DNA from: Flagellimonas spongiicola
GTDB lineage: Bacteria; Bacteroidota; Bacteroidia; Flavobacteriales; Flavobacteriaceae
Direction of reading: 5' to 3'
NCBI RefSeq assembly: GCF_023502425.1
Contig: NZ_JAMFMA010000001.1
Span: forward strand, 1,240,001 to 1,304,000
Length of the DNA: 64,000 nt
Shown: in pieces, positions 1 through 64,000 of the stretch
Numbering within the stretch: the stretch's first letter is position 1
How the letters are laid out: every line of letters begins with the position of its first letter
Notes under the pieces: model-generated
Told to the model about the DNA's origin: nothing
What the model saw: the letters and a program-made list of their open reading frames with translations, nothing else
The model's database searches: none
Position numbers and translations under genes: made by a program

Positions 1-3000
1 GGTTGCAAGTGGTTCTTCAAGGTGAAACCGTCAACTGGGCTGGTGAGAAGCCTGGTTGCGAATATGTCGAATACAATATTCTTATTATAAACACGGGCAC
101 CAACAACGAATCCCTCACCGATTTCATCATAGAAGACCCAGGTGATCCGCAATTTATTGTGGATATGTCCTCTCTTTCCGGTGATCTTAACAATAATGGG
201 ATAATGGAGCCAACTGAAAACTGGGATCTAAAAGCGCGAAGGGTTATTGAAGACATTCATATAACAGATCAAGAAATTTCCAACTGGGTTACAGTAACCG
301 CCCAAGTCGTTGGAGCAGCGACAGGGACTACAGTAAGTGACACCTCCCACCCTACTGATTTTAAAGGTGATGAACCTACATTTACATTTGTTCCTTGCCA
401 AGGAGATTCGGGTATTTCATTAATTAAAACATTTGAACTTGAAGGTGCTCTAGGTGATTCTGATGGGTGTGCGTTTATTAAATATCGTTTTGAAGTCAGA
501 CATGAAGGAGATCTAGGTGATGCATACGAACCATTTGCACTATATGACCCATCTATACCTGGTTTTTCACCAACACTGGAGTTTGGTGACAATGGAAACG
601 ACATATTAGATTCTGGTGAGACTTGGGTCTTTACCGAAACAGTTCCGATTACAGCCAGCGATATTGTAACAGGTCAGGTTGTTAACCAAGCTTTTTTTGA
701 GGCAGTTTTATACGATTCTTCGCCACTTGTTATGGGGTATGACATTTCTGATTATGAAAACACTACTGAAGATAGACCTACGGTTGTTGATCTCACGGGT
801 TGTCAACCGCAATTTGGATTATTAAAAACTGGATCCATAAAAGATTGCAAGGAGATTGAATATTCGTATACCGTCACAAATTTAAGTTCAAATTTAACAT
901 ACGCCAATGTTACCATAACAGATGATAATATTGAAATAATCCCGGCTGGCCCATTTGGGGATGTTGATAATTTGAATGAGTTAGAGCCCGGAGAAACCTG
1001 GACCTTTACGGCAGCTTATCAATTAAAAGAAGCCGATTTAATGGCAGGTAGCATTGGTAATGGATCCGAAGTGGCCTTGGAAGTTCTGGAGTATCCCGGA
1101 TTCTTTTTTACCGATCGCTCACATCCATCAGATCTTTTTGATGATGGTCCAACAATAAGCGATTTAACCGTATGTGTTCCTGGTATTAGTCTTATAAAAA
1201 AAGAGGCGTTAGATGGCAACTGCGAAAACATTAATTATGAGTTTACGGTGGTGAATGAAAGTCAGAACAATCAAGAATTGGAAAACCTTGAAATTACTGA
1301 TCCACTAATCACAATACCTAATTTACCAGATTCTGGTGACAGCGATTTAGACAATATCCTAGATCCAGATGAAACTTGGGTGTTTACCGCATCTTACGCT
1401 ATTACGGCCACTGACCTAACCAATGGCCAAGTGGATAATCAAGCCAGCATTAGTGCGAATGTATTGGGGTTCCCAGGTATTATTGTAAATGATCTATCCC
1501 ACCCTACCGATCCAACATTGGATGGCGACACCACCACAGACCTTTCAGGTTGCGTGCCCAATATCAACATCATCAAGACAGGCACCGTGGACGGGACCTG
1601 TACCAACATCGACTACACCTTCACCGTGAACAATAACGGAAACGTGGACCTTAACATCGATTCCATCGAAGATCCGTTGTTGGTTGCACCACCAACATAT
1701 GTCTCTGGAGATGGTAACATAATAGGCGTGTTGGAAGTCGGTGAGACCTGGGAATACACCGCTTCATACCCGATAACCGCAACCGACCTGAACAATGGAC
1801 AAGTGAACAACAGGGCCACTGTGGATGCCCACGTGGCCGCTCAGCCCGCCATCACTGTATCCGACGAATCACATCCCTCCGACATCGCGTTGGATGACGA
1901 CACCACAACCGACCTTTCCGGTTGCGTGCCCAATATCAACATCCTAAAGACGGGCGCCGTGGACGGGACCTGTACCAACATCAACTACACCTTCAACGTG
2001 AACAACAACGGGAACGTGGAACTTAACATCGATTCCATCGATGACCTGCTGTTGCCCGTGCCCCCAACATATGTTTCAGGGGACGATGACCTCGATGGAC
2101 TATTGGATGTGGGCGAGACCTGGGAATACAACGCTTCGTACCCGATAACCGCAACCGACCTGAACAATGGACAAGTGGACAACAGGGCCACCGTGAATGC
2201 CCACATGGCAGCCCAGCCCGCGATAACCCTAAGCGACGAATCACATCCTTTCGACATTGCGATGGATGGCGACACCACCACCAGTCTATTAGGCTGTATT
2301 CCAAGTATTACCATAGTTAAGTCTGGAGTGATAAGTCAAGATTGTACTACCATAGACTATACGTTTGTAGTTGCTAATCCAGGGAATCAGGACTTAATGG
2401 ATATCGAAATATTGGATGATAAAGTCACAGTACCCAATACACCAGATTCGGGTGATTTTGACGACGATGGCATATTGGACATGGGTGAAACATGGACCTA
2501 TACGGCATCCTACCTATTAACCGCAACCGATGTTAATAATGGTGTAGTAAATAACCAAGCTACCGTGGAGGCAGATGCGGTAAGTCTTCCGGATGTTACC
2601 GTATTGGATGATTCTCACCCATCGGATCACCTTTTGGATGGGATGACGGTTACAGATGTAACCTCTTGTCAAGTACCAAGAATTGGCCTTATCAAACAAG
2701 GGCAACTTAGTGATCTAGATCAAGATGATTGTGATGAAAGTATCTTATACACCTTCACTGTTTTAAACAATGGAAATGCTGATCTTGTTAATCTTGAACT
2801 GGTTGATCCCTTGCTTATGGGGATTGTTGCCGGGCCAAAAACAGGTTCCGACGACGGCGATGATGGGGTCTTGAGCATAGGCGAAACTTGGACTTATGAA
2901 TCGTATTATGCCATTACCGAACAAAATCAGACGGATGGTGACGTTACCAATCAAGCCACGGTTACCGCATGGACGCAGGGCGATGTTGAAGTTTCGGACG

Positions 3001-3815
3001 ATTCAGATGATACTAGTTATGATGAAAATGATGCGACCCAAACCTTGCTAAGCAATACGTGCGTCAACACAGAAGTAGGCATTGCCTTGATTAAACTTGG
3101 TTATCTCACGGATTTGAACGACGATGAATGTCCAGAAGCCATCACCTATTCCTTTATTGTTTCCAACCGAGGTAGTGAGCCATTGAACAATATAATACTT
3201 GAGGATAATTTACTTGATGCAGAGACTGAATACACCTTATCCGAAGGCGATGACAATTCTAATGGCATACTAGATTTAGGTGAAGAATGGACATTTACAG
3301 CTTCCTATGTATTGACTGCAAAAGACTTAGAAACCGGTTATGTGGAAAACCAAGCAGTGGTTGCTGCACAATCCGTAGTTTCCCAGCAATCCGTTCTTGA
3401 TTTTTCTGATGATAATTCCTTTGACGAAAATGATACAACAAGAACAACAGTAATAGATGGTTGTGATCCTGATAATCCCATTGATCCAGAAGATCCTATC
3501 AACCAGGAATTTGAAGTCTTTACTGGAATTACTCCAAATGGAGATGGAATCAATGATTTCTTCCGAATCAATGGGGTTGAGAATTTCCCAGAGAATAGTT
3601 TGAAAATATTCAATAGATGGGGCGTGTTGGTATACGAAGCTGAAGGTTACGGTATTGGAAATAATTTATTTACTGGGGTTTCAGAAGGAAGAGCCACCAT
3701 TTCACAGCAACGCACCCTTCCTAGTGGCACCTATTTCTATACCTTAAAATTTGATGAGGAAAACAACCCTGGACAAGCTACCTACTCAGGGTATTTATAC
3801 ATCAACCGCGATTAA
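1..3815 (+). CDS. Giant repeat adhesin with T9SS type B (gliding-type) C-terminal domain, 5' partial
   Basis: The frame is open at the left edge, so the N-terminus and signal peptide lie outside the window; about 1270 residues are visible. They form roughly nine DUF11-like beta-sandwich repeats of about 125-135 residues. Each repeat starts with a motif like 'I.LIK.G', carries an acidic Ca-binding-like loop with GETW.FTASY, and ends near DLSGC. From about residue 1168 to the end is a CHU_C / gliding-motility C-terminal domain with GITPNGDGINDFF and IFNRWG, the known signal for type IX secretion of SprB-like surface proteins. The next gene is a PorP/SprF homologue, the usual partner of such adhesins. 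Inferred role: cell-surface adhesin used in attachment or gliding. The target surface cannot be told. The family and secretion route are clear; the exact function is not. Confidence 0.85.
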   Translation, partial: LQVVLQGETVNWAGEKPGCEYVEYNILIINTGTNNESLTDFIIEDPGDPQFIVDMSSLSGDLNNNGIMEPTENWDLKARRVIEDIHITDQEISNWVTVTAQVVGAATGTTVSDTSHPTDFKGDEPTFTFVPCQGDSGISLIKTFELEGALGDSDGCAFIKYRFEVRHEGDLGDAYEPFALYDPSIPGFSPTLEFGDNGNDILDSGETWVFTETVPITASDIVTGQVVNQAFFEAVLYDSSPLVMGYDISDYENTTEDRPTVVDLTGCQPQFGLLKTGSIKDCKEIEYSYTVTNLSSNLTYANVTITDDNIEIIPAGPFGDVDNLNELEPGETWTFTAAYQLKEADLMAGSIGNGSEVALEVLEYPGFFFTDRSHPSDLFDDGPTISDLTVCVPGISLIKKEALDGNCENINYEFTVVNESQNNQELENLEITDPLITIPNLPDSGDSDLDNILDPDETWVFTASYAITATDLTNGQVDNQASISANVLGFPGIIVNDLSHPTDPTLDGDTTTDLSGCVPNINIIKTGTVDGTCTNIDYTFTVNNNGNVDLNIDSIEDPLLVAPPTYVSGDGNIIGVLEVGETWEYTASYPITATDLNNGQVNNRATVDAHVAAQPAITVSDESHPSDIALDDDTTTDLSGCVPNINILKTGAVDGTCTNINYTFNVNNNGNVELNIDSIDDLLLPVPPTYVSGDDDLDGLLDVGETWEYNASYPITATDLNNGQVDNRATVNAHMAAQPAITLSDESHPFDIAMDGDTTTSLLGCIPSITIVKSGVISQDCTTIDYTFVVANPGNQDLMDIEILDDKVTVPNTPDSGDFDDDGILDMGETWTYTASYLLTATDVNNGVVNNQATVEADAVSLPDVTVLDDSHPSDHLLDGMTVTDVTSCQVPRIGLIKQGQLSDLDQDDCDESILYTFTVLNNGNADLVNLELVDPLLMGIVAGPKTGSDDGDDGVLSIGETWTYESYYAITEQNQTDGDVTNQATVTAWTQGDVEVSDDSDDTSYDENDATQTLLSNTCVNTEVGIALIKLGYLTDLNDDECPEAITYSFIVSNRGSEPLNNIILEDNLLDAETEYTLSEGDDNSNGILDLGEEWTFTASYVLTAKDLETGYVENQAVVAAQSVVSQQSVLDFSDDNSFDENDTTRTTVIDGCDPDNPIDPEDPINQEFEVFTGITPNGDGINDFFRINGVENFPENSLKIFNRWGVLVYEAEGYGIGNNLFTGVSEGRATISQQRTLPSGTYFYTLKFDEENNPGQATYSGYLYINRD
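1549..2292 (+). repeat. Two near-identical 372-bp tandem repeat units inside the adhesin gene
   Basis: Two head-to-tail units of 372 bp (124 codons), at 1549-1920 and 1921-2292, share long runs of identical DNA, for example around GACGGGACCTGTACCAACAT. Their codons are visibly more GC-rich than the other repeats of the same protein. The neighbouring repeats match at protein level only. This suggests recent duplication or gene conversion of this unit. Confidence 0.8.
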
Positions 3816-3825
3816 GAACAATCCC

Positions 3826-4803
3826 ATGAACCAACCAACCGCGTACTTGAATAAAGTTTGCAAATTAACTAGTCTTCTGATTTTTTTAGTCCTATGCGCT
3901 GTTTACGAAGGCACTGCGCAGCAAGATCCCCAGTATACACAATACATGTACAACACCCAGGTCATCAATCCAGCGTATGTGGGGTCTAGAGAGACCCTAA
4001 GCTTTGGAGTCCTAGGTAGATCACAATGGCTCAATCTGGAAGGCGCGCCACAAACAGGTACCTTCACAGTGAATTTACCCGTTGGCTTTTATGACAATAT
4101 GGGGGTTGGTCTTTCCATTGTGCACGACCAAATTGGGCCAGCATCAGAATCCAATGTGGTTATGGACTTTGCTTATGCCATTCACTTATCTAGAAATGCC
4201 GTAAGTAAACTCTCCTTCGGTCTGAAGGCGGGTATCGATTACCTGGACATCAATTATCAAAAACTCAACATTTTTGATCCCAATGACCCTTATTTCGGAA
4301 GCAACGTAGATGGTAAAATTCAACCACAGATTGGTTCTGGTTTGTACTTTAATTCCGAGCGTTTTTATGTTGGCCTCTCTGTTCCCAACTTTTTGAATGT
4401 TCAAAATTTCGATAAAAATTCACTGCAAGACCAAGATTTGGAAAATGTGGCAATAAACCGTTTACATTACTTTTTGATCTCTGGCTATGTGTTCGAATTG
4501 AATCCCAATTTAAAATTCAAGCCAGCTACGATGATGAAAGTAGTGAGCGGAGCACCACTACAATGGGATATGTCCGCAAATTTCATGTTGAACGAAAAGT
4601 TTGTATTTGGTGCCTCCTACCGATGGAATGCCTCTATAAGTGGCCTACTGGGCTTTCAAATATCGGACACCGTATTCACTGGCATTGGTTACGATTACCA
4701 ATCCACGGCCATCGAAGATTACAGCGATGGGTCTTATGAGGCAATGCTAAGAATTGATGTTTTCAATAGAGCCGAACGGATAGTAGCACCGAGATTCTTT
4801 TAA
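3826..4803 (+). CDS. PorP/SprF family type IX secretion outer-membrane protein
   Basis: The protein has 325 residues and is typical of PorP/SprF proteins. These are outer-membrane beta-barrels that dock with the T9SS and are needed for export of a cognate SprB-type adhesin. The start at 3826 is chosen because it gives a signal peptide (MNQPTAYLNKV then LLIFLVLCAV) ending at GTAQQ; an in-frame upstream ATG at 3751 lies inside the adhesin gene. The family signature QDPQYTQYMYN..VINPAYVGSR follows directly. The start is 11 bases after the adhesin stop and the OmpA gene begins 12 bases downstream, so the three genes look like one operon. The C-terminus ends in aromatic residues (RFF), as in many outer-membrane barrels. 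Confidence 0.9.
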   Translation: MNQPTAYLNKVCKLTSLLIFLVLCAVYEGTAQQDPQYTQYMYNTQVINPAYVGSRETLSFGVLGRSQWLNLEGAPQTGTFTVNLPVGFYDNMGVGLSIVHDQIGPASESNVVMDFAYAIHLSRNAVSKLSFGLKAGIDYLDINYQKLNIFDPNDPYFGSNVDGKIQPQIGSGLYFNSERFYVGLSVPNFLNVQNFDKNSLQDQDLENVAINRLHYFLISGYVFELNPNLKFKPATMMKVVSGAPLQWDMSANFMLNEKFVFGASYRWNASISGLLGFQISDTVFTGIGYDYQSTAIEDYSDGSYEAMLRIDVFNRAERIVAPRFF

Positions 4804-4815
4804 ACCCCAAGAAAT

Positions 4816-6756
4816 ATGTTCAGCCGAATAGTCCATTGTATCGCACTCACTTTATTGTTAGCTGCGAGCACCTATGCCCAAAAAAGTATTGTAAAAAAAG
4901 CGAATAAGGAATTTAACTCCTACGATTATATCGATGCAAGGGAAATTTACCTTAAAGTAGCTCAAAATGGCTATGAATCCCCACAATTGTTCGAAAATCT
5001 AGGAGACACCTATTATTTCAATAGCAATTATACCGAAGCATTAACGTGGTATAAAAAACTGTTGGATAGGTTTCCCAATGAAACAAAACCAGTCTACTAC
5101 TATAGAACCGCTCAAAGTCTAAAAAGTACTGGGAACTATCAGGAATCAAAAAAAGTCATGGGGAAGTATGCAGGCTTGTCCGCAAGTTCAAGAATTGCAG
5201 AAATATTTATGAATGATTACAATACACTGGATAGTTTGGCCGATTTCGAGTCAAAAAAGTATGAAATCCTGAATGTTACTCAAGCTATGGAAGGTTCGGA
5301 TTTTGGTCCTGCGTTTATGGGAAATAAACTTGTATATGCCACATCTTCTAATGGAGCTAAGGGCAATAAAGTGCATAATTGGTCGGGGTTACCCTATGTG
5401 GACTTGTATGAAGCAGAGATTGATGAAGACTGGAAATTGAAAAATCCAGAACCGCTCAAAGGTGAAATCAATTCTCCCCTACATGAATCTACTGCAACTT
5501 TTTCCAAAGATGGAAATGCAGTGTATTTCACTAGGAATAACTATTTAGATGGAAAAAAGAAACGCGGAAAACAGAAATTGGTCAGTTTGAAAGTTTTTAA
5601 AGCTACCAAAGATGAGCAGGGTAACTGGGGCAATATACAGGAACTTCCATTCAACAATGATTCTTATTCCGTTGCGCACCCCGCTTTGAGCACAGATGGC
5701 AAAAGATTGTATTTCTCTTCAAACATGGCAGGTTCCCTTGGTCTTTCGGATTTATGGTATGTGGATATTTTGGGTGATTCCTCTTATGGCACCCCGGTTA
5801 ATTTAGGTCCAGAAATAAATACGGAGGCAAGGGAAACCTTTCCATTTATAAGCGATTCCAACAAACTATATTTTTCTAGCGATGGTCATTTGGGACTGGG
5901 CGGTTTGGACATTTTTGTAACCGACTTGAACGAAGAAAATACGTCTAAGCAAATCTTAAATCTTAAACAACCTATTAATACCAAAATGGACGATTTTGGT
6001 TACATAATGAATGAGGCCAAACAGATTGGTTATTTTTCCTCTAATCGAGAAGGAAAAGCTGGAAGCGCATCAGACGATATCTATCGTGTCTGGGAAACTT
6101 GCGGAGAAATTACCGCAGTCGGAACCATAACCGATGCAAATACTTCAAATCCCATCTATGGTGCCACTGTCATATTATTAGATTCCAATAACGCTGTATT
6201 GGAAGAAACAATAGCAGATGCCGATGGGAATTACCATTTTACACAAATCTTGGATTGTAGCATGCAGTATACGGTAAGGGCTCAGCATGAAATCCAAGGT
6301 TATGACCCTATGGAAAAAATTATAAATACACCTCGCGGTACAGAAGAATTAAGCATTGATCTTGCGCGCTCCTACCCAGATTGCGCAGATAACGATTTAG
6401 GATGTAGATTAAATCTTCAGCCCATATATTTTGATTACGGTAGATATACCATTCGTGAAGACGCGGAAGTAGAGCTTGCTAAAATATTGGAAGCCTTAAA
6501 ACAGTATCCTCAAATCAAAATTCATATAGAATCACATACAGACTCCCGGTCAAGCGATAGTTTCAACATGCGTTTGTCCCAAAAAAGAGCCAACTCCACG
6601 CTTGAATGGTTGATTGCCAATGGAATACCAAAAAACAGGTTGAGTTCCGAAGGATATGGTGAAACGCAATTGCTCAATGATTGCAGCAATGGAGTTGATT
6701 GTTCAGAAGCCGCACATCAATTGAATAGAAGATCTGTATTTGTGATTACTGAGTAA
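4816..6756 (+). CDS. OmpA family protein with TPR, PD40 and carboxypeptidase-like domains
   Basis: The protein has 646 residues. After a signal peptide ending near STYAQ come TPR-like helices (about 25-150), WD40-like PD40 beta-propeller repeats (about 155-425; motifs such as LYFSSNMAGSLGLSDLWY and GGLDIFV), a carboxypeptidase-like regulatory Ig-fold (about 435-520), and a C-terminal OmpA peptidoglycan-binding domain (about 535-646; IYFDYGRYTI, SHTDSR, RANST, GYGE). This architecture is regularly found next to PorP/SprF genes and resembles PorE/SprE-like anchors linking the secretion machine to peptidoglycan. It is the third gene of the adhesin operon. Periplasmic and membrane-attached location is inferred from the domains. 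Confidence 0.9.
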   Translation: MFSRIVHCIALTLLLAASTYAQKSIVKKANKEFNSYDYIDAREIYLKVAQNGYESPQLFENLGDTYYFNSNYTEALTWYKKLLDRFPNETKPVYYYRTAQSLKSTGNYQESKKVMGKYAGLSASSRIAEIFMNDYNTLDSLADFESKKYEILNVTQAMEGSDFGPAFMGNKLVYATSSNGAKGNKVHNWSGLPYVDLYEAEIDEDWKLKNPEPLKGEINSPLHESTATFSKDGNAVYFTRNNYLDGKKKRGKQKLVSLKVFKATKDEQGNWGNIQELPFNNDSYSVAHPALSTDGKRLYFSSNMAGSLGLSDLWYVDILGDSSYGTPVNLGPEINTEARETFPFISDSNKLYFSSDGHLGLGGLDIFVTDLNEENTSKQILNLKQPINTKMDDFGYIMNEAKQIGYFSSNREGKAGSASDDIYRVWETCGEITAVGTITDANTSNPIYGATVILLDSNNAVLEETIADADGNYHFTQILDCSMQYTVRAQHEIQGYDPMEKIINTPRGTEELSIDLARSYPDCADNDLGCRLNLQPIYFDYGRYTIREDAEVELAKILEALKQYPQIKIHIESHTDSRSSDSFNMRLSQKRANSTLEWLIANGIPKNRLSSEGYGETQLLNDCSNGVDCSEAAHQLNRRSVFVITE

Positions 6757-6866
6757 TATCTTCCTGATTATCTTATAGTTACATATAATTCCAAATTTTT
6801 GGCACGCTGTTTGGTTATTAGTTTTTGGATGTAAATAATTATATCCAGAATTTAAAACCCTATAGT

Positions 6867-8120
6867 ATGAAAAAGTTAGTACTCATTATAGCAGCAGTGC
6901 TCCTGGGTATTCCTAATATCCACGCAGCGGAAGTAGACAAATCCATTATCACCACTTCTTACAGATATGGTAATTCATTCATTTTTGTGGAAAATGGGGT
7001 AACTTTTTCAGTGTACCCTGATGGTGAATTTGATTTTTATTTAGATAATCAAGTAAATGTTGGTGTGGGTGCCCGTATTGGTAATGTTGGTGTCACCTTC
7101 AATTCAGGTTATAATTATAATCCATTTGTACAGTATGATGATTACGGTGCTGTAATCCAAGTTGAAAACATCCCGATTTTTTATGACTATTATGGACGTG
7201 TTTCCCAAATTGGTGGAGTAGATGTTTGGTATAGAAATGGGCGTGTGCGCAGAGTTGGTGGATTGCATGTTTATTACAATGGAGGTGTATTTAGTCACTA
7301 TACTGGATTCATCAATATTTATAACAGACATTATGTGTACAGACCGTTCCATAGGTATTTTATAAGACCAAATGTTGGATTCTGTAACGTATACACCAGA
7401 CCATACAGAAGGTATTACAGGCCTATTCGTTACACCTATTATAGACCTTATAGAGACAACTATAGAAGAAGTTACGCAAGAATAGGACGTACCTACAGAA
7501 ATGACAGACATTATAGAAGAGATAATATCTATAGAAATGATAAACGTGTTACAAGACGCAACAACAACATAAGAAGAAACAATGCGGATTATGGCAGAAG
7601 TAACCGAAATGTTGACAGACGTAACTATAGAAATGATGATTACAGAAAAGGCAATGCCGTAAGTAGGTCTAGTAGTAACCTTAGACGAAACTCTAATAAC
7701 AATAGAACAGTTAGAGAAGGAAATTACAGAAAAGACAAGGTAAGGTCTACAACAAATAGAGAAGTAACAAGGAGATCTAATAGTAGGACAGTTACTAAAC
7801 GAGAAGTTACCAATACACCAAGGAGTAGGACGGTGACTAGAAGTACAAGTACTACGTATAGAAAACCTCAGAATAGAAATAACAATAGGTCTACAGTAAA
7901 TAGGCCAAGTACAAACAAAAGAACGGTTACCCGAAGTACAAGTACTACGTATAGAAAGCCTAAGGCTAGTAGTACCAATAGATCAAGTGTTAGCAGAAGT
8001 AGCAAACCAAAGCGCACTGTATCTAGAAGCACAACAACAGTAAGAAGAAGCTCAGGTAACAGCAGTTCTAGAAGAAGTAGCAACTCCGGTGTAAGATCAA
8101 GGCGCAGCGGAAAGCAGTAA
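6867..8120 (+). CDS. Secreted Arg/Ser-rich protein of unknown function
   Basis: The start at 6867 gives 417 residues with a clean signal peptide (MKKLVLIIAAVLLGIPNIHA); an in-frame ATG 42 bases upstream is less likely. Residues about 25-150 are Gly/Tyr/Val-rich with repeating short strands (YDYYGRVSQIGGVDVWYRNGR). From about 155 to the end the protein is dominated by Arg, Tyr, Asn and Ser, with repeated RYYRP and R.T.TYRKP units. The charge is extremely positive and the tail is probably unstructured. Similar Arg-rich exported proteins occur in Flavobacteriia without known function. Codons for Arg are mostly AGA. An intrinsic terminator follows. Nucleic-acid, polysaccharide or anionic-surface binding are possibilities only. 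Confidence 0.75.
   Translation: MKKLVLIIAAVLLGIPNIHAAEVDKSIITTSYRYGNSFIFVENGVTFSVYPDGEFDFYLDNQVNVGVGARIGNVGVTFNSGYNYNPFVQYDDYGAVIQVENIPIFYDYYGRVSQIGGVDVWYRNGRVRRVGGLHVYYNGGVFSHYTGFINIYNRHYVYRPFHRYFIRPNVGFCNVYTRPYRRYYRPIRYTYYRPYRDNYRRSYARIGRTYRNDRHYRRDNIYRNDKRVTRRNNNIRRNNADYGRSNRNVDRRNYRNDDYRKGNAVSRSSSNLRRNSNNNRTVREGNYRKDKVRSTTNREVTRRSNSRTVTKREVTNTPRSRTVTRSTSTTYRKPQNRNNNRSTVNRPSTNKRTVTRSTSTTYRKPKASSTNRSSVSRSSKPKRTVSRSTTTVRRSSGNSSSRRSSNSGVRSRRSGKQ
7829..7962 (+). repeat. 93-bp period repeat in the Arg/Ser-rich tail
   Basis: A segment containing AGTACAAGTACTACGTATAG occurs twice with a 93-bp (31-codon) offset, near 7830-7870 and 7923-7963. It encodes the repeated TVTR-STSTTYRKP motif. Similarity at DNA level is higher than in the rest of the tail, suggesting recent repeat expansion. 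Confidence 0.65.
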
Positions 8121-8147
8121 GATAGTTTTTAGGTTGGTTAGTTGTTT

Positions 8148-8182
8148 ACCCCGTAGTTGGATTTATCCGCTACGGGGTTTTT
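8148..8182 (+). terminator. Intrinsic terminator after the Arg/Ser-rich gene
   Basis: A 9-bp perfect stem (ACCCCGTAG at 8148-8156, CTACGGGGT at 8170-8178) is followed by a T run. It lies 28 bases after the stop of the secreted protein and before the convergent flippase gene. Confidence 0.85.
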
Positions 8183-8193
8183 CATTAAGCGAT

Positions 8194-9654
8194 TTACGGC
8201 TCACGTTTTCTTAACCATTTGGCAAGGACACCATTTACATCTTCAGAAATTTGAAAACGATAGAGAATCCCCAAATACATCACTACAATAAATGTTGATT
8301 TCAGTGTTATATTGATAATAGGATGAAATGGAAATTGCATCGAAGCAAAAAGTGCAATTAATAATAACAAGGTAGCGAATACCTTAAATGTTGCAGCGGT
8401 CATAGGGAGCATTCCAAATTTTAACTTCACCAATATCAACTTACTTAGGTTAAATAGCAATATAGAAGCGAAACTAGCCACTGCGGCACCTTCAATGCCA
8501 TAGATTGGAATAAGCCATAGGTTGAGCAAAATTGTCACAATCGCAAAACAAATTCCCATAACCAACACCCACTTGTAATATGCCGAATAGTATAGGATCG
8601 CATTTATATTTCCTAATAAGGAATCTAATACTTTGGCTAAACCTATTAAAAAAACAATATGGAATCCATCGCGATAAGCTTCTGGAATCATTGTGTACAG
8701 ATCACTTAGATTCAAAAGCACCAACACGAATAAAATTCCTGATGCAATAAAAGATGTCAAAGAGGTTTTCTTGTACAACCGTTCCAGTTCAAAAGAGTTA
8801 CCCGAATTAAGATAGTTTGCGGTCATTGGATAGGTAATTTGATGCATCGCACGGGTTGGAACAATTATACTTGTAGCAATGTAAATGGCAACGCCATAGT
8901 AGGCAACATTGTCCAACGATTTAAACTGATTGATCATTACCTTGTCTATTTCAAGTAAAATCAAAGCCACCGAACCGCCCAACACCATCAGTAAACCATA
9001 CCCGATTATTTCTTTTGATTGTTTCGGAAAATCAAAACTAATTCGCAGTCGTTGCAAATAATAAGCATAGATTTTCATCAAAAGCGTTCGTATCATATAA
9101 ACCCCAACCAATGCCATTAGAAACTCATCCACATTTATTGTTTCCCAATAAAGCAACAACAGAAGGACACTAACGCAGACGCGGGCAAACACTTCTTTCA
9201 AAAAATTACCAAATACAGATTTCAGATGCACTTTACCCCAGGCATAAAACAACTCAAAATATGCCATGGACATACCCACTAAAAAGAAGTACCAAATATA
9301 GTCACGGACCAGAGCATTTTGAACAGAGAGGAAATCCGCAATTTGCTCTTGGAAACCCCAAATAACAATGGCCAATGGTACAATTATGGCAAGAGGAAGT
9401 AATAAAATCAGTGTAAGAAAACCATCCTTATCGCCCTCGGATTGAGCACTGAAATATTTTACAAGTGCATTATGTGCACCTGAGCTCATTATGGGCATTA
9501 AAATGGCCCCAGTGGCCAAAATAAAAGTTACCAACCCATAATACGTAGGTTCCAGGATATTGGTATAAAGAAAAAGGGTGTTGATAGCACCAAACCCAAA
9601 ACCAATATAGGTTACAATGGTATTCTTAAATGTCTGTTTTAAAACAATACCCAT
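8194..9654 (-). CDS. Wzx-like polysaccharide flippase (MOP/MATE superfamily)
   Basis: This 486-residue polytopic inner-membrane protein has about 12-14 hydrophobic segments spread over its length, as in the polysaccharide-transport (Wzx/RfbX) branch of the MOP exporters. Early sequence FKNTIVTYIGFGFGAINTLFLY is typical of the first helix. Its start overlaps the stop of the upstream glycosyltransferase by one base (TAATG), so it is the last gene of a translationally coupled set YfhO-like, glycosyltransferase, flippase. Known family role: moving lipid-linked glycans across the inner membrane. The substrate is unknown. Confidence 0.85.
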   Translation of the reverse strand: MGIVLKQTFKNTIVTYIGFGFGAINTLFLYTNILEPTYYGLVTFILATGAILMPIMSSGAHNALVKYFSAQSEGDKDGFLTLILLLPLAIIVPLAIVIWGFQEQIADFLSVQNALVRDYIWYFFLVGMSMAYFELFYAWGKVHLKSVFGNFLKEVFARVCVSVLLLLLYWETINVDEFLMALVGVYMIRTLLMKIYAYYLQRLRISFDFPKQSKEIIGYGLLMVLGGSVALILLEIDKVMINQFKSLDNVAYYGVAIYIATSIIVPTRAMHQITYPMTANYLNSGNSFELERLYKKTSLTSFIASGILFVLVLLNLSDLYTMIPEAYRDGFHIVFLIGLAKVLDSLLGNINAILYYSAYYKWVLVMGICFAIVTILLNLWLIPIYGIEGAAVASFASILLFNLSKLILVKLKFGMLPMTAATFKVFATLLLLIALFASMQFPFHPIINITLKSTFIVVMYLGILYRFQISEDVNGVLAKWLRKREP

Positions 9655-10922
9655 TAAATGAAATTAGCCAATTCTTTGGTAAGTTCCTTTCTGTGGAATT
9701 TTTCAACCCCAACTGCGCCTACTTTCAATGTGTCCTTTTTATAAGCACTATACCAATCTAAAATTACCTGTTTTATTGCCATTGGATTATCCGAGGATAC
9801 ATAGTTCCCTAAACTCATTTCGTTTACCATTTCGCCTGCTTCCCAGTTACTAGGACCCATTGCCAAAATAGGTCTCCTTGCATTCATGTATTCAAACAAT
9901 TTACCTGGTATGATACCTTGGGTTTCAACAGAATCAATTTCAAGTAGAAGCAATACTAGAGAATTTCGCTGTACTTGTTGCACTTTTTCATGATCTAGGT
10001 AGCCCATTTGGGTAGTAAACCGTGTTAGTCCATTTTCGGAAATGCTTTCAAGGACCTCTCCTCCTACTACCCCAGCCAGTTGAATTTTTAAATCATTGGC
10101 AAACTCAGCATTTTCAGCAACAATTTCCTTGAGAACATTCCATAAACTTCGCGGATTTCTTCCGGTCAATAGTGATCCTAAATGGGAGATGGTGAACTCT
10201 GAATCCAAGTTGGGTTCATTAATTGGTCCATCATATCCATTGGTGATAACTTTAATTGATTTATCAGTGATAGCTCTGAATTCGTTGGCCGTTGTCTTGC
10301 TGGTAGTAATAATTTTGTCAGCTTTGGTAAGAATCTCTTTCTCAAGATGCTTATGTTTTTTTTGAGATCCGACGGTCAATCGAAGTTTCTTATGGTATCC
10401 TATAGATGTCCAAGGGTCTCGGAAATCGGCAACCCATTGGATTTTCAACATTTTTTTTAAACCTAATCCAATCAAATGCAGACTATGTGGTGGCCCCGTC
10501 GTGATAACGGTTTCAATCTGTTCCTGTTTAATGATGGATGTAAGAAATTGAATTGACGGTTTGACCCAAAATTTTCGTGCGTCTGGAATAAACAAATTTC
10601 CCCTTATCCATAACATGGCCTTTTCAATTAGGGATTGTTCTTTTTCTTGGATAATTCCTGAGCTTATTTTTTTAGTCCGCTTTTTGGACAAAATTGAAGC
10701 CCAAGAATACGGTTCGCTAATCGGTTGTTTTAGTATCTGAACGTCTGTTGGGATTTCCTTTTCAAGTTTTGGATCAATAATTGGATAATGCGGATTCTCG
10801 GGTACGTAAACTATGGGTTGAATCCCAAAATCTTGAAGATACTTTACAAACTTAAGCCATCGCTGTACTCCTGGCCCACCTGCTGGCGGCCAATAATACG
10901 CTATGACCAATACCTTCCGCAT
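9654..10922 (-). CDS. Glycosyltransferase, GT4-like (GT-B fold)
   Basis: The 422-residue protein has an N-terminal GT-B domain starting KVLVIAYYWPPAGGPGVQRW, a motif common in bacterial glycosyl transferase group 1 proteins that marks the acceptor-side glycine loop. The C-terminal domain includes GLNKLFEYM-like sequence (GKLFEYMNARRPILAMG), where the donor-sugar Glu is expected. Together these indicate a cytoplasmic sugar transferase acting on a lipid-linked or surface glycan. Start and stop each overlap the neighbouring genes by one base, giving tight coupling with the flippase. The sugar specificity cannot be read from the sequence. Confidence 0.85.
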   Translation of the reverse strand: MRKVLVIAYYWPPAGGPGVQRWLKFVKYLQDFGIQPIVYVPENPHYPIIDPKLEKEIPTDVQILKQPISEPYSWASILSKKRTKKISSGIIQEKEQSLIEKAMLWIRGNLFIPDARKFWVKPSIQFLTSIIKQEQIETVITTGPPHSLHLIGLGLKKMLKIQWVADFRDPWTSIGYHKKLRLTVGSQKKHKHLEKEILTKADKIITTSKTTANEFRAITDKSIKVITNGYDGPINEPNLDSEFTISHLGSLLTGRNPRSLWNVLKEIVAENAEFANDLKIQLAGVVGGEVLESISENGLTRFTTQMGYLDHEKVQQVQRNSLVLLLLEIDSVETQGIIPGKLFEYMNARRPILAMGPSNWEAGEMVNEMSLGNYVSSDNPMAIKQVILDWYSAYKKDTLKVGAVGVEKFHRKELTKELANFI

Positions 10923-13357
10923 TATTCGTCTTTCTTTTTTCGTGAACGGAAGGAATACCCGATTCCTCCTAGAATTATCAGTCCCAATAGTATGTTGCTG
11001 AACATTGCTATTTGACTTCCTGTCTCAACAACTTTTGGTTGAAATTTAAATTCAATGGTATGATTACCGGCTGGCACCTTCATTCCCCGCAATGCATAAT
11101 TAACCTTATAATGCTGTACAGACTGCCCATCAATCATAGCATTCCAACCTTCCGGATAATGCATTTCAGAGAAAACAGCAAAGCCATCATTTGTATTGGA
11201 AGATTTATAGGTAATTACATCAGGTCGATAATCAACCAATTGGATTTGTGCTAATGAGTCTTGATCATAGCTTAAGCGGGTAACCGTGGGGTACGTATCA
11301 GTATTTACTACGGCAGTTGTTTTTGAGTTAAAATCAGTAAGCGCTTGAATTTCGTCATTTGCCGAATCCACAGGAATCAAGTTATCCACAAACCAGGCAT
11401 TCCCATTTGCATCATCATTTACAGCAGGAAAACTATTACCTTCTTCATCTTGTTGAATGATATATTTAACATTCAGCATATTTAACACCTCTAAATTGTT
11501 CCGATACAAATGGAATTCAAATAAATCCTGCAGTTGTCTTGGTTTGGCAGCATGATAACCTCCAATGGATTTGTGGAAGTAGGATGTTCTTGCGCCATTT
11601 AGTCCTTCTTGTGGATCAAATACTCGAAATACGGAATCATCTTGCTGGATCATCTGATCCAATTGACTTGCTTGAAATGGATTGGTGATTTGACGCTGAC
11701 GGACAAAATCTTCTTCATTGACGTACCGCTGGTCTACCCCAACTAAATCCATAACAATTAATAATCCCATGACCAAGGCAACCAAGTTTTTGCCAATTTT
11801 TTCCTTAATGAAAAACCACAAGGCCAAAGCTGCCAGTGCAACATAAATCAAAGACCTAAAGGTATCGCTGATATATACGGCCTTCCTGTCACTACGAAGC
11901 ACATCTAGTAAAGGATCACCAAAATATTGTCTGTAAGTATCATCATTGGCTCCTTCAAATGAAAGTATACCGGATAACACAAAAATCAAAATGACTATTC
12001 CAAGAGTGACTGCCGAACTCCATTTTAGGGCATCCAGCTTCTTTTTGGCACTAATTTTATTTCTAAAAAGCGCCATAACTCCCAAAATACCCAAAGCAGG
12101 GATACATAGCTCCAAGACTACTTGAATACTTGAAACAGCCCTAAATTTATTGTATAAGGGAAAATAATCAATCATGAAATTGGTAAGAGCAGGAAAGTTC
12201 TTTCCCCATGATAACAGTAAGGACAATACAACTCCAGCCAATAACCACCATCTTTTCTTTTTGGGAGCAATGAAAAGCCCAAGTATAAATAAGAACAAAA
12301 CAACGGCTCCTACATATGCAGGGGCTGCAGGTCCTGATGCCGGATGAGGTCCCCAATAAAGATACAGTCCTGAGATTTCCAAGGCCTGGGTTGGACTAAG
12401 GCCTTGTTTGGTAAGGTATTCGTAGACTTTTGATTTGTTACCTAAATCTTCCCTTCCAGAACCGCCGAACATTCTTGGCACAAATAAATCCAGTGATTCC
12501 GTAATTCCATAACTATAATACGTAATGTAATCACGATCTAGCCCGGTTGAAACTTCCTTTACACTGCCATCTGGATTTATGGTAAGTTCAGATTTACCAC
12601 GGGTACTCCAGTCGGCATATTCTTTTGTTGCCATCAAGCTTGTGGCATTTGTGGCTATGGATAGTACAACGGCAGCAACTAAAATTCCAACAGAGGAAAA
12701 AAAGTGTTTTAATTGTTTATCTCGAATAGCATAAATAAGTTGTACCAATCCCAACAGCAAAACCAATAGCATAAAATAATAGGTCATTTGGTAATGGTTG
12801 GCGTTAATCTCCAAGGCCATGGCCAACGCTGTTAGAATAAAACCTGCCAGGTATTTCCGTCGGAACACTAAAACAATTCCAGCCAAGACCATTGGAATGT
12901 AGCCCAAGGCATGTGCTTTTGCATTATGGCCAACACCTAAAATGATAATCAAATAGGTTGAAAAGCCAAAAGCAAGCGCGCCCAAAATGGCCAATCGATA
13001 CTCCACTTTCATACTAAGCATCAGTATGTAAAACCCAATAAGGTATAGAAATAGATAGTCTGCAGGCCTCGGTAAAAAACGAATTAAGCGATCTAATTTC
13101 TTAATGTAGTCATGAGGGTAATTTGCGCCTAACTGATAAGTTGGCATGCCTCCAAATGCACTGTTCGTCCAATAAGATTCTTCACCAGTCAAGTCTTTAT
13201 AATCATTTCTTTCTTTGGCCATGCCGCTATACTGGGCAATGTCAGACTGAAAGATGGCCTTTCCCTGTAGAACTGGATAAAAGTATAACAGGGATGAAAG
13301 AATAAAGAAGCCTATGACACATAAATGGGTGCTAAGCGCTTTTACAGAAAGATTCAT
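10922..13357 (-). CDS. YfhO-like polytopic membrane protein (putative glycosyltransferase)
   Basis: The 811-residue integral membrane protein has an N-terminal membrane helix, about a dozen further hydrophobic segments, and a large extracytoplasmic C-terminal domain (about 560-780) before a final helix (FSNILLGLIILGGIGY) and a basic tail. The arrangement, with FQSDIAQYSGM early and EMHYPEGWNAMIDG late, matches the YfhO family (GT-C-like). Gram-positive YfhO members act in glycosylation of lipoteichoic acid; the flavobacterial role is not established. It is the first gene of the glycan operon and probably adds sugars on the periplasmic face. Family assignment is firm, function is inferred. Confidence 0.8.
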   Translation of the reverse strand: MNLSVKALSTHLCVIGFFILSSLLYFYPVLQGKAIFQSDIAQYSGMAKERNDYKDLTGEESYWTNSAFGGMPTYQLGANYPHDYIKKLDRLIRFLPRPADYLFLYLIGFYILMLSMKVEYRLAILGALAFGFSTYLIIILGVGHNAKAHALGYIPMVLAGIVLVFRRKYLAGFILTALAMALEINANHYQMTYYFMLLVLLLGLVQLIYAIRDKQLKHFFSSVGILVAAVVLSIATNATSLMATKEYADWSTRGKSELTINPDGSVKEVSTGLDRDYITYYSYGITESLDLFVPRMFGGSGREDLGNKSKVYEYLTKQGLSPTQALEISGLYLYWGPHPASGPAAPAYVGAVVLFLFILGLFIAPKKKRWWLLAGVVLSLLLSWGKNFPALTNFMIDYFPLYNKFRAVSSIQVVLELCIPALGILGVMALFRNKISAKKKLDALKWSSAVTLGIVILIFVLSGILSFEGANDDTYRQYFGDPLLDVLRSDRKAVYISDTFRSLIYVALAALALWFFIKEKIGKNLVALVMGLLIVMDLVGVDQRYVNEEDFVRQRQITNPFQASQLDQMIQQDDSVFRVFDPQEGLNGARTSYFHKSIGGYHAAKPRQLQDLFEFHLYRNNLEVLNMLNVKYIIQQDEEGNSFPAVNDDANGNAWFVDNLIPVDSANDEIQALTDFNSKTTAVVNTDTYPTVTRLSYDQDSLAQIQLVDYRPDVITYKSSNTNDGFAVFSEMHYPEGWNAMIDGQSVQHYKVNYALRGMKVPAGNHTIEFKFQPKVVETGSQIAMFSNILLGLIILGGIGYSFRSRKKKDE

Positions 13358-13380
13358 GGATTGATTTTGAATGACAAATA

Positions 13381-13641
13381 TTAGTCAATTTCTTCAAAAT
13401 CTATGTATTCTCCAACTTTTTTTGAGGGATTGGATTTTGGGTTTGGTCGTTTAAATATGGAAGTCTCTCCATCTTTGGTTTCTTTTCCAGCGGCTTCATG
13501 AAAATTACCAAACTGCTGTCCAAAACGTTGTTCGCTTTTGCGAACCGCATAATTCAAAAGTCTAGGAGCCAGCCACCTTAGCAGTAATTTAACCGCGTAG
13601 TATACTAAGATAACTAGTAAAATCGTTTGTAATAAAACCAT
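13381..13641 (-). CDS. DUF4834-like small membrane protein
   Basis: This 86-residue protein has one N-terminal hydrophobic helix (VLLQTILLVILVYYAVKLL), then a basic stretch and a polar tail ending GEYIDFEEID. It resembles the DUF4834 family of Bacteroidota, whose function is unknown. It sits 23 bases upstream of the YfhO-like gene on the same strand and may be co-transcribed with it. Confidence 0.75.
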   Translation of the reverse strand: MVLLQTILLVILVYYAVKLLLRWLAPRLLNYAVRKSEQRFGQQFGNFHEAAGKETKDGETSIFKRPNPKSNPSKKVGEYIDFEEID

Positions 13642-13726
13642 ATAACAATAGCTATTGCATCAAAATTACATTGTTAGTACCGTAATCGTACCTAAAGTTT
13701 CATAAAATAGTATTAAAATCAGTTAT

Positions 13727-14710
13727 ATGGATTTCCCCTCGTTTAAAAAAGCACTGCTCCTTTTTTGTTTCATTCCAATGTGTGGGATGGCACAATATAC
13801 CGATGTCATCAACTCAAATAGACCTGGTAGGGCCGTTAGTGCATATGCGGTTGGTAAGAATGTAGTTCAAGCTGAAATTGGGCTGGTTTATGAACAGCAG
13901 GATAATGCGGATCTTAATACGGATTCCAATATTTTTGGAACCGACATTGCCCTACGATATGGTTTATTATTTGAAACCTTGGAAGTAGTATATGAAGGAT
14001 CCTTTATATCACAAAACATCACTTTTACACAGTTAGGTACAGAAGAACGCCGTACCGATTTTTCAAGAAATCGTTTGGGATTAAAATTCTTGATTTTCGA
14101 TCCATTCAAAGATCCAGAGAAAAATAAACCCAATCTATATAGTTGGAGAGCCAACAATGTTTTTCAATTGAAAAACTTGGTACCCGCTGTTTCCATTTAC
14201 GGCGGTGCCACTTTTACCTTGGGTGATAATCCTTTCTATCCTGGAGATGGCACCGTAACACCAAGAGTTGGGGTTGCGACCCAAAGTAGATTATCACCGC
14301 GATTTGTGTTGATTTCCAATGTAGCTTACGATAGAATCGGTACTGATTTCCCTGAATGGAGCTATGCCATGTCTCTTAGCCATTCTTTCCGTGACCCCAA
14401 ATGGAGTGTATTTGTTGAAGGGCAAGGGTTTAGTGGGGACCGATATTCGGATATTTTGTTGCGAAGCGGAGTGGCCTATCTAATAAATGAAGATTTTCAA
14501 GCCGATTTCCATTTAGGTTCGGGATTCAAAAATGATCCGTCCAGAATATTTGCCGTATTAGGTATGTCATATAGACTAGATTTTCATAAGGACAAATTAA
14601 TTCCTATTGAAGATCAAAAAGCAGTGCAAGGAGGCAAAATCAAGAAAAATTCAGCAAAGAAGAAGCGTAAAAAAAAGAAAAAAGGAAAGAAAGATAAAGT
14701 TGACTTCTAA
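13727..14710 (+). CDS. Probable outer-membrane beta-barrel 'transporter' (phenol MetA-like), Lys-rich tail
   Basis: The 327-residue protein has a signal peptide (KKALLLFCFIPMCGMAQ) and then begins with DVINSNRPGRAVSAYAVGKNVVQAEIG, like the PF13557-type 'MetA pathway of phenol degradation' outer-membrane proteins of Bacteroidota. Alternating hydrophobic strands continue to about residue 290. The last 25 residues are almost entirely lysine, arginine and serine (KKKRKKKKKGKKDK), which is odd for an exported barrel and would lie in the periplasm or outside. The substrate is unknown. It is divergent from the DUF4834 gene. Confidence 0.7.
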   Translation: MDFPSFKKALLLFCFIPMCGMAQYTDVINSNRPGRAVSAYAVGKNVVQAEIGLVYEQQDNADLNTDSNIFGTDIALRYGLLFETLEVVYEGSFISQNITFTQLGTEERRTDFSRNRLGLKFLIFDPFKDPEKNKPNLYSWRANNVFQLKNLVPAVSIYGGATFTLGDNPFYPGDGTVTPRVGVATQSRLSPRFVLISNVAYDRIGTDFPEWSYAMSLSHSFRDPKWSVFVEGQGFSGDRYSDILLRSGVAYLINEDFQADFHLGSGFKNDPSRIFAVLGMSYRLDFHKDKLIPIEDQKAVQGGKIKKNSAKKKRKKKKKGKKDKVDF

Positions 14711-14775
14711 GTTTAGCGCATTTCATTTTTCTTCTACCAGATTATTCCTAATATTGGCCTTACAAACTCGTTTGC

Positions 14776-15894
14776 ATGGTCACAGTAAAACAGGTACAGT
14801 CCAAAGTTGATTTAAAACAATTCGTAAAATTCCCATTTTCCATTTATAAAGGTTCTCCGTACTGGGTTCCGCCTATCATCAAAGATGAAATGGAAACCTT
14901 CAATTCAGAAAAAAACCCTGTATTCCAAAATGCAGAAGCTACATTCTTTCTAGCATATAAGAACAATCAAATTGTTGGTCGGGTTGCAGCTATTATAAAT
15001 TGGCTGGAAGTCAAAGAACAAAAACTACTGAAAATGCGTTTTGGGTGGTTTGATTTTGTTGATGAACTTGAGGTATCAAAGGCTTTATTGGATAAAGTAG
15101 CCGAGATTGGCAAAAAGCACCAATTGGATTATATGGAAGGACCGGTTGGTTTTTCAAACCTTGATAAGGTGGGTGTTCTAATAGATGGTTTTGATCACAT
15201 TGGTACCATGATCACTTGGTATAACCATCCCTATTATCAAAAACATTACGAACAACACGGCTTTGTTAAGGAAAAAGAATACTTGGAAAATAAGTTCCTA
15301 TTTGCCAATGCGGACCCCAAGATTTTTGAAAAAGCCAATTTGTTGATTAAAAAAAGATATGGCCTTCGAGAACTTAATTTTACCAATAGCAAGGAAATTA
15401 TGCCTTGGGTGGACAAAATGTTTGATCTCTTCAACAGTAGTTATTCCAGCTTGGCCTCATTTGTAAAAATCACCGATGTCCAAAAAGAATATTTCAAGGA
15501 AAAATATATCAGTTTTATCAATCCTGAATACATTAAGTTCATTGTAAATAGCGACGATAACCTGGTGGCATTTGCCATTGTGATGCCTTCCTTTTCCAAA
15601 GCGCTCCAAAAAGCGAATGGAAAATTGTTCCCAACCGGTGTCTTCCATCTATTAAAAGCAAAGAAACACAGTAAGGATGTTATTTTTTATTTAATTGGAA
15701 TTCACCCAGATTTTCAAAATAAGGGAGTTACGGCCATTATTTTCAATGAATACTACAAAACCTTCATGAAGCGTGGTGTGATCAACTGTATTAGAACGCC
15801 TGAACTGGAAGAAAACGTGGCGATTCGTCAAATGTGGAAGCATTTTGACCCTGTGACGCATAAAAGACGTAGAACATTCAAAAAGCAACTTTAG
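14776..15894 (+). CDS. GNAT-superfamily acyltransferase-like protein
   Basis: The 372-residue cytoplasmic protein resembles a Bacteroidota family of large GNAT-like proteins. The N-terminal half contains KGSPYWVPPIIKDE and an acetyltransferase-like segment with QIVGRVAAIINW. The C-terminal half has a second GNAT-like core (FYLIGIHPDFQNKGVTAIIFNEYYK), which matches the acyl-CoA-binding Q/R-x-x-G-x-A loop with a degenerate pattern (QNKGVT). Acceptor substrate unknown. It starts 65 bases after the barrel gene. Confidence 0.7.
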   Translation: MVTVKQVQSKVDLKQFVKFPFSIYKGSPYWVPPIIKDEMETFNSEKNPVFQNAEATFFLAYKNNQIVGRVAAIINWLEVKEQKLLKMRFGWFDFVDELEVSKALLDKVAEIGKKHQLDYMEGPVGFSNLDKVGVLIDGFDHIGTMITWYNHPYYQKHYEQHGFVKEKEYLENKFLFANADPKIFEKANLLIKKRYGLRELNFTNSKEIMPWVDKMFDLFNSSYSSLASFVKITDVQKEYFKEKYISFINPEYIKFIVNSDDNLVAFAIVMPSFSKALQKANGKLFPTGVFHLLKAKKHSKDVIFYLIGIHPDFQNKGVTAIIFNEYYKTFMKRGVINCIRTPELEENVAIRQMWKHFDPVTHKRRRTFKKQL

Positions 15895-15978
15895 TTTAAC
15901 TCACATTTTATTTATAGCAACAATTTTGTGTATTGATTTTCGTTTTTGGCAGGATAACCTTTAACCAATTCTAACGTC

Positions 15979-16422
15979 ATGATTAATCGTATTGTAGCAG
16001 TTATTTTTTTCGCATTACTTGGATTAACAACAAATGCCCAAGACCAAACCTATGAAGGTACACTTCAAAACTTGTTTGAAAAAAATGGTTCTTACGAGAC
16101 TTTTCAAGTAGTGGTCGTACAGTTGTTTGATATGTATCGACAAAACTATAACGATGTTGATACAGAAACCTGGGATAAACTGGAACAGGAATTCAAAAAT
16201 ACTTCAATGTCCGATTTAGTGAGTCTCTTAACACCTGTCTATGAAAAATATTTGACCCAAGAGGATTTGCAGATTATGATCAACTTCTACGACAGTCCCA
16301 CGGGTAAGAAATATGCCAAATACACCCCAACAATATCGCAGGAATCAATGGCAATTGGTCAAGAATGGGGCCTTCAAATCGGTCAAAAAGTTTTACAACG
16401 CCTTGAGGAAGAAGGGTTCTAA
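15979..16422 (+). CDS. DUF2059 domain secreted protein
   Basis: This 147-residue protein has a signal peptide (MINRIVAVIFFALLGLTTNAQ) and an all-helical domain with the DUF2059 pattern: YEKYLTQEDLQIMINFYDSPTGKK followed by a Met-rich QESMAIGQEWG helix. Members are periplasmic or secreted proteins of unknown role. It stands alone on the plus strand. Confidence 0.85.
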   Translation: MINRIVAVIFFALLGLTTNAQDQTYEGTLQNLFEKNGSYETFQVVVVQLFDMYRQNYNDVDTETWDKLEQEFKNTSMSDLVSLLTPVYEKYLTQEDLQIMINFYDSPTGKKYAKYTPTISQESMAIGQEWGLQIGQKVLQRLEEEGF

Positions 16423-16548
16423 CCTAATTCCAATTGGTACTTGATTAGTTTTATAACTAGTACACATTTATAAAAATTAGCACCATAGCTTGGAATTTGC
16501 ACCGGGCTTATTTTCATATCTTTATAAGAATAAAACCTTGCTTTTCTT

Positions 16549-17415
16549 ATGGAATTGAATAAAAAAGAACGAAAAAAAGCCCATGATTTAATGGAATTAT
16601 GGGAGGATGATGTGCTAGAGAGATACCCTGAGGAAGGCAAAAAATCAAAGAAGGAATTTCGAAATTATGATAACCCTGCCCGAGATACGGTTCGAGAATT
16701 TTATCGCCAAAACCATAAGTACCAAACCTATGATTTTGTGCAAGAAAAGAAAAAGGAATTTCTGGGGCTAGATCGAAAACCCATGAGCTTATGGGATGCT
16801 GTTGAATACTTGAATACGCTTATTGACGATTCCGATCCAGACATTGATTTAGATCAAACCCAACATTTATTACAGACATCAGAAGCCATACGAGCAGATG
16901 GTCATCCCGATTGGTTTGTTTTGACCGGGTTTCTTCATGATTTAGGTAAAGTATTATGCTTATACGGGGAACCCCAATGGGCAGTGGTTGGCGATACGTT
17001 TCCTGTTGGTTGCAAATTCTCAGATAAAATTGTTTACCCAGAATTTTTTGATGCCAATCCTGACAATACCAATGAACGTTTCAACACCAAATTGGGCGTT
17101 TATGAGGAAAATTGCGGTTTGAATAATGTAGATATGTCTTGGGGACATGATGAATATTTATATCATGTCATGAAAGATTATTTACCCCAGGAAGGCCTGT
17201 ATATGATTCGCTATCACAGTTTTTATGCACAACATAGGGAGCAGGCATATAATCATTTGATGGACAAACATGATCATGAAATGTTTAAATGGGTAGACAA
17301 ATTCAACCCCTATGATTTGTATACTAAAGCTCCAGTGCGTCCCAATGTGGATGAACTGAGGCCCTACTACGAGGATCTAGCCTCAAAATTCTTACCGGAT
17401 ACTATTCGATTCTAG
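16549..17415 (+). CDS. Inositol oxygenase (MIOX) family protein
   Basis: The 288-residue protein matches myo-inositol oxygenase, a non-haem di-iron enzyme that cleaves myo-inositol to D-glucuronate. All six metal ligands of the family are present with the expected spacing: His106 (QTQHLLQT), His130-Asp131 (FLHDLGK), His200 (SWGHDEY), His223 (RYHSFYA) and Asp256 (NPYDLYTK). Length matches animal MIOX (about 285). The enzyme is uncommon in bacteria. The start ATG at 16549 begins [10 protein letters not shown] sodium-solute symporter starts 3 bases after its stop, so uptake and oxidation of inositol or a related polyol are likely linked. Substrate identity is inference. Confidence 0.88.
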
Positions 17416-17418
17416 TGA

Positions 17419-19023
17419 ATGGTACAGTTTCTTGGATTTTTGGTTTTCACTGGTTTTGTTGCAGCTTTTTCAAGTTGGAAGCTCCGTAAAGACCGTTTGT
17501 CCACAAAAGATGGGTATTTTCTAGGAGGTCGGAGTTTGACGGGAATCGTAATCGCTGGTTCCCTCCTATTGACCAATATTTCCACAGAACATTTGGTTGG
17601 AATGAATGGTGATGCCTATAAGCATGGTGCAATTATAATTGCTTGGGAGGTAACGTCAGCATTGGCTTTGGTAGCTGCTGCTTTATATTTCGCGCCACGC
17701 TATCTTAAAATGGGATTAACCACAATTCCAGAATTTTTAGAGAAACGGTTCGATGGATTGACGCGAACGATTATCGCATTATTATTGATTGTTTCTTTCG
17801 TTTCCACACTTCTTCCCATTGTTCTATATTCTGGCGCAATCAGTATTGAGCAAATCTTCGATATTTCCAACTTATTAGGGATAGCGCAGCGTGAAGGACT
17901 ATGGTTAACCGTTGTGGTGGTTGGTGGAATTGGAGCAATCTATGCCATTTTTGGTGGATTGAAAATGGTTGTTTATACAGATACCATTAATGGTATAGGT
18001 CTATTAATTGCGGGAATTTCAATTCCCATACTAGCATTATGGGATATTGGGGATGGAAACGTTCTTGAAGGTTTTCAATCCGTATACCAAAAGATTCCAG
18101 ATAAATTCAATGTTATCAGTGATGAAAATTCAATTGGGCAAGGATCCAGAGATGCCATAATGCCTTTTGGTGTGTTGTTTACCGGGTTGATTATCAATCA
18201 GCTCTATTTTTGGACCATGCATCAATCCATAATACAAAGAGCCCTTGGTGCCGTGAGCTTAAAAGAAGCACAAAAAGGATTACTCTACACGGGTTTACTT
18301 AAAATCTTGATTCCGCTGATCATTGTTCTCCCCGGGATTATCGCATTCTATTATTTTAACGATCAATTTTTCACCCAAAAAGAGTTGGTATACCCGAGTT
18401 TGGTTAAAAAAGTACTACCGATCTGGATGACCGGATTTTTTGTGGCGGTTCTCATGGGGGCCATTTTAAGCACATTCAATAGCGCATTGAATAGCGCAGC
18501 AACCATATTCAGTCTAGGGATTTACAAACGCTACATCAATACGAACGCTTCTGATGCCTCTTTAGTGAAGATAGGAAAATCCACATCCGCCTTGCTCGCT
18601 GTTTTCGCCATTGGTATTGCACCCTTTGTAGCTTTTGCCCCAAGAGGTCTTTATCAATTACTACAGCAACTTAATGGCATATTCTTCATTCCTATGGCCA
18701 CAGTGATCCTAGCTGGATTTTTTCTTCCAAAAGTTTCGGCAATTGGAGCAAAAGTTGGTTTACTGTTTGGGCTGCTATTTTATGTAAGTGTTAATTTTAT
18801 TTTTAAAATAGACCTACATTACGTCCATATCTGGGGACTGGAGTTTATTTTGAACATTGGAGTTATGCTATTGGTTTCCAGATGGTACCCGAGAATCAAC
18901 ACTTTTAAAATCACAGATGTTGGGGTTGTGGATATAATCCAATGGAAATATGCCAAAGTCTTCAGTATACTACTCGTAATACTGACCTTGGCCGTCTATA
19001 TTGGCTTGGGTAAAATTACCTGA
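17419..19023 (+). CDS. Sodium:solute symporter (SSS/SLC5 family)
   Basis: The 534-residue polytopic inner-membrane protein has about 13-14 transmembrane segments. The family motifs are visible: GGRSLTGIVIAGSLLLTNIST in the first helices, IYAIFGGLKMVVYTD, and FVAVLMGAILSTFNSALNSAATIF, which carries the Ser/Thr residues expected at the sodium site. The close spacing to the inositol oxygenase gene (3 bases) suggests one operon and import of the oxygenase substrate. SSS members also move sugars, so glucose-type substrates cannot be excluded. Its TGA abuts the convergent gene stop with no gap. Confidence 0.88.
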   Translation: MVQFLGFLVFTGFVAAFSSWKLRKDRLSTKDGYFLGGRSLTGIVIAGSLLLTNISTEHLVGMNGDAYKHGAIIIAWEVTSALALVAAALYFAPRYLKMGLTTIPEFLEKRFDGLTRTIIALLLIVSFVSTLLPIVLYSGAISIEQIFDISNLLGIAQREGLWLTVVVVGGIGAIYAIFGGLKMVVYTDTINGIGLLIAGISIPILALWDIGDGNVLEGFQSVYQKIPDKFNVISDENSIGQGSRDAIMPFGVLFTGLIINQLYFWTMHQSIIQRALGAVSLKEAQKGLLYTGLLKILIPLIIVLPGIIAFYYFNDQFFTQKELVYPSLVKKVLPIWMTGFFVAVLMGAILSTFNSALNSAATIFSLGIYKRYINTNASDASLVKIGKSTSALLAVFAIGIAPFVAFAPRGLYQLLQQLNGIFFIPMATVILAGFFLPKVSAIGAKVGLLFGLLFYVSVNFIFKIDLHYVHIWGLEFILNIGVMLLVSRWYPRINTFKITDVGVVDIIQWKYAKVFSILLVILTLAVYIGLGKIT

Positions 19024-20283
19024 TTATTCGCCCATAGCTGCTGCTACAGCCGCTGACAATCTTTTATAGGTACCGTTTTGCAATCGCTCGCGGATTCCTG
19101 AGAATGCCTCCAAGGTTTCCTGTATATCATCCAAGGTATGTGTAGCAGTGGGTATCAATCGTAATAATATCAATCCTTTCGGAATAACAGGATAAACTAC
19201 GATAGAACAGAAAATCCCATAGTTTTCTCGAAGGTCTTTTACCAAGGCCATCGCTTCAGGAATACTTCCATTTAAATAAACAGGCGTAACACAACTGGAA
19301 GTTGTTCCAATATCGAACCCTCTTTCTCGAAGGCCGTTTTGTAATGCATTTACATTTTCCCAAAGCTTCGCCTTAAGTTCTGGGCGCGTACGAAGCATAT
19401 CCAATCGCTTCAAGGCACCTTTAACGTAAACCATTGGTAAGGATTTGGCAAACATTTGCGACCTTAGATTGTATTTTAGGTATTCAATAATTTCCTTGTC
19501 GGCAGCAACAAATGCACCAATACTGGCCATAGATTTTGCAAATGTGGCCAAGTACACATCAATTTCATCCTGTACACCCTGCTCCTCACCAGCTCCTGCA
19601 CCTGTCTTTCCAAGCGTACCAAAACCATGGGCATCATCAACCAACAATCGAAACTTGAATTTTTTCTTTAGTTCAACAATTTCCTTCAAGATTCCTTGCT
19701 CACCCCGCATTCCAAAAACACCTTCGGAAATCACCAAAATACCACCTCCAGTTTCAGTAGCTAGTTTTGTTGCCCTTTCCAAGTTCTTTTCAAGGCTTTC
19801 CGGATCGTTATGTTTGAAGGTAAATCGCTTTCCTACATGCAAACGCACACCATCAATGATACAGGCATGACAATCCACATCGTAAACAATAATATCATCC
19901 TTAGCTACCAAGGCGTCTATTACCGACATGAAACCTTGATAACCAAAATTCAATAGATAGGAAGATTCTTTATGCACAAAAGCGGCCAATTCTTGCTCTA
20001 ATTGCTCGTGGTAATCCGTATGGCCACTCATCATACGAGCTCCCATAGGGTACGCCGAACCGTGCTCAAGGGCAGCATCGCCGTCTACTTTTTTAATTTC
20101 TGGTAGGTTTGCCAATCCCAAATAATCATTGATACTCCATGTAATGACATCCTTTCCTTGGAATTTCATTCGGTTAGAGATAGGTCCTTCCAATTTAGGG
20201 AATACAAAATACCCTTCAGCCTGCGACGCCCATTTTCCCAAAGGCCCTTTATTCTCAATGATTCTATCAAATAAATCTCTCAT
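19024..20283 (-). CDS. Alpha-oxoamine synthase family PLP enzyme; likely cysteate acyltransferase of sulfonolipid synthesis
   Basis: The 419-residue protein belongs to the alpha-oxoamine synthases (serine palmitoyltransferase, KBL, BioF). Visible signatures are LLVDDAHGFGTLG (Asp217, His219), the Schiff-base lysine Lys250 in TFAKSMASIGAF, and DVDCHACIIDG. It begins GPLGKWASQAEGYFVFP, like the flavobacterial enzyme shown to be needed for capnine synthesis in Flavobacterium johnsoniae, where the enzyme condenses cysteate with a fatty-acyl thioester. The adjacent cysteine-synthase-like gene fits a cysteate supplier. BioF, KBL or true serine palmitoyltransferase remain alternatives. It has its own promoter. 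Confidence 0.72.
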   Translation of the reverse strand: MRDLFDRIIENKGPLGKWASQAEGYFVFPKLEGPISNRMKFQGKDVITWSINDYLGLANLPEIKKVDGDAALEHGSAYPMGARMMSGHTDYHEQLEQELAAFVHKESSYLLNFGYQGFMSVIDALVAKDDIIVYDVDCHACIIDGVRLHVGKRFTFKHNDPESLEKNLERATKLATETGGGILVISEGVFGMRGEQGILKEIVELKKKFKFRLLVDDAHGFGTLGKTGAGAGEEQGVQDEIDVYLATFAKSMASIGAFVAADKEIIEYLKYNLRSQMFAKSLPMVYVKGALKRLDMLRTRPELKAKLWENVNALQNGLRERGFDIGTTSSCVTPVYLNGSIPEAMALVKDLRENYGIFCSIVVYPVIPKGLILLRLIPTATHTLDDIQETLEAFSGIRERLQNGTYKRLSAAVAAAMGE

Positions 20284-20306
20284 CTACCTTAAAATTAATT
20301 CAACTG

Positions 20307-20339
20307 CAAAAATATATATTTTTAGCAAGCCCGCACAAT
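20307..20339 (-). promoter_or_regulatory. Bacteroidota-type promoter of the alpha-oxoamine synthase gene
   Basis: Read on the minus strand, ATTG (20339-20336) and TATTTTTG (20314-20307) are separated by 21 bases. This fits the -33 TTG / -7 TAnnTTTG pattern of the Bacteroidota housekeeping sigma factor. It lies 24 bases upstream of the start and downstream of a terminator, so the gene is likely transcribed on its own. Confidence 0.55.
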
Positions 20340-20351
20340 GAAATGCGGACA

Positions 20352-20382
20352 TAAAAAAACAGCAACATTGGAATGTTGCTGT
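20352..20382 (-). terminator. Intrinsic terminator of the cysteine-synthase-like gene
   Basis: On the minus strand an 11-bp stem (ACAGCAACATT / AATGTTGCTGT) is followed by a run of T (complement of 20353-20359). It starts 25 bases past the stop of the gene at 20407-21447. Confidence 0.85.
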
Positions 20383-20406
20383 CTTTGATCTATGACAACA
20401 TCTGTT

Positions 20407-21447
20407 TTACTTGATGTACTCTACTTTTTCAGGGGTTTCAGCATTCTGTATATCGAAAAAACCTTGGTTTTCCATCCAGTCATTACTGTAAACCTTGCTC
20501 ATATATCGTGAACCATGATCCGGGAATATTACTACCACATTACTGTCCTTAGTAAATTCACCTTCCATGTTCAATTGATGTAGGGCCTGCATTGCAGCTC
20601 CACTTGTATAACCAACGAACATACCTTCTGTATGCGCTATTTTACGCGCCATATGGGCACTTTCACCATCGGTTACCTTAATGTACCTGTCAATACTATT
20701 AAAGTCTGTTGCAGCAGGTATCAGGTTCTTGCCCAAACCTTCTATTCGATATGGATATACCTCATTATGGTCAAATTCACCCGTTTCATGGTATTTTTTC
20801 AAAACAGAACCATAGGCATCCACACCAAGTACCCTAACTTCTGGGTTTTGCTCTTTTAAATATCTTGCAATACCAGAAATGGTGCCACCTGTTCCACTAC
20901 AAGCAACTAAGTGCGTTATTGCTCCATTAGTTTGATTCCAGATTTCAGGACCTGTTGTTTTATAATGGGCTTCAATATTCAACGCATTGAAATATTGATT
21001 GATGTATATAGAATTTTCAGTTTCGCTGTGTAAACGTTTGGCTACCTCATAATAAGATCTGGGATCATCAGCACTAACATGAGCTGGGCATACATAGACC
21101 TTAGCTCCCATTGATCGTAACATATCAATCTTATCTGGTGAGGACTTAGAGCTAACAGCCAAAATACATTTGTATCCTTTAACAATGCTAACCATTGCCA
21201 AGCTAAAACCCGTGTTCCCTGAAGTAGTCTCAATGATGGTACTTCCAGGTTTCAGGATGCCTTTACGTTCAGCTTCCTCAATAATATAGGCCGCAATCCT
21301 GTCTTTTGAGGAATGCCCTGGGTTGAAAGCTTCAACTTTGGCATAAAAATTACCCGTAAGTGAATCAGTGATTTTGTTAAGTCGAACAAGAGGGGTATTT
21401 CCAATTAATTCAAGAATATTGCTATGCGCACTTATCTGTTTTTTCAT
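20407..21447 (-). CDS. Cysteine synthase / cystathionine beta-synthase-like PLP enzyme, candidate cysteate synthase
   Basis: The 346-residue fold-type II PLP enzyme has the lysine Lys48 in [10 protein letters not shown], the substrate loop TTSGNTG (74-80) and the phosphate-binding GTGGT (185-189). The C-terminus [17 protein letters not shown] is closer to cystathionine beta-synthases than to CysK. The canonical NPxxSVKDR is here NPGHSSKDR. No CBS-pair regulatory domains are present, unlike full-length CBS. Beside the alpha-oxoamine synthase it is a candidate for cysteate synthesis (O-phosphoserine plus sulfite), the first sulfonolipid step, but plain cysteine or cystathionine synthesis is possible. 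A terminator separates the two genes. Confidence 0.7.
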
Positions 21448-21519
21448 AACTGGGTTTAGGTAAGGGGATTTGATGTACTTGTCAACAAGAAATCCGCGAC
21501 AAAAATAACATTTTTTATT

Positions 21520-23655
21520 TTAAGGTATCTTTCCTTCCAAATCTAGGATAAAGGCATACTCTTTTGCGGTTTCCTTCAAAGCTTCAAACCTTCCGGAAGC
21601 CCCACCGTGACCTGCATCCATATTTGTGTCCAGGAAAAGTAGGTTCTCATCCGTTTTTAACTCCCGTAGTTTCGCTACCCATTTTGCTGGTTCCCAATAT
21701 TGGACTTGTGAATCATGCAACCCTGTTGAAACATATAGATTAGGATAGGCGGCCGGAGCTACGTTGTCGTATGGCGAGTAGGATTTCATATAATCGTAAT
21801 ACTCTTTTTCATTTGGGTTTCCCCATTCGTCATACTCTCCTGTGGTCAATGGGATGGAATCGTCCAACATAGTGGTTACGACATCTACAAAAGGTACAGC
21901 GGCTATTACACCCTTGTACAATTCAGGATTAAGATTAACTATCGCGCCCATTAATAGTCCGCCTGCTGAACCGCCGCTTGCATACAAGTGTTGTGGGCTC
22001 GTGTAGGATTCTTCAATCAAAAATTTAGAGCAGTCCACAAAATCCGTGAAGGTGTTTTTTTTGTGTAATAGTTTTCCATCTTCATACCATTTTCTTCCCA
22101 AATACTCCCCTCCCCTAACATGTGCTATGGCATAAATAAAACCACGATCCAATAAACTCAATCGTATGGAGGAAAAATAGGGATCAATAGTGCTTCCATA
22201 AGAACCATAAGCATACTGTAGTACAGGACTACTCCCGTCAAAATCCACATCCTTATGATAAACCATTGAGATAGGAATTTTGGCGCCATCACGTGCTGTG
22301 GCCCAAACTCGCTTAGTTCTGTAATTATCCTTATGGAATTTACCTCCTAATACCTCTAGTTCTTTAAGTATTACTTCCTGCTGCGTCTCCATATCGTATT
22401 CGATAATGGCATAGGGCGCACCCATTTCATTGTAATAGTATCTGAATTTATCAGTATCAAAGTCCACGTTGATTGAAGGTCCGGCAACATAGGTTTCACT
22501 TTCAAAGGGTAAATAATAGGACTCGCCTGACCATTTAGAGATTTTTAAGCGATTCAAACCATTTTCACGTTCTGAAAGCACATAATAATCCTTGAAGATC
22601 TCAATGTCCTCCAGAAGTACATCTTCCCTATGTGGAATAAATTCTTGCCAATTTTCCGCCTGTGTCCGCACATCGTAGGTTTGCATCAACTTAAAATTGG
22701 TGGCATTGTCCTTGTTTGTAAGGATATAAAACCTGCCGTTGTAATGCGAAATGGAGTATTCCATACCTCTTTCCCGTGGCGAGAACACCTTAAACTCACC
22801 TTCTGGATTGTTGGCATCCAAAATTTGATATTCTGATGTCAAGGTGCTGGACGACCCTATTACCAAGTATTTTTTGGATTTGGTTTTATAAACAAAGGTG
22901 TTGAATGTAGAGTCCTTTTCATGAAAAACAAGAACATCTTCCTCTGCCTGTGTGCCCAGCCGATGTCTATAAATTTTATCTGCCCTTAATGTAACCGGGT
23001 CCTTTTTGGTGTAGAAAAGATGTTTTCCATCGTTGGCCCATACTGAACTACCGGTAGTATTTTCAATTTTATCGGAATAAATCTCTCCAGAACCAAGGTT
23101 CTTTATTTGAATGGTGTACTGTCTGCGTGAAACGGTATCTGTAGCAAAGGAAGCCAATTTATTATCCGGACTGACAGAGATACCTCTAAGATTGAAAAAC
23201 TCATGCTCTTTGGCCATTTGATTGCAATCAAACATCAGTTCTTCTTCTGCCTCCAGTGATTCTTTTTTGCGTAAAAACAAGGGATATTCCTCACCTTTCT
23301 GATACTTGGTTATATACCAATATCCATTGTATTTATAGGGAACGGAATTATCATCTTCTTTAATCCTCGACTTCATTTCATTGAAAAGCTCCTCCTGAAA
23401 ACCTTTGGTGTGCTTGGTCATTTCCTGATAATATGCATTTTCGGCATTCAGGTAGTCCAGCACTTCTTGGTCCTCCCTATTGTTCATCCAATAGTAATCG
23501 TCTATTCTGACGTCCCCGTGCTTTTCAAGTTGTTTTGGCTGTTTTTTGGCTACCGGTGGTGCAATATCCATAGGTCTCTTGATTTCTTTTTTACAAGCGG
23601 CTGCAAAAATAAGACATATCCAAAGACAAAATAAGGGTAAAGCTGACGGTTTCAT
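21520..23655 (-). CDS. S9 family peptidase (prolyl oligopeptidase / oligopeptidase B-like), lipoprotein
   Basis: The 711-residue protein has a lipoprotein signal (IFAAAC, lipidated Cys21), so it should be membrane-anchored in the periplasm. The N-terminal beta-propeller (about 90-430) precedes an alpha/beta-hydrolase domain with the catalytic Ser563 in GGSAGG, an Asp region GLHDSQVQYWEP and a His near AGHGGASGRFE. The arrangement matches oligopeptidase B (PtrB), which cleaves peptides after basic residues; length is typical (about 690-710). Cleavage preference is not certain. The divergent YbaB gene starts 57 bases away. Confidence 0.9.
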   Translation of the reverse strand: MKPSALPLFCLWICLIFAAACKKEIKRPMDIAPPVAKKQPKQLEKHGDVRIDDYYWMNNREDQEVLDYLNAENAYYQEMTKHTKGFQEELFNEMKSRIKEDDNSVPYKYNGYWYITKYQKGEEYPLFLRKKESLEAEEELMFDCNQMAKEHEFFNLRGISVSPDNKLASFATDTVSRRQYTIQIKNLGSGEIYSDKIENTTGSSVWANDGKHLFYTKKDPVTLRADKIYRHRLGTQAEEDVLVFHEKDSTFNTFVYKTKSKKYLVIGSSSTLTSEYQILDANNPEGEFKVFSPRERGMEYSISHYNGRFYILTNKDNATNFKLMQTYDVRTQAENWQEFIPHREDVLLEDIEIFKDYYVLSERENGLNRLKISKWSGESYYLPFESETYVAGPSINVDFDTDKFRYYYNEMGAPYAIIEYDMETQQEVILKELEVLGGKFHKDNYRTKRVWATARDGAKIPISMVYHKDVDFDGSSPVLQYAYGSYGSTIDPYFSSIRLSLLDRGFIYAIAHVRGGEYLGRKWYEDGKLLHKKNTFTDFVDCSKFLIEESYTSPQHLYASGGSAGGLLMGAIVNLNPELYKGVIAAVPFVDVVTTMLDDSIPLTTGEYDEWGNPNEKEYYDYMKSYSPYDNVAPAAYPNLYVSTGLHDSQVQYWEPAKWVAKLRELKTDENLLFLDTNMDAGHGGASGRFEALKETAKEYAFILDLEGKIP

Positions 23656-23712
23656 TCTTTAAAAAGTTTCACCAAATTATTAATTTTAACGCTTTAAAAG
23701 CAGTACAAGTAT

Positions 23713-24039
23713 ATGTTTGGAGATATAATGGGCATGATGGGCAAGCTCAAAGAGACCCAAGAAAAGGTAAAACAGACCAAGGAAAGGCTAAATAGTGTAT
23801 TGATAGATGAGCAATCTTCCGATGGTAAACTGAAAATTACTATCACGGCCAATCGGGAAATTAAATCCATTGAAATGGATGAAACACTTCTTCAGGACAA
23901 GGAACAATTAGAGGATTATCTTGTACTTACACTGAACAAAGCCATTGAAAAAGCTACAAATGTCAATGAAACCGAGTTGGCGGCGGTGGCAAAAGATGGA
24001 ATGCCCAACATACCTGGCATGGATTCCTTTTTTAAGTAA
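23713..24039 (+). CDS. YbaB/EbfC family nucleoid-associated protein
   Basis: This 108-residue protein has the YbaB/EbfC layout: an N-terminal helix with [24 protein letters not shown], a beta-sheet ([19 protein letters not shown]), and a C-terminal helix. Family members dimerise and bind DNA. The stop TAA directly abuts the stop of the convergent threonine aldolase gene (24039/24040). Confidence 0.9.
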
Positions 24040-25068
24040 TCAATCACCTATACGCTTGATAACTTCAAGGAAATGCCCATGCATTTCCTCTGTATAGTCC
24101 AGATGGGTAACTATGCGTAGTTTTCCTTGACCCATACCAATTATGGATATTTTGTTTTCCGTCAATTTTTGAAGAAACACCTCAGAACTCATTTTGGCTT
24201 CATCTAGTTCAAAAATGATGATATTGGTTTCTATGGGTTCCACTTTTGCGACAAAATCAAGTGTTTCCAATACTTTGCCGATTTCGGCTGCTTTTCTGTG
24301 GTCTTCTGCTAAACGTTCCACATGATGATCCAATGCATAAGAGGCTGCAGCGGCCAAAAATCCAGACTGTCGCATTCCGCCACCTAGAATTTTTCGAATT
24401 CTCAGAGCACTATCCATAAGTGCAGAGCTACCTACTAAAACAGAACCTACCGGACAGCCAAGTCCCTTACTGAAACAGACACTTATCGTATCAAAAAGGT
24501 TACCATATTTTTTTGGATCTTCTGCTTTGGTAACAAGCGCGTTCCAAAGGCGAGCACCATCCAAATGATACGCTAAGTCATTGCTTGCACAAACTTGCTG
24601 GATTTTTTCCAATTCCTTAAAGTCCCAACAAGCACCTCCACCTTTGTTGGTGGTGTTTTCAATACATACCAAAGAGGTTAATGGGCTATGGTAAAAATCC
24701 GGTGGATTAATTGAAGCGGCCACTTGTGCAGCTGTCATCATTCCTCTATTACCATCAACCAGTCTGCAGGAAACTCCACTATTGAAACTCGCCCCACCAC
24801 CTTCATAATTGAAAACATGGGCATATTTGTCACAGATCAATTGCTCTCCTGGCTGTGTATGTAGTTTTATTGCCGTTTGATTTGCCATGGAACCACTTGG
24901 AAAAAACAAAGCGGCTTCCATACCGAAGTATGATGCTACTTTTTCTTCTAGGGCATTCACGCTGGGGTCATTTTTAAACACGTCATCGCCTACTTCGGCA
25001 TGCATCATAACCTCCAACATTTCTGGCGTTGGTTTGGTGACCGTATCACTGATCAAATTGATTTCCAT
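24040..25068 (-). CDS. Low-specificity L-threonine aldolase family enzyme
   Basis: The 342-residue fold-type I PLP enzyme starts INLISDTVTKPTPEM, the usual N-terminus of threonine aldolases. The predicted Schiff-base lysine is Lys201 in CFSKGLGCPVGS, and HLDGARLWNA (His168) and GDDVFKNDPSVNALE are also family motifs. Function: threonine (and allo-threonine) cleavage to glycine and acetaldehyde in the cytoplasm. Length fits the family. It starts 12 bases after the stop of the zinc metalloprotease gene on the same strand, so the two may be co-transcribed. Confidence 0.9.
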   Translation of the reverse strand: MEINLISDTVTKPTPEMLEVMMHAEVGDDVFKNDPSVNALEEKVASYFGMEAALFFPSGSMANQTAIKLHTQPGEQLICDKYAHVFNYEGGGASFNSGVSCRLVDGNRGMMTAAQVAASINPPDFYHSPLTSLVCIENTTNKGGGACWDFKELEKIQQVCASNDLAYHLDGARLWNALVTKAEDPKKYGNLFDTISVCFSKGLGCPVGSVLVGSSALMDSALRIRKILGGGMRQSGFLAAAASYALDHHVERLAEDHRKAAEIGKVLETLDFVAKVEPIETNIIIFELDEAKMSSEVFLQKLTENKISIIGMGQGKLRIVTHLDYTEEMHGHFLEVIKRIGD

Positions 25069-25080
25069 AAATTCCGGATT

Positions 25081-27483
25081 TTAGTGCATACAGTCCATAC
25101 CGATAGGAGATCCATCTGGTATTTTTGGTACGGGAATCACTTTAAACTTGTTTGGAGCATTCGTGAAAGCATCAATTCGTCTTACCAATTCCGCTGAAAC
25201 CGCATTTTTATCCGAACTTAACAAGTCGGAGCGCAAATTCCGCAACGCAGTATTGGCGATGGCATTTACCTGTGGATGCACATTTTTGTGGGCAGCTAGG
25301 TTCATCATATGATAAAGCACCCTAAAATTTATGGTTTGTTGCACTTCCTGTAGATAGGTATCCCGATGTGTTTCATCAAATGTGCCTTTAACAAGTGTTT
25401 CCAAAACTTCAGCCAATCCAAGTTGATCGGTATCCAAACTTTTTTGTTGGATCAATCTTGAAGCACGTTCCGGATGCAATACTAGTCCTAAAGTCATGTC
25501 GGCCGCAGTTTCTGACGCGGACAGGGCATCAAAACTTACTCCAGTTCTTCCTTTAAAGGATTCCCGAGTCTTTCCGTAGCCAATGGCTCTAGGTGGGAAC
25601 AGTGCCAGTTTTTCTTGGGGTATTGCAATTTCGCTGGCATTTAATGTTCGTAATATTGTTTTCAAAGCGTTTTCTTGGCTAGCAACACTTATTGGGTAAA
25701 CTGTTCGCTGTCCATCTCCTTTAACTGAATAATTGTAATCCAATCCGCCTATCAATTTGGATACCGCTTCGGTCTGATATCTATGGAAAAAATACAAAGG
25801 AGCGAAGACGTCTTCCAAAACAGAATTTGGTTCACCTGTACGTATGTTGTCTATTGAAAAATTGGCTATGGCCGTATTACGAATTGCCATCACATCATTA
25901 AGTTCCTGAGACGCATTTCTGCCATTATCCCATAAATGTGCCAATGCATGGGCGCCTCCACGTGGCCTGGCATCTTGATCCGATATATACCTAAGTCCAT
26001 CGTCCTGCGCTTTCTTCAATATTGCATTAAGTCCCTCTTTCTCGTCGGTTCCATTTGGAAAATGGGAATACGAATAAGCAACCGTTACCTTGTCCCAATC
26101 CCCTATTCCAGTGGCATAAGCATTTGAAAAATCAATAACTCCATCGTTTAATTTAAACTGAGGATGGGGATAATCCATCACTGATGCACGATTGTTGGTA
26201 CTGGCAGCGAAATTATGCGCAAAACCCAAGGTGTGTCCTATTTCATGAGCCGAAAGTTGTCGAATTCTAGCCAAAGCCATTTCCAACATGGGCTCGTAAT
26301 TATCATCTCGCTCTGCAAAAGGTTTGTTCATTAAAGCTTGCGCTATCAAAAAGTCTTGCCTGATTCTAAGACTGCCTAAACTTACATGCCCCTTAATAAT
26401 CTCTCCTGTGCGAGGATCGGTCACACTGCTACCGTAGCTCCAACCTCTAGTGGAACGATGCACCCATTGAATCACATTGTATCGCACATCTAACGGATCA
26501 GCATCATCAGGCAATATTTTCAATTGAAAGGCATCCTTATACCCTATTGCTTCAAAAGCCTGGTTCCACCATCTACCACCTACCAGAAGCGCTGAGCGTA
26601 CAGGTTCCGGAGTTCCGTTATCTAGATAATACACAATAGGTTCAACTGCTTCGCTAACAGCTGCGTTAGGATTCTTCTTTTCCAATCTATGACGCGTAAC
26701 ATAACGTTTAAGAATGGATTCCTGAACCGGGGTTGCATAATCATAATAGGAAAAAGGATAGGATCCACTTCGAGGGTCATACACTCTTTTTTCATAATCG
26801 TCATCAGGAAGCTCAATCAATGAATGATGTTGTGCTACTGTAACCAATCCAGGGTTTGGAGTAACAGAACGAATATAATCACCCTCAGGATTTCCTTTAA
26901 ATGTCAAGGTAATATCAAACTCCACATTTTTTGGAAACGCCTTTGTCCTTTCAAAAGCCAATGCACTTTTGGACTTATCTAAAGCATAAGACCCTTGCTT
27001 TGTTCTTTTCAGGCGTGTACTAACGCCATGTGCATCACGCATCAAAAAGTCCGTCAAATCAATTAGGTAACTCCCTTTGGATTCCTCTTCTATCTTAAAT
27101 CCATGAAGCACGGACCTTGCAAATGCCTGTTCCACGGATTTACGCTCCAAATCATTATCCGTAAGCGCCCTAAATGTCATATTGGGCTGTATCAGGAGTA
27201 GTTTATTCCCAGCTTTTTCAAAAAAGACTACTTGTTCATTGCCCAATTGACCACGATCCAATCCAATATCATTGCTTCCTATTCCGCTGCTTAGGGAATA
27301 GACGTATAGAAACTCCTTGTTCAGTTCATCAACCTGCAGATATATCTTATCCGATGTGTCATCATAATAGAAATTGAAATATCCACTGAATTTTTGAAAA
27401 TCCTTCGTTTTATCAAAGTCCTGAGCTAAAACGAATGGACTACAAACGAGTGTTGTTAGGAGGGCTAAAAAGTAATTTTTCAT
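25081..27483 (-). CDS. Large secreted zinc metalloprotease (DUF5117/DUF4953 family)
   Basis: The 800-residue protein has a signal peptide (MKNYFLALLTTLVCSPFVLAQ), an N-terminal DUF5117-like region (residues about 85-300) and a metzincin-type zinc motif HEIGHTLGFAHN near residue 410, followed by a Met-turn candidate SVMDYPHP. The C-terminal half fits DUF4953. Such proteins are common exported metallohydrolases of Bacteroidota with no known substrate. No T9SS sorting domain is visible at the C-terminus (PKIPDGSPIGMDCMH), so it is probably periplasmic. It precedes the threonine aldolase gene by 12 bases. Confidence 0.88.
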   Translation of the reverse strand: MKNYFLALLTTLVCSPFVLAQDFDKTKDFQKFSGYFNFYYDDTSDKIYLQVDELNKEFLYVYSLSSGIGSNDIGLDRGQLGNEQVVFFEKAGNKLLLIQPNMTFRALTDNDLERKSVEQAFARSVLHGFKIEEESKGSYLIDLTDFLMRDAHGVSTRLKRTKQGSYALDKSKSALAFERTKAFPKNVEFDITLTFKGNPEGDYIRSVTPNPGLVTVAQHHSLIELPDDDYEKRVYDPRSGSYPFSYYDYATPVQESILKRYVTRHRLEKKNPNAAVSEAVEPIVYYLDNGTPEPVRSALLVGGRWWNQAFEAIGYKDAFQLKILPDDADPLDVRYNVIQWVHRSTRGWSYGSSVTDPRTGEIIKGHVSLGSLRIRQDFLIAQALMNKPFAERDDNYEPMLEMALARIRQLSAHEIGHTLGFAHNFAASTNNRASVMDYPHPQFKLNDGVIDFSNAYATGIGDWDKVTVAYSYSHFPNGTDEKEGLNAILKKAQDDGLRYISDQDARPRGGAHALAHLWDNGRNASQELNDVMAIRNTAIANFSIDNIRTGEPNSVLEDVFAPLYFFHRYQTEAVSKLIGGLDYNYSVKGDGQRTVYPISVASQENALKTILRTLNASEIAIPQEKLALFPPRAIGYGKTRESFKGRTGVSFDALSASETAADMTLGLVLHPERASRLIQQKSLDTDQLGLAEVLETLVKGTFDETHRDTYLQEVQQTINFRVLYHMMNLAAHKNVHPQVNAIANTALRNLRSDLLSSDKNAVSAELVRRIDAFTNAPNKFKVIPVPKIPDGSPIGMDCMH

Positions 27484-27521
27484 ATCTAAATATAGTTCTA
27501 GCTAAAATTATATAAATTTCG

Positions 27522-27551
27522 TTGCTTGACTGCACTGAAAGTTTAAATTTG
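27522..27551 (+). promoter_or_regulatory. Bacteroidota-type promoter of prfB
   Basis: TTG (27522-27524) and TAAATTTG (27544-27551) are separated by 19 bases, matching the Bacteroidota -33/-7 consensus. The prfB start at 27567 is 15 bases past the -7 box, implying a very short leader. Confidence 0.6.
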
Positions 27552-27566
27552 CCTGAAATATTTTCT

Positions 27567-28665
27567 ATGGTTACTACAGATCAGCATAAGGATCTTATTG
27601 AACGCCTTGGTGCGTTAAGGAGGTATCTTTGACATTGATGCCAAACTTATTGAAATAGAAAACGAGGAGGAGAAAACTGCAGCTCCCGGCTTCTGGGATA
27701 ACCCTCAGGAAGCACAAATACAGATGCAAGCCTTAAAATCGAAGAAAAAGTGGGTTGAAGATTACAACACTGCTGATTCTCTAGTTGGGGACTTGGAGGT
27801 TTTGATGGAGTTCCAGCAGGCCGGCGAAGTCGAAGAGGGAGAATTGGAATCCCATTTTGAAAAAACACTTGAGCTTATAGAAAACCTGGAGTTCAAAAAT
27901 ATGTTATCCGAGGAAGGAGATGAGCTGACCGCTGTATTGCAGATCACAGCTGGTGCAGGGGGTACAGAAAGCTGTGACTGGGCTTCTATGTTGATGCGGA
28001 TGTATTTGATGTGGTGTGAAAAAAACGGGTATAAAGTAAAAGAGCTGAATTATCAGGAAGGCGACGTAGCTGGTATTAAAACAGTTACCCTACAAATTGA
28101 CGGAGAATTTGCCTTTGGTTGGTTAAAAGGTGAAAATGGGGTACATCGCTTGGTTCGCATATCCCCTTTTGACAGTAATGCAAAAAGACACACTTCATTT
28201 GCCTCTGTTTATGTGTATCCTTTGGTTGATGATACGATAGAAATAGACGTAAATCCATCGGATATTGAAATCACTACGGCGCGATCTAGTGGAGCAGGCG
28301 GGCAAAATGTAAACAAGGTTGAGACCAAGGTTCAGCTGGTACATAAACCAACTGGCATCCAAATATCCTGCTCGGATTCAAGATCCCAGCACGACAACCG
28401 TGCCACGGCGATGAAAATGTTGAAATCCCAACTTTATGAAATTGAGCTTCGCAAAAAGCAGGAAGCACGTGCGGAGATAGAATCTTCAAAAATGAAAATT
28501 GAATGGGGTTCCCAAATTCGAAATTATGTGATGCATCCCTATAAATTGGTAAAGGATGTACGGACAAGTGAGGAAACAGGTAACGTTGATGCCGTAATGG
28601 ATGGTGAAATCAATCCGTTTTTAAAAGCCTTTCTAATGATGATGGGACAAAAGGAAGAGCATTAA
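27567..28665 (+). CDS. prfB: Peptide chain release factor 2, with programmed +1 frameshift
   Basis: Translation begins at ATG 27567 ([21 protein letters not shown]), meets an in-frame TGA at 27630-27632 after codon 21, and must shift +1 to read GAC as codon 22. The joined protein has 365 residues, the family length. It contains the RF2 recognition tripeptide Ser-Pro-Phe ([11 protein letters not shown]) and the catalytic GGQ ([13 protein letters not shown]). RF2 terminates at UGA and UAA, so low RF2 promotes its own frameshift. A plain open-frame search shows only the part after about 27631 and misses the first exon-like piece. arsC follows 43 bases downstream. Confidence 0.96.
27618..27633 (+). 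other. Programmed +1 frameshift site of prfB
   Basis: AGGAGG (27618-27623) lies three bases ahead of CTT TGA C (27627-27633). This is the classical RF2 autoregulatory signal: an internal Shine-Dalgarno-like element plus slippery CUU at a UGA stop. Confidence 0.95.
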
Positions 28666-28708
28666 AATAACCTAGTTTAGGTAACCCTTAAAAGCAATAA
28701 AAAAGAAG

Positions 28709-29053
28709 ATGATAAAAATCTATCATAACCCAAGATGTAGAAAATCTAGAGAAGGTCTGGAATATCTGGAAAAATCAGGTGCCGAATTTGAAATGGTACG
28801 GTATTTGGAAGAGGTACCAACAAAAGAAGAACTTACCACCTTAATCGGTTATCTAGGAATTTCCCCTGAGGAGTTAGTTCGAAAAAATGAAACTATTTGG
28901 AAAGAACAGTATAAAGGCAAAAGCTTGTCTGATGCTGAAATTATTGAAGCCATGGTCCAAAATCCAAAGCTGATAGAACGTCCTATAATTGTAAAGGAGA
29001 ATAAAGCTGTTGTTGGAAGACCTGCAGATAAAATCAGTATCTTGCTGGATTAG
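28709..29053 (+). CDS. arsC: ArsC/Spx family glutaredoxin-like reductase
   Basis: The 114-residue thioredoxin-fold protein has the ArsC motif HNPRCRKSREG with Cys10 (CxxS). Other family motifs are RYLEEVPTKEEL, NPKLIERPII and VVGRP. It is of normal length for the glutaredoxin-dependent arsenate reductase group. The Spx/YffB relatives share the fold, and no arsenic resistance genes lie nearby, so arsenate reduction is a family inference only. It starts 43 bases after prfB without a terminator between. Confidence 0.8.
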   Translation: MIKIYHNPRCRKSREGLEYLEKSGAEFEMVRYLEEVPTKEELTTLIGYLGISPEELVRKNETIWKEQYKGKSLSDAEIIEAMVQNPKLIERPIIVKENKAVVGRPADKISILLD

Positions 29054-29096
29054 ATAAAGAATTGAGGTACAGTACCAAAGAAAAGAACCAATACCC

Positions 29097-29585
29097 ATGA
29101 AAAAAACACAAACCATTTATTTACTGGCCACTTTGCTTTGCCTCTTGTGCGTAAATGATCTATTTGCACAATATGGCTATGGTAACCGTTATGGTTACGG
29201 CAATAGATATGGTTATGGAAGGCAACGAAGCATAATCCCGCAAGGCCCAGAAGAACCTAAGAAAGCTGAGCCACTTACCGCGGATGAAATTGTGGATTTG
29301 GAAATGCCGACGATTACAGAAGAACTGGGTTTAGATCCATTTGAGCAGGCAGTGGTTCGTACTGTCTTGACAAAATCCATACAACAGAGCATAGAGTTGC
29401 AAATTTTGGAGTTGGAGCCACAAAAGATGAAGGAGGAGATTGAAAAAATCAGGGAAAGGCAAGATGCTGAATTAAAGGCCGGTTTACCCGAGGAGAAATA
29501 CCAAGCTTATCTGGTTTTGCAGGAAAACAAGTTCAAGGCTTCCAAAAAGAAGAAAAAGAAAAAGAAGAAAAAGAACAAGGAATAA
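29097..29585 (+). CDS. Secreted protein with GY-rich repeats and poly-lysine tail, unknown function
   Basis: The 162-residue protein has a signal peptide (MKKTQTIYLLATLLCLLCVNDLFAQ), then a short tandem GYGNRY repeat, a helical segment (about 60-145: LTADEIVDLEMPTITEELGL and EIEKIRERQDAEL) and a C-terminal tail of about ten consecutive lysines. The helical part resembles small periplasmic stress-type helical proteins only loosely. Function unknown. It is followed at once by an intrinsic terminator. Confidence 0.7.
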   Translation: MKKTQTIYLLATLLCLLCVNDLFAQYGYGNRYGYGNRYGYGRQRSIIPQGPEEPKKAEPLTADEIVDLEMPTITEELGLDPFEQAVVRTVLTKSIQQSIELQILELEPQKMKEEIEKIRERQDAELKAGLPEEKYQAYLVLQENKFKASKKKKKKKKKKNKE

Positions 29586-29609
29586 AAAAGCCCCAATATG
29601 GGGCTTTTT
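29585..29609. terminator. Bidirectional intrinsic terminator
   Basis: A 10-bp stem (AAAAAGCCCC / GGGGCTTTTT) with loop AATAT ends the plus-strand gene at 29585 and can serve the minus-strand gene ending at 29616. Confidence 0.9.
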
Positions 29610-29615
29610 CTTTAT

Positions 29616-29789
29616 CTATTCGTTTCGTTTCGCCTTTCTGGCTTCACGTCTTTCTTGAAACATTTCCTTAAGGTTACCTATTAACCAATAAGGGACAACA
29701 AAAGTCAATAAAAATATCATCAACCAAAATCCAATGGTCAAGATGGTTAAAAATGCTAGAAATCCTAAATATTGATCAAATTCGAACAT
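29616..29789 (-). CDS. Small single/double-span membrane protein, unknown function
   Basis: The start at 29789 gives 57 residues (MFEFDQYLGFL...). A hydrophobic stretch of about 35 residues is followed by a basic, charged tail (ERREARKAKRNE). The longer in-frame version uses non-ATG codons and looks unlikely. No family is recognised with confidence; similar short membrane proteins are common in Flavobacteriia. Confidence 0.6.
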   Translation of the reverse strand: MFEFDQYLGFLAFLTILTIGFWLMIFLLTFVVPYWLIGNLKEMFQERREARKAKRNE

Positions 29790-29900
29790 GGTTATTGCTT
29801 TTGTTTGGCAAAGATACCTTGATTTGCTTAAAAAAAACAAATCTCCATTCAAAAAAAGTTCTAATGTGTAAATGTCATGTAAAATAAACCTACGAACCCC

Positions 29901-29908
29901 TAAATTTG
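29901..29908 (+). promoter_or_regulatory. Possible -7 box of fumC
   Basis: TAAATTTG matches the Bacteroidota -7 consensus and lies 21 bases before the fumC ATG. No clear -33 TTG is seen, so the call is weak. Confidence 0.4.
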
Positions 29909-29929
29909 CATATCATTAAAAATAATACA

Positions 29930-31327
29930 ATGAGTTTCAGAATCGAGAAAGACACAATGGGGGAAGTTAAGGTCCCATCGGATAAATATTGGGGCGCGCA
30001 AACCGAGCGTTCCCGCAATAATTTTAAAATTGGAGCACCAGGCTCCATGCCTGTGGAAGTCGTATATGGATTTGCCTATCTAAAAAAGGCCGCCGCATAT
30101 ACCAACCATGAATTAGGTGTTCTTTCCGTTGAAAAAAGAGATTTAATTGCGCAAGTATGTGATGAAATCCTGGAAGGGAAACATGATGATCAATTTCCAC
30201 TGGTAATTTGGCAAACGGGCTCTGGAACGCAAAGTAACATGAATGTGAATGAGGTTGTGGCCAATCGTGCTCATGAGATTGCTGGTAAAATCATTGGTGA
30301 AGGTGAAAAAACCATCCAACCCAATGACGATGTCAATAAAAGTCAGTCTTCCAATGATACCTTCCCAACAGGTATGCATATTGCTGCGTATAAAAAAATT
30401 GTTGAAGTTACCATTCCCGGGGTAGAACAACTTCGAAACACTTTAGATAAGAAAGCCAAGGAATTCAAGGACGTGGTAAAAATTGGACGTACCCATTTAA
30501 TGGATGCTACTCCTTTGACTTTAGGGCAAGAGTTTTCCGGATATGTATCGCAATTGGACCACGGTTTGAAGGCCCTGAAAAATACACTCCCCCATTTAAG
30601 TGAATTGGCACTTGGTGGCACTGCCGTTGGTACAGGATTGAACACACCTAATGGTTATGATGTTTTGGTTGCAAAATACATCGCCCAATTTACTGGTCAA
30701 CCATTTATTACTGCTGAAAATAAATTTGAAGCGTTGGCTGCTCATGACGCTATAGTAGAAAGCCATGGTGCGTTAAAACAATTGGCGGTATCGCTTAATA
30801 AAATAGCCAATGACATACGAATGATGGCTTCCGGCCCTCGTTCAGGAATCGGTGAAATCATTATTCCCGCCAATGAGCCAGGAAGTTCAATCATGCCTGG
30901 AAAAGTCAATCCTACACAATGTGAGGCGCTGACCATGGTATGTGCCCAAGTAATTGGTAACGATGTTGCCGTTTCTGTTGGAGGAACACAAGGACATTAT
31001 GAATTAAATGTATTCAAACCAATGATGGCCGCCAACATTCTACAATCAGCCCAATTAATTGGAGATGCTTGTGTTAGTTTTGAAGCGAATTGTGCTGTTG
31101 GTATTGAACCTAACCACGATGTGATTAAAACCTTATTGAACAATTCCTTGATGTTAGTTACCGCCTTAAATACTAAAATAGGGTATTACAAGGCCGCTGA
31201 AATTGCCAATACCGCACATAAAAATGGTACCACCTTACGTGAAGAAGCGATTAATCTGGGTTATGTAACGGCAGAAGAGTATGATGAATGGGTTAAACCC
31301 GAAGATATGGTTGGGAGTTTGAAATAA
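29930..31327 (+). CDS. fumC: Fumarate hydratase class II
   Basis: The start at ATG 29930 gives 465 residues ([16 protein letters not shown]), normal for class II fumarases. The superfamily signature [11 protein letters not shown] is present, as are KWGAQTERS-like [13 protein letters not shown], the [13 protein letters not shown] motif and [19 protein letters not shown]. The enzyme hydrates fumarate to L-malate in the TCA cycle, in the cytoplasm, and needs no iron-sulphur cluster. It stands alone and is closed by a strong terminator. Confidence 0.96.
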
Positions 31328-31344
31328 TCAAACTGAGACCAATG

Positions 31345-31379
31345 AAAAAAGCCCGATCCATTACAGATCGGGCTTTTTT
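31345..31379 (+). terminator. Intrinsic terminator after fumC
   Basis: AAAAAAGCCCGATC (31345-31358) pairs with GATCGGGCTTTTTT (31366-31379) around a 7-base loop. It is symmetrical enough to also end the convergent gene at 31401. Confidence 0.92.
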
Positions 31380-31400
31380 ATGAAATGTGGATAGTGTATA

Positions 31401-32288
31401 CTATTTTAAAGTAAACTTGGAAGTACCTAGAAGCTTCAATTTACCGTCATAAACATTTACCATATAATTTCCTTTCTGGAAGTTGGATGCTGGTTTGTTG
31501 ATGAAGTCACAAACATCCAAGGAACTGTTTTCATAGTAGAAGTTGGTGCCTTTGCTATATGAGATAGAAGCACCATCATCATTTGCTTTAGAGAAGCTAT
31601 CTCCCAAAACATTTCCTTGAGGATCCAAAACTTCAATAAAGAACTCACGATCTCCAGCTTCTGCAATAACATTGTCGGCAACAGTAAAGCATACTTTAAA
31701 TTTGTCAGTAGCTTTAGCTCTGGAAGTGGAAACCAATTTCCCGCTGTTTCTTTCTCTTACCGCATCAACAGTAAAGGTAGAAAGACTTAGAGCAGAGCCT
31801 CTTTCAACGGCATCAGCCAATTGCGTATTCTGTACAACTAAAGAATCGTTGAATACGGTTTGCTTTTCCAATTCTACAAACGTGCTATCTCTCTGCATAG
31901 CCAACAAAGTGTTGGATGTAGTCAAAGAATCCACTTGCTTCATTAGTTTTTCTCTTTCAGCCTTAAGTACGCTTACTTGTCTTCTGTATCTTGATAAAGT
32001 AGCAATATCAGCTTTCATAGCAGATACTGAATCAATATACTTAGCAATATTGTCTCTTGCAGCTACCAACTCTTCATTGGTTGCATTGCTTTCCAAAATT
32101 GCTTTGTCATATTCTGATTTAAGGTTATTTAAATCCTCAACAACCAATTCCTTTTCCTGTGTAAGTGCATTGGTGGTTTTTTTCTTATCCTGGTAAAGGC
32201 TAACTGTATAGATGATGGTTCCTAAAAGAATTACCCCAAGCAATCCTGCTATTACCTTTAATCCGTTGTTACTTTTTGTTTCCGTCAT
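31401..32288 (-). CDS. Membrane-anchored coiled-coil protein, unknown function
   Basis: The 295-residue protein has a cytoplasmic N-terminus, one transmembrane helix (about 11-29, VIAGLLGVILLGTIIYTV), a long coiled coil (about 35-150, heptads such as ELVVEDLNNLKSEYDKAILE) and a C-terminal beta-rich domain (about 165-295, KVCFTVADNVIAEAGDREFFIEVLDPQG). It is probably a periplasmic-facing structural protein. It is found in Flavobacteriia as an uncharacterised protein. It is convergent with fumC across the shared terminator. Confidence 0.7.
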   Translation of the reverse strand: MTETKSNNGLKVIAGLLGVILLGTIIYTVSLYQDKKKTTNALTQEKELVVEDLNNLKSEYDKAILESNATNEELVAARDNIAKYIDSVSAMKADIATLSRYRRQVSVLKAEREKLMKQVDSLTTSNTLLAMQRDSTFVELEKQTVFNDSLVVQNTQLADAVERGSALSLSTFTVDAVRERNSGKLVSTSRAKATDKFKVCFTVADNVIAEAGDREFFIEVLDPQGNVLGDSFSKANDDGASISYSKGTNFYYENSSLDVCDFINKPASNFQKGNYMVNVYDGKLKLLGTSKFTLK

Positions 32289-32457
32289 AACTTTTAAATT
32301 AATTGATCTTGCTATTAAGTGTATTAATCAATTGTGTTCTGAGTTATATACGCATTAGTTTCCCGTTTGGATTTCTTTAGGACATTTATTGCTAAAAAAA
32401 TATTTGGGAATCAGACAGATGTGCTAATTTTAAAGGGCTTATTAAATAATAAATCTT

Positions 32458-33234
32458 GTGAAAAAATTATCAACTATTTCAATTTTCATTCTATTGATTC
32501 TGTTTGGCTGTAAGGAAAAGAGTAGAAACCAAGAAAAATCCGATGCTATAGTTGAGCATGCAGAAAACATTAAAATAATTCCAATAGAACATGCGACGGC
32601 TGTGTTGGAGTGGAACGATATCACTATTTATATAGATCCCGTAGGTGGTAAACAAGCCTTCATTAATCAAAAAGAGCCAGATTTGATTTTAATAACGGAC
32701 ATCCATGGTGATCATTTTGATGTAAATACACTAAAAGAACTTAATACCGCAAACGCCAAAATAATGGTTCCACAAGCCGTGGCAAATGGTATTCCTTCAG
32801 AATTTACACCACAAATTGATGTGTTGAACAATGGCGATTCAAAAGAACGGTATGGTATTACGGTTGAAGCTATTCCAATGTACAATCTACGTGAGGAAGC
32901 CTTAAAATTCCATAAAAAAGGAAGAGGAAATGGTTATGTGCTTAATATAGACGGACAACGTCTCTATTTTTCAGGGGACACAGAGGACATTCCAGAGATG
33001 CGCGCACTAAAAAACATTGACAAGGCATTTGTATGTATGAACCTGCCTTACACAATGAACGTAGCCAGCGCAGCAGATGCTATACTTGAGTTTGAGCCAA
33101 AAGAAATCTACCCGTATCATTACAGAGGCAATCCAAATGTAAGCAACGTAAAGGAATTTAAAGCGTTGGTAAACCAAAAAAATCAGAATATCAAAGTAGT
33201 TCAATTGGATTGGTACCCTAATGACAATTTTTAA
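32458..33234 (+). CDS. MBL-fold metallo-hydrolase lipoprotein (UlaG-like)
   Basis: Translation starts at GTG 32458 and gives 258 residues with a lipobox LFGC (Cys18). The metallo-beta-lactamase core resembles the UlaG/L-ascorbate-6-phosphate lactonase branch. Its metal motif reads TDIHGDHFD, so the first His of HxHxDH is replaced by Asp81, while His83, Asp85 and His86 are kept. A further ligand region is YFSGDTED. The lipid anchor puts the hydrolase in the periplasm or on the outer membrane. Substrate unknown. Similar lipoproteins are common in the phylum. Confidence 0.8.
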   Translation: MKKLSTISIFILLILFGCKEKSRNQEKSDAIVEHAENIKIIPIEHATAVLEWNDITIYIDPVGGKQAFINQKEPDLILITDIHGDHFDVNTLKELNTANAKIMVPQAVANGIPSEFTPQIDVLNNGDSKERYGITVEAIPMYNLREEALKFHKKGRGNGYVLNIDGQRLYFSGDTEDIPEMRALKNIDKAFVCMNLPYTMNVASAADAILEFEPKEIYPYHYRGNPNVSNVKEFKALVNQKNQNIKVVQLDWYPNDNF

Positions 33235-33300
33235 GTCCATAAAATAACATTGGACTCTTTTCGTTAAACTACAAGTACCAACCCAAATCAGTACTTAACC

Positions 33301-33984
33301 ATGACCAACAAGCACTTCCCCCTGTTTGTTCTGCTATGTTTAGTTATAGCGAACATTTCCTTTGCTAGTCAATGCGATAATTTTTATGCAAAAATCACCT
33401 ATGGGCTCAGCCATACCAAAAAGGCTTTGACTGCCACGAATTTTGAGCATCAAATGTATTATGCTGAGCGTGCCCTGACTGCACTTGAAAAATCCGAAAG
33501 TTTTATGGCCGAATGCGGATGTGAAAAAACGGTGGAAAAACGTTTGGATGCTATGGAAGCATTGAATAGGGCCATTGAACCTGTTGATTGGGATGCTGGC
33601 CGTTATTATTCCAAAAGGTCTCAAGGATTAATAAATGAGATTATCACCATGCTGGATGAATGCACCTTAGGTACAACTCCTGATTTTGTCGTAGAAGATA
33701 GTGCAGATACTACATTGGAACATGAAGCGTATGCCGATCCCCAGGAAAACAAAGCATCGCTTGAGCAGGAAATGATTACTGTATTTGAAAAACACGCACA
33801 AGATAAATTGAGCAACACTGAAAAAGCACTTGCCCAATTAATTGCACTGGCTAAATCCATAAACGCCCAAGATTCAAATGAATCAACTGATCCCAACAGT
33901 TTAGCGTTTCATCAAAAGGCATATCTGGAAAAAGCCAAAAAAATACTCAACGAGGGATTAGAATCCCTTGAAGACCGTAAATAA
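33301..33984 (+). CDS. Secreted helical protein, unknown function
   Basis: The 227-residue protein has a signal peptide (LFVLLCLVIANISFASQ) then mostly alpha-helical sequence: Cys residues at CDNFYAK and ECGCEKTVE could form a disulphide, and the C-terminal part is acidic, then a helix rich in Lys/Glu (LAKSINAQ, YLEKAKKILNEGLESLE). No family is recognised. It is convergent with ettA, which ends 16 bases away. Confidence 0.65.
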   Translation: MTNKHFPLFVLLCLVIANISFASQCDNFYAKITYGLSHTKKALTATNFEHQMYYAERALTALEKSESFMAECGCEKTVEKRLDAMEALNRAIEPVDWDAGRYYSKRSQGLINEIITMLDECTLGTTPDFVVEDSADTTLEHEAYADPQENKASLEQEMITVFEKHAQDKLSNTEKALAQLIALAKSINAQDSNESTDPNSLAFHQKAYLEKAKKILNEGLESLEDRK

Positions 33985-33999
33985 TCCGTTGGTCGGTTC

Positions 34000-35691
34000 T
34001 TAACGAATCAACTTTTTGTATTTGATACGCTTAGGCATTATATCCGTGCCTAGGCGTTTCTTTTTATTTTCTTCATAATCGGAAAACGAACCTTCAAAGA
34101 AATAAACCTGTGAATCGCCTTCAAAAGCAAGGATATGTGTACAAATCCTATCTAAGAACCATCTGTCGTGGGAAATGATCACCGCGCAGCCCGCAAAATT
34201 CTCTAATCCTTCTTCCAAGGCTCTGAGTGTATTCACGTCCAAATCGTTGGTAGGCTCATCCAAAAGCAATACGTTACCTTCTTCCTTGAGCGTCATAGCC
34301 AAATGCAAACGGTTCCGTTCACCTCCAGATAGCATGTTCACTTTCTTGTTTTGCTCACTGCCAGAAAAATTGAATCGACTTAAATATGCCCTGGAGTTGA
34401 CCTGTTTTCCACCCATCATTACCAACTCCTGACCATCACTGAAGTTTTCCCAGATGGTTTTATTTGGGTCAATATCAGAATGACTCTGGTCAACATAGGC
34501 TAATTTGGCTGTGTCACCTACACTGAACTCGCCCTTATCCGGCGATTCTTGGCCCATGATCATTCTAAAGATTGTTGTTTTACCGGCACCATTTGGACCA
34601 ATTATACCTACAATTCCTGCTTGTGGAAGATTGAAGTTCAAATCTTCATACAACAATTTATCGCCATAGGCCTTACTTACACCGGTGGCTTCAATCACAT
34701 TGGTTCCAAGTCGAGGGCCATTTGGAATATAAATTTCCAATTTCTCCTCCAATTGTTTTTGGTCTTGGCTAAGTAATTTATCGTAGTTTTTTAAACGGGC
34801 TTTTTGTTTGGTTTGCCTTCCCTTTGCACCTTGCCGCACCCAATCCAGCTCACGTTCCAGCGTTTTTTGACGCTTGGAGGCTTGTTTGCTTTCTTGTGCC
34901 AGGCGTTTTGCCTTTTGGTCCAACCATCCCGAATAATTGCCTTTCCACGGTATACCTTCTCCCCTATCCAATTCCAATATCCATCCCGCAACATTGTCTA
35001 AAAAATAACGGTCGTGCGTAACAGCAATTACTGTGCCCTTGTATTGTGCCAAGTGGTGTTCCAACCAATGAACCGATTCCGCATCCAAGTGGTTGGTAGG
35101 TTCATCTAATAATAAAACATCCGGTTCACGAAGTAGCAATCTACAAAGCGCTACACGTCTTCGCTCACCGCCTGAAAGCACCCCGATTTTCTTATCTCCC
35201 TCAGGAGTCCGCAATGCATCCATCGCAATCTCCAGTTTGGTATCTAACTCCCAAGCATTAGCGGCATCGATTTTATCTTGCAATGCGGCCTGCTTGTCCA
35301 TAAGTTTTTGCATCTTATCTGCATCCTCATAAACTTCGGGCAAGCCGAACATATCATTGATCTTATTGTACTCATCCAGAATAGCAACAGTTTCTGCCAC
35401 CCCTTCCTTGACCACCTCAAGGACTGTTTTCTCCTCATCCAACTGTGGTTCCTGCTCCAAATAACCAACAGTATAACCAGGCGAAAACACCACATCTCCT
35501 TGAAAGTTCTTATCAACCCCTGCTATTATTTTCAGTAAGGTTGATTTTCCTGAACCATTCAATCCCAAGATGCCTATTTTGGCACCATAGAAAAAGCTCA
35601 GATAAATATTTTTAAGGACAGGAGTGTTTGCCGTTTTAAACGTCTTAGTGACGCCGGACATAGAAAAAATAACCTTCTTATCGTCTGACAT
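34000..35691 (-). CDS. ettA: Energy-dependent translational throttle protein EttA (ABC-F ATPase)
   Basis: The 563-residue soluble protein has two ABC ATPase domains: Walker A motifs GLNGSGKS and GPNGAGKT, signatures LSGGERRR and LSGGERNR, and Walker B regions ending LLLDEPTNHLD and LLLDEPTNDLD. Between them is the arm/linker (KGNYSGWLDQKAKRLA, QGAKGRQTK) of EttA. Known role: binding to the ribosomal E site and gating elongation by energy charge. Length is close to the E. coli protein (555). It lacks membrane segments. The CAL67264-type gene starts upstream on the same strand (33 bases). Confidence 0.93.
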   Translation of the reverse strand: MSDDKKVIFSMSGVTKTFKTANTPVLKNIYLSFFYGAKIGILGLNGSGKSTLLKIIAGVDKNFQGDVVFSPGYTVGYLEQEPQLDEEKTVLEVVKEGVAETVAILDEYNKINDMFGLPEVYEDADKMQKLMDKQAALQDKIDAANAWELDTKLEIAMDALRTPEGDKKIGVLSGGERRRVALCRLLLREPDVLLLDEPTNHLDAESVHWLEHHLAQYKGTVIAVTHDRYFLDNVAGWILELDRGEGIPWKGNYSGWLDQKAKRLAQESKQASKRQKTLERELDWVRQGAKGRQTKQKARLKNYDKLLSQDQKQLEEKLEIYIPNGPRLGTNVIEATGVSKAYGDKLLYEDLNFNLPQAGIVGIIGPNGAGKTTIFRMIMGQESPDKGEFSVGDTAKLAYVDQSHSDIDPNKTIWENFSDGQELVMMGGKQVNSRAYLSRFNFSGSEQNKKVNMLSGGERNRLHLAMTLKEEGNVLLLDEPTNDLDVNTLRALEEGLENFAGCAVIISHDRWFLDRICTHILAFEGDSQVYFFEGSFSDYEENKKKRLGTDIMPKRIKYKKLIR

Positions 35692-35724
35692 TAGGTAAAT
35701 GTTTAATAAAGTGAAATACGGAAA

Positions 35725-35907
35725 TTAGACCCGGCCTTTAAGCGCATTAAAAACCCATGCGATAGCGAAGAAACCTACCCCAACTGAGGCAAATCCATAA
35801 CCTGCCACTTCATCATATTTAAAAGCCCCTAGTGCGATCATGCCCAAACCTACTAGAATCATAATCCAAGTAGCCCAGGCCAGCACTGTATTTTTGTTCA
35901 TTCCCAT
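35725..35907 (-). CDS. CAL67264-type small membrane protein
   Basis: This 60-residue protein has two hydrophobic helices (TWIMILVGLGMIALGAF and GFASVGVGFFAIAWVF) and a C-terminal Lys/Arg. It matches the conserved flavobacterial CAL67264 family of small inner-membrane proteins. Function unknown. It is 33 bases upstream of ettA, on the same strand. Confidence 0.75.
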   Translation of the reverse strand: MGMNKNTVLAWATWIMILVGLGMIALGAFKYDEVAGYGFASVGVGFFAIAWVFNALKGRV

Positions 35908-35973
35908 ATCATTAGTTCAGTAGAATCTCAAATATCGTAAAAAATGTACGAATGCAAAATGGAATTGCTCAAG

Positions 35974-36957
35974 TTAGTTCTCAAAAGGAAAGCTGATTCC
36001 CGTAGTTTGGCGAATTTTATCCATCAACGCCACCAAATCCATGCTGTTTTTGTGAGACCATAATGGGCTCTCTTTCAAATTATTGAACAAGCAATGGTGC
36101 ACATGTTCAATTTCATACACAAAGCCATTTCCCTGAGTTGGCAATTCAAAGGAATTCACTTCATCTTTTACTTGAAGAGTAAAACCTTGTGCTTCATGCC
36201 ATCTTGGCTGGATGAAAACATTCCCATTGGTACAGGAAATTTCTGCTTCCATTTTAGAATTGCTGGTAAGGCCACTATACAATACAGCTTGTGCATTTTT
36301 GTATTGAAACAGCATAGAAGTCTGGATTTCGGTACCATTGTCGTGGAATTTTGATTTTGCCAAAATTTCTTCTGGATAACCCATCAGGAGGTAAGCCAAA
36401 AAAATAGGATAAATACCGATATCCAAGAGCGAGCCCGATGCTAAATTCAAATTCAAGACCCGCGAATCTTCTCCCCTATCCATTCCGTAAAATGCAAAAT
36501 CAGCATGCAGATACGAAATAGCGCCTAACTCGCCTTTATCCAGCAGTTCTTTGACCTTTAAAATGGTAGGATTGAACCTGGACCATAAGCCCTCCATGAA
36601 AAATACGTCATGGGCCTTGGCAGCTTCAATCATTTCTTGAACTTCCGCTTGATTGATTCCTGCAGGCTTCTCACAAAGTACATGCAAGCCATTGGCCATG
36701 GCCTTTATGCTCAAGTCCTTATGAAAATTATGGGGTGTTGCTATATAGACAATGTCCACAGTACCAGATTCAAATAATGCATCATAACTGTCAAACGCAT
36801 GTTTGGCACCATATTCATCCGCAAATTGCCTTGCTTTTTTAAAGCTTCTACTCGCCACGGCAGTAATTTCGGCATCTGCTATCAACAGTAAATCAGAACT
36901 GAATTTACGAGCGATATTCCCGGGACCGATTATGCCCCATTTTATTTTTGACTTCAT
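35974..36957 (-). CDS. Gfo/Idh/MocA family oxidoreductase
   Basis: The ATG at 36957 is chosen (MKSKIKWGIIGPGNIARKF), giving 327 residues; a two-codon longer version would use TTG. The Rossmann NAD(P) motif GIIGPGNIA is at the N-terminus, and CEKPAG (the catalytic-Lys region of the family) near residue 95. The middle domain resembles trans-1,2-dihydrobenzene-1,2-diol dehydrogenase-like members. The substrate (sugar or polyol) is unknown. It is divergent from the carboxylase gene, 65 bases away. Confidence 0.85.
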   Translation of the reverse strand: MKSKIKWGIIGPGNIARKFSSDLLLIADAEITAVASRSFKKARQFADEYGAKHAFDSYDALFESGTVDIVYIATPHNFHKDLSIKAMANGLHVLCEKPAGINQAEVQEMIEAAKAHDVFFMEGLWSRFNPTILKVKELLDKGELGAISYLHADFAFYGMDRGEDSRVLNLNLASGSLLDIGIYPIFLAYLLMGYPEEILAKSKFHDNGTEIQTSMLFQYKNAQAVLYSGLTSNSKMEAEISCTNGNVFIQPRWHEAQGFTLQVKDEVNSFELPTQGNGFVYEIEHVHHCLFNNLKESPLWSHKNSMDLVALMDKIRQTTGISFPFEN

Positions 36958-37022
36958 ATGCAATCAAAAGTAATGATTATAACTCCTTATCTTTAGCCAT
37001 AAGAAGAATTGGCATAAGTACT

Positions 37023-38651
37023 ATGGATTTAAACTTCAATAAAAACGAAGATCACAATAAATTAAAACTCTCTGAATTACGTAAAAAATTGTCCCAAGTT
37101 AAGCTTGGGGGCGGTAAAAAACGGATAGAAAAACATCATGCCAAAGGCAAAATGACTGCGCGAGAGCGAATCGATTATTTGTTGGATGATGATTCCGATT
37201 CCATTGAAATTGGTGCATTCGCTGGCGATGGAATGTATGAGGAACATGGAGGTTGTCCAAGTGCTGGCGTGGTAGTTAAGATTGGCTATATCCAAGAGAA
37301 ACAATGCGTTGTTGTTGCTAATGATGCCACTGTAAAGGCTGGGGCCTGGTTCCCAATTACAGGAAAGAAGAACCTACGCGCCCAAGAGATTTCCATAGAA
37401 AATAAATTACCAATTATTTATTTGGTGGATAGTGCTGGGGTTTATTTACCAATGCAAGATGAAATATTCCCGGACAAAGAACATTTTGGTAGGATCTTTA
37501 GAAACAATGCGGTGATGAGCAGCATGGGCATAACACAAATTTCGGCGGTGATGGGGAGCTGTGTGGCTGGAGGAGCATATTTGCCAATCATGAGCGACGA
37601 AGCATTGATTGTGGACAAAACGGGCAGTATCTTCTTAGCAGGTAGCTATTTGGTGAAGGCGGCAATAGGAGAAAGTATTGATAACGAAACCCTGGGCGGT
37701 GCAACTACACACTCAGAAATAAGTGGTGTTACGGATTACAAGGCAAAAGATGATAAGGATGCCTTGGATAAAATCAAGAATATCGTTGCTAAAATCGGGG
37801 CATTTGAAAAAGCGGGGTACAATCGAGTAGAAAGTACGCCACCCATGGAAAGTGTTGATGATATTTACGGTATTCTTCCAAAATCCAGAAGTGACCAATA
37901 CGATATGCTTGAAATTATCAAAAGGTTGGTGGACAACTCTGAATTTGAACAATACAAAGAAGGTTATGGCAAGTCCTTATTGACTGGGTATGCCAGAATT
38001 GATGGATGGGCCGTAGGTATAGTTGCCAATCAGCGAAAGGTTGTCAAAACCAAAAAGGGGGAAATGCAGTTTGGTGGGGTCATTTATTCCGATTCTGCGG
38101 ATAAGGCGACCCGCTTTATTGCCAATTGCAATCAAAAGAAAATCCCTTTGGTGTTTCTACAGGATGTGACTGGATTTATGGTTGGTAGTAAAAGTGAACA
38201 TGGCGGAATCATTAAAGATGGTGCTAAAATGGTCAATGCCGTCAGTAATTCCGTGGTTCCAAAATTTACCGTGGTAATTGGAAATAGTTATGGGGCTGGT
38301 AATTATGCCATGTGTGGAAAGGCGTATGATCCAAGATTGATTGTTGCATGGCCAAGTGCTGAATTGGCGGTAATGAGCGGCAATTCTGCTGCTAAAGTAT
38401 TGCTCCAGATTGAAAAAGCTTCGCTTGAAAAAAATGGAGAAGTATTGGATGGTGAAAAGGAAAAGGCTCTTTTTGATAAAATCAAACAACGATACGATAA
38501 CCAGATTTCACCTTACTACGCAGCTGCCAGACTATGGACCGATGCAATTATTGATCCAAAGGATACAAGAAAATGGATCTCGATGGGAATTGAGGCTGCA
38601 AACCATAATCCATCCAGTAAAAAATTCAATATGGGGGTTCTACAGGTGTAG
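37023..38651 (+). CDS. Acyl-CoA carboxylase carboxyltransferase (beta) subunit
   Basis: The ATG at 37023 gives 542 residues (MDLNFNKNED), the usual length of the biotin-dependent carboxyltransferase beta subunit of propionyl- or methylcrotonyl-CoA carboxylases. Crotonase-like halves are visible, with GGGKKRIEKHHAKGKMTARERI at the start and the carboxyl-biotin/acyl-CoA region FLQDVTGFMVGSKSEHGGIIKDGAKM. No biotin carboxylase subunit lies beside it in the window, so the partner is encoded elsewhere. The substrate acyl-CoA cannot be told. The stop TAG directly abuts the stop of the convergent gene. Confidence 0.9.
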   Translation: MDLNFNKNEDHNKLKLSELRKKLSQVKLGGGKKRIEKHHAKGKMTARERIDYLLDDDSDSIEIGAFAGDGMYEEHGGCPSAGVVVKIGYIQEKQCVVVANDATVKAGAWFPITGKKNLRAQEISIENKLPIIYLVDSAGVYLPMQDEIFPDKEHFGRIFRNNAVMSSMGITQISAVMGSCVAGGAYLPIMSDEALIVDKTGSIFLAGSYLVKAAIGESIDNETLGGATTHSEISGVTDYKAKDDKDALDKIKNIVAKIGAFEKAGYNRVESTPPMESVDDIYGILPKSRSDQYDMLEIIKRLVDNSEFEQYKEGYGKSLLTGYARIDGWAVGIVANQRKVVKTKKGEMQFGGVIYSDSADKATRFIANCNQKKIPLVFLQDVTGFMVGSKSEHGGIIKDGAKMVNAVSNSVVPKFTVVIGNSYGAGNYAMCGKAYDPRLIVAWPSAELAVMSGNSAAKVLLQIEKASLEKNGEVLDGEKEKALFDKIKQRYDNQISPYYAAARLWTDAIIDPKDTRKWISMGIEAANHNPSSKKFNMGVLQV

Positions 38652-40862
38652 TCATGAAGCCGTAAACTTGGCAAGTTGCTGTTCTTCGCCCGCCTCATGA
38701 AGTCGTACCAAAAACTCCTCACTGCGTTGATTGGGCTTGCCAAAATTATACTGAACAGTGCATTTTAGAAAAGTAGGAATGCTATTCCCTGATGTTCTAT
38801 TGCCCAAGTAGGTCACATTTAAAATCCATTCACCAACGGTATCCGGTCCTACAATCTCAAATTGTTCGCTACTAAAACCGTGTTGCAATTCATCCAATAT
38901 TCGCTTTTTGTCACTAGTATCCGTATGCTCCCAATTAAAAAACCGTTTTTGTGGATTTACGAACTGAACGACGAATTCAGAATCTGGATTGCTCCATTCC
39001 AAGACCACACGCGCATTGTACGTAAGATTATTTCGATAGGCATTGTCCACCTTGGATAGGTCCAAATTGTTCTTTTGTTGATTCACCAAATTGCGGAGTT
39101 CAGTGCCCATTAATTTTTCAACTCCCATAAAATTCAAGGCCGGATTCGCAGACCCATCAACAATGCGATGAGAAAGTGTTAAGGCTTCTTGGTAGTTGCC
39201 ACTTTCCTTTTGGGCCAACGCCAAATCCATATAGGATTGGATTTTGTTTCCATATTCTGCTACCATCCGTTCGGCTATCAATACTGCCATTTCATAATTG
39301 CCATTTTCACGAGATTTTAAATAGGTAGCTCTTAGCTCCTCATAACTCGAATTTGATTTTTCCAATACATTGGATAGAATACGCATACCGAGTTCTGGAC
39401 TGGAGGTATGGAAAAAGTTGGATACGTCCACAAGGTATTCCGGTAAATTCGAATAGTTATTCCGTTGTTTCAAATAAATCTGATATGCTTCCTTTAAGGA
39501 TTTGCCATTTTTAAGTTCCTTTAAATACGGCGTAACCAATTCTTTTTTATTGACTTTTAATTTACCATCGTACACATTGTTGGTCAATCGGGCCAAGTCT
39601 CTTTTTTCACCATTTGGACCTTTGACTAAAGCTGTTTTTGTGGTTATCAATAACACCCCGTTTGCTCCCATACTACCAAACCGATTAGTGGCTGCAAGTC
39701 CTTTTAAAACCGTTATTTCAGCAATGTTTCTTGGATCTATGAAATTAGTATTGGACAGGCTACTGGATCTTGAAGTATCATTGCTTCTTGTTGGTGGGTC
39801 ATCCAATAATCCTTGCGAACTGGAACTTGCTCTTCTTGTGGGCACACCATCAATGACAATAAGTCCATAATTACTTCCTAAAATGGAGTTGCTTGGCCGC
39901 ATCACAATTTGGCTCAAATCGTCATTTTGACCTAATCTGACACCCGAAAATTTGCCTTGTATTGCTCTGTTTCCATCGGTAGCTGCATCAGGAATTACCT
40001 CTTCGGTAATGGACTGCACGGCATACCCCACTTTGTCCTTGTTTTCCTTTCCAAAAGCTGTCGTAATCTCCTCGGGCTTTACCTCCACTTCTTCAGTCAC
40101 GACAACTTCATCCAATACAATTCCGGAGTCATCAAACGTGAAGCTTAATGCTTGACTATCGCCCAACAATTGCTCTTTTATGATATTGCCATAGGAAAGT
40201 ACCAAGGTTTCTCCTTTTTCCGCTTCAATCTGAAAACCACCGTTAGTATTTGTTTTGACCTTGTTCTCTGGGTTTTCTTTGGAATGTACCGATACATCTG
40301 CTAAGCCGCTGGTGCCATTGTACACAGTTCCAGAATATGCTACTTTATTTAATGCAGTAGTATCCTTTAATGCTAGGTTAACCAAATTACCATTATTTAC
40401 AATGGCCAAAAGGTTCAATGTGGCACGATCAAAATCTTTTTTACTATTGATAATATATACTTCGCCTTGAAAACTAGGGGCCGAAGTTCCCAAGTTTTGG
40501 TTACCATCCGTAAATATCAAAACTTCATCACCGCTCACATAATTTCCCAATTTAGCATAGGAAGTACCCCCATCATAATCCGCCCTACTTAATCTTTCCT
40601 TTAAAGATGACCAATTACCAGAATTCACTGTAAAACCTTCTTTTTCTTGTACATCGTTGCTGAAAGTCAATATATCAACATTGGCATCTTGCAATGTTTT
40701 AAAGTAGGCATCCAAAAAGTAAAATTCCTTCTCTAAATTTCTATCCTGCATGGAATGCGAAACATCCCAGCACAATGCCACTTTTTTTGGAGCTTGTGCG
40801 GTAATTGTGGACATTCCCGCAAATAGAAATGCCACAAATAAACAAATATTGTTTTTGGTCAT
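38652..40862 (-). CDS. Secreted VWA + carboxypeptidase-like + TonB-plug + TPR protein without a beta-barrel
   Basis: The 736-residue protein has a signal peptide (to about residue 23) and then four clear parts. A VWA domain (about 27-165) has an intact MIDAS start Asp33-x-Ser35-x-Ser37 (DVSHS). A carboxypeptidase-like regulatory Ig-fold follows (about 170-262, ending LDEVVVTEEV). Next is a TonB-receptor plug (about 280-415; QGKFSGVRL, VIDGVP, NIAEITVLKGLAA, GANGVLLITTK). Then come TPR-like helices (about 460-615) and a C-terminal domain (about 620-736). No outer-membrane barrel of 22 strands follows the plug, which is normal for SusC-like receptors. The C-terminal domain is shared with the next gene upstream on the same strand (residues about 455-577 there). 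Function unknown. The start ATG at 40862 lies 10 bases past the paralogue stop. Confidence 0.75.
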   Translation of the reverse strand: MTKNNICLFVAFLFAGMSTITAQAPKKVALCWDVSHSMQDRNLEKEFYFLDAYFKTLQDANVDILTFSNDVQEKEGFTVNSGNWSSLKERLSRADYDGGTSYAKLGNYVSGDEVLIFTDGNQNLGTSAPSFQGEVYIINSKKDFDRATLNLLAIVNNGNLVNLALKDTTALNKVAYSGTVYNGTSGLADVSVHSKENPENKVKTNTNGGFQIEAEKGETLVLSYGNIIKEQLLGDSQALSFTFDDSGIVLDEVVVTEEVEVKPEEITTAFGKENKDKVGYAVQSITEEVIPDAATDGNRAIQGKFSGVRLGQNDDLSQIVMRPSNSILGSNYGLIVIDGVPTRRASSSSQGLLDDPPTRSNDTSRSSSLSNTNFIDPRNIAEITVLKGLAATNRFGSMGANGVLLITTKTALVKGPNGEKRDLARLTNNVYDGKLKVNKKELVTPYLKELKNGKSLKEAYQIYLKQRNNYSNLPEYLVDVSNFFHTSSPELGMRILSNVLEKSNSSYEELRATYLKSRENGNYEMAVLIAERMVAEYGNKIQSYMDLALAQKESGNYQEALTLSHRIVDGSANPALNFMGVEKLMGTELRNLVNQQKNNLDLSKVDNAYRNNLTYNARVVLEWSNPDSEFVVQFVNPQKRFFNWEHTDTSDKKRILDELQHGFSSEQFEIVGPDTVGEWILNVTYLGNRTSGNSIPTFLKCTVQYNFGKPNQRSEEFLVRLHEAGEEQQLAKFTAS

Positions 40863-40872
40863 TATCTGTTGA

Positions 40873-42606
40873 TTAATTCAGGGCAAAAAGTTGTTGATTT
40901 ACGTTCTTGGCACGTAACTTAAAAACCTTGATTTCCTTAGACTGGTTGGGTGTGTTGAAGTTTTTGTAGATTGTTGTCTTCAAATAAACCGGGGTAAGTC
41001 TTTTATTGCCCAAATATTTGATGTTTACTTTCCAAGTGCCACTCATTGGCTTGTAAATTAGATACTCTTCACTCGAATATCCTATTAATTTTTCCTCTTT
41101 AATTCTATCTGGGTTCTTATTTAACGAATGCGCCCAAGTGAACTCACGTTGTTCTGGGTTTACGAATTGGATATCAAATTCAGCTTCTCCGTCATTCCAT
41201 TCAAAGACCAGTCTTGTGCCATCAAATTCTTCCTTACTAAATGGCATATCCTTCTGATATTTTGCCACCTGATTACCGTTCAATACTAGTAGATTATTGA
41301 AATCGTTGTTCATTACATCCATAAATTCATCGGACTTCCCCAACAATGCCTGATCCACCAAGTAACTGTAACGTGCATGCATGGTTGCAGACCTTCCAAA
41401 ATCCCCAATATTGTAGTAACTACTCGCTAAATTCTTGTACGACTGAACATATGCAGGTCGCAATCGGAAAACGTCTTTGTAGACCTCTAGGGCAGATTTA
41501 TGCATTCCCTGTGCTTCCATTTTATAAGCCAAGGCCTTTAGTATTGTGGCATCATTTGAGAATCGAGTCCATAACTCATCCCCTATTTTACGCGCCTGTT
41601 CATCATCGTTTAGTTCCGATGAAAAGTAGGAGAAACAATCCAAATAAAAATATGGGGAGTTCTTATAATTGGTTTCCAAATTTTCAAAAATCCCCCTAGC
41701 CTCTTTTCTATTCTGCGCTTTACCAATTTCCTCTAAATAAACTGGGGTTTCTAAACTTGATCCTAACACCACATGTTGATTTTCCAAGTAATGCTCTCGA
41801 AAGGCAACCGGACCAATTTCGTCTTTTTTCGGAGGTCTTTGCGGACTGGTATTGGCTATGGTTGTGTTAATAACCACTAATCCTCCGGCAGCTACGGTGC
41901 CATATTTTGCAAGCGCAACTGGTGAATTTATGATACCAATTCGCTCTATAGTTTCGATGGGAATGTAGGTAGGCGCATCAGCGATTATAAAACCATCCAA
42001 TTCAAAGGCTGCAGGCCGAAATCCTGTTAGGGAATTAAAACGTCTTGGCAAGTAAAGCAGCGGTCTTGTTGGGTCGCTGCGGTCTACGCGCACGCCTGGA
42101 ATTTTGTTTTCAATCATCGTCACCACATCAATGACAGCCAGATTGAAATCTTTATTGTCTATTATTCGTAATGAGTAACCTACCCGGTTCTTGTCTAGAA
42201 TACCAAATGCAGTTTTAACCAAGTTCTTGTTCGTGTTGTATTCCAGTAGTAGCTCATTTTGCGTTTTTCGTTTAGTTTGCGTGATGACTACTTCATCCAA
42301 TTCCTCCACATATTCAGAAAGGACAATATTCAAGAACTGGGTGACATCTTCAATGACGACTTCCACATTATCCTTTCCAGGATAAGAATACACTAATGTT
42401 TGTCCAACTTCAGCCTTGATTTTATAAACGCCATTAACATCTGTTTTAGCAGAAGCATCCGTTTCGGCAACTTGCACCGAAACATTGGTAAGTCGTTCGA
42501 ATCCATCGGTAACAAAACCTTGAATTTGTTTTGATTGCCCAAAGGTCATCGAGACAGAAACCAGAAAGAAAATAAGGATGTACGAAGTGTAGTGATTAGA
42601 TTTCAT
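40873..42606 (-). CDS. Secreted carboxypeptidase-like + TonB-plug + TPR protein without a beta-barrel
   Basis: The 577-residue paralogue of the next gene has a signal peptide (to about residue 24), a carboxypeptidase-like Ig-fold (about 26-100, ending ELDEVVIT), a degenerate TonB plug (about 130-250; GVRVDRSDPTRP, FELDGFII, IETIERIGIINSP, AAGGLVVINTT), TPR-like helices (about 300-430) and the shared C-terminal domain (about 455-577; FVNPEQREFTWAHS, WKVNIKYLGNK). It lacks the VWA domain. The two genes are 10 bases apart and almost certainly co-transcribed. A barrel is absent, so it is not a normal TonB-dependent transporter. Function unknown. Confidence 0.75.
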   Translation of the reverse strand: MKSNHYTSYILIFFLVSVSMTFGQSKQIQGFVTDGFERLTNVSVQVAETDASAKTDVNGVYKIKAEVGQTLVYSYPGKDNVEVVIEDVTQFLNIVLSEYVEELDEVVITQTKRKTQNELLLEYNTNKNLVKTAFGILDKNRVGYSLRIIDNKDFNLAVIDVVTMIENKIPGVRVDRSDPTRPLLYLPRRFNSLTGFRPAAFELDGFIIADAPTYIPIETIERIGIINSPVALAKYGTVAAGGLVVINTTIANTSPQRPPKKDEIGPVAFREHYLENQHVVLGSSLETPVYLEEIGKAQNRKEARGIFENLETNYKNSPYFYLDCFSYFSSELNDDEQARKIGDELWTRFSNDATILKALAYKMEAQGMHKSALEVYKDVFRLRPAYVQSYKNLASSYYNIGDFGRSATMHARYSYLVDQALLGKSDEFMDVMNNDFNNLLVLNGNQVAKYQKDMPFSKEEFDGTRLVFEWNDGEAEFDIQFVNPEQREFTWAHSLNKNPDRIKEEKLIGYSSEEYLIYKPMSGTWKVNIKYLGNKRLTPVYLKTTIYKNFNTPNQSKEIKVFKLRAKNVNQQLFALN

Positions 42607-42732
42607 TGATTGATGATTTTAAAATTATATTTCAAGTTCGAACCAATACTCCTTAACAAATCAGTATCAGGTCTTGCTTAAATTTAAAAAAAAATCCGCA
42701 ATTCTCCGTATAACGCCCTGATAGGCATTGCA

Positions 42733-44082
42733 TTAATTTCCTTGATGGTGTTTTGGTCTTGGTATCAACAATAGTTCCGTTTGACGACCATTTACATATC
42801 TAAAACCGTCTTCTCCATAAAACCCCGCTTCTTCCAACATAACACGTATATCCCGCTTCCATTCTGGAATATGGACCGTGGTATTCAATTCAATGGCATA
42901 TACGGTATTAGGATTAAGCGGATAGTTCTCTCCATCGTCCTTCATGACACCATCTTGTGCATCCCACATACCTATTGTTGTTCCTGCCGAATGACCATAG
43001 GAACCCAAAGGATGTGTATAAATGGCCGGTTTGAGGCCAACTGCCTTAGCATCCGACAAAGCTTTCGCCAAAATTTCATTTCCAGTTCTACCCGTGATCA
43101 TATTTTTCGTCAAAAAATCCTGCACTCGATTGCCGTCATAAAGGGCATTTACCAAATATGAAGGGGCCGAGGTTTCATTAGGTCGTAGCACATAGGCCAG
43201 TTCCTGGCAATCCGTGTTCAAGCGTAGATAGGTAATCCCAAAATCACAATGCAACAAATCCCCAGGTTGGATTACCAAATCGTCCGGTCTGCCTGAAAAC
43301 GAATACAAGTGGCTCACTAACTCCTCGCTCGTGCGTTGCACATCAACTGTAGGATGAAACCATGTCTCCAATCCCAAGTCCGTTACTTTCTGTCGCATCC
43401 ACCACTCTACCTCAGTAGTTGTGGTGATTCCCGGTGTAATCACTTTTTCAGAAAATGCTTCAGCAATGATGTCATGCGTAACCTCCACTAATTGATCATA
43501 GATGATCATTTCACGCTCTGTCCTGGTTTCAATCCATCGTACTGCCAATTGCTCTGCCGATTGAATCTTGGAATGATAATTTTTAGGCAAGTTGGCCATA
43601 AAACCATCATAATCCGTCTTATCCAAACCATCGGCAATGTTATGATCTTTTGAAAAATTTAAACCAATAGTTGAAGGGTTGCGTTCTTCAATTAGCTGCA
43701 TCAATCGTTTCCACTGGTCGGGTTCTTTTTCCTTATCCCATGCTGATTTTATGCTCTTACCTACATTGTAACGCGCAACAGCCAATCTATCAATAGTGTC
43801 TTTGTCCTTATTTCTGTAGAACAACAAAATGGTTCTCCTGCGTGCATTTAACCATTTGGCCGGTAGCATCGTTTTTAATACAGGGTCTTCGTTGTACTCG
43901 CGAGATATCAAAATCCACATGTCTATCCCGGTCTCATCCATAAGTTTTGGCAACAAGACACTAAATCGTTCTTCCAATAGCTCATCCACCACCCTGGCGC
44001 GTTCAACTTCAGGAAGGATTTGCTGCGCATTAGCCGTAAATGTGATGAAAATGATCAGTAGGAAGGTGTAGAATTTAGTCAT
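42733..44082 (-). CDS. M24 family metallopeptidase (Xaa-Pro aminopeptidase-like), exported
   Basis: The ATG at 44082 gives 449 residues with a signal peptide (MTKFYTFLLIIFITFTANAQ); the longer open frame would overlap the neighbouring terminator. The creatinase-like N-terminal domain (about 25-180) precedes a pita-bread fold with the metal-binding pattern of M24 peptidases: LLHCDFGITYLRLNTDCQ, PLGSYGHSAGTTIG and YAIELNT. Known role of the family: removal of N-terminal residues, often before proline. Export to the periplasm is inferred. It lies between the plug-domain genes and the VWA gene on the same strand. Confidence 0.85.
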   Translation of the reverse strand: MTKFYTFLLIIFITFTANAQQILPEVERARVVDELLEERFSVLLPKLMDETGIDMWILISREYNEDPVLKTMLPAKWLNARRRTILLFYRNKDKDTIDRLAVARYNVGKSIKSAWDKEKEPDQWKRLMQLIEERNPSTIGLNFSKDHNIADGLDKTDYDGFMANLPKNYHSKIQSAEQLAVRWIETRTEREMIIYDQLVEVTHDIIAEAFSEKVITPGITTTTEVEWWMRQKVTDLGLETWFHPTVDVQRTSEELVSHLYSFSGRPDDLVIQPGDLLHCDFGITYLRLNTDCQELAYVLRPNETSAPSYLVNALYDGNRVQDFLTKNMITGRTGNEILAKALSDAKAVGLKPAIYTHPLGSYGHSAGTTIGMWDAQDGVMKDDGENYPLNPNTVYAIELNTTVHIPEWKRDIRVMLEEAGFYGEDGFRYVNGRQTELLLIPRPKHHQGN

Positions 44083-44119
44083 GAATCTAAGTTTGCCTGA
44101 AAGTACATTTTTCAGACAC

Positions 44120-44145
44120 AAAAAAAAAGTGCCCGAAGGCACTTT
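44120..44145 (-). terminator. Intrinsic terminator with TTCG tetraloop after the VWA gene
   Basis: On the minus strand AAAGTGCC-TTCG-GGCACTTT is followed by a run of T. It lies 15 bases past the stop of the gene at 44161. The stable tetraloop and T run are textbook. Confidence 0.92.
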
Positions 44146-44160
44146 ACGATTTGGCGAATT

Positions 44161-45564
44161 TTAGACCCTAGCATACTTTTTAACTATGCGAACAATTATA
44201 TCATTTAACTTTTCAACTGAATAATCTTCTTTAGTTGGTTTTAAATGCTTATTTCCAATTCCACTGTCGTCTGTAAGGAAAACGTAAGTTCCGTTCGTAG
44301 ATACACTAAAAAATCGCATCAAAAACTCTACAGTTTTATCCGCCCCACTTGCCACTACAGGAACTATTTTAACCCCCTTTTCCTGTGCAATTTTAATTTG
44401 TTTTTGAATCAACCCAACCGATTGCTCTGTAAGATGGGGAGGTGCATCTAACAAGAAAAACAGGAGTTTTGCTTTAGCGTTTACGTCCCAAGATTTTGAC
44501 ATTGATACCTTTAAAGCTTCATCTACTGCTTCCTGATAATCTCCTCCGCCATTTGCAGATTGTCGATTTAAGTTCCTCTGGACTTTTTCAATATCAGAAT
44601 CAAAATCAAAATCCCTAGTTAGATATTCATCATTCACATCTCTATAAAAAGTCAATGCAACTCGTTTGCTACCAATATTATCATCTATACGATTAATAAT
44701 ATCACGAAGTTCTTCCTTCAAATAATCCATTTCATCACCCATTGATCCTGTAGCATCTATAGTAAACATAATGTCAACATTTTTGGCAACTGACTTTTCG
44801 TTTAATGTGAAATCCACGGTCTTAGCATTAGCATTTATTTTTTTACCATGGATTTTGCTATTATGTTGTACTTGTACATAATAGTATTCGTCCAATTTTC
44901 TTGAATGTAAATCTTTGAAAATTATCGCCTTACCAAATGCATCTGTCTTAGTTTTCATAATAGGTGAATTTGATGACGGATTATCATTGAAAACCTTAAC
45001 ACTTATGTTTGCTAAAGGTTCATTTTTGTTGTTTGCTATTGATACCTCTAATTTGTTTTCCAAATAAAAGCCCCAGTCCTCTTGAATTTTTTGATATTCC
45101 TTTCGCTTTAAGGTTTTCCTCCATTCTTGGAAATCTTGAATATCGTTGATTTCTCCTGCTGTCAAAATACCCGCACCGTAATTGCTTCCAACATACACAC
45201 CACCAACTCTGCCACTTAATGCCTTGGATACACTGTACCCAGCAACAACAACTTCTTCCAACATCTCGGAATCCTCACTCATAACGACATTAATTATGGT
45301 GTTTTCGGTTACCGTTACGCGTTCAGTTTTCATCCCTAAATAGGTGAAAAATAATATTTCACCAATTTTTGCGGATATCTTATAATTTCCGTCAAAATCA
45401 GTATGGGTACTGTTATCAGTATCACCAACAGTAATAATTACGCCAGGTAAAGGAGTCTCTGTTTCATCAACAACTTTTCCAGTGATATTGATTTTTTGGG
45501 CTGACAAAGATGACACCGTAAAGAATAGAATAGAAAATAAAACTGAAGTTCTCATAATTGACAT
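44161..45564 (-). CDS. Secreted carboxypeptidase-like/VWA domain protein
   Basis: The ATG at 45564 is preferred (467 residues, MSIMRTSVLFSILFFTV signal peptide); an in-frame codon at 45597 adds 11 residues. A carboxypeptidase-like Ig-fold (about 25-95) ends at LEEVVVAGYSVSKALSGRVGG, which looks like the start of a TonB plug that is otherwise missing. A second Ig-like region follows (about 165-250). A C-terminal VWA domain has the MIDAS motif DATGSMGDE (Asp-x-Thr-x-Ser), then about 200 more residues. Similar VWA proteins occur in Bacteroidota with no known role. It may belong with the two plug-domain genes. Confidence 0.75.
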   Translation of the reverse strand: MSIMRTSVLFSILFFTVSSLSAQKINITGKVVDETETPLPGVIITVGDTDNSTHTDFDGNYKISAKIGEILFFTYLGMKTERVTVTENTIINVVMSEDSEMLEEVVVAGYSVSKALSGRVGGVYVGSNYGAGILTAGEINDIQDFQEWRKTLKRKEYQKIQEDWGFYLENKLEVSIANNKNEPLANISVKVFNDNPSSNSPIMKTKTDAFGKAIIFKDLHSRKLDEYYYVQVQHNSKIHGKKINANAKTVDFTLNEKSVAKNVDIMFTIDATGSMGDEMDYLKEELRDIINRIDDNIGSKRVALTFYRDVNDEYLTRDFDFDSDIEKVQRNLNRQSANGGGDYQEAVDEALKVSMSKSWDVNAKAKLLFFLLDAPPHLTEQSVGLIQKQIKIAQEKGVKIVPVVASGADKTVEFLMRFFSVSTNGTYVFLTDDSGIGNKHLKPTKEDYSVEKLNDIIVRIVKKYARV

Positions 45565-45652
45565 AGTTTTGAGGTTACGTTCCAAACCTATTTCCATTTA
45601 TGAATCCATTCAATCGAAATTGAGTAAGCTATATCAAAATGCGGGTAAAAAG

Positions 45653-46768
45653 CTATTTAGAGTTAGTTTCATCTAAATGTGCAATTGTTGCTTTACGATC
45701 TACTTTCCCTGTTGCCGTCTCAACGAATTGAGTACAAAAAAGTATCGCTTTAGGCACCTCGTATCTATCCAATTCTTGAAAAGCCGTAATCTTTTCTGTA
45801 AGCGTTTGCTGCTCATTTGCAACTCCTTCTACCACCAAAATCAATTTTTGTCCCAGTGTTTCGTCTTGGACACCAGCAACAAAGAAACGTTTATGGATAA
45901 CTGAAGCTAATTTTCGTTCTATGCGTTCCGGAATTAATTTAATACCACCTGAATTTATTATTAAATCGTATCGACCATTCCATTTAAACTGGCTTTCAGA
46001 TTTCAATTCTACAATATCGTTGGTGGTTATTGCCTGAGTGGAAATTGAGGGAGCATCAATGACCAAACAGTTTCGCTCATCTTGGCTGATATTGACTTTA
46101 GGTAAAACCATAAACCAATTCTGGTTTTCAATGAGGCCAAGTAAGTTATTCGCAGGATTATTTAAGGGTTTTGCGGCGATATGGGTGACGGTTTCCGTCA
46201 TACCATAGGTTTCAAAGGCCATGGTTTTTGAAGGCTGAAGCTTCATTTTCAGTTCTTTAGAAACCGGTGCGCCTCCAATGATCAACTTGGTTATTTTATC
46301 CAGTTTATGAACCGATTTTTCCACTTGCAAAGGAACCATCGCTACAAAGTCATAGATTTTATCAGATAATTCCAACGGACTGGACGACGGTTGGACATAG
46401 TCCAATTCCAATCCTAATACAAAAGCTCTTACCAGCATCATCTTTCCCGCAATACCGGAACACGGCAAGCATAACAGTGACCTGTTTTTTGATTCCAACT
46501 GAAAAAAATCTCCAGTAGCCAATGCTGAATTGACCATGTGCTCCTTAGCTAGACGGATTTCTTTGGGTGTTCCTGTAGAACCTGAAGTATTAACGATACA
46601 ATAGGGCTGTTCCAAACACCAATCGACAATAAAATCCCCTATTTCCTGTTCAAAGGGAACACCTTCTTTTATCAGACTGTATCCTACCTCCGGCAACTCA
46701 TTAAATTCATAATGAATGCCGTTAAGTTTAAAATCGGGATGTGTGTTACGCCACTTGGGAGTTTTCAT
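45653..46768 (-). CDS. menE: o-Succinylbenzoate-CoA ligase (MenE-like AMP-binding protein)
   Basis: The ATG at 46768 gives 371 residues (MKTPKWRN); five codons more would start at 46783. The AMP-binding motif NTSGSTGTPKE is present at about 70-80 and the C-terminal part has RYDLIINSGGIKLIPERIE and GKVDRKA typical of adenylate-forming ligases. Role: attachment of CoA to o-succinylbenzoate in menaquinone synthesis. It is short for the family (about 450), as is usual in Flavobacteriia. It overlaps the CPBP gene by 23 bases and follows menC in the same operon. Confidence 0.88.
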   Translation of the reverse strand: MKTPKWRNTHPDFKLNGIHYEFNELPEVGYSLIKEGVPFEQEIGDFIVDWCLEQPYCIVNTSGSTGTPKEIRLAKEHMVNSALATGDFFQLESKNRSLLCLPCSGIAGKMMLVRAFVLGLELDYVQPSSSPLELSDKIYDFVAMVPLQVEKSVHKLDKITKLIIGGAPVSKELKMKLQPSKTMAFETYGMTETVTHIAAKPLNNPANNLLGLIENQNWFMVLPKVNISQDERNCLVIDAPSISTQAITTNDIVELKSESQFKWNGRYDLIINSGGIKLIPERIERKLASVIHKRFFVAGVQDETLGQKLILVVEGVANEQQTLTEKITAFQELDRYEVPKAILFCTQFVETATGKVDRKATIAHLDETNSK

Positions 46769-47684
46769 CTGTAAGGGCAACAAATTCTTCTTTACTTGTC
46801 ACACGACCAAACAATCTATCCTTCCAATTCGTCCATCTATATTTCTTTCCAAAGACAAACAATAGTACCGGATACACCACAAGGATAGGAACTAACACGT
46901 CCCAGCCCATTGCAGGTTCTGAAATGTCCTTATAAATGGAATTAGTTTGGAACGCCGTCCATTCTGCTGTAACCAACAATGCGGTTATCAGATTGTTCGC
47001 AGCATGGAAGCCAAGTGCAAGCTCCAAGCCTTCATCCATCAAAGTTAGTATGCCAAGAAATAATCCTGTTCCAATGTAATAGACCATTATTCCCATGCCC
47101 AACTTCTCCACTTCAGGATTCGCTATATGCATCAACCCAAAAAGCGCAGAGGTGACTACTAAAGGAATCCAACGCGTTTTTGTGGCAATACCAAGACCTT
47201 GCATCATATGCCCCCTAAAAAGGTATTCTTCAAAACTGGTCTGCAGTGGAATCAATAAAATTGCAATTACCGCTAAGCTTAGGAATTTACCTAAGTCAAA
47301 ATTAAGCACATAATCGTCTGGTGATAGGAATATGTCCAACCCTGTCAGTGCTATGGTAATACCACCCCAAAGACTAAAAGCAAATAGCATACGTTTCCAG
47401 TCAATCTTTTTTCGTGAAGTGGTCAAAGACGTAATGTTCTGTTGATGTACCAACCAAGTCCAGCCCAATACCACAAACAATCCAAAAGCCAATGGCATCA
47501 ATGCGGCAATCAATACAAGATTGGAACCCCATTCTTCTATAAGTTGGTGCATGGCATCCTCAACACTCACCGGCGAGTTTATCGTTAGAATATAGTTAAC
47601 GGCCATTAGGCCAATGAACCCTATGGGAAGAAATAAGTATTTCCAGAGTCCTATTTCTCCTTTGTACCCTTGTTCTATATACAT
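46746..47684 (-). CDS. CPBP family intramembrane metalloprotease (CAAX protease-like)
   Basis: The 312-residue polytopic membrane protein has about eight hydrophobic segments. The CPBP/Abi motifs are visible: motif 1 FEEYLFRGHMMQ, which holds the paired acidic/Arg residues, and motif 2 FGLMHIANPE and a His-containing FHAANNLITA. The known family includes CAAX prenyl endopeptidases and bacteriocin-self-immunity proteins; the bacterial substrate is unknown. It sits inside the menC-menE operon, overlapping both neighbours, but no link to menaquinone is known. Confidence 0.88.
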   Translation of the reverse strand: MYIEQGYKGEIGLWKYLFLPIGFIGLMAVNYILTINSPVSVEDAMHQLIEEWGSNLVLIAALMPLAFGLFVVLGWTWLVHQQNITSLTTSRKKIDWKRMLFAFSLWGGITIALTGLDIFLSPDDYVLNFDLGKFLSLAVIAILLIPLQTSFEEYLFRGHMMQGLGIATKTRWIPLVVTSALFGLMHIANPEVEKLGMGIMVYYIGTGLFLGILTLMDEGLELALGFHAANNLITALLVTAEWTAFQTNSIYKDISEPAMGWDVLVPILVVYPVLLFVFGKKYRWTNWKDRLFGRVTSKEEFVALTDENSQVA

Positions 47685-48727
47685 AAATCTTGTATTAATT
47701 TAGATTTCCATTCTTTTTGATTCCGGTAAAACAATTTACCATTGGACACCTCCAAAGGAGATTCAAAATTATTGGTGAACAAACTACCCGTACCCAAACC
47801 TTGTGGTATAATTGTTTCCAATGTGTATGTCCACTGTGCTATGGCATTAAGACCTATATTGCTTTCCAAAGCGCTTGTAATCCACCAGCCAATTCCATTT
47901 GTTTCCGCAATTTCAATCCATTGCTCGCTTCCCATAAATCCTCCAACCAAACTTGGTTTCAATATAATGAAATGCGGTTTTATGGTTTGTAGCAATTGTT
48001 CCTTTTCCGTTACATTAAAAATTCCTATCAGTTCTTCGTCCAGTGCTATTGGTAATTTAGAGCGGTTGCAAATATTGGCCATTTCTTGCCATTGTCCTGC
48101 TTTTATAGGTTGTTCAATGGAATGCAACTGAAACGAATGAAGCATATCCAGTTTTTGCAGGGCTTCTTTGGGATCAAATGCCCCGTTTGCATCCACTCGT
48201 AATTCAATCTGATCTTTGGAAAATTCTTTGCGAATCAACTCCAAAATGGCCATTTCCTTTTTAAATTCAATCGCACCAATTTTCATTTTGATGCAATTAA
48301 ACCCTTGCTCCAGTTTTTGGTGCAACTGTTCCAACATATAGGTTTCATCACCCATCCAAATCAATCCATTTATGGCTATTGACGCTTCTTCCGAAGTAAA
48401 CCTTGAGGGGAATAGCTCGAATGTATCCACCGCTTCTAAAGAAATCAAAGCTTGTTCCAAACCGAATTGAAGCGATGGGAATTCCATTAAATGGTGAAGT
48501 AACACCGTTTTATCCAAATGGATATTCTGGCAAAGCCATTGCAACTTTTCCTCATAGTCATTGCGGTCATCCACGCTAAGTCCACGTAATATACCGCATT
48601 CACCAATGCCCTGTTTCCCTTGGTTTTCCAAAATTAAAAACCAAGTTTCCTTTTCGGTCATAACTCCCCGTGAAGTTCCACTGGGTCTTTTAAAATTGAG
48701 GATGTACTTTTTGTAGGTAGCCTTCAT
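47675..48727 (-). CDS. menC: o-Succinylbenzoate synthase (enolase superfamily)
   Basis: The 350-residue enzyme has the enolase-superfamily KxK-type motif NCIKMKIGAIEF, the metal-binding sequence RVDANGAFDPKEAL, EQPIKAGQ, and ALDEELIG. These fit MenC, which dehydrates SHCHC to o-succinylbenzoate. Length is normal. It precedes the CPBP gene with a 10-base overlap and leads the menC-CPBP-menE operon. N-succinylamino acid racemase activity, shared by some homologues, cannot be excluded. Confidence 0.9.
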   Translation of the reverse strand: MKATYKKYILNFKRPSGTSRGVMTEKETWFLILENQGKQGIGECGILRGLSVDDRNDYEEKLQWLCQNIHLDKTVLLHHLMEFPSLQFGLEQALISLEAVDTFELFPSRFTSEEASIAINGLIWMGDETYMLEQLHQKLEQGFNCIKMKIGAIEFKKEMAILELIRKEFSKDQIELRVDANGAFDPKEALQKLDMLHSFQLHSIEQPIKAGQWQEMANICNRSKLPIALDEELIGIFNVTEKEQLLQTIKPHFIILKPSLVGGFMGSEQWIEIAETNGIGWWITSALESNIGLNAIAQWTYTLETIIPQGLGTGSLFTNNFESPLEVSNGKLFYRNQKEWKSKLIQDLCI

Positions 48728-48777
48728 GACTTGGTTTCAAATTTAAGCTTTTGAAACCAATTTTGGCTGAAATCGGA

Positions 48778-50736
48778 TTAGCTAAAATTGAACCAGAATC
48801 GTACGCCTTCGCTTGCCTTATCTATGTTCAATTTTGACTGTAATTGATTTACCAATCGGTTCATTAATCGAATACCCATTGAAGAATGTGCGCGTTCATC
48901 AGCATCATCCGGAAGCCCTACACCATTATCAGTGTACTCAAAGTAACCTTGTTCTCCATTCTTTCGTAAATGAATGTAAATCTTACCATTTTCATCATTT
49001 TCCGGAAACGCATATTTGAATGAATTTGAGACCAACTCGTTCAAAATCAACCCAAAAGGGATTGCACGATCAATGTCCAATTCAGTTCCCTCAGCATCAA
49101 TGGTGATACTTATATTATGCCCACCTTTTTTGTAAACGGATTGTACACTATTGATCAAACTCTCAATGTAACCTTGCATTTCGATCACGGATAGATCATC
49201 ATTCTGATAAAGTTTTTGATGGATCAAGGCCATGGCCTTTACCCTACTTTTTCCTTCCTCCAGAGCTTCTATTGCGGATTTACTGCGGGTATTTTTAGTT
49301 TGTAAACTCAACAAACTGGATACCATCTGCAAATTGTTTTTCACACGGTGATGGATTTCCTTCAATAGGGAATCCTTTTCTACCAAAGCATTTTCAATGA
49401 TATGCTTTTGTTCTGCAATCAATCTTTGGTTTTTGATACTTTTCAAATAGGCATAGACTAGACCAGCAAACCCAAGTAACGTAAATATGAGCGATATGAA
49501 TACAAGGTTTATTCGTTCATCCTTTGCTTTCATTTCGCTCCGTGCCAATTCGTTGATTCGTTTTTGCTCATCAATTAGGCGTTGTGAGTTTTCCAAGTCT
49601 TCATTTGCAACAATGGTGACCAATTGTTGTTTAATGATTGAGGATTGTTTAACCGCCAATGAGTCCTTTATACGCTCGTTTCGCTTATAGTAGGTAGCTG
49701 CACTGCGGAAGTTTTCAATTTTATCATAATAAGCTGCCAATAGACTATTTCTTTTGATACTCTGCAGCATGCTTATATTCTCAAAGTCGATATCCAAACT
49801 TCTTTTTGCATCTCTATATCGCTCCAATTGTATGTTGGCATCCGCAAGGTTCAGGGTGTTATCAATTATCTCACCTTTATGCATCTTATTGGATGAAGAA
49901 TTCAGTATTTCTATACTATTTTCCAAAAGAGGAATCGCTTCTTCATATTGACTGAGCAACACATGGCATTTCCCAATATTTCCTTCTATTTCAGCTTTTA
50001 AAAGTTCACTTTCAAAAAGTTGCTCTTCTGTTTTTTCTTTGGAAATATCATTGATAAAGACATCGAGATAGGCTTTTGCCTTTTTAAGCTCGCTCAAAGC
50101 AGTGGGTGCAGAATTATCCAATCTTAAATAATTTCCAACCTTGCTGTGGTATTTGGCCAATCCATAGGAATCATTGTCCGCAATGGTTGGCTTAACCTCC
50201 ATAATGTATTGATTCCGAGCTTTACGATGTAGCCCTAGATTGCTGTAGATATCATAAAACGCAACGTTGTCTGTGTAACCCAGTTCACGTTTTTGTTTTC
50301 GAATTTCAATTTGTTTGTCATAGAGTTGAAGGTTGGAATAATTGTCGTCCAATACATCCAAAACCCTTTTTCGGGCACTATTCTGTAAATCGTCCTTTTG
50401 CCCATACAATTCCATCGCCAATGCTACACTTTTATCATACTCCCCCAGGTCATTATACAATTGGGTTTCCATGATTTTATAAAGGGCGATTGCCGTTGTA
50501 TCGCTAGTTTTTTGAGCATTGGACAAATACACTTTCACCGTATCCAACCAATCGTATGCAGAGTTTATATTATATCTGTTTACGGAGTTGAAAAACACCT
50601 CAAAACGATTTTGGGAACCGTTCGTATTCTGAAATTCGGTTAAAACACTTACCTCATCAGTGTCTGAGGTTTGAGCAGAAACGTTCAATAACAGTACAAA
50701 AAATAAAGCTGTGATTAATTTGAGGTTATGCATCAT
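48778..50736 (-). CDS. TPR-containing sensor histidine kinase, HisKA_2 type
   Basis: The 652-residue protein has a signal peptide (LITALFFVLLLNVSAQ), a periplasmic TPR array (about 40-370), one transmembrane helix (near 405-425, LVFISLIFTLLGFAGLVYAYL) and a cytoplasmic HisKA_2 dimerisation domain with KEIHHRVKNNLQM (phosphorylatable His about 462-463). A C-terminal HATPase domain has ELVSNSFKYAFP, DNGVGLP and SSMGIRLMN. This is the layout of flavobacterial TPR sensor kinases. It lies 480 bases downstream of the LytTR regulator gene on the same strand, so the two may form one signalling pair, but that is inference. Confidence 0.88.
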   Translation of the reverse strand: MMHNLKLITALFFVLLLNVSAQTSDTDEVSVLTEFQNTNGSQNRFEVFFNSVNRYNINSAYDWLDTVKVYLSNAQKTSDTTAIALYKIMETQLYNDLGEYDKSVALAMELYGQKDDLQNSARKRVLDVLDDNYSNLQLYDKQIEIRKQKRELGYTDNVAFYDIYSNLGLHRKARNQYIMEVKPTIADNDSYGLAKYHSKVGNYLRLDNSAPTALSELKKAKAYLDVFINDISKEKTEEQLFESELLKAEIEGNIGKCHVLLSQYEEAIPLLENSIEILNSSSNKMHKGEIIDNTLNLADANIQLERYRDAKRSLDIDFENISMLQSIKRNSLLAAYYDKIENFRSAATYYKRNERIKDSLAVKQSSIIKQQLVTIVANEDLENSQRLIDEQKRINELARSEMKAKDERINLVFISLIFTLLGFAGLVYAYLKSIKNQRLIAEQKHIIENALVEKDSLLKEIHHRVKNNLQMVSSLLSLQTKNTRSKSAIEALEEGKSRVKAMALIHQKLYQNDDLSVIEMQGYIESLINSVQSVYKKGGHNISITIDAEGTELDIDRAIPFGLILNELVSNSFKYAFPENDENGKIYIHLRKNGEQGYFEYTDNGVGLPDDADERAHSSMGIRLMNRLVNQLQSKLNIDKASEGVRFWFNFS

Positions 50737-50869
50737 TGATTGAACGGGTAGTGCTTGTGAAGATTTCGGATTTATACTCTAATTCTGTTATTTGTCGTTT
50801 AGTGACTCTACTATTTAAACGTAGGAATCCAAACAAAATTAAATCCATTCCAAAAGACTTGTTCGGTAT

Positions 50870-50900
50870 TGTTGTGAAAGTGCCGTTTTCTGTTGTGAAA
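50870..50900. promoter_or_regulatory. Candidate direct-repeat regulator site (LytTR-like spacing)
   Basis: TGTTGTGAAA occurs twice with a 21-base start-to-start spacing. LytTR regulators bind two direct repeats about 21-22 bases apart, but the sequence only partly fits the published consensus. It lies 134 bases or more upstream of the kinase gene. Confidence 0.35.
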
Positions 50901-50987
50901 CCCATCCGAGCGTATGCAAACACACCTTTTACCGATGTTTTGTGCATTTCATGGAGTAAGGTAATGTACTATAAACTGTTCCAAACC

Positions 50988-51016
50988 AAAAAGGTCCTGC
51001 CGAAACCGACAAGACC
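50988..51016 (-). terminator. Intrinsic terminator-like hairpin upstream of the kinase gene
   Basis: On the minus strand GGTCTTGTCG and CGGCAGGACC form a 10-bp stem (with G-U pairs) around GTTT, followed by five U. It is inside the region between the two genes, where nothing coding needs it, and may end a small RNA or attenuate the kinase transcript. Confidence 0.6.
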
Positions 51017-51163
51017 CTTTTACGAGAACACTATATGAAAATGAAAAAATTACTTTTCTTAATTAATTACACTGCTAAAGTACAGGCAGGGTTTCAATGA
51101 ACGAAACTATTGTTGTGAACTCATCCAAAGTTGTGGTAATCGGAATATCAGGTAAGGTGATAT

Positions 51164-51187
51164 AAAAAAAGTGCCCTAAGGCACTTT
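51164..51187 (-). terminator. Intrinsic terminator after the LytTR regulator
   Basis: On the minus strand AAAGTGCC-TTAG-GGCACTTT is followed by seven T. It begins 30 bases past the regulator stop. The stem is the same as that of the terminator at 44120-44145; only the loop differs. Confidence 0.9.
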
Positions 51188-51216
51188 ACTTTATTACAAT
51201 AGTCGCAGGAATCTAT

Positions 51217-51972
51217 TTAGCTGTTCATAGAGGAAATAATAAACTCTTTAAAATCCTTTGATATCGGAATCAAATTGTTATTGATCATTATATCCTTTGA
51301 ATTGATTGCATCAATATGATCTACATTGACTATGTAAGACTTATGTGCTCTGTAAAATTTATTTTTAGGTAACTTTTCCAGATAGTCCTTTAATGGCGAA
51401 CGTACCAAGAACTTTTTATCAACCGTATTTACCTCCAAATACACATTATCAGCTTTTATAAATTGAATATCGGTAAACTGAATTCTATAATACAAATGCT
51501 GTTTCTTCACAAAAATGGAATCCTTTAAAACAGAATTGGAGGTAAAGGTGTCACCTTCATTTCCGGCAATCTCCTTGCTTTTCTCTTTTCTCGAATAATC
51601 GAAATTGGATAATGCTATTTCAATGGAAGTGTACAGGTCTTGTTGCTCAAAGGGTTTTACTAGGTAACCATCAGGTTTTACTGTTTTGGCATTCTCAACT
51701 GTGGCCCTATCCGAGTTAGAGGTAACAAAGATGAATGGAATATTGTAAACGTCCCTAATATGTTTTCCTAGGTCTATTCCTGTTTTGTCTGATGCAAGAA
51801 TAATATCGATCAGAACAAGGTCTACATGATTGTTCTTAAGAACTTCAACTGCCTGTTCGTAAACGATTACATTGTCAACAATTTCATACCCAATTTCCTC
51901 GAGCATGGATTGCATATCATCTGCAATTATTACGTTATCCTCTACAATAAGTATTTTAATGGGGTGTTCCAA
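51217..51972 (-). CDS. LytTR family response regulator
   Basis: The 251-residue protein has a receiver domain with phosphoacceptor Asp56 (LVLIDIILA), the acidic pair at IVEDN, a conserved TSNSDRATV and Lys in VKPFEQQDL, and a C-terminal LytTR DNA-binding domain (about 150-245: IQFIKADNVYLEVNT, YRAHKSYIVNVDHIDAI). LytTR proteins bind direct repeats in promoters. The kinase gene downstream is a likely partner. Targets are not known from the sequence. The gene is closed by a terminator. Confidence 0.9.
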   Translation of the reverse strand: MEHPIKILIVEDNVIIADDMQSMLEEIGYEIVDNVIVYEQAVEVLKNNHVDLVLIDIILASDKTGIDLGKHIRDVYNIPFIFVTSNSDRATVENAKTVKPDGYLVKPFEQQDLYTSIEIALSNFDYSRKEKSKEIAGNEGDTFTSNSVLKDSIFVKKQHLYYRIQFTDIQFIKADNVYLEVNTVDKKFLVRSPLKDYLEKLPKNKFYRAHKSYIVNVDHIDAINSKDIMINNNLIPISKDFKEFIISSMNS

Positions 51973-52005
51973 ATTGACTAATGTTTAGTGGGTTGTAAAT
52001 CAAAA

Positions 52006-52914
52006 TTACAAAAAAAACTTAACTGAAATTAAGAATAGAAGGGATAGCAAAAAGGTACTTAGCGCTAATTTTTTAAGTTCACTATCCAACATTATTGGCT
52101 CTTTTGTTCGCATTACTTTTATCAGGTGAATGAAAACAGGAACAAACGCCAAGAGGTAAAACCAATTGAAAGGTCCATCTATTTTTAACCAAGAAAAGAC
52201 AAGAAAAGATAAAAAAGAAACGATTATCAGGAAGAAATGATAACGTTTACCATTTTCAAATCCCATTTTCACTACCAGCGTGTTTTTACCATGTTTCTTA
52301 TCAGATACTATGTCTCTTAGGTTATTGAGGTTGAGAACGCCAACACACATCAATCCTATTGCCCCTGCTGGTAAAATAGATTCCCAGTTTAAAAACTTGG
52401 TGTATAAAAACAAACTGCCTAATACGCCCAATAGTCCAAAAAAAAAGAAAACAAAAACATCGCCTAAACCTTTGTATCCATAGGGATTGGAACCCATCGT
52501 GTATTTTATTGCCGCCCAAATACTGAATATACCAAGTATTGAGAAAAGCAAAATGTATTTCAAATTCTCAATTCCGAACGCCACATAAATCAATGCTAAC
52601 GCCAAGATCAGGCTAAGAGCTACAGCGATGATTATCCCGGTTTTGAGATCTTTGCGGGATATGGTTCCACTTTGTAGTGCGCGTGCAGGCCCAATTCTAT
52701 CTTCGTTATCTGTTCCTTTGACACCATCCCCATAATCATTTGCAAAATTGGACGTAATCTGAAATGCAATAGTTGTGAGTAGTGCCAAGATAAAGATGGT
52801 GGAATTAAAATACCCATGAAAACTCGCCAAAGCGGTTCCAACTATAATACCCGATAAAGAAAGTGGAAGCGTGCGCAGTCTTGCGGCTTGAATCCAAGCT
52901 TTGATGTTGCCCAA
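52006..52914 (-). CDS. menA: 1,4-dihydroxy-2-naphthoate polyprenyltransferase (TTG start)
   Basis: The 302-residue membrane protein has about nine hydrophobic segments. The UbiA-type aspartate motif is NFANDYGDGVKGTDNED (about 63-79), and a second aspartate-rich loop is LRDIVSDKKHGKNTL. Together these identify MenA, which joins the isoprenoid tail to dihydroxynaphthoate. Translation starts with TTG (52914), since no ATG lies between the upstream stop and the family N-terminus NIKAWIQAARLRTLPL. The upstream SPOR-like gene ends two bases before, so the genes are coupled. Confidence 0.92.
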   Translation of the reverse strand: MGNIKAWIQAARLRTLPLSLSGIIVGTALASFHGYFNSTIFILALLTTIAFQITSNFANDYGDGVKGTDNEDRIGPARALQSGTISRKDLKTGIIIAVALSLILALALIYVAFGIENLKYILLFSILGIFSIWAAIKYTMGSNPYGYKGLGDVFVFFFFGLLGVLGSLFLYTKFLNWESILPAGAIGLMCVGVLNLNNLRDIVSDKKHGKNTLVVKMGFENGKRYHFFLIIVSFLSFLVFSWLKIDGPFNWFYLLAFVPVFIHLIKVMRTKEPIMLDSELKKLALSTFLLSLLFLISVKFFL

Positions 52915-52916
52915 GA

Positions 52917-53516
52917 TTAGTAAGGATCTTCTATTTGGACTCTTTTACCATCTTGATAGGACGCTACAAACGCATCTGTGAAACCCATATTCACCAATTG
53001 CCGCCTAAAAGTTTGTGCTTCACCCAAGGTTTCGAAATTTCCTAAGGAATAGGCGTAAAAAGGATTGGTTTTTACAAAAAGGGTGTTGGTCAACGCTTCA
53101 GAAGCTAAAGTCACATTGTTATCCACAAAGGATTTAACCTGTACAGAATATATCTTTTCCTTTTCCAAGAAAGCTTTTGCGAGGTAAAATTCACTTACCA
53201 AGCTCAACTCTTCATTTTGCAGTTTAAGATTGTCGATTCTAGTTTTGATTGCATCCAAGCTATCAATGGATACCAACAGGTTATTTTGATTTTCGAATGA
53301 GTTCTTGCTGCTCAATCCAGCCGTGAACGAAGTAATTGCCAAAGTCCCAACTACAAACAAGGCGGTAAAGCCCAAAAGTATATTACGTTGTAGTTTGATT
53401 TTACGTAAATCTTTATTCTTATACTTTATTTGATCTAATAGTCTTTCATTGATAATTTGGGCTTTATCAATGTCTTTGTGTAGATCCAATAAATCACTTT
53501 CCTCTATAAATGGCAT
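52917..53516 (-). CDS. SPOR-like membrane-anchored protein
   Basis: The 199-residue protein has an acidic N-terminus, a transmembrane helix (about 49-70, NILLGFTALFVVGTLAITSFTAGL), a coiled-coil segment (about 80-125) and a C-terminal domain resembling SPOR (YAYSLGNFETLGEAQTFRRQLVNMGFTDAFV). SPOR domains bind bare glycan strands in septal peptidoglycan, which would place it in the cell envelope. It lies two bases upstream of menA, yet no role in quinone synthesis is known. The SPOR assignment is by pattern and moderately sure. Confidence 0.65.
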   Translation of the reverse strand: MPFIEESDLLDLHKDIDKAQIINERLLDQIKYKNKDLRKIKLQRNILLGFTALFVVGTLAITSFTAGLSSKNSFENQNNLLVSIDSLDAIKTRIDNLKLQNEELSLVSEFYLAKAFLEKEKIYSVQVKSFVDNNVTLASEALTNTLFVKTNPFYAYSLGNFETLGEAQTFRRQLVNMGFTDAFVASYQDGKRVQIEDPY

Positions 53517-53666
53517 TCAGTAAATTCTAATTTCGTATTCTAGCTAAATATATAGCTGTCAATAAGTTAATACACAGTATTACAAATGTATAATTTTTGG
53601 TGAAAGAAAAAAACGCATCGGTATGAAATCCTTCAACAAATTGGCAACATATTTCTTATTGAAAAT

Positions 53667-54497
53667 TTAGGTCAGATAGATACCATCATCCTTAATCACG
53701 ATTTTTCGTTCTTTATACAAAGTACCTATGGCTTTTTTGAATGCTTTTTTGCTTAAATGCAACGCTTCCTGAATTGCTTCGGGACTAGATTTGTCATGCA
53801 GACCCAAAAAACCGTTGCTCGTTATTAATTTTTCCAAGATAATTTGAGCTGTAGGTTCCAACATCTTGGCACCAATTGGCTGTAAGGATAAATCAATTTT
53901 ATTATCCTCCCTCACATTTTTGATGTAGGCTTTCATGCGGTCGCCAATTGCTATTGGGCGGAACACATCACTGTCAAAAATTAGTCCTTTGTGCGCGTTA
54001 CCTATTATGGTCTCCCATCCTAAAGGGGATTTCCGCGCAATCAAAATATCAACCTCTGCATTAGTTGTGAAGTCAACTCCATCATTGGAAAGAAATTTAT
54101 TGATTCTAGTGGAACCAGTCAATCTAAATGATTCTTCATCTAAATAACAATACACCACATAGGATTTACCTTCTTCCATCCGAGTTTGTTGTTCACGAAA
54201 CGGCACCAATAGATGTTTTTCCAAACCCCAATCCACAAAAGCCCCATATGCACCTACTTCAACTACCTTTAAAAAAGCAAACGAATTACGTGTAATCAAT
54301 GGAGTCAAGGTTGTAGCTATTGGCCGTTCTGAACTGTCTAAATAGCAGAACACTTGCAAATCCATATCAATTTCAAAATCTTCGGGAACATACTTATTGG
54401 GCAGAAGAACTTCTGTTCCTTCCCCATCACCCAAAAAAAGACCAATTCTCGTACTTCTCAGGACTTTTAGTGTATTGTAATTTCCTAGCACTATCAT
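53667..54497 (-). CDS. cvfB: S1-like RNA-binding protein CvfB
   Basis: The ATG at 54497 gives 276 residues (MIVLGNYNTLKVLRST), the start of CvfB family members. It has tandem S1-type OB-folds (first about 5-60, second with VVEVGAYGAFVDWGLEKHLLVPF) and a third around KAYIKNVREDNKIDLSLQP, with a C-terminal winged-helix-like segment (LHDKSSPEAIQEALHLSKKAFKKAIG). The family acts in RNA-related control of virulence genes in Staphylococcus; the flavobacterial role is unknown. It lies downstream of the DUF2853 gene on the same strand, beyond a terminator. Confidence 0.85.
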   Translation of the reverse strand: MIVLGNYNTLKVLRSTRIGLFLGDGEGTEVLLPNKYVPEDFEIDMDLQVFCYLDSSERPIATTLTPLITRNSFAFLKVVEVGAYGAFVDWGLEKHLLVPFREQQTRMEEGKSYVVYCYLDEESFRLTGSTRINKFLSNDGVDFTTNAEVDILIARKSPLGWETIIGNAHKGLIFDSDVFRPIAIGDRMKAYIKNVREDNKIDLSLQPIGAKMLEPTAQIILEKLITSNGFLGLHDKSSPEAIQEALHLSKKAFKKAIGTLYKERKIVIKDDGIYLT

Positions 54498-54528
54498 TCG
54501 GCAAATGTAGTCCTTAATTTGTGGGTAT

Positions 54529-54567
54529 AAAAAAACCGACTCCATGGATTCCACTAAAGCCGGTTTT
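54529..54567 (-). terminator. Intrinsic terminator after the DUF2853 gene
   Basis: On the minus strand AAAACCGGCT pairs with AGTCGGTTTT (one G-U) across an 18-base loop, followed by a T run. It is 18 bases past the DUF2853 stop and ends the menI-menF-menD group. Confidence 0.75.
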
Positions 54568-54584
54568 ACAATTAAATCTTTCTT

Positions 54585-54926
54585 CTAATTATAGACAGAT
54601 TGTTTTCCAAATTGTTTACAAAGCATATAGTAAATTACGGCTCTATGCTTGTTTTTGTCTGAACGTCCATACTTGTCAATGACTCCATTTATGGCGTCCA
54701 TCAATGCGTCACTGTCATCCAATCCCAACTTATTTATAAGATAGTTGTTCTTTACCGTATCCAACTCCTTTTCATCTGATCCCGATACCTTAGAAGCATC
54801 CAAATTATAAATGGAAGGTCCCAAGCCTATGGTTACTTTGGTCAATAAATCCATATCCGGATTTTCACCAAATTTATCCTTGATGTCTTGCGCGTACTTA
54901 ACGATTAATTCATCTCTTTTACTCAT
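54585..54926 (-). CDS. DUF2853 family protein
   Basis: The ATG at 54926 gives 113 residues (MSKRDELIVKYAQDIKDKFG); the alternative two codons upstream is a TTG. It is a small, all-helical, cytoplasmic protein: KYGRSDKNKHRAVIYYMLCKQFGK is the conserved C-terminal motif of DUF2853, a fold with known structure but no known function. It is 40 bases downstream of menD on the same strand. Confidence 0.85.
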   Translation of the reverse strand: MSKRDELIVKYAQDIKDKFGENPDMDLLTKVTIGLGPSIYNLDASKVSGSDEKELDTVKNNYLINKLGLDDSDALMDAINGVIDKYGRSDKNKHRAVIYYMLCKQFGKQSVYN

Positions 54927-54966
54927 GGTCAATGGTTTGTTATTTATGGTTAATCAACAATGAAAA

Positions 54967-56685
54967 CTAAGATATGAAATCGAAATAGTCAAGCAAAATT
55001 TTGTTGTTTAATGCCCTTGGGGTTAGCACCTCAAGTATTTTAGGTTGCTCGGATTTTTCGAAGAATTCAGACAGGGCATTTTCCAAGGCATTCTTGGTTG
55101 CAACCTTTTTATATTCAAATTGATACATAGCGGCAAGATGTGAGGCCTCTCGACTGTGTTGGGTTTCAAAGAAGGTAGAGAATTCCTCAGTTTCCTCAAA
55201 CCCAGGCAATATCCTAAAGATACCTCCTCCCGAATTGTTGATTAAAATTATTCTAAAGTCTGATCTGATATACTGGTTCCAAAGTCCATTGCTATCATAA
55301 AAAAAACTCAAATCACCCGTTAGTAAAAGTGTTGGATTGTCATGATGAATTGAAGCACCTATTGCGGTGGAAGTACTGCCATCTATACCACTAGTCCCCC
55401 GGTTGCAATAAACCGCCAAGGAGGAGTCCATTGGAAACAACTGTGTGTAACGTACTGTTGAACTATTGGCCAAATGTACCTGGTACGATGTAGGTATGGC
55501 CTTTTGGATAACATTAAAAGCTGCAAAATCAGAAAATGCTATTTTTCCGAGATATTCTGTTCGCTTACGCTCATAGTCTGACTTGGTTTTCAACCAATCT
55601 TTTTGATAACCACTAGCTACAACTTTTGTGTCGGAGTACAACGCTTTGACGAACAGGTTGAAGTCCATTTTCACATGATCAGTCAAACAGAAAAAAGTGT
55701 CGTAGGCTTTTTTGGGATTAATGTGCCAATGCTGTTTCGGCTGATACGTTCTTAGAAAAGCCTTAATCTTTTTGGAAACGATCAAGCCGCCAAAAGTAAT
55801 TAGCACCTCAGGTTGTAATTTTTGGAAAAGCACTTCTTGATTGGTGGACTTTTCAATTGGAGCTATAATGCTATCAATGCTAGGAAAAAAGCGCTCATGG
55901 TGAACGTTGGAAGTTGTTTCCGTAAAAACGATAACACTTTCATCAGTAGCAAGCAAGTTCAAGATTTCCTGTTCAATATGGTTGGGCGGATTAACGCCGA
56001 CCAAAACCATTTTCTGACCGGAACCTTCCCAAATACGTTTGAATTTGTTCCAATCAACTATGGTATCTTCCTTATGTACGTCTTCTTCGTGCAATGGAAT
56101 ATGTACGTCTTGATGATCGGTCAAACCGTAAAGCGGCTCTTCAAAGGGTATGTTGACATGGACAGGTGATGAGGTCTCTATGGCCATCCGCAGCGCCTTA
56201 CCAAGCTCACGCTCATTGTAGCCTTGAATCGATAATTGAGATTCGGCTATTTTATTTGGTCTACTATGTGCAGCATCCTGCTTTAGGTTTGCAGAATACC
56301 CAATATGCTTTTCAAAAATATTTTCTTGGCGAATGGTCTGTCCATCTCCAATATCTATTTTGTCGCCCGGTCGGTCCGCTGAAACCACGATAAGCGGAAC
56401 ATCACTGTAAAACGCCTCAGCTACGGCTGGATAGTAATTCAACATTGCACTACCCGAAGTACATACAACAGCAACAGGCTCTTTTAGCTGTTGCGCCATG
56501 CCTAATGCAAAAAAGGCCGCACAACGTTCATCAACTATGCTATACGAATTGAAATACGGATTCTTGGTAAATCCCAAGGTAAGTGGGGCATTTCGTGATC
56601 CTGGGGATATTATGATGTTTTTAATCCCCCAAGATTGAAAGAATAAGACCAGCGTTTGAGCGGACGGAATGTTTGAATACATCAT
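54967..56685 (-). CDS. menD: 2-succinyl-5-enolpyruvyl-6-hydroxy-3-cyclohexene-1-carboxylate synthase
   Basis: The 572-residue thiamine-diphosphate enzyme has NIIISPGSRNAPLTLGF at its N-terminus, the AVVCTSGSAMLNYYPAVAEA motif, and the GDLSFFYDSNGL thiamine/metal-binding motif with NSGGGIFRILPG. All are characteristic of MenD. It joins isochorismate and 2-oxoglutarate in the second committed step. Length is normal. It lies 43 bases after menF on the same strand; the menI-menF-menD group is probably one operon. Confidence 0.93.
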   Translation of the reverse strand: MMYSNIPSAQTLVLFFQSWGIKNIIISPGSRNAPLTLGFTKNPYFNSYSIVDERCAAFFALGMAQQLKEPVAVVCTSGSAMLNYYPAVAEAFYSDVPLIVVSADRPGDKIDIGDGQTIRQENIFEKHIGYSANLKQDAAHSRPNKIAESQLSIQGYNERELGKALRMAIETSSPVHVNIPFEEPLYGLTDHQDVHIPLHEEDVHKEDTIVDWNKFKRIWEGSGQKMVLVGVNPPNHIEQEILNLLATDESVIVFTETTSNVHHERFFPSIDSIIAPIEKSTNQEVLFQKLQPEVLITFGGLIVSKKIKAFLRTYQPKQHWHINPKKAYDTFFCLTDHVKMDFNLFVKALYSDTKVVASGYQKDWLKTKSDYERKRTEYLGKIAFSDFAAFNVIQKAIPTSYQVHLANSSTVRYTQLFPMDSSLAVYCNRGTSGIDGSTSTAIGASIHHDNPTLLLTGDLSFFYDSNGLWNQYIRSDFRIILINNSGGGIFRILPGFEETEEFSTFFETQHSREASHLAAMYQFEYKKVATKNALENALSEFFEKSEQPKILEVLTPRALNNKILLDYFDFIS

Positions 56686-56728
56686 GGTTTACAAAAATAC
56701 GCCCCAATGGGTTTATGACCTAACTAAT

Positions 56729-57799
56729 TTAGATGTCATCCAACAAGATATTGAGCATTGTACGACTTTTGTTTTGTGTCTCAATCCATTCCTTTTCGGG
56801 TTCCGAGGCATCCGTGATCCCACCACCAACAAATAAGGTTGCTATACCCCGTTCCAATTTCATACATCTTAAGTTGACATACAGCGCGATATCGCTTGGG
56901 CCAGAAATATTTATTTCGCCTAAAAAGCCTGTATAAAATGTGCGATCGTAACCTTCGTTAGCATTGATAAAAGCCTTTGCCTTTGCTGTTGGGATACCGC
57001 AAACAGCTGGGGTTGGATGTAGCGCAGAAACTACTTGGTCAATGGTCGTATCTTTGGCCATAACTGCATGTACTGAAGATTTCAAATGCCAGAGATTACC
57101 TGCTCTAACTGATTCGACCTTGTCCAGGGTCAAGGAGTCTGTTAAATCGGAAAGTTGTTCTAAAATATACGTACTAACCATTTCCTGTTCCACAATTTCT
57201 TTAGTACCCCATTGTGGCGAAATACCAGAAATATGAGGTAAGGTTCCTGCCAATGCCATTGTCTCTATCCTATTGTCAGCAATTTGAACCAATGATTCTG
57301 GCGTTGCACCGCACCAAAACCCAAATTGTGGATGATAAATCAAATAACAAAAAGCACTGCCATACGATTTCAACAAGGTTTCAAATACGGTAAAAGCGGA
57401 TTCATTAAAAGGTTCTTCAATTTTACGTGAGAGCACTACTTTTTCCATGCTCCCTACTTCAATTTCATCAATAGCCTTTTGCACCAGATTTATGTGGGAA
57501 ACCCTCCCCTTTTCTGACAAAGCTCTGGTGGACTGTTGAACCAGGGAAGCATCCATATATTCGGTACATTCTACCTTATCTGCCTTTATTAAAAGTGCGT
57601 TATCGGCCCAATTGAAAGGTGCAAATACAAAGCCTTGGGTATTAAAATCGAGTTCGTACTTGGTACTATCCTTTTGAATTACGGCAATGACCTTTTTTTC
57701 ATCCGGTTTTCGAAATATGGCAAATGGTTGCCCATTTTCAGCGCATTGGTCTAACTCATCAAGTACGCTTTGAAATTCCCTATTTTCTTGGTAAGGCAA
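56729..57799 (-). CDS. menF: Isochorismate synthase (MenF-like, chorismate-binding)
   Basis: The 356-residue protein has the chorismate-binding fold motifs: VVLSRKIEE, ATPESLVQ, ETMALAGTLP, and HPTPAVCGIPTAKA near the active site, ending with RFF-like FVGGGITDASEPEKEW. They fit isochorismate synthases rather than anthranilate synthase. Role: chorismate to isochorismate, the entry of menaquinone synthesis. Its start overlaps the stop of the menI-like gene by 20 bases. Confidence 0.9.
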   Translation of the reverse strand: MPYQENREFQSVLDELDQCAENGQPFAIFRKPDEKKVIAVIQKDSTKYELDFNTQGFVFAPFNWADNALLIKADKVECTEYMDASLVQQSTRALSEKGRVSHINLVQKAIDEIEVGSMEKVVLSRKIEEPFNESAFTVFETLLKSYGSAFCYLIYHPQFGFWCGATPESLVQIADNRIETMALAGTLPHISGISPQWGTKEIVEQEMVSTYILEQLSDLTDSLTLDKVESVRAGNLWHLKSSVHAVMAKDTTIDQVVSALHPTPAVCGIPTAKAKAFINANEGYDRTFYTGFLGEINISGPSDIALYVNLRCMKLERGIATLFVGGGITDASEPEKEWIETQNKSRTMLNILLDDI

Positions 57800-58202
57800 T
57801 AGTAGTAAGTTTACAATTGGAAATTAAGTCTCCTTCTTCGTTGGTGATTTTTATTTCCCATAATTGGGTAGTTCTGCCCTTATGGATAATTGAGGCCTTT
57901 GCAAAAACAAAACCTTCACGAATGGATTTGACATGGTTAGCAGAAATCTCAATGCCTCTCACAAAAAATTCTTGCCCATCCAAGAAAACATAACTAGCCG
58001 CACTACCAACACTTTCAGCAAGTGCAACTGATGCTCCACCATGCAAAACACCATCTGGCTGGTGCACTTTTGCGGTCACCGGCATACGAGCCACTAAATA
58101 GTTCTCTCCTACATCAACATAGGTGATGTCCAAAGTTTCCATAAGCGTATTCTTGCAGATGCCATTGCATACTTCAAGAATCTTGGCTTTGTGTTCATTC
58201 AT
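57780..58202 (-). CDS. Hotdog-fold thioesterase, PaaI/MenI-like
   Basis: The ATG at 58202 gives 140 residues (MNEHKAKILEVCNGICKN). The hotdog motif VLHGGASVALAESVGS holds the catalytic Glu of the PaaI/DHNA-CoA hydrolase group. Together with menF, with which it overlaps by 20 bases, and menD downstream, it is likely the DHNA-CoA hydrolase (MenI) of menaquinone synthesis, but other acyl-CoA substrates are possible. The longer open frame upstream is less likely. The esterase gene is divergent 50 bases away. Confidence 0.8.
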   Translation of the reverse strand: MNEHKAKILEVCNGICKNTLMETLDITYVDVGENYLVARMPVTAKVHQPDGVLHGGASVALAESVGSAASYVFLDGQEFFVRGIEISANHVKSIREGFVFAKASIIHKGRTTQLWEIKITNEEGDLISNCKLTTIALPRK

Positions 58203-58252
58203 ACCTGTAATTTTCGTAAAATTACGCAAAGGTATCGCATTATAGAAAGTTT

Positions 58253-58900
58253 ATGGGTTCCATTGAGAAGAAGGTCGCTTACACGACCCAAAACACGTAT
58301 GAAACATTGAATCAACTCAATCCAAAGACCAAAAATGTCTGGTTGATTTTTCATGGAATGGGTTACTTGAGTCGCTATTTCATTCGGTATTTTTCAAAAC
58401 TTGATGCTAAAGAAAACTATATAATTGTACCCCAAGCTCCTTCTAAATATTATTTGAAAGATGAATTCAAGTATGTGGGAGCAAGTTGGTTGACCAAGGA
58501 AAACACTGCTATGGAAACCGCAAATGTTTTGAACTATGTGGATGCTGTGTTTGAATCGGAACAAATACCAGAAAATGCCAATCTAATATTGTTTGGTTTT
58601 AGTCAAGGTGTTTCCATCGTGAGTCGATGGATGGTAAGTCGGAAAATAACATGTAGTAGGTTGATTTTATATGCTGGAAGCATTCCTAATGAACTTCGGC
58701 AAAAGGACTTTGCTTTTATGGATTTGGGTTCTTCTAAAATCAAACTCGTTTACGGTTCCACCGATATTTATCTTACACCTGAACGAAGGCAAACGGAATT
58801 GGATAAAGTAAATGCATTGTTTGATGGAAAAGCAGAGATAATCAATTTTGAAGGCGGCCATGAAGTGAAGCCCGAATTATTGGAAGAAATTATTTTATAA
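58253..58900 (+). CDS. Alpha/beta-hydrolase, carboxylesterase/phospholipase-like
   Basis: The 215-residue cytoplasmic protein shows the esterase nucleophile elbow GFSQG (GFSQGVSIVSRW), an oxyanion-side LIFHGMG and a His near GGHEVKPELL. It resembles small carboxylesterases (YpfH/dienelactone-like). It is divergent from menI, and an alpha/beta-hydrolase step (MenH) is otherwise missing nearby, but MenH has different motifs, so that role is speculative. The VOC gene follows one base after its stop. Confidence 0.8.
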   Translation: MGSIEKKVAYTTQNTYETLNQLNPKTKNVWLIFHGMGYLSRYFIRYFSKLDAKENYIIVPQAPSKYYLKDEFKYVGASWLTKENTAMETANVLNYVDAVFESEQIPENANLILFGFSQGVSIVSRWMVSRKITCSRLILYAGSIPNELRQKDFAFMDLGSSKIKLVYGSTDIYLTPERRQTELDKVNALFDGKAEIINFEGGHEVKPELLEEIIL

Positions 58901-58901
58901 A

Positions 58902-59297
58902 ATGAACGAAATCAAAAGACAGTTGAGCAATGTTTCCCTTGTAGTGAGGGATTATGACGAAGCAATAAAGTACTATGTAGGCGTTTTAAACTTCGAATTG
59001 CACCAAGATGTTGATTTGGGGGACGGTAAAAGATGGGTGGTTGTAGGACCTAAAAACGCGGAATGTGGCTTGGTACTTGGAAAAGCTGTTGGTGCAAGAC
59101 AAGAATCTGCCATTGGTAATCAAACTGGCGGTAGGGTTTTCCTGTTCTTACATACTTCCGATTTCTGGAGTGATTATAAATCAATGAAAACCAAGGGTGT
59201 TATCTTTAAGGAAAAACCTAGAGAAGAAGCATATGGCACCGTGGTGGTTTTTGAAGATCTATACGGCAACCTTTGGGATTTACTGGAACTTAATTAG
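58902..59297 (+). CDS. VOC family (glyoxalase-like) protein
   Basis: The 131-residue protein has the vicinal oxygen chelate pattern: LSNVSLVVRDYDEAIKYYVGVLNFEL at the N-terminus and VFEDLYGNLWDLLEL at the C-terminus, with the metal-binding Glu/His positions only partly conserved. Function is probably a small metal-dependent enzyme or binding protein. It starts one base after the esterase stop and overlaps the convergent gene by 8 bases. Confidence 0.85.
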   Translation: MNEIKRQLSNVSLVVRDYDEAIKYYVGVLNFELHQDVDLGDGKRWVVVGPKNAECGLVLGKAVGARQESAIGNQTGGRVFLFLHTSDFWSDYKSMKTKGVIFKEKPREEAYGTVVVFEDLYGNLWDLLELN

Positions 59298-60216
59298 GTT
59301 CTTGGCTTTCTTCTATTTCTTCAGGTTTATAATACGCTATCCTTCTGGTTGAATAGGTATTATCCGGGGTGACGATTTTTTTTATCCAGTTCTTTTCCGG
59401 ATTGCTGTCAAATTGGAAGATAAACTCCTTGACGGCAACAGCATTAGCGGTTTTTGTAGTTACCTTTTCAAGAATTCCCTCTGCATCGTATTCATAGATC
59501 AACTTTCGTTCAGACTGAAACTCCTTTTCAGAAACATTATAGGCAAAGTACTCCTCTGAAGCTAAACGCCCATCATCATGAACCGTTTTTTCACAGGCTT
59601 TGTTAGGCTCGCCATCAATGAAATCTTTGGTAAGCTCAATTTTAAGGTACCCTTGCACAGTTTTCTTTTCAGAAGTACGAATTGATTTTTCCAATATCCC
59701 GTTGTGCAAATAACTCGTGGTAAGTTCATTTTTATACGGTTCATATTGTACGGTGCTTTCATCTACACCCTCTGCGTTGGAAGTCGTTATCTTCACCAAT
59801 CGATTTTCTTCATCAAATTCATATTCCTGTTGCTCTAGGAACTCTTTATCGTAGGAAACAATCTTTTCATATAGCTTTTGTGGCTGCAAACTATCCCTAG
59901 CGTAAAAATTTACCATCGACGTCGAAGCATCCAACATATTGTCCTTGTAACTTTCCATCCTTTTTTCCACAAGATGGTCGTTTTCATACTTAAAGTAGGT
60001 AATGTCCTGGTCTGTTTCGTTGTATTGAGTAACCGTTTTAATCAAATAGCCTTGCTTATCAAATTCAAAAAGCTCACGACCATAATCCGTAATCACAAGG
60101 CAGGATTTCACAGGACCAACTAAATCAAAATCCTTAACTGTAAGCAATTGGATTTCCTGCCCATTGGTTGGGAAATTCATCAAAAGCAGTAAAACAATTA
60201 AGTATCTTCCTATCAT
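59290..60216 (-). CDS. Secreted protein with YD/RHS-like repeats, unknown function
   Basis: The 308-residue protein has a signal peptide (MIGRYLIVLLLLMNFPTNGQ) then a series of beta-strand repeats with the pattern E-F-D-x-x-G-x-L-x-K (LFEFDKQGYLIKTVTQYN, YEFDEENRLVKITT, YEYDAEGILEKVTTK), reminiscent of YD/RHS repeats. Such repeats make stacked beta-sheets in surface or toxin proteins; here there is no toxin tail (C-terminus is EEIEESQEPN). Function unknown. It overlaps the VOC gene. Confidence 0.6.
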   Translation of the reverse strand: MIGRYLIVLLLLMNFPTNGQEIQLLTVKDFDLVGPVKSCLVITDYGRELFEFDKQGYLIKTVTQYNETDQDITYFKYENDHLVEKRMESYKDNMLDASTSMVNFYARDSLQPQKLYEKIVSYDKEFLEQQEYEFDEENRLVKITTSNAEGVDESTVQYEPYKNELTTSYLHNGILEKSIRTSEKKTVQGYLKIELTKDFIDGEPNKACEKTVHDDGRLASEEYFAYNVSEKEFQSERKLIYEYDAEGILEKVTTKTANAVAVKEFIFQFDSNPEKNWIKKIVTPDNTYSTRRIAYYKPEEIEESQEPN

Positions 60217-60271
60217 ACTTCAAAATTAATTCGAAAAGTTACAATAGTAAAACAAAAAGGATGCCACTTAT

Positions 60272-61528
60272 CTAAAATTTACGATGAGGATTGAAGGGAT
60301 CGATATTCATGGACAATTTTTCTTCGGAAATCAATTCAGTAATCAATTTACCAGTGGCCGGGCCTAAGCTCCAACCCATCATAGCATGTCCTGTGGCAAT
60401 ATGAAGATTTTTGTGCTTCTTGGATGTTCCGATGTAAGGTAAACCATCAGGCGAAACCGGTCTTAGGCCACATTGCGCATTCTGTTTATCGCTATCTGGA
60501 ATTTTCACACCTTTGTAATATCTAGCTGCACCTTGTGCAATAGCCTCCACCCTTTCTTTACGAATTTTACTGTTGATTCCGGAAAACTCCATGGTTCCTG
60601 CAAATCGCGTAAATCCATCCATTGGAGTGACCGCCATCTTAGCTTCCATGAGAATCGCCGGCATTGAAATGTTGGTAGGCGTTTCCACATTTATACGATA
60701 TCCTTTTCCGGCTTGTAACGGTAAACGAACCCCTAGTTTTTTTGACAAATTAGATGTCCATGACCCAGCTGCAAATACCACATCATCAGCTGCGTACTCA
60801 GATTTATTGGTTTGCACACCGGTAAGTTTGCCATCCGTCTGTATTACATCCTCAACGGTTTCATTTTTATGGATTTTTACACCACTTTTTTGAAGGTGCT
60901 TGATCATTCGCTCCATAATCTGGTGCGGGGTAGTGTGCCAATCAGATTCGTAGTGAAAAGCTCCTTTTACATTGAGTTCAACATTGGGTTCCAATACGCT
61001 TAGGCCGTCCAAGTCCAAATGATTTACCACCAAGCCCATGTCCCTAGCGCGATCTGCAACCTCCTTTTCATGATCACGTTCTTTTTTGGTTTGGTACATC
61101 ATTAAGAGCCCCTTTCGCTCCATATGAAATTCACCCAAATCGCCAGAATCCCAAATCGCTTTGTACAACTCACGGCTAAGCAAGTTAATGTCCATAATAA
61201 CAGGCATTGCTTGTTGTACTTTTTCTTTGGTGGATGATTTTTTAAAATACCAAGCCCATTTCATGAAATCTAAGTCCAGCCTCGGTTTCATGTAAAATGG
61301 ACTTGATGAATTGAACATGTATTTGATTCCTTTGGAAATCATGCCTGGTGAAGCCAAGGGAACAATATGACTGGGAGTAATATATCCCGCATTCACATAG
61401 GAGGCCCCAGAATCCATATTGGACATATCCAGAACCGTAACATCATGTCCTTTTTTTTGCAAAAAATAAGCGGTGGACAATCCAACAATGCCACCACCAA
61501 CAATCAACACACTTTTGTTAGATGCCAT
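60272..61528 (-). CDS. FAD-dependent D-amino acid dehydrogenase (likely cis-4-hydroxy-D-proline dehydrogenase)
   Basis: The 418-residue enzyme has the FAD Rossmann motif GGGIVGLSTAYFLQKKGHDV, then a DAO-type C-terminal half with GLRPVSPDGLPYIG and ATGHAMMGWSLGPATG. Family: DadA-like D-amino acid dehydrogenases. In an operon with a 4-hydroxyproline 2-epimerase it is best read as the enzyme oxidising cis-4-hydroxy-D-proline to the pyrroline-4-hydroxy-2-carboxylate. The membrane-bound quinone acceptor is inferred. It starts 1 base before the epimerase stop region (spacing 1 base). Confidence 0.82.
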   Translation of the reverse strand: MASNKSVLIVGGGIVGLSTAYFLQKKGHDVTVLDMSNMDSGASYVNAGYITPSHIVPLASPGMISKGIKYMFNSSSPFYMKPRLDLDFMKWAWYFKKSSTKEKVQQAMPVIMDINLLSRELYKAIWDSGDLGEFHMERKGLLMMYQTKKERDHEKEVADRARDMGLVVNHLDLDGLSVLEPNVELNVKGAFHYESDWHTTPHQIMERMIKHLQKSGVKIHKNETVEDVIQTDGKLTGVQTNKSEYAADDVVFAAGSWTSNLSKKLGVRLPLQAGKGYRINVETPTNISMPAILMEAKMAVTPMDGFTRFAGTMEFSGINSKIRKERVEAIAQGAARYYKGVKIPDSDKQNAQCGLRPVSPDGLPYIGTSKKHKNLHIATGHAMMGWSLGPATGKLITELISEEKLSMNIDPFNPHRKF

Positions 61529-61529
61529 A

Positions 61530-62540
61530 TTATATTACTTGAAAACCATGGGCGTAAGGATCGTCTTCAGTGTCAATGGTAATGGTATTTCTTCCATACA
61601 CTTTTGCCCAACCCTGTATGCTAGGGATTATGGCTTTATGTCCATCCAAAACGGTTTCCTTTTCCACCTTTCCCACAAATGTAGAACCTATATAGCTTTC
61701 ATGGATATATTCATCACCAATTTTTAATAGATTCTTGGCATAAAGCTGTGCCATACGAGCCGATGTGCCCGTTCCGCAAGGGGAACGGTCAATTGCCTTG
61801 TCACCATAGAATACAGCATTTCTTCCCGAAGAATTGGAATTTATAGGTGCTCCCGTCCATAGCATATGGCTTACCTTATTGATGGCAGAATTTTCTGGAT
61901 GCACAAAATGACCCGGGTATTTTGTATTGATTCTTGAACGAAGTTCTTGGGAAAATTGAATGAGTTCTCCTGCTGAAAAATCCTGTACTCCAGAAAAGTT
62001 GGTCTGCGGATCAACAATGGCATAAAAATTACCGCCATAGGCCACATCAAATTGTAGTTCCCCAAGAAAACTGGATTCAATTTTTAGGTTTTGACCTGCC
62101 AAATAACTTTTTACATTGGTAATACGAACCCATTTCACCTTATCCTTCTCCTTCAAGTAATCAATTTCAACCAAACCTGCCGGTGTTTCCAAATTGACTT
62201 TACCTTCTTTTTTAGGCTTTATCAATCCTTCTTCCAGAGCTATGGTCATAGTTCCTATGGTTCCATGTCCGCACATGGGAAGACAGCCACTGGTTTCTAT
62301 GAACAAAACAGCAACATCGTTTGCGGGGTCATGTGGTGGATACAATATACTCCCACTCATCATATCATGGCCACGAGGTTCATACATTAACCCAGTACGA
62401 ACCCAATCATATTCTTTAAGAAAATGCTGACGCTTTTCCTCCATAGAATTACCTTGGAGTTCCGGCCCTCCATCAACAACTAGTCGAACCGGATTACCAC
62501 ACGTATGCGCATCTATGCATTTATATGTATGTACGCTCAT
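61530..62540 (-). CDS. 4-hydroxyproline 2-epimerase (proline racemase family)
   Basis: The 336-residue cofactor-free enzyme has both catalytic cysteines: Cys90 in LPMCGHGTIG and Cys255 in RSPCGTGTSA. The Cys-Cys pair marks epimerase/racemase members; trans-3-hydroxyproline dehydratases have Thr at the second position. Proline racemase itself is less likely given the partner enzymes. Reaction: trans-4-hydroxy-L-proline to cis-4-hydroxy-D-proline. It overlaps the deaminase stop by one base and precedes the dehydrogenase, so translation is coupled. Confidence 0.9.
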   Translation of the reverse strand: MSVHTYKCIDAHTCGNPVRLVVDGGPELQGNSMEEKRQHFLKEYDWVRTGLMYEPRGHDMMSGSILYPPHDPANDVAVLFIETSGCLPMCGHGTIGTMTIALEEGLIKPKKEGKVNLETPAGLVEIDYLKEKDKVKWVRITNVKSYLAGQNLKIESSFLGELQFDVAYGGNFYAIVDPQTNFSGVQDFSAGELIQFSQELRSRINTKYPGHFVHPENSAINKVSHMLWTGAPINSNSSGRNAVFYGDKAIDRSPCGTGTSARMAQLYAKNLLKIGDEYIHESYIGSTFVGKVEKETVLDGHKAIIPSIQGWAKVYGRNTITIDTEDDPYAHGFQVI

Positions 62541-63448
62541 TAAATATTAGGAATAATTGGTCTGGTTTTTACACCTTCTTCAATAATCGACAAGACACGG
62601 TTACGTTCATCGCCTTGCAATGGTAATCTTGGCAACCGAACATTTTCAGTACCAATACCCGTAGCTACTTCGGCAAGTTTAATATTCTGTACCAATTGTG
62701 GATTGATATCCAATTCCAACAACGGCATGAACCAATTATAAATTCTACTGGCTTCTTCAATTCTACCTGCTTTTACCAACTCATAAACGGCAACGGTTTC
62801 TCTAGGGAAAGCACATACTAACCCAGCTACCCATCCATCAGCACCCATGACCAAACTCTCCATTGCCAAAGTATCAACACCGCATAAAATGCTTAATCTA
62901 TCCTCAAAACGATTTCGGATTCGGATCACATTCGTAATATCCCTTGTGGATTCCTTAACGGCTTGAATGTTATCATGTTTCAACAGTTCTTCAAACATAT
63001 CCAAAGTCACTTCTATTTTATAGTCAACCGGATTATTGTAAATCATTATTGGCAATGAAGTGGAAGAAGCTATGGCCTTAAAATAAGCTACGGTTTCATA
63101 ATCCGTTGACTTGTATCGCATTGGAGGTAAAACCATTAATCCAGATGCACCTTGGTCTTGGGCACGTTCCGCCGCTTTAATTGCTTCTTTTGTTGATTGC
63201 TCCGCGATGTTCATGACCACAGGAACTTTTCCATCAACCAAATTAACTGTATGCTCAACAAGTATTTTCTTTTCTTCAGTGTCAAGCGTACTGGCTTCTC
63301 CCAAAGTTCCTCCAAGAATAATCCCGTGCACACCAGCTTCTAGCTGTGCATTGATGTTTGTCGTGAACATATCAAGATCCAACATATCCGCATCTGTAAA
63401 TTTCGTGGTAACAGCGGGCATTACCCCTTTCCAACTAAAGTTTGTCAT
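62540..63448 (-). CDS. DapA-family lyase, likely pyrroline-4-hydroxy-2-carboxylate deaminase
   Basis: The 302-residue TIM-barrel enzyme has the Schiff-base lysine Lys165 in AVKESTRD, Tyr137 (IYNNP) and the GGTLGE loop (46-51) of the dihydrodipicolinate synthase/N-acetylneuraminate lyase family. In this operon its likely reaction is deamination of pyrroline-4-hydroxy-2-carboxylate to 2-oxoglutarate semialdehyde. Other members of the family have many substrates, so the call rests on neighbours. It is the first gene of the operon and diverges from an AraC-type gene. Confidence 0.82.
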   Translation of the reverse strand: MTNFSWKGVMPAVTTKFTDADMLDLDMFTTNINAQLEAGVHGIILGGTLGEASTLDTEEKKILVEHTVNLVDGKVPVVMNIAEQSTKEAIKAAERAQDQGASGLMVLPPMRYKSTDYETVAYFKAIASSTSLPIMIYNNPVDYKIEVTLDMFEELLKHDNIQAVKESTRDITNVIRIRNRFEDRLSILCGVDTLAMESLVMGADGWVAGLVCAFPRETVAVYELVKAGRIEEASRIYNWFMPLLELDINPQLVQNIKLAEVATGIGTENVRLPRLPLQGDERNRVLSIIEEGVKTRPIIPNI

Positions 63449-63572
63449 CTAAAAAGTTTTTTACAAAAGTAGATGGCATTATGAGTCTAATATTCCTTAA
63501 AATTAGCTGATACTTCCATTATATTACCTCATTTTATATTTTTATCCTATATAGAAGGTAATTTATGCGAAT

Positions 63573-64000
63573 ATGAAAGTATACTCCTTTAAGATACCTA
63601 AAAAACCTGGTGCCAATATTGTGGTGCAAAAAGATGAAGGAAAAGCTTTTTATGATAAGCTGCATCAACATGAGGAAATCCAAATAAGTTATATGCTAAA
63701 AGGAAATGGCAAATTGATTGTTGGTGATAGTGTCTATTCATTTAGCAGCGGAAATTACTTTGTAATTGGCAGTCGTATTCCACATTTGTTCAAGAGTGCA
63801 ATTGATCAAGAAAAAGTTGAAATGCACTCTGTTTTCTTTTCATTGGATTCTTTTGGCGCTTCTTTCTTTGACTTACAGGAAATGGATGAACTCAGACCGT
63901 TTTTCAAATTCGCCAATACTGGATTTAAACTAAGGGATGCCAATGCTGCGCTGGCTCAAACCATGGAGCGAATGTTCGGTCAGAGTAACTTTTACCGTTT
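63573..64000 (+). CDS. AraC family transcriptional regulator, 3' partial
   Basis: About 142 residues are in the window before its end cuts the gene. The visible part is the N-terminal cupin-type sensor domain (MKVYSFKIPKKPG, HQHEEIQISYMLKGNG, GNYFVIGSRIPHLFKS). The helix-turn-helix half lies beyond the end. It is divergent from the hydroxyproline operon (124 bases), so it is the likely regulator of that operon, with hydroxyproline or a product as ligand; this is inference. Confidence 0.75.
   Translation, partial: MKVYSFKIPKKPGANIVVQKDEGKAFYDKLHQHEEIQISYMLKGNGKLIVGDSVYSFSSGNYFVIGSRIPHLFKSAIDQEKVEMHSVFFSLDSFGASFFDLQEMDELRPFFKFANTGFKLRDANAALAQTMERMFGQSNFYR

Follow-up and report, generated by a model that had tools for sequence, protein, structure and literature searches.

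Results

Two adjacent genes for barrel-less plug proteins

The window, i.e. the whole 64,000-nucleotide stretch of DNA of the marine bacterium Flagellimonas spongiicola that was analysed, contains on its minus strand two adjacent genes with intact open reading frames, encoding the proteins P0001 and P0002 (Table 1). In agreement with the preliminary description, Pfam searches and AlphaFold2 modelling identified the two as linked exported proteins that carry an NTE (CarboxypepD) domain, a SusC-type plug and TPR helices and lack a barrel. A TonB box, LDEVV[VI], lies between the NTE and the plug of both proteins, in a low-confidence loop of each AlphaFold2 model. VWA is absent from P0002, and VIT is absent from both proteins.

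Table 1. Features of the P0001/P0002 locus (positions refer to the window)
Feature	Residues	Position	Strand	Composition or basis
P0001, 736 aa		38652..40862	-	signal peptide (by inspection)-VWA-NTE-TonB box-plug-TPR-DUF2135
VWA of P0001	26-162	40377..40787	-	metal site D33-x-S35-x-S37, T100, D119
NTE / CarbopepD_reg_2 of P0001	177-249	40116..40334	-	Pfam, fold match, own profile
TonB box LDEVVV of P0001	250-255	40098..40115	-	motif and conservation
Plug of P0001	265-410	39633..40070	-	Pfam Plug, SusC BT_2264 match
TPR helices of P0001	about 445-600	39063..39530	-	weak Pfam TPR and model
DUF2135 of P0001	617-735	38658..39014	-	profile and hhalign
P0002, 577 aa		40873..42606	-	signal peptide (by inspection)-NTE-TonB box-degenerate plug-TPR-DUF2135
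NTE of P0002	27-102	42301..42528	-	CarbopepD_reg_2 over Pfam cut-off; fold match 9hfj
TonB box LDEVVI of P0002	103-108	42283..42300	-	motif and conservation
Degenerate plug of P0002	about 128-250	41857..42225	-	weak plug-profile match
TPR helices of P0002	289-453	41248..41742	-	Pfam TPR below cut-off; model; fold matches
DUF2135 of P0002	463-576	40879..41220	-	22.5 bits (whole-genome search), hhalign
M24 metallopeptidase		42733..44142	-	signal peptide by inspection; frequent upstream neighbour
P0003, 478 aa		44161..45597	-	NTE-TonB box-first part of plug-weak MG3-like-VWA
TonB box LEEVVV of P0003		45244..45261	-	motif

The VWA domain of P0001 scores 22.4 bits with VWA_2, below the Pfam cut-off of 27, and the fold matches listed for this region are mostly VWA chains. 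Its metal site, which had been described as intact, has all ligands present and conserved: among 80 relatives D33 is found in 80, S35 in 80, S37 in 77, T100 in 57 (Ser in another 11) and D119 in 78. The NTE of P0001 matches CarbopepD_reg_2 with 20.8 bits (Pfam cut-off 32.2) and our own NTE profile with 17 bits; its fold match 9hfj is the NTE of SusC. The NTE, box and plug profiles were built from 12 receptors of this genome. The Pfam Plug match of P0001 (residues 275-403, E = 4.4e-10) is over the cut-off. In P0002 Pfam Plug gave no match at E ≤ 1, and its plug reaches 9 bits with the plug profile from the genome's own receptors; with the same profile, relatives of the P0002 type (L040, L158 and L160, for example) score 25-36 bits.

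The 22-strand β-barrel of the SusC/RagA transporters is absent from both proteins. The best stretch of TIGR04056 (SusC/RagA, 981 positions) covers model positions 5-207 in P0001 and 2-94 in P0002, where a second stretch exists. The best PDB match of P0001, SusC BT_2264, aligns query residues 253-411 with residues 14-169 of the chain (E = 7e-14), and a weak fifth match reaches residue 437. No Pfam barrel family was matched by either protein at E ≤ 1. The 31 matches of the Pfam barrel model in this genome (30 over the cut-off) include none in the P0001 and P0002 frames; this model misses some receptors, because Plug has 40 matches in the genome and the cut receptor L155 has a plug without a barrel match. 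When the C-terminal halves were inspected in the predicted structures, no barrel was seen in either AlphaFold2 model: the plug is followed by helices and a β-sandwich (pLDDT 78.7 for P0001 and 83.2 for P0002). Barrel-less as they are, the two proteins are not ordinary transporters, and the earlier claim to this effect was right. That they represent a frameshifted or truncated receptor gene is practically negligible as an explanation: nothing beyond SusC homology on the N-terminal side speaks for it, and against it stand 80 VWA-type and 60 P0002-type distinct open frames, in which TPR and DUF2135 replace the barrel.

The shared C-terminal domain is a divergent DUF2135

Profile searches and hhalign bore out that the two proteins have a C-terminal domain in common. 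The domain had been regarded as new; it is a divergent DUF2135 (PF09906), the domain of E. coli YfaP. By hhalign the homology spans 108-116 columns, with E values of 2.1e-18 against ten copies from VIT-type proteins, all of which exceed the Pfam DUF2135 cut-off (22 bits), and 8.2e-12 against E. coli YfaP. The DUF2135 score of P0002 is 22.5 bits in the genome search, 17.1 with the whole protein and 21.1 with the isolated domain, and the corresponding values of P0001 are 20, 15.8 and 18.8. Eight VIT-less relatives were scanned and yielded one match at E ≤ 0.1, below the cut-off; the isolated C-terminal domain of one relative, L043, scored 24.8 bits. All of the VIT proteins scanned (15/15) were over the cut-off (24.7-66.1 bits). 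In 55 proteins (those of the first 40 loci and of the window) the domain ends about 25 residues or less from the terminus. The acidic TDxDL motif of DUF2135/YfaP is eroded to AEFxL in P0001 and P0002, whose copy differs also in being fused to TPR, plug and NTE. Sequence searches found no solved DUF2135 relative (best E 0.47), and none is recognisable among the fold matches listed. No mention of 'DUF2135' was found in a literature search that covered few subscription journals and excluded bioRxiv.

Conservation of the TonB box

The Ton box of the SusC protein Bt1763 is given as DEVVVTG; it is unstructured in the NMR structure of the NTE, and SusC strains lacking the Ton box are described as behaving as non-functional (PMC7782687). 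The pattern L..[VILF].[VIL] is present in all 80 VWA-type and all 60 P0002-type relatives (140/140), and the strict form L-[DENQSK]-E-[VI]-x-[VIL] is departed from in 16/80 and 14/60 boxes, respectively. In the VWA type (n = 80) the box carries 2.80 bits per column, the NTE 1.37, the following linker 1.13, the plug 2.17, TPR 1.76 and the C-terminal domain 2.29. The values for the P0002 type (n = 60) are 3.18 for the box, 2.10 for the NTE, 2.00 for the linker, 2.13 for the plug and 2.72 for the C-terminal domain. Within the low-confidence blocks, which were listed by hand (ten-residue means ≤60, signal peptide excluded), no other six-residue window matched the sequence-weighted conservation of the box (0/74 in the VWA type, 0/30 in the P0002 type). 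Over the whole protein, 87 of 731 and 28 of 572 windows, respectively, are as conserved as the box.

Five NTE-less members of the VWA type (L039, L174, L175, L177 and L189) retain LEEVVV; they occupy three places on the tree, three of the five being close relatives of each other. Loss of the NTE is accompanied by a weakened box in two Aquimarina copies, and in L204, where the NTE was not detected, the region reads LEGVTV. The VIT-type proteins L070, L111, L115, L116 and L117 have a box in the linker, with a plug fragment or no plug. That the box is simply the last strand of the NTE is unlikely, because it is unstructured in the SusC NTE (PMC7782687) and because it outlives the NTE in the five members. 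Judged from these sequences, the box is conserved as an element in its own right. There are 39 other Plug matches in this genome, 29 of which were located at loci; 25 of the 29 carry L.[EG][VI].[VIL] in the position of the box, in four cases within 60 residues of the start. Three TonB_C matches over the cut-off were found in the genome, and we infer that TonB would bind the box of P0001 and P0002.

Relatives and origin of the module

Outside the window's family, every complete relative (24/24) is a VIT protein with the VIT-VWA-TPR-DUF2135 type of architecture, and 19 of the 24 have no TonB box. A box pattern applied in tabulating the relatives' architectures misses forms such as EVSV. Since the out-of-family relatives are VIT proteins and mostly box-less, the NTE-box-plug module was probably grafted onto inter-alpha-inhibitor-like proteins. 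Origin from a receptor that lost its barrel is disfavoured by the same 24 relatives, 23 of which have no full plug; the plug was scored as present from 8 bits if the match reached the end of the profile, so that degenerate plugs are included. The tree of the relatives is a quick, midpoint-rooted one, which cannot tell gain from loss. Identical proteins were removed for the counts of distinct proteins, some genomes having been taken twice.

One genus (g128) has closely related VIT-type copies that lost the module to different degrees: L123 lacks all of it, L244 has the NTE only, L245 has an NTE-box-plug fragment and L124 has box and plug. The module is therefore dispensable in this genus.

Neighbouring genes

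The gene-neighbourhood survey placed P0001 and P0002 in a conserved cluster that includes an M24 metallopeptidase gene and, in relatives, a YfbK-type family. These two, like the TonB box and the VIT-VWA-DUF2135 kinship, are additions to the preliminary description. Of the 71 loci with an M24 gene, 60 have it directly beside a family gene on the same strand (54 distinct sequences among the 60); such neighbour counts come from loci chosen for the family gene, many of them cut short, and are not rates.

P0003 occupies the slot that is held in relatives by a YfbK-type box-plug protein. YfbK (PF12450, PF12034) is a VWA protein, and its version in related genomes carries the NTE-box-plug module in this cluster. 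This second barrel-less family comprises 14 distinct proteins, all with the box (14/14), and in 12 of 14 cases the M24 gene lies between the YfbK-type gene and the next family gene. No YfbK_C match was found in the window genome at E ≤ 0.01. The genome also encodes an MG2-like protein in which a box occurs together with a plug-like stretch; both its MG2 match and its Plug match fall below the Pfam cut-offs. P0001 and P0002 probably act together with the M24 peptidase and with the YfbK-type protein found in related genomes.

Discussion

Comparison with known systems

P0001 and P0002 share with SusC/RagA (TIGR04056) the NTE, box and plug, in the same order and with sequence homology, but they are barrel-less, have TPR and DUF2135 after the plug, and in P0001 VWA precedes the NTE. 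Compared with the VIT-VWA inter-alpha-inhibitor type, P0001 lacks VIT, P0002 lacks both VIT and VWA, and the TonB module is added. BamP was rejected as an identification, because NF053692 matches P0002 in the NTE region only (29.1 bits, cut-off 230 bits). T9SS cargo was rejected because no C-terminal sorting domain matched (NCBIfam, E ≤ 1). The literature search, which left out most subscription journals and bioRxiv preprints, found no paper on these architectures, and within the same scope none that joined TonB, plug, inter-alpha-trypsin and Bacteroidota.

A possible TonB-pulled scaffold

The reading we prefer, tentatively, is that P0001 and P0002 are periplasmic VIT/VWA-TPR-DUF2135 scaffolds with an acquired SusC NTE-box-plug, which TonB would pull as TolA pulls TolB. 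The proteins would stay in the periplasm, given the signal peptides and lack of a lipobox (both by eye) and the lack of a T9SS match. The VWA metal site, the TPR and the DUF2135 surfaces may engage a partner that is anchored to the outer membrane or the cell wall. TonB would bind the exposed box by strand addition and then pull, with the proton gradient as the source of force; the pull would either unfold the plug as a compliant tether or take the scaffold off its partner, much as TolA acts on soluble TolB. A soluble protein on which such a force acts has a precedent in TolB (PMC7391070). The proposed likeness to TolB consists of a soluble periplasmic protein, a TonB-box-like handle and an inner-membrane motor; the domains, however, are unrelated, the models contain no β-propeller, there is no Pal, and the motor is TonB, not TolA. 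The proteins may be a signalling component, as suggested in the preliminary description, or a mechanical one, which comes close to this reading. Nothing in the analysis pointed to the decoy or the assembly partner also proposed there.

The handle is kept in many relatives, which suggests that the TonB motor may pull non-transporters. In a wider form, which we consider somewhat unlikely, the barrel-less box-plug proteins (VIT/VWA-TPR-DUF2135, YfbK-type, perhaps MG2-type) would be native soluble TonB clients doing proton-motive periplasmic work, perhaps part of the Tol-Pal role. If TonB pulls barrel-less proteins, its clients are miscounted when they are counted by barrels. TonB plugs on VWA, YfbK and other non-transporter proteins would then be one phenomenon, and Bacteroidota, where Tol-Pal was not identifiable according to one survey (PMC12204202), would acquire a candidate for periplasmic work done by force. 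Direct tests are possible, since the idea specifies the six-residue motif, the motor protein and the conserved cluster involved.

Alternative explanations

Instead, the NTE-plug block could have been captured as an interaction module or spacer and have lost contact with TonB; the box would then persist as a link between NTE and plug or as the site of another periplasmic factor. We regard this as a credible, if doubtful, possibility. It agrees with the graded loss of the module in genus g128 (L123, L244, L245, L124), with the degenerate plug of P0002, and with the finding of NTE-like domains outside transporters: P0002 and P0003 match the BamP model in their NTE part, and the fold matches include the BAM chain 9n2d_E. 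This reading is harder to reconcile with a box whose conservation exceeds that of every other six-residue window in the low-confidence blocks, which survives loss of the NTE in five members and persists in others with little or no plug, and whose chemistry is still that of the functional Ton box of SusC (PMC7782687).

A role in envelope protection, in the style of alpha-2-macroglobulin and inter-alpha-inhibitor, is improbable, and it is compatible with the TonB-pulled scaffold. The VWA/DUF2135 proteins would bind proteases or damaged proteins and act alongside the M24 peptidase, and the box would serve to recycle or clear the complexes. The out-of-family relatives are VIT proteins, and inter-alpha-inhibitor heavy chain 1 heads the fold matches of P0001 when they are ordered by E-value, although with low TM-scores (0.14/0.17). 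The E. coli genes yfaP, for a DUF2135 protein, and yfaS, which encodes an A2M, have yfaQ between them. The adjacent same-strand M24 genes (60/71 loci) and the MG2-like protein with its box and plug-like stretch also fit; however, the association with M24 may reflect no more than synteny at a stable locus, and the matches of the MG2-like protein are below the Pfam cut-offs. Moreover, the cluster in the window has no recognisable A2M gene, P0001 and P0002 both lack VIT, and the acidic motif of DUF2135 is eroded. On the supporting side, the A2M MagD of P. aeruginosa is described as forming complexes with proteins of its own operon (PMC5764988).

A soluble plug that acts in trans or as a decoy, filling or competing for a receptor barrel, is very improbable. 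The plug fold is kept in P0001, with R322 present in 80/80 P0001-type (VWA) relatives, but P0002 combines a degenerate plug with an intact box, an argument that selection does not act on the plug surface; among the annotated neighbour clusters, which represent part of the neighbours, no barrel gene recurs. In P. gingivalis, PorF has been called a plug-domain protein and described as a likely importer (PMC12704123).

P0001 and P0002 are plug proteins without a barrel

The genes of P0001 and P0002 are intact minus-strand neighbours with 10 bases between them. The two proteins are 27% identical (E 2e-49), and their homology extends from the N-terminal CarboxypepD-like domain of SusC-type receptors (NTE) to near the end. 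When solved SusC was compared with P0001, the best match stopped at query residue 411, approximately where the barrel is expected to start; a weak fifth match in this comparison extended to residue 437. The Pfam barrel model had 31 matches in the window genome, none of them in the P0001 and P0002 frames, and it scored 108 bits in a true receptor used as positive control (L038). In the counter-control, a cut receptor (L155), Pfam gave no barrel, therefore the AlphaFold2 models, in which helices and a beta-sandwich take the place of the barrel, weigh more. Taken together, the Pfam, SusC and AlphaFold2 results bear out the preliminary description of both proteins as barrel-less.

Coordinates of the proteins and genes discussed, in the window or in fetched loci
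Protein	Locus	Coordinates	Strand	Features
P0001	window	38652-40862	-	736 aa; VWA, NTE, plug, TPR, C-terminal domain
P0002	window	40873-42606	-	577 aa; NTE, degenerate plug, TPR, C-terminal domain as in P0001
M24 peptidase	window	42733-44142	-	signal peptide by inspection; frequent neighbour of family genes
P0003	window	44161-45597	-	478 aa; NTE, box, first plug strand (ALSGRVGGVYV), weak MG3-like stretch, VWA
Paralogue	L034	8110-11109	-	1000 aa
CarboxypepD-like protein	L035	11365-12516	+	about 384 aa
True receptor	L038	11820-14693		positive control
YfbK-type	L043	12322-14424
YfbK-type	L059	3297-5426
YfbK-type	L158	471-2630
YfbK-type	L220	1123-3306
MG2-like protein	L047	9606-12317	-
M56 peptidase	L249	4398-6008	-	BlaR1-type
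MG2-like protein	L259	1055-3493	-
(YfbK-type rows are examples among others.)

The TonB box is conserved

Between NTE and plug lies the sequence LDEVVV in P0001 and LDEVVI in P0002. This motif also forms the Ton box of the SusC protein Bt1763, where it is reported to be disordered and required for function (PMC7782687), and it recurs in 25 of the 29 further plug loci fetched from the window genome. Around the box (residues 245-262 of P0001, 102-110 of P0002) the model pLDDT is below 50.

In the barrel-less proteins the box is an island of conservation. P0001-like relatives (VWA-type, n=80) have 2.80 bits per column in the box, 1.37 before and 1.13 after it; for P0002-like relatives (P0002-type, n=60) the value is 3.18 versus 2.10 before and 2.00 after. 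Within the low-confidence blocks (weighted) no other six-residue window matched the conservation of the box (0/74 VWA-type, 0/30 P0002-type); across the whole proteins 87/731 and 28/572 six-residue windows, respectively, are as conserved. The strict form of the box is present in 64/80 VWA-type and 46/60 P0002-type proteins, the looser form L..[VILF].[VIL] in 140/140.

Among the family members, defined by the shared C-terminal domain, LEEVVV is kept in five that are NTE-less and occupy three places on the tree. L204 has an LEGVTV box and no detectable NTE, and two Aquimarina members have lost the NTE and have a weak box. Several relatives with a VIT domain (VIT-type) carry the box in the linker, together with no more than a scrap of plug.

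The shared C-terminal domain is DUF2135

The C-terminal domain had been taken for an unrecognised, new one; profile alignment with VIT-type copies and with E. coli YfaP instead identifies it as DUF2135. PF09906 scores 15.8-22.5 bits in the window proteins (cut-off 22) and reached E<=0.1 in only one of eight VIT-less relatives scanned whole; in VIT-bearing relatives it is over the cut-off, with up to 66 bits. A profile of 20 VIT-less copies matched ten VIT-type copies, all of which exceed the Pfam cut-off individually, with E 2e-18 over 116 columns, and YfaP with E 8e-12. Canonical DUF2135 has an acidic TDxDL motif, which the window copies have lost.

Gene neighbourhood

The order in the window is MenC-like enolase (MenC_N just under cut-off), CAAX/Rce1-like protease, MenE-like ligase (under NCBIfam cut-offs), P0003, M24 peptidase, P0002 and P0001, followed by a convergent carboxyl transferase gene. 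Comparable arrangements, containing between one and three family genes, are found repeatedly: among 41 sources, relatives of the M24 peptidase were found in 18, of the MenE-like ligase in 20, of the protease in 17, of the MenC-like enolase in 16 and of the carboxyl transferase in 19. In a wider set, 71 of the 156 loci holding a family member contain an M24 relative, whose gene adjoins the family gene on the same strand in 60/71.

A protein of about 384 aa with CarboxypepD-like domains is encoded beside family genes in L035 and in 16 further adjacent copies; it was not seen in the window. In L035 and L041 its gene and the family gene share a few bases of overlap, and the L035 copy has LDEVVV after the first CarboxypepD-like domain.

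Distribution and origin

With the domain profile the family was found in 31/296 genomes of a phylum-wide sample (E<=1e-4) and in 18/295 of a class-wide one (E<=1e-6), the two samples having genomes in common. The closest named relatives of P0001 are from Flagellimonas, Allomuricauda and Muricauda (57-66% identity), which makes a marine Flavobacteriaceae the probable host. We annotated 202 distinct members with profiles from 12 receptors of the window genome. Twenty-eight lie outside the window's taxonomic family, the remaining loci being taken as belonging to it. Of these 28, one is truncated and three are short DUF2135 proteins; the other 24 are complete long proteins, all with VIT (24/24), the box being absent from 19 and present in five, and a full plug present in one. 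Inside the window's taxonomic family, 15 of the members of at least 500 aa have VIT and 160/170 have a plug, a share biased upward because part of the set was gathered with plug-bearing queries, and obtained with a loose rule (at least 8 bits if the match reaches the profile end) that also counts degenerate plugs.

A quick tree was made of 97 members; it gives no direction of change. Over this tree VIT has a single change of state and VWA has four; there are seven changes in the box-or-plug label and 11 in the plug label, scored as full, partial or none. Because every complete member outside the window's taxonomic family has VIT, the simplest history suggested by the sequences would start from VIT-VWA-TPR-DUF2135, followed by grafting of the NTE-box-plug module, loss of VIT and then loss of VWA.

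Possible role of the barrel-less proteins

Force applied by TonB unfolds the N-terminal half of the receptor plug (PMC5413942). Soluble TolB is bound by TolA via strand addition, in a complex resembling that of TonB with the TonB box, and the TolA-TolB system has outer-membrane Pal as its load (PMC7391070). By analogy, a protein that has the box and plug but lacks the barrel could be pulled as TolB is, its load being set by the partners that the VWA, TPR and DUF2135 parts would hold. The analysis establishes which parts P0001 and P0002 have, together with the conservation and linkage of those parts. Location, TonB binding, load and purpose are what we infer here for the two proteins, which we tentatively regard as possible TonB clients.

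In one genus (g128) closely related VIT-type proteins have the NTE-box-plug module at several stages of loss: an NTE-box-plug fragment (L245), box-plug (L124), NTE alone (L244) and none (L123). These stages speak against a strict need for the module. The main alternative, that P0001 and P0002 are a non-energised scaffold, is only somewhat less likely than the TonB-client reading.

In a recent survey, VWA proteins of the inner membrane are put forward as force transducers, and TolB is traced to an outer-membrane protein after barrel loss (PMC12204202). P0001 and P0002 differ from those transducers: apart from the signal peptide they show no anchor in the inner membrane, and as TonB clients they would bear the receiving end of the machine. 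All component domains are known, and such proteins are probably auto-annotated; a description of these architectures was not found in the literature searched.

Other proteins with box or plug

A second barrel-less family, NTE-box-plug-vWF_A-VWA-YfbK_C (YfbK-type), comprises 14 distinct proteins, with the box in 14/14 and a plug reaching 20 bits in 13/14. In 12/14 an M24 gene lies between the YfbK-type gene and the next family gene, and of the two remaining genes one adjoins a VIT-type member (L125). YfbK_C has no match in the window genome, and P0003 occupies the YfbK-type slot in the window. Pieces of box plus first strand resembling those of P0003 were seen in L111, L115 and L116.

In the window genome, the MG2-like protein of L259 combines the box LDEVSV with a plug-like stretch that scores 24.5 bits against the plug profile made from this genome's receptors, its MG2 and Plug matches being under the Pfam cut-offs. 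The M56 peptidase of L249 lacks the box; at its end is the second half of a plug, which narrowly exceeds the Pfam cut-off. Pfam found no barrel in either protein. Beside a P0002-type gene, L047 encodes an MG2-like protein (MG2 just over cut-off) with LAEVIV by eye and a plug resemblance of only 2.2 bits. The L034 paralogue, about 140 kb from P0001 in the window genome, has two CarboxypepD stretches, VWA under cut-off, an LEEVVV box, Plug over cut-off and, by iterated profile, the C-terminal domain of P0001 and P0002.
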